From: Methanobacteriota archaeon
Lineage (GTDB): Archaea; Halobacteriota; Methanosarcinia; Methanosarcinales; Methanosarcinaceae
Length of the DNA: 6,375 nt
NCBI GenBank assembly: GCA_030837265.1
Contig: JAUPKV010000302.1
Coordinates: 1 to 6,375 of the forward strand
Direction of reading: 5' to 3'
In this document: positions 1-6,375 of the stretch, in pieces
Layout: each line of letters starts with the position of its first letter
Numbering within the stretch: the first letter of the stretch is position 1
Notes under the pieces: model-generated
Database searches by the model: none
What the model saw: only the letters and a program-made list of their open reading frames with translations
Told to the model about the DNA's origin: nothing
Made by a program: the position numbers and the translations under genes

Positions 1-12
1 CACAGGCATTGA
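1..12 (+). CDS. Possible 3' end of an off-window ORF (His-Arg-His-stop)
   Basis: The first four codons read His-Arg-His-TGA. The same four codons end the small broken gene at 2309-2481, and the identity extends to 14 bases (through GAAA after the T of the stop). I infer that the window may begin at the tail of a second copy or relative of that gene. Only 12 coding bases are visible, so nothing can be said of its function, and the match could be a short shared repeat and not a gene end. Confidence 0.25.
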   Translation, partial: HRH

Positions 13-36
13 AAGTTGATGCACTACAAAACAATT

Positions 37-52
37 TTTTTCAGCTGAAAAA
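37..52. repeat. 16-bp perfect palindrome
   Basis: TTTTTCAGCTGAAAAA reads the same on both strands and has no unpaired centre. It lies just after the possible gene end at the window edge and just beyond the 3' end of the minus-strand relic at 68-298, so it could act as a weak hairpin between converging transcripts. Without a loop or a strong GC stem, a terminator role is only a guess. Confidence 0.3.
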
Positions 53-95
53 GAAGTAGTTTGAATTTTATTCTTTCATACAGACAATAACAGTC

Positions 96-125
96 AATTC
101 CTTTCCTGCAAATTCCTTTCCAACT
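96..125. repeat. 15-bp imperfect tandem duplication
   Basis: Two adjacent 15-bp units share their first 11 bases, AATTCCTTTCC (96-106 and 111-121). The period is a multiple of three, so on the minus strand it adds five residues (the repeated GKEF/GKEL pattern) without shifting the frame. Confidence 0.6.
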
Positions 126-140
126 GAATGATAACCATGT

Positions 141-170
141 CTTCCAAACTCACAACTTCCAAACTCACAA
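141..170. repeat. 15-bp exact tandem duplication
   Basis: CTTCCAAACTCACAA occurs twice with no spacer. On the minus strand it duplicates Cys-Glu-Phe-Gly-Ser/Arg in frame. With the similar 15-bp repeat 30 bases away it suggests replication slippage inside this relic. Confidence 0.85.
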
Positions 171-511
171 GCAAACCCTCATCTTCTGTAAGAACATTAC
201 TTCAATACTGGATGACATGCAAGTGCCGAACCAACCATTATTGAATATACCATTGCTGTAAACAATAGCCCTTTGATTTTTGTGCTCATTTCTTTCATCT
301 CATAATTTTTCAAATTAATTTACATAATTTAAGGTAGGAGCTTTTTCAAGGATGAAACTCATAAGCTTTCCTGATATCCTTTTTGACTCTATAACTTACA
401 TTCTCAAAACAGATTATAACCCTTGTTACCATAGTGTCTAACAAAAAAGGACTCACAATATTTAAAAAGTAGGAATATAAATTCAAGTTTTGGAGACTAT
501 AACTCAAAAAA

Positions 512-652
512 TCATATAAAATTTCCTTTACTAATATATTTAGCAAAACCGCCTATAATTACAGCATTCAACCCATCTGGTGATCTGATTTTAAGATGAA
601 TCAAATTGCGGGCGACCATCCCAACCTGAACAGGCTGTCCGACAATTACCAT
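512..652 (-). CDS. Short hypothetical ORF, 46 residues, possibly a gene fragment
   Basis: The ORF starts MVIVGQPVQVGMVARN and ends FAKYISKGNFI, with TGA at 512-514. Its composition looks protein-like (Gly, Val and Ile-rich strands, an RSPDG turn) and its GC content is higher than the AT-rich DNA on both sides, which argues for a coding past. I do not recognise a family, and no motif is visible. A TATA-like stretch on the minus strand near 689-699 would give a leader of about 16 bases; no Shine-Dalgarno sequence is seen. The length and the surrounding relics make a truncated fragment as likely as a real small gene. Confidence 0.35.
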   Translation of the reverse strand: MVIVGQPVQVGMVARNLIHLKIRSPDGLNAVIIGGFAKYISKGNFI

Positions 653-759
653 GAGTAATATTGAGTCTATAATTAATACATAATGATAATTTTATAATTT
701 TGTTGCGAATATTTTGATATATGGCCTTCATCTAATCTTTAAAGAATCGAACTTGGATT

Positions 760-1181
760 TTACCTCCAGATATTCGCGACCTTATCCCATCTGATCATAT
801 TTGCTATTTGATTGAATCCTTTGTAGATATAACGGATTTTACTGAATTTGAAATCAGGTATGACGGTTCTGGGCACCCTGCCTATCATCCTTCCCTACCA
901 TGTAAAATATTGATCCAACACCAGTAATTCCCGTTTTTGACACGCAGAGTAAATTTCGACGTATTATAGAAAGCCTGTCCTGCAGCCTGGCGCAAAGCCT
1001 GGTCCTGGTTTGTTCTACCTGCCCTGTCAAGAGCGGCTTTCATTTCGAGCACATCCTGTTTTGTAGGCCTGACACAGTTCTCAGTTAATTTTCAGTTTTA
1101 GGAATTCGATTAACGTCTATTTTTCTCTTTGGAGATTTTCTGTTCAGGTATATTCCCTAATCTTTTTAATTCTTGCTCTTT
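760..1181 (-). pseudogene. Multiply frameshifted unknown gene
   Basis: Protein-like segments follow each other in different frames of the minus strand. First, 1110-1181 encodes 23 residues starting KEQELKRLGNIPEQ. An extra base in an A-run then moves the reading to a second frame, IDVNRIPKTEN, ending in TAA. An imperfect 11-bp duplication moves it back to the frame of 885-1091 (68 codons), which contains CVRPTKQDVLEMKAALDRAG and later KFTLRVKNGNYWCWINILHG. Its TGA overlaps an ATG (ATGA), from which 42 more residues run to 760-762, starting MIGRVPRTVIPDFKF and including RYIYKGFNQIANMIRWDK. Joined, the pieces would make about 135 residues. The family is not recognised. The 68-codon segment has no good start, so I read this as one decayed gene; the ATGA overlap could alternatively be a coupled pair of mini-genes. 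Confidence 0.55.
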
Positions 1182-1189
1182 TTACAATT

Positions 1190-1203
1190 TTCTAGATCTA
1201 GAA
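1190..1203. repeat. 14-bp perfect palindrome
   Basis: TTCTAGATCTAGAA is self-complementary along its whole length. It lies between the nadE 3' flank and the relic at 760-1181, right beside the T-rich tract on the minus strand, so it may help transcript ending or be a protein site. No function is shown. Confidence 0.35.
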
Positions 1204-1226
1204 TAAGAATAAGTAAAAAAGTAAAT
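1199..1226 (-). terminator. Candidate U-rich terminator of nadE
   Basis: About 90 bases past the nadE stop, the minus strand reads TTTACTTTTTTACTTATTC, rich in T-runs. Archaeal transcription often ends at U-rich tracts without a strong hairpin, and this is the first such tract downstream of nadE. Confidence 0.35.
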
Positions 1227-1237
1227 CAGGCACGATC

Positions 1238-1264
1238 TTTTCCGCGTCTTCAGCGCTTTCCGCG
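1238..1264. repeat. Three 9-bp tandem units (CGCGGAAAG type)
   Basis: On the minus strand the stretch reads CGCGGAAAG, CGCTGAAGA, CGCGGAAAA: three 9-bp units with one divergent middle copy. It is a GC-rich island in AT-rich DNA, about 50-75 bases past the nadE stop. Such short purine-rich tandem units also occur between genes in other prokaryotes; the role is unknown. Confidence 0.5.
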
Positions 1265-1314
1265 GTTAAGAGAGGTAATCAGGTCTTTTGTGCCTTCAAT
1301 GCTTTGCAGTCATA

Positions 1315-2085
1315 TTAATAAAATTCCGGTACAGGAGGAGATTTTCTTTTATGTTTATTTCTTTCGATGCGCATTATGACAGAATCAAGCTGCTCTCTTG
1401 AGACGTCAAGACTGCTAATAATAGTTTCAGGAGCTTCGTTTAGCTCAAGCAACCTTAGCACATTATCAACTTTCAGGTAAGAGATCCCGAGTTCGGCTTC
1501 ATCGGTCTGGCCTTTCCAGAGGCCTGCGGAGGGTTTTTTAGTAATAAGGGGTTCCGGGACTCCTAGCATGCGGGAAAGTTCCCATACTTCAGTCTTATAG
1601 AGCCCGCCAATGGGTTCAAGATCAACGCCTCCATCGCCATATTTGGTATAGTAGCCTAAGAGGATCTCGGTTTTGTTGCCGGTACCTATGACCATCCGGT
1701 TCATCTGGTTCGCATGGAAATAGAGGATGGACATCCTGATTCTTGGTTTCAGGTTCCCTCGGGCAAGATAGCTTGCAGATTCACTATCAGGAATTGTATC
1801 CATGAAAGCTGCGACTATTCCTGAGATATCTATTGTACGAAGCTCGATACCAAGCCAATCTGCGACGGCTTTTGCGTCTTCGGTGTCTACGGATGTTGTA
1901 AGGCCGGATTCGGGCAAGTATATACCGAGGACTTTATCTTTCCCCAGAGCTTTTACGGTAAGCGCTGCTGTAAGGGCGGAATCTATTCCCCCGCTAATAC
2001 CTATAACGGCGCCGCTTACCCCGGCTTTGTGGGTTTCGTTCCAGATGAAATCAACAATTTTGTCCTGCAATATTTCAAGATTCAT
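1315..2085 (-). CDS. nadE: NH3-dependent NAD+ synthetase
   Basis: The enzyme adenylates deamido-NAD+ with ATP and then replaces AMP with ammonia, giving NAD+, the last step of NAD synthesis, in the cytoplasm. The 256 residues are the usual length for the single-domain, ammonia-using form; no N-terminal glutaminase domain is present, so ammonia must be free or come from a separate protein. The ATP-pyrophosphatase P-loop SGGIDSA is at residues 31-37. Other family signatures are GTGNKTE (134-140), YGDGGVD (149-155), LYKTEVWEL (162-170) and PSAGLWKGQTDE (185-196). The C-terminus HKRKSPPVP is typical of the family. The ATG at 2085 gives a normal N-terminus, with AGGA nine bases upstream. It is divergent from cdc48, with no operon partner visible on either side. 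It appears intact. Confidence 0.95.
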   Translation of the reverse strand: MNLEILQDKIVDFIWNETHKAGVSGAVIGISGGIDSALTAALTVKALGKDKVLGIYLPESGLTTSVDTEDAKAVADWLGIELRTIDISGIVAAFMDTIPDSESASYLARGNLKPRIRMSILYFHANQMNRMVIGTGNKTEILLGYYTKYGDGGVDLEPIGGLYKTEVWELSRMLGVPEPLITKKPSAGLWKGQTDEAELGISYLKVDNVLRLLELNEAPETIISSLDVSREQLDSVIMRIERNKHKRKSPPVPEFY

Positions 2086-2094
2086 GCTGTCAAA

Positions 2095-2098
2095 TCCT
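2095..2098 (-). promoter_or_regulatory. Ribosome binding site of nadE
   Basis: The minus strand reads TCAGGATTTGACAGC before the ATG. AGGA is nine bases from the start codon, a weak but well-placed Shine-Dalgarno match that supports the start at 2085. Confidence 0.5.
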
Positions 2099-2142
2099 GA
2101 TATTCGTAATATATAAATTTGAGCTTCATTCAGGTCAAGGAA

Positions 2143-2150
2143 TATTTAAA
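2143..2150 (-). promoter_or_regulatory. Candidate TATA box for nadE
   Basis: TTTAAATA on the minus strand would place initiation about 25 bases on, near 2121, leaving a leader of roughly 35 bases that includes the AGGA site. A closer AT-rich box (TTTATATATT, about 2109-2118) would start transcription near 2089 and cut that site off, so it is the weaker choice unless the message is leaderless. Confidence 0.4.
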
Positions 2151-2308
2151 TCGAATTATATCGGGCTTTAATAATATTAAAATATTTATACACAAAAGTT
2201 ATAAATATATTAATCTCCAGAGGAAAACGGAATGAGGGATAAACTTATTAAATAAATACAGGATATATAGAATATATATCTCGTGCCTTATAATATACGT
2301 AACTGATA

Positions 2309-2481
2309 ATGGGTTTACTCTCTACCATTAGAGCTGTTTACGGACAGGACGTAAGCTTCGGCTTAAAGGTTTGACACGGAAAGACATTTTCTTTCTAATT
2401 AAAGCCGCCGAAAAAATACTGAGCTTAGATTCTTACGAAAAAAATTGGCACGGGATAAAATTTATTCATCACAGGCATTGA
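2309..2481 (+). pseudogene. Small unknown gene broken by one frameshift
   Basis: From the ATG at 2309 the plus strand encodes MGLLSTIRAVYGQDVSFGLK, then Val and TGA at 2372. Shifting the frame at AAAGGT gives GLTRKDIFFLIKAAEKIL, continuing through DSYEKNWHGIKFIHHRH to TGA at 2479-2481. Restoring one G in the GG run would give a single protein of about 57 residues. No Shine-Dalgarno is visible; a TATA-like stretch at 2272-2279 is about 30 bases upstream, so a leaderless message is possible. I do not recognise the family. The last 14 bases of the gene end match the first 14 of the window, so it may be one of several copies. Programmed frameshifting or a sequencing error cannot be excluded. Confidence 0.5.
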
Positions 2482-2483
2482 AA
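2470..2483 (+). repeat. 14-bp direct repeat of window positions 1-14
   Basis: CACAGGCATTGAAA occurs here and at 1-14. In both places it can be read as His-Arg-His-stop. The sequences diverge immediately after it, so the shared part ends just beyond the stop codon. Confidence 0.7.
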
Positions 2484-2549
2484 TAAAAAGAGCATCTAAT
2501 ATGAGTGTAAGAATAAAGTAGTGCCAGGAAACATTTGATATTTATTACA

Positions 2550-2563
2550 GAATTCGTGAATTC
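2550..2563. promoter_or_regulatory. Inverted repeat GAATTC-GT-GAATTC upstream of the cdc48 TATA box
   Basis: Two GAATTC palindromes two bases apart form a dyad that ends about 12 bases before the TATA box of cdc48. The position fits an activator or repressor site next to the BRE/TATA region. Function is inferred from place and symmetry only. Confidence 0.35.
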
Positions 2564-2575
2564 CGATATCTGTTA

Positions 2576-2585
2576 TTATATAATT
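2576..2585 (+). promoter_or_regulatory. TATA box of cdc48
   Basis: TTATATAATT is an archaeal box A about 50 bases before the start codon. Initiation about 25 bases downstream, near 2606, would leave a leader of about 25 bases. The leader holds only a weak GGGAT (2621-2625) as a ribosome binding site. Confidence 0.5.
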
Positions 2586-2630
2586 ACCGAATAGAATTAC
2601 AATCAAAGACAACTATTTTTGGGATAATCC

Positions 2631-4988
2631 ATGGAAGAAATACAGTTGAAGGTTGAAAAGGCGTATCCTATCGACCTTGGAAGAGGAATTATCAGACTTG
2701 ATCCAACAGCCTTGCTGAAACTTCAGCTTTCGCCAGGCGATATTGTGGAAATAAGGGGCAAGAAAAAAACCACGGCAAAGGTATGGCGGGCAGACAGGCA
2801 GGATTGGGAACAGGGACTTGTAAGAATTGACAATTTTATCCGACAGAACGCAGGCGTTTCAATAGGAGAGAAAGTAACCATCAAGAAGGTGGAAGCTCCG
2901 GAAGCAAAGAAACTTATCCTGGCTCTTCCGGAAAGCATGACTCAAGGAGGACCTGAACTTCAGTTTGGAGAACATGCAAATGAAATTATTAAGCGGCATA
3001 TCCTTAAAAGGCCAGTGTTCAGGGGAGACATCATTCCCATAATCAACTCGATGTCCCAGCCTATGACCGAATCCCTGACTACAAGCCAGGTTATTCCACT
3101 GGTTGCTGTCGAAACCGACCCGGCAAACACAATTGTCCTTATAACCGAAGCAACAATCATCGAACTCAGGAAAAAGCCGGTGCAGGGCTACGAAAAAGCT
3201 ACCAAAGGCGTAACCACTTATGAGGATATAGGAGGCCTTGGCGATGAGATAATGCGTGTCCGGGAAATGATAGAGCTGCCTATGAAACACCCGGAGCTTT
3301 TCGCCCATTTGAATATTGAGCCGCCGAAAGGCGTCATCCTTTTCGGCCCTCCCGGAACCGGAAAGACCTTGATTGCAAAAGCCGTAGCTAATGAATCCGG
3401 AGCTAGTTTCCATTACATCGCAGGCCCGGAGATCGTAGGGAAGTTCTACGGCGAAAGTGAGGAAAGGCTCAGGAAGATCTTCGAAGAAGCAACTCAGGAT
3501 GCTCCATCAGTCATTTTCATAGACGAGATCGATTCCATTGCCCCAAAAAGGGAAAATGTGACCGGAGAAGTGGAAAGGCGGGTAGTTGCTCAACTTCTTA
3601 CTCTACTTGACGGAATGGAAGAAAGAGGGCAAGTAGTAGTTATCGGAGCTACTAACCGTGTAGATGCAATTGATCCGGCGCTAAGGAGACCTGGTCGCTT
3701 TGATCGGGAAATTCACATTGGAGTGCCTGACACGAAAGACAGGTATGAGATCCTGCAGATCCATACGAGAGGCATGCCTATTGAAGCGGAAGTAGAGCCC
3801 GACACAGAACCGGAATCGAACGAAACCGCAGATATAATGGCAGAAACAGAAACCGAAACTGATGATGCTGTCCTGGAGAGAGAAAAGAAGGAGAAGGTGA
3901 ACAGATATCTTCAGTATCTTGCCGAAAGAACCCAGGGTTTTGTGGGTGCAGATCTGCTGGCCCTTGTACAGGAAGCTGCCATGCGCTGCCTCAGAGAGAA
4001 CATGCCTGATCTTGACCTTGATATAGAAGCAGTTCCACCGGAAAAGCTGGAAAAGATCATCGTAACTAAGAATAACTTCGAAGATGCCCTTAATGAAGCA
4101 GAACCTTCAGCTTTGAGGGAGATTTTTGTAGAAATGCCAACAGTTGGTTGGGATGATGTAGGAGGACTGGACGAAGCAAGACAGTCAATTATTGAGGCTG
4201 TCGAATGGCCTATTAAAAGCCCACAGAAGTTTATCCAGATGGGTATAAAAGCTCCAAGGGGAATCCTGCTTTATGGCCCTCCGGGTACTGGAAAAACTCT
4301 CATTGCTCAAGCAGTTTCAAAAGAATCGAACGCTATTTTCATAAGTGTCAAAGGCCCGGAGATATTTTCAAAGTGGCTTGGAGAATCTGAAAAAGCTATC
4401 AGAGAGACTTTCAAAAAAGCGCGACAGGTCGCCCCATGTGTAATTTTCTTTGACGAGATTGATTCGATTGCATCCATGCCCGGCATGGAGTCTACGGACA
4501 GCCACACTTCCGAGAGGGTGCTGAACCAGCTTCTTACAGAGATGGACGGACTCGAGACACTTAAAGACGTGGTAGTGATTGCCGCAACCAATCGCCCTAA
4601 CCTCCTTGACCACGCAATCATGCGGCCCGGACGTTTTGATAGATTGGTCTTTGTTGGTGCTCCTGACCGCAGAGGCAGACTCAAAATCTTCAAGATCCAT
4701 CTAAAAGATACGCCTCTTGCTCCGGATGTGGATATTGAACACCTTGCTGACACAACCGAAGGTTATGTGGGTGCAGATATCGAATCCGTGTCCAGGGAAG
4801 CAGTGATGATTGCCTTAAGGGAAAATTTCGATGTAGAAAGAATTGAAATGAGGCATTTCAGGGAAGCTTTGAAAAAGGTAAAGCCAACTATTACGGAAAA
4901 TATTGCTCAGTTTTATGAGAAGATAGAGGCTCAGTTCAAAGGAGGCCAAAAACTCACGGATACTGCCGGTTATGTCGGCTACAGATGA
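2631..4988 (+). CDS. cdc48: Cdc48/VAT-type two-ring AAA+ ATPase
   Basis: This is the archaeal counterpart of p97/VCP: a cytoplasmic hexamer that uses ATP to pull substrates through its pore, unfolding proteins or taking complexes apart, often ahead of the 20S proteasome. The 785 residues hold an N-terminal double-psi barrel (about 1-90), a second N subdomain (about 95-185), and rings D1 and D2. D1 has Walker A GPPGTGKT (239-246), pore loop KFYGES (271-276), Walker B FIDEID (296-301), sensor GATNR (339-343) and arginine fingers R356/R359. D2 has GPPGTGKT (549-556), KWLGES (581-586), FFDEID (606-611), AATNRP (651-656) and R668/R671. Both sites appear active. It exceeds typical archaeal length (about 730-760) mainly through an acidic insert at about 384-424 in D1. 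The C-terminus ends VGYR, with a penultimate tyrosine loosely like a proteasome-docking HbYX tail. The ATG at 2631 gives the normal N-domain start. Confidence 0.97.
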
Positions 4989-4992
4989 AATC

Positions 4993-5120
4993 AAATGAGT
5001 AGTTCTTTAAATGGGTAACTCTATTAGTGAGTAACCCCTTTAACGAGCGAATTTTTAAATGAACAACTATATAAATAGGCAACTCTTTAAATGATTAACT
5101 CTATAAATGAAAGTCAGATT
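4993..5120. repeat. Array of eight 16-bp tandem repeats
   Basis: Starting four bases after the cdc48 stop codon, the sequence divides exactly into eight 16-bp units with no indel: 4993, 5009, 5025, 5041, 5057, 5073, 5089 and 5105. The consensus is AAATGAGTAACTCTTT. Units 1, 2, 5, 6 and 7 are closest, 3 and 4 are more diverged, and 8 keeps mainly AAATGA and the final TT. The period is not a multiple of three and the units hold stops, so it is not coding. Each unit is a near-palindrome (GAGT-A-ACTC flanked by AAA/TTT). The junctions (CTTTAAATG, CTATAAATG, TATATAAATAG) look like TATA boxes, and the last lie at promoter distance from the PRC-barrel gene. Confidence 0.85.
5102..5108 (+). promoter_or_regulatory. 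Candidate TATA box of the PRC-barrel gene
   Basis: TATAAAT at the junction of repeat units 7 and 8 is about 55 bases before the start codon, giving a predicted leader of about 30 bases. An equally good box, TATATAAAT at about 5069-5077 in the same array, would give a longer leader. Confidence 0.4.
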
Positions 5121-5140
5121 TACCAAATTCGCATGACATC

Positions 5141-5150
5141 GAGGATGGAG
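5141..5150 (+). promoter_or_regulatory. Purine-rich ribosome binding site before the PRC-barrel gene
   Basis: GAGGATGGAG precedes the ATG at 5162, with its last GGAG ending 11 bases away. This is slightly long spacing, but it is the only good match nearby. An ATG inside it opens a four-codon reading frame that is probably incidental. Confidence 0.5.
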
Positions 5151-5161
5151 AAACGATAGAA

Positions 5162-5416
5162 ATGTCGAAAGTATTTGCAAGGAACCTTCTCTTCAATAAG
5201 CAGGTGATGGCTACCGACGGAACAGAGATAGGAACTCTAAGCAACGTTGTAGTCGAGATCAAAGGCGGGAATATAATCGACCTGATGATAAACCCGAACC
5301 CCAACTTTGATACTACCAGATACAGGAAAGTGGATAATTATATCCTTTTGCCTTTCGATTCCGTAAGTGCTATTAAGGATTATATTATTGTAGACAAAAT
5401 GAAAGCAAAGGTATGA
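5162..5416 (+). CDS. PRC-barrel domain protein, 84 residues
   Basis: The whole protein is one PRC-barrel, the small beta-barrel also found in photosynthetic reaction centre H subunits and in the RNA-processing factor RimM. Archaea carry many stand-alone copies of about 80-90 residues, and some haloarchaeal ones (CdpB type) act in cell division. The family pattern is clear: an N-terminal strand, MATDGTEIGTLSNVVVEI (residues 16-33), the GGNIIDLMINPNP turn and strand (35-47), then YILLPFDSVSAIKDYIIVD (60-78). There is no signal peptide or membrane segment, so it should be cytoplasmic and probably acts by binding a partner. It is co-directional with cdc48 but separated by 173 bp carrying a repeat array and its own likely promoter, so a shared operon is uncertain. 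The specific function is unknown. Confidence 0.9.
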   Translation: MSKVFARNLLFNKQVMATDGTEIGTLSNVVVEIKGGNIIDLMINPNPNFDTTRYRKVDNYILLPFDSVSAIKDYIIVDKMKAKV

Positions 5417-5462
5417 GCTTAAATCCGAACGGAATGGAAATTTCATCGATTTTCGCCTTCAT

Positions 5463-5503
5463 TCACTTTTTTCATTATCTCTTTCATTTTCTCTCTACTT
5501 TTT
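5463..5503 (+). terminator. Pyrimidine-rich terminator region of the PRC-barrel gene
   Basis: About 47 bases after the stop codon there is a run of some 40 bases made almost only of T and C, with several T-runs (CACTTTTTTCATT, CTACTTTTTAA). This fits archaeal U-tract termination. It may also separate the PRC gene from the broken protease gene that follows. Confidence 0.5.
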
Positions 5504-5514
5504 AAGTTAGCCAG

Positions 5515-5895
5515 ATGGTCTCAAGGGGAGCTGTTGAAATTGGTTTTGTCTACATCTCTCATTGTCCTAAGTTTGGTGACGATATAGGGAATACCAGAAA
5601 ATGTTCACAGGCTAATCCCTCTTTTCAGATAATGACTTTAGAGATTTTATTAACCTCCTCTTTGATAACTCTGCTGGGAATTTATATTGGGGCTCTGGCT
5701 TTGCAAAATAAAAGCATATTTCTGGCGTCGTTCATGCATGGAGTCGTAAATGCTCAGGATCATGGAATATGGACAATAATTTATCCTGACTATAACCCTT
5801 TAATAGGAGGCGGAGACGGACTCATAGCACTTATCATTTTGCTTCCGGTTGCTCTATATTACTTGAGAAATACAAGATCCTGCTCATTCCTATAA
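5515..5895 (+). pseudogene. C-terminal part of a CPBP/CAAX-type membrane metalloprotease
   Basis: The 126 residues match the end of a CPBP-family intramembrane protease (Pfam ABI/CAAX protease): a membrane segment and loop IYIGALALQNKSIFLASF, motif 3 as HGVVN (H75-N79), then GIWTIIYPDYNPLIGGGDGL, followed by a last membrane segment (about 102-117). VYISHCP around H16 could be the remains of motif 2 (usually WGLWHxP). Motif 1, the EExxWR catalytic pair that comes before it, is absent, and the preceding 100 bases, checked in three frames, do not contain it; the spacer is pyrimidine-rich. The ATG at 5515 follows an in-frame TAA (5503-5505), has no ribosome binding site, and is probably not an original start. 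I therefore call a 5'-truncated, inactive gene. The odd stretch GDDIGNTRKCSQANP (21-35) may hide further small indels. Confidence 0.7.
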
Positions 5896-5906
5896 AAGTT
5901 TTAATG

Positions 5907-5948
5907 ATTTATTGCTCAATAAATAGCGATAGGTAGTAGCAGCTATTT
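5907..5948. repeat. Two overlapping, mutually exclusive inverted repeats
   Basis: ATTTATTG-CT-CAATAAAT (5907-5924) is a perfect 8-bp inverted repeat with a two-base centre. AAATAGC (5921-5927) pairs perfectly with GCTATTT (5942-5948) across a 14-base loop. The two share AAAT at 5921-5924, so they cannot form together. They lie just after the protease fragment and at the tail of the minus-strand relic, and could serve as a terminator in either direction. Confidence 0.45.
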
Positions 5949-6123
5949 CAAAAAAATATACCGGAGTTCTACCCAATCCTGGGCCAGCCTTCTAAATGTC
6001 AGCCACATCGTTGTCTTATAATGGCTTTTATTTTTAACAATGGCTTTTATTTTTCATACCTTCACTTAAATTCCCTGCTAATTTTCCGGGAAATCCATCA
6101 AAGCTGAATGCTTTATTGCCCAT
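5943..6123 (-). pseudogene. Short ORF broken by a 19-bp tandem duplication
   Basis: From the ATG at 6123 the minus strand encodes MGNKAFSFDGFPGKLAG and on to GMKNKSH, then Cys and TAA (6034-6036). A second frame, reached across a 19-bp tandem duplication, reads KSHYKTTMWLTFRRLAQDW and ends YIFLK-TAG at 5943-5945. Removing one 19-bp unit joins the two exactly into 53 residues. AGGATC lies immediately before the first ATG and could be a crowded ribosome binding site. No family is recognised; the basic, tryptophan-bearing tail recalls ends of transposases, but that is only an impression. It may itself be a fragment of a longer gene. Confidence 0.5.
6020..6057. repeat. 19-bp tandem duplication
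   Basis: AATGGCTTTTATTTTT occurs at 6020-6035 and again at 6039-6054, a 19-bp period. Because 19 is not a multiple of three, it shifts the frame of the minus-strand ORF that crosses it and creates its early stop. Confidence 0.85.
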
Positions 6124-6307
6124 GATCCTTCATTACATACAAGACTGAATTAAGTTTTGGTGGGATTATTAAAAGCAATTTTCACTGAACTTAAGACTTT
6201 TTTATTCGACTTTTAAAGATAAAAGTTTATGATATTTTTATATTTCTTGTCTATCAATATAATAACTCATAACATAATTAATCTAAATACTTTAATTGGT
6301 GTGGATT
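6124..6307. other. AT-rich spacer with weak hairpin and promoter-like sequences
   Basis: No coding sequence is visible here. ACTTTT (6209-6214) and AAAAGT (6221-6226) form a small inverted repeat with a six-base loop. AT-rich boxes such as TTTTATATTTC (about 6235-6245) and CTAAATAC (about 6284-6291) could be TATA elements for the gene at the right edge. Confidence 0.3.
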
Positions 6308-6375
6308 GTGATTAAGTGGGTGTTGTATGTTATACTGTTATTGTCAGCTTTGATTTTTTTTATAGCAGACGGTTC
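6308..6375 (+). CDS. 5' end of a gene starting with a membrane segment or signal peptide
   Basis: A GTG at 6308 opens a frame that reads IKWVLYVILLLSALIFFIAD after the start residue and runs off the window. The stretch is a short positive start followed by about 16 hydrophobic residues: a signal peptide, signal anchor or first membrane helix. GGTG at 6298-6302 is about six bases upstream and fits an archaeal ribosome binding site, which favours this GTG over the in-frame GTG at 6299 or TTG at 6296. Nothing beyond membrane targeting can be said of the product. Confidence 0.45.
   Translation, partial: MIKWVLYVILLLSALIFFIADG

Follow-up and report, generated by a model that had tools for sequence, protein, structure and literature searches.

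Methanosarcina is reported to stand out among Archaea for its tandem repeats, with 1908 satellites in nine genomes, most of them with units shorter than 30 nt (Subirana & Messeguer 2019, PMC6749651). A search for papers with the phrase intergenic tandem repeats in Methanosarcina returned none, and we claim no priority. PRC-barrel proteins are described in Haloferax, where cell division involves CdpB1 and CdpB2 (PMC12186497), and promoter spacing is described in Methanolobus, where BRE and TATA elements are reported to lie about 19-22 nt from the transcription start site (PMC5378194). Here we analysed the window, a 6,375-nucleotide stretch of Methanosarcinaceae DNA, in which a first-pass annotation had placed eight 16-bp units between cdc48 and a PRC-barrel gene. 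The array proved real, and with seven units of 16 bp it agrees in unit number and length with the satellite definition of PMC6749651 (at least 4 tandem repeats of 10-200 nt), which also sets an internal regularity; its phase and palindromy had been over-read.

The cdc48-PRC spacer and its 16-bp array

The features of the locus are as follows.

2631..4988, + strand: cdc48 (CDC48-family AAA ATPase), the upstream gene, 785 aa; an ORF matching TIGR01243 at 973.6 bits, above cut-off, and Pfam CDC48_N and AAA
4993..5008, + strand: unit 1, where many relatives have a unit-like stretch immediately behind the cdc48 stop (spacer comparison by eye, alignment)
about 4993..5110, + strand: decayed 16-bp tandem array of 7 units (consensus AAATGAGTAACTCTTT) plus AAATGA (lag-16 identity, units, relatives)
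5101..5108, + strand: last junction, TATAAATG, candidate TATA box of the PRC gene, adjoining the conserved leader
5111..5161, + strand: conserved PRC leader with a Shine-Dalgarno-like GGAGA (alignment, conservation among relatives)
5162..5416, + strand: PRC-barrel gene, the downstream gene, 84 aa; Pfam PF05239, E 2.9e-14

The 84-aa PRC-barrel protein matches two PDB chains, 8qzo_A and 8onw_H, both named PRC-barrel domain-containing protein. A separate 126-aa ORF at 5515-5895 has matches below the Pfam cut-off to Rce1-like CAAX protease (E 0.0063) and HXXEE (E 0.0025), and a below-cut-off match to an NCBIfam CPBP protease/ABC permease model (E 0.0065); it may represent what is left of the C-terminal part of a membrane protease gene.

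The cdc48 stop codon occupies 4986-4988 and the first unit begins at 4993, so that the array does start just after the gene, as annotated. Its units run in strict phase without an indel in the 173-bp cdc48-PRC spacer, and the 16-bp period agrees with the annotation of the array as non-coding. Identity at lag 16 was 69/112 (0.616) over 4993-5120, compared with 0.17-0.40 at lags 4-15 and 17-31, and harmonics were found at lags 32 (0.573) and 48 (0.588). The whole spacer gave z = 6.9 at lag 16, a value that none of 400 dinucleotide shuffles of the spacer matched at any lag from 5 to 40. TRF at a minimum score of 30 did not report the array at 4993-5110, and we therefore regard it as decayed. Units 1-7 carry 23 mismatches in 112 bases, with the phase unbroken. 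The stretch previously counted as an eighth unit (5105-5120) has 7 mismatches to the consensus, compared with 2-6 for each of units 1-7, and its sequence from about 5111 onward agrees with the PRC leader conserved in relatives. The array proper is thus seven units and six bases rather than eight units. Elsewhere in the window, weakly periodic stretches were observed at 1-173 (lag 15, z 4.4, including 2 x 15 bp at 141-170) and at 1141-1313 (lag 9, z 5.1).

The spacer in related genomes and the age of the array

Scanning genome contigs with the PRC protein gave 40 loci, and the PRC gene was present in 28 of 30 genomes reached via the genus of G001, the draft genome of locus L001. The 28 whole-genome loci (L043-L070) included 17 with spacers identical to those of earlier loci. 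The comparison set comprised 34 distinct spacers besides that of the window, once duplicates and 17 distant loci had been removed (L023-L039, from Methanolobus, Methanohalophilus and other distant family members, with spacers of 16-115 bp); two of these distant loci formed the outgroup of the cdc48 tree. L041, L042, L071 and L072-L101 were also set aside from the spacer comparison. The lag test of the relatives' spacers was run without L014 and L020, which have N in the spacer, and the spacer alignment without L020 and L021, with the spacer of L014 represented by L062.

Comparing the spacer across relatives, a check proposed in the first-pass annotation, located a 16-bp array of like kind in 1 of the 34 other distinct spacers (by eye in part). 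This was L001, Methanosarcina sp. Chersky.3_35, whose cdc48 and PRC sequences are 93% and 92% identical to those of the window. In the cdc48 tree (37 rows) the window and L001 are sisters with support of 100/100; L002 and L005 join them at 92/88, drawn as an open fork. Many other spacers have a single unit-like stretch (GAATTTAAATGAGTAACTCTTAAAAGG-like) directly after the cdc48 stop (by eye in part). With the units of the relatives counted by eye, the spacers form a series: one unit-like copy in the clade of L003, two copies at a distance of 16 bp in L002, seven units in L001 (six in strict phase, the seventh of 15 bp), and seven in the window.

Repeats of other periods occupy the same spacer in other lineages. 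Another Methanosarcina clade (e.g. L069) has an array of about 13 bp with AATTACAGGTAAA-like units, seen by eye in eight loci, and lag 13 was best in 4 of the 7 loci of this group that were tested (L012, L017, L067 and L069). L020 has a 15-bp array by eye, and L010 and L011 have irregular copies with best lags of 15 and 23. From these sequences, repeats seem to have grown in the cdc48-PRC spacer recurrently. In 22 relatives that show no obvious array, lags of 15-17 were strongest in 17 cases, 8 of them at P < 0.05, although these are related sequences worth about one observation. An older array may have left this signal, or AT-rich boxes set at intervals may produce it. An additional stretch in the 262-bp spacer of L008 carries a GC-rich inverted repeat, CCCCTGAGCTAAAGACTCAGGGGG, that was absent from the other spacers printed; this stretch may be a small inserted element.

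The first-pass annotation had offered recent expansion as one cause of the regular phase. Units differ from one another at a mean of 5.67 of 16 positions within the window, at 3.67 within L001 and at 4.33 between the two, and 95 of 155 fourfold sites of cdc48 are identical between the window and L001. Because of this divergence, and with a like array in the sister lineage, the array in the window is not recent. Unit order does not correspond between the two arrays. One of 6 equally good alignments of the two spacers, the one printed, places a 16-bp whole-unit gap inside the array, and identity over the aligned arrays (85/105) is above that at the fourfold sites, a result that speaks against neutrality, with both the choice of alignment and AT richness raising it. 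Shared unit variants were considered as proof of common descent of the two arrays and rejected, since there is no common order and the best shared variant (window unit 6 and L001 unit 4) was matched in 31% of column permutations.

We consider it probable that the array is an ordinary decayed intergenic minisatellite that arose by local slipped-strand duplication (or unequal exchange) and that selection does not maintain it as a ladder of protein sites. The source would be the 16-bp stretch directly after the cdc48 stop that is present in many relatives, multiplied in place by slippage or exchange. Expansion would most simply predate the split of the window and L001, the alternative being an independent expansion in each. 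Afterwards it would have degenerated through base substitutions and through units being added or dropped whole. A by-product in the window would be the loss of about 64 bp that include a conserved upstream box, and the last junction (5101-5108) would now supply the TATA box of the PRC gene.

Phase, palindromy and the array background of the genus

The unit had also been described as a near-palindrome forming possible sites for a dimeric regulator at 1.5 helical turns. The consensus AAATGAGTAACTCTTT followed by A does match in 6 of 8 possible palindrome pairs, although the 17-base palindrome as originally written is not the unit. In units 1-7, 24 of 42 pairs are kept, below the column-shuffled mean of 27.1. 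A dimeric operator was therefore rejected, as palindromic half-sites are not maintained between units. We regard it as highly improbable that the units form a ladder of binding sites for a dimeric regulator or a protein that bends DNA. The near-palindromic consensus, the indel-free phase and the lag 15-17 signal in related spacers are in favour of this reading. Against it are the poorly kept pairs, the different periods (about 13 and 15 bp) seen elsewhere in this spacer, and the distribution of the unit in related genomes. A search for the unit pattern with up to 3 mismatches in 14 related genomes (run without L010) gave 166 matches, against 142 for a reversed control, and at least 14 of the 166 lie in the cdc48-PRC spacer. 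This search, also proposed in the annotation, indicates that the unit is not scattered in these related genomes: outside the spacer it occurs near the control count. The same counts in relatives led us to reject a dispersed repeat or mobile element. The spacer had no match among plasmids, and the PRC protein no relative among viral contigs. Among the matches listed, the 19-mer TATAAATGATTACTTCTAT occurs once each in G001, G003, G013, G020, G023 and G025, and TATAAATTAGTATCTCTAA or a near copy occurs in seven genomes; these are perhaps orthologous single sites.

Unbroken phase could also reflect selection on the spacing itself. To set an expectation, a gap-to-substitution ratio was taken from 19 spacers without obvious arrays (171 pairs). 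The 139 pairs less than 20% divergent contained 951 gaps to 2744 substitutions, so that 8 gaps were expected in the array and none was found (P = 0.0003), and the 19 pairs less than 10% divergent contained 29 to 204, giving 3.3 expected and none found (P about 0.04); both values are limited by non-independent pairs and by a ratio that shifts with the gap penalties. Among TRF rows decayed to a like degree (at most 85% match), 15 of 42 are indel-free as well, in a set whose rows overlap and extend beyond intergenic DNA. The array has fewer indels than expected, which counts against the neutral reading.

The background of the genus nevertheless argues against helical-phase selection. In 400 kb from each of three complete genomes, TRF (3 copies or more, period 9 or more) found 244 arrays, 182 of them intergenic (59, 45 and 78 per genome, in 1.2 Mb). 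The intergenic periods range from 9 to 51, with period 16 in 16 of the 182. Exact cyclic unit matches are rare, the commonest unit occurring twice among 186. With other periods in the genus and in this very spacer, selection on a spacing of 1.5 turns, as proposed in the annotation, is not supported and was set aside as a less likely reading, although the deficit of indels stands. Strong periodicity is likewise frequent: in G011, 30 of 201 intergenic stretches of at least 120 bp reached z of at least 6 and 27 reached at least 7, compared with 6.9 for the spacer of the window. The draft G001 has few arrays, with 4 intergenic ones in 123 kb, 1 of 74 stretches at z of at least 6 and 0 of 74 at 7 or more, which counts against the minisatellite account; short-read drafts may lose repeats.

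Another reading considered was an RNA structure or a terminator, located either in the 3' UTR of cdc48 or in the leader of PRC. The predicted fold is slightly more stable than that of shuffled sequences (z = -1.80), but 10 of 200 shuffles fold at least as well, the window has no Rfam match at the gathering score, and the array is absent from 33 of the 34 other distinct spacers. With a weak fold and no such match, the RNA element was rejected as highly improbable.

TATA-like junctions and the promoter of the PRC-barrel gene

The well-kept junctions between units had been read as archaeal box A. By eye, TTTAAAT or TATAAAT stands at 5 of the 7 internal junctions, whereas those at about 5025 and 5041 differ, and conservation in the junction columns does not significantly exceed that in the centre columns (41/49 vs 48/63, P = 0.36). 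A TATA matrix built from 17 tRNA upstream regions lacks the power to settle the matter. On this matrix, for which the 99th and 99.9th genome percentiles are 4.1 and 7.2, four of the five TATA-like junctions score 4.6-6.4 and the fifth below 3, while a non-TATA stretch scores 6.0. The last junction, at 4.8, is below two junctions further up (6.0 and 6.4).

Of 33 aligned spacers, 31 retain a box of GTTTTAAAG or GTTTATAAAG type, located about 97-115 bases upstream of the ATG, with the variants GTTTTTAAAG, GCTTTAAAG, GTCTTTAAAA, GTTCTTAAAA and AATTTATAAAG. The box was read from the aligned block; a pattern written after seeing the alignment has its L021 match elsewhere. The two spacers without a kept box are the two with the 16-bp array. 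In the window, where about 64 bp are absent relative to L001, this upstream TAAA box has been deleted, and L001 has it in altered form (GTTTTGAAAG); the PRC gene may therefore use the last junction, TATAAATG, as its TATA box. By eye, relatives carry TTTAAA-, TTCAAA- or TCGAAG-like stretches near the place of this junction. It also adjoins the conserved PRC leader, which is identical between the window and L001 at 47 of 52 aligned bases, and a TBP site at this position is plausible. If the spacing reported for Methanolobus (PMC5378194) applied, PRC transcription would start near 5127-5130 with a leader of roughly 32-35 nt.

Conservation of the spacer was examined in 30 relatives, the window and L001 being kept apart. 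Mean identity was 0.72 in the spacer and 0.50 at fourfold sites over 355 of 435 pairs, a difference enlarged by the choice of pairs with low fourfold identity, which lowers the fourfold mean, and by AT richness, which raises spacer identity. Conservation was 0.78 in the box stretch, 0.81 at GAATAAAAT, 0.82-0.84 in the AAAGCCAGCTTTACCC leader and 0.82-0.85 in the Shine-Dalgarno-like CGGAGA stretch.

These data bear on whether the array as a whole became a promoter in the window/L001 lineage, with several TATA-like junctions giving redundant PRC starts and the ancestral core box dispensable. Consistent with this are the coincidence of box loss with the array, the five TATA-like junctions, the indel-free phase, and the conservation of the spacer above fourfold sites in the relatives. 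However, the window and L001 are sisters, so that loss of the box together with gain of the array may be a single event, and the role of the box as PRC promoter is itself putative, and its conservation (0.78) is below the 0.82-0.85 of the leader and Shine-Dalgarno region. The selected pairs and AT richness inflate the spacer contrast, the matrix is weak enough to give a non-TATA stretch 6.0, and junctions are no better kept than centres. We consider such an array-derived promoter unlikely. A turnover of the promoter by the minisatellite, in which the array grew beside the PRC core promoter, its TATA-like junctions took over, and the old box decayed in L001 and was deleted in the window, is a somewhat better, still doubtful, possibility. 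If true, such a takeover would be a small, clean archaeal example of repeat slippage replacing a core promoter. The genus samples do not bear out a general role of arrays as promoters: TATA-like hexamers occur in 12 of 186 intergenic units compared with 20.0 (sd 3.9) in shuffled units, and are rarer if anything. The sampled arrays are therefore not generally promoter-like, and the array of the window is unusual in this.

The array is thus probably of a kind common in the genus, with the mildly interesting point that its last copy may act as a start signal of the next gene. Since intergenic tandem arrays are common in the sampled Methanosarcina genomes, neither an even phase nor TATA-like junctions in a single array can by itself be taken to indicate regulation, and the locus has value as a calibration of such readings. 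Like the Methanosarcina satellites reported in PMC6749651, it consists of tandem units of 10-30 nt, which are very numerous in the genus; unlike those reported there, it is more decayed, to the point that TRF misses it at score 30. It also differs in carrying TATA-like junctions, as do 12 of 186 intergenic units in our genome samples. Its closest counterpart in position is the L069-type array of about 13 bp, which also lies in the cdc48-PRC spacer upstream of the conserved core but has another unit and period and has kept the conserved box.
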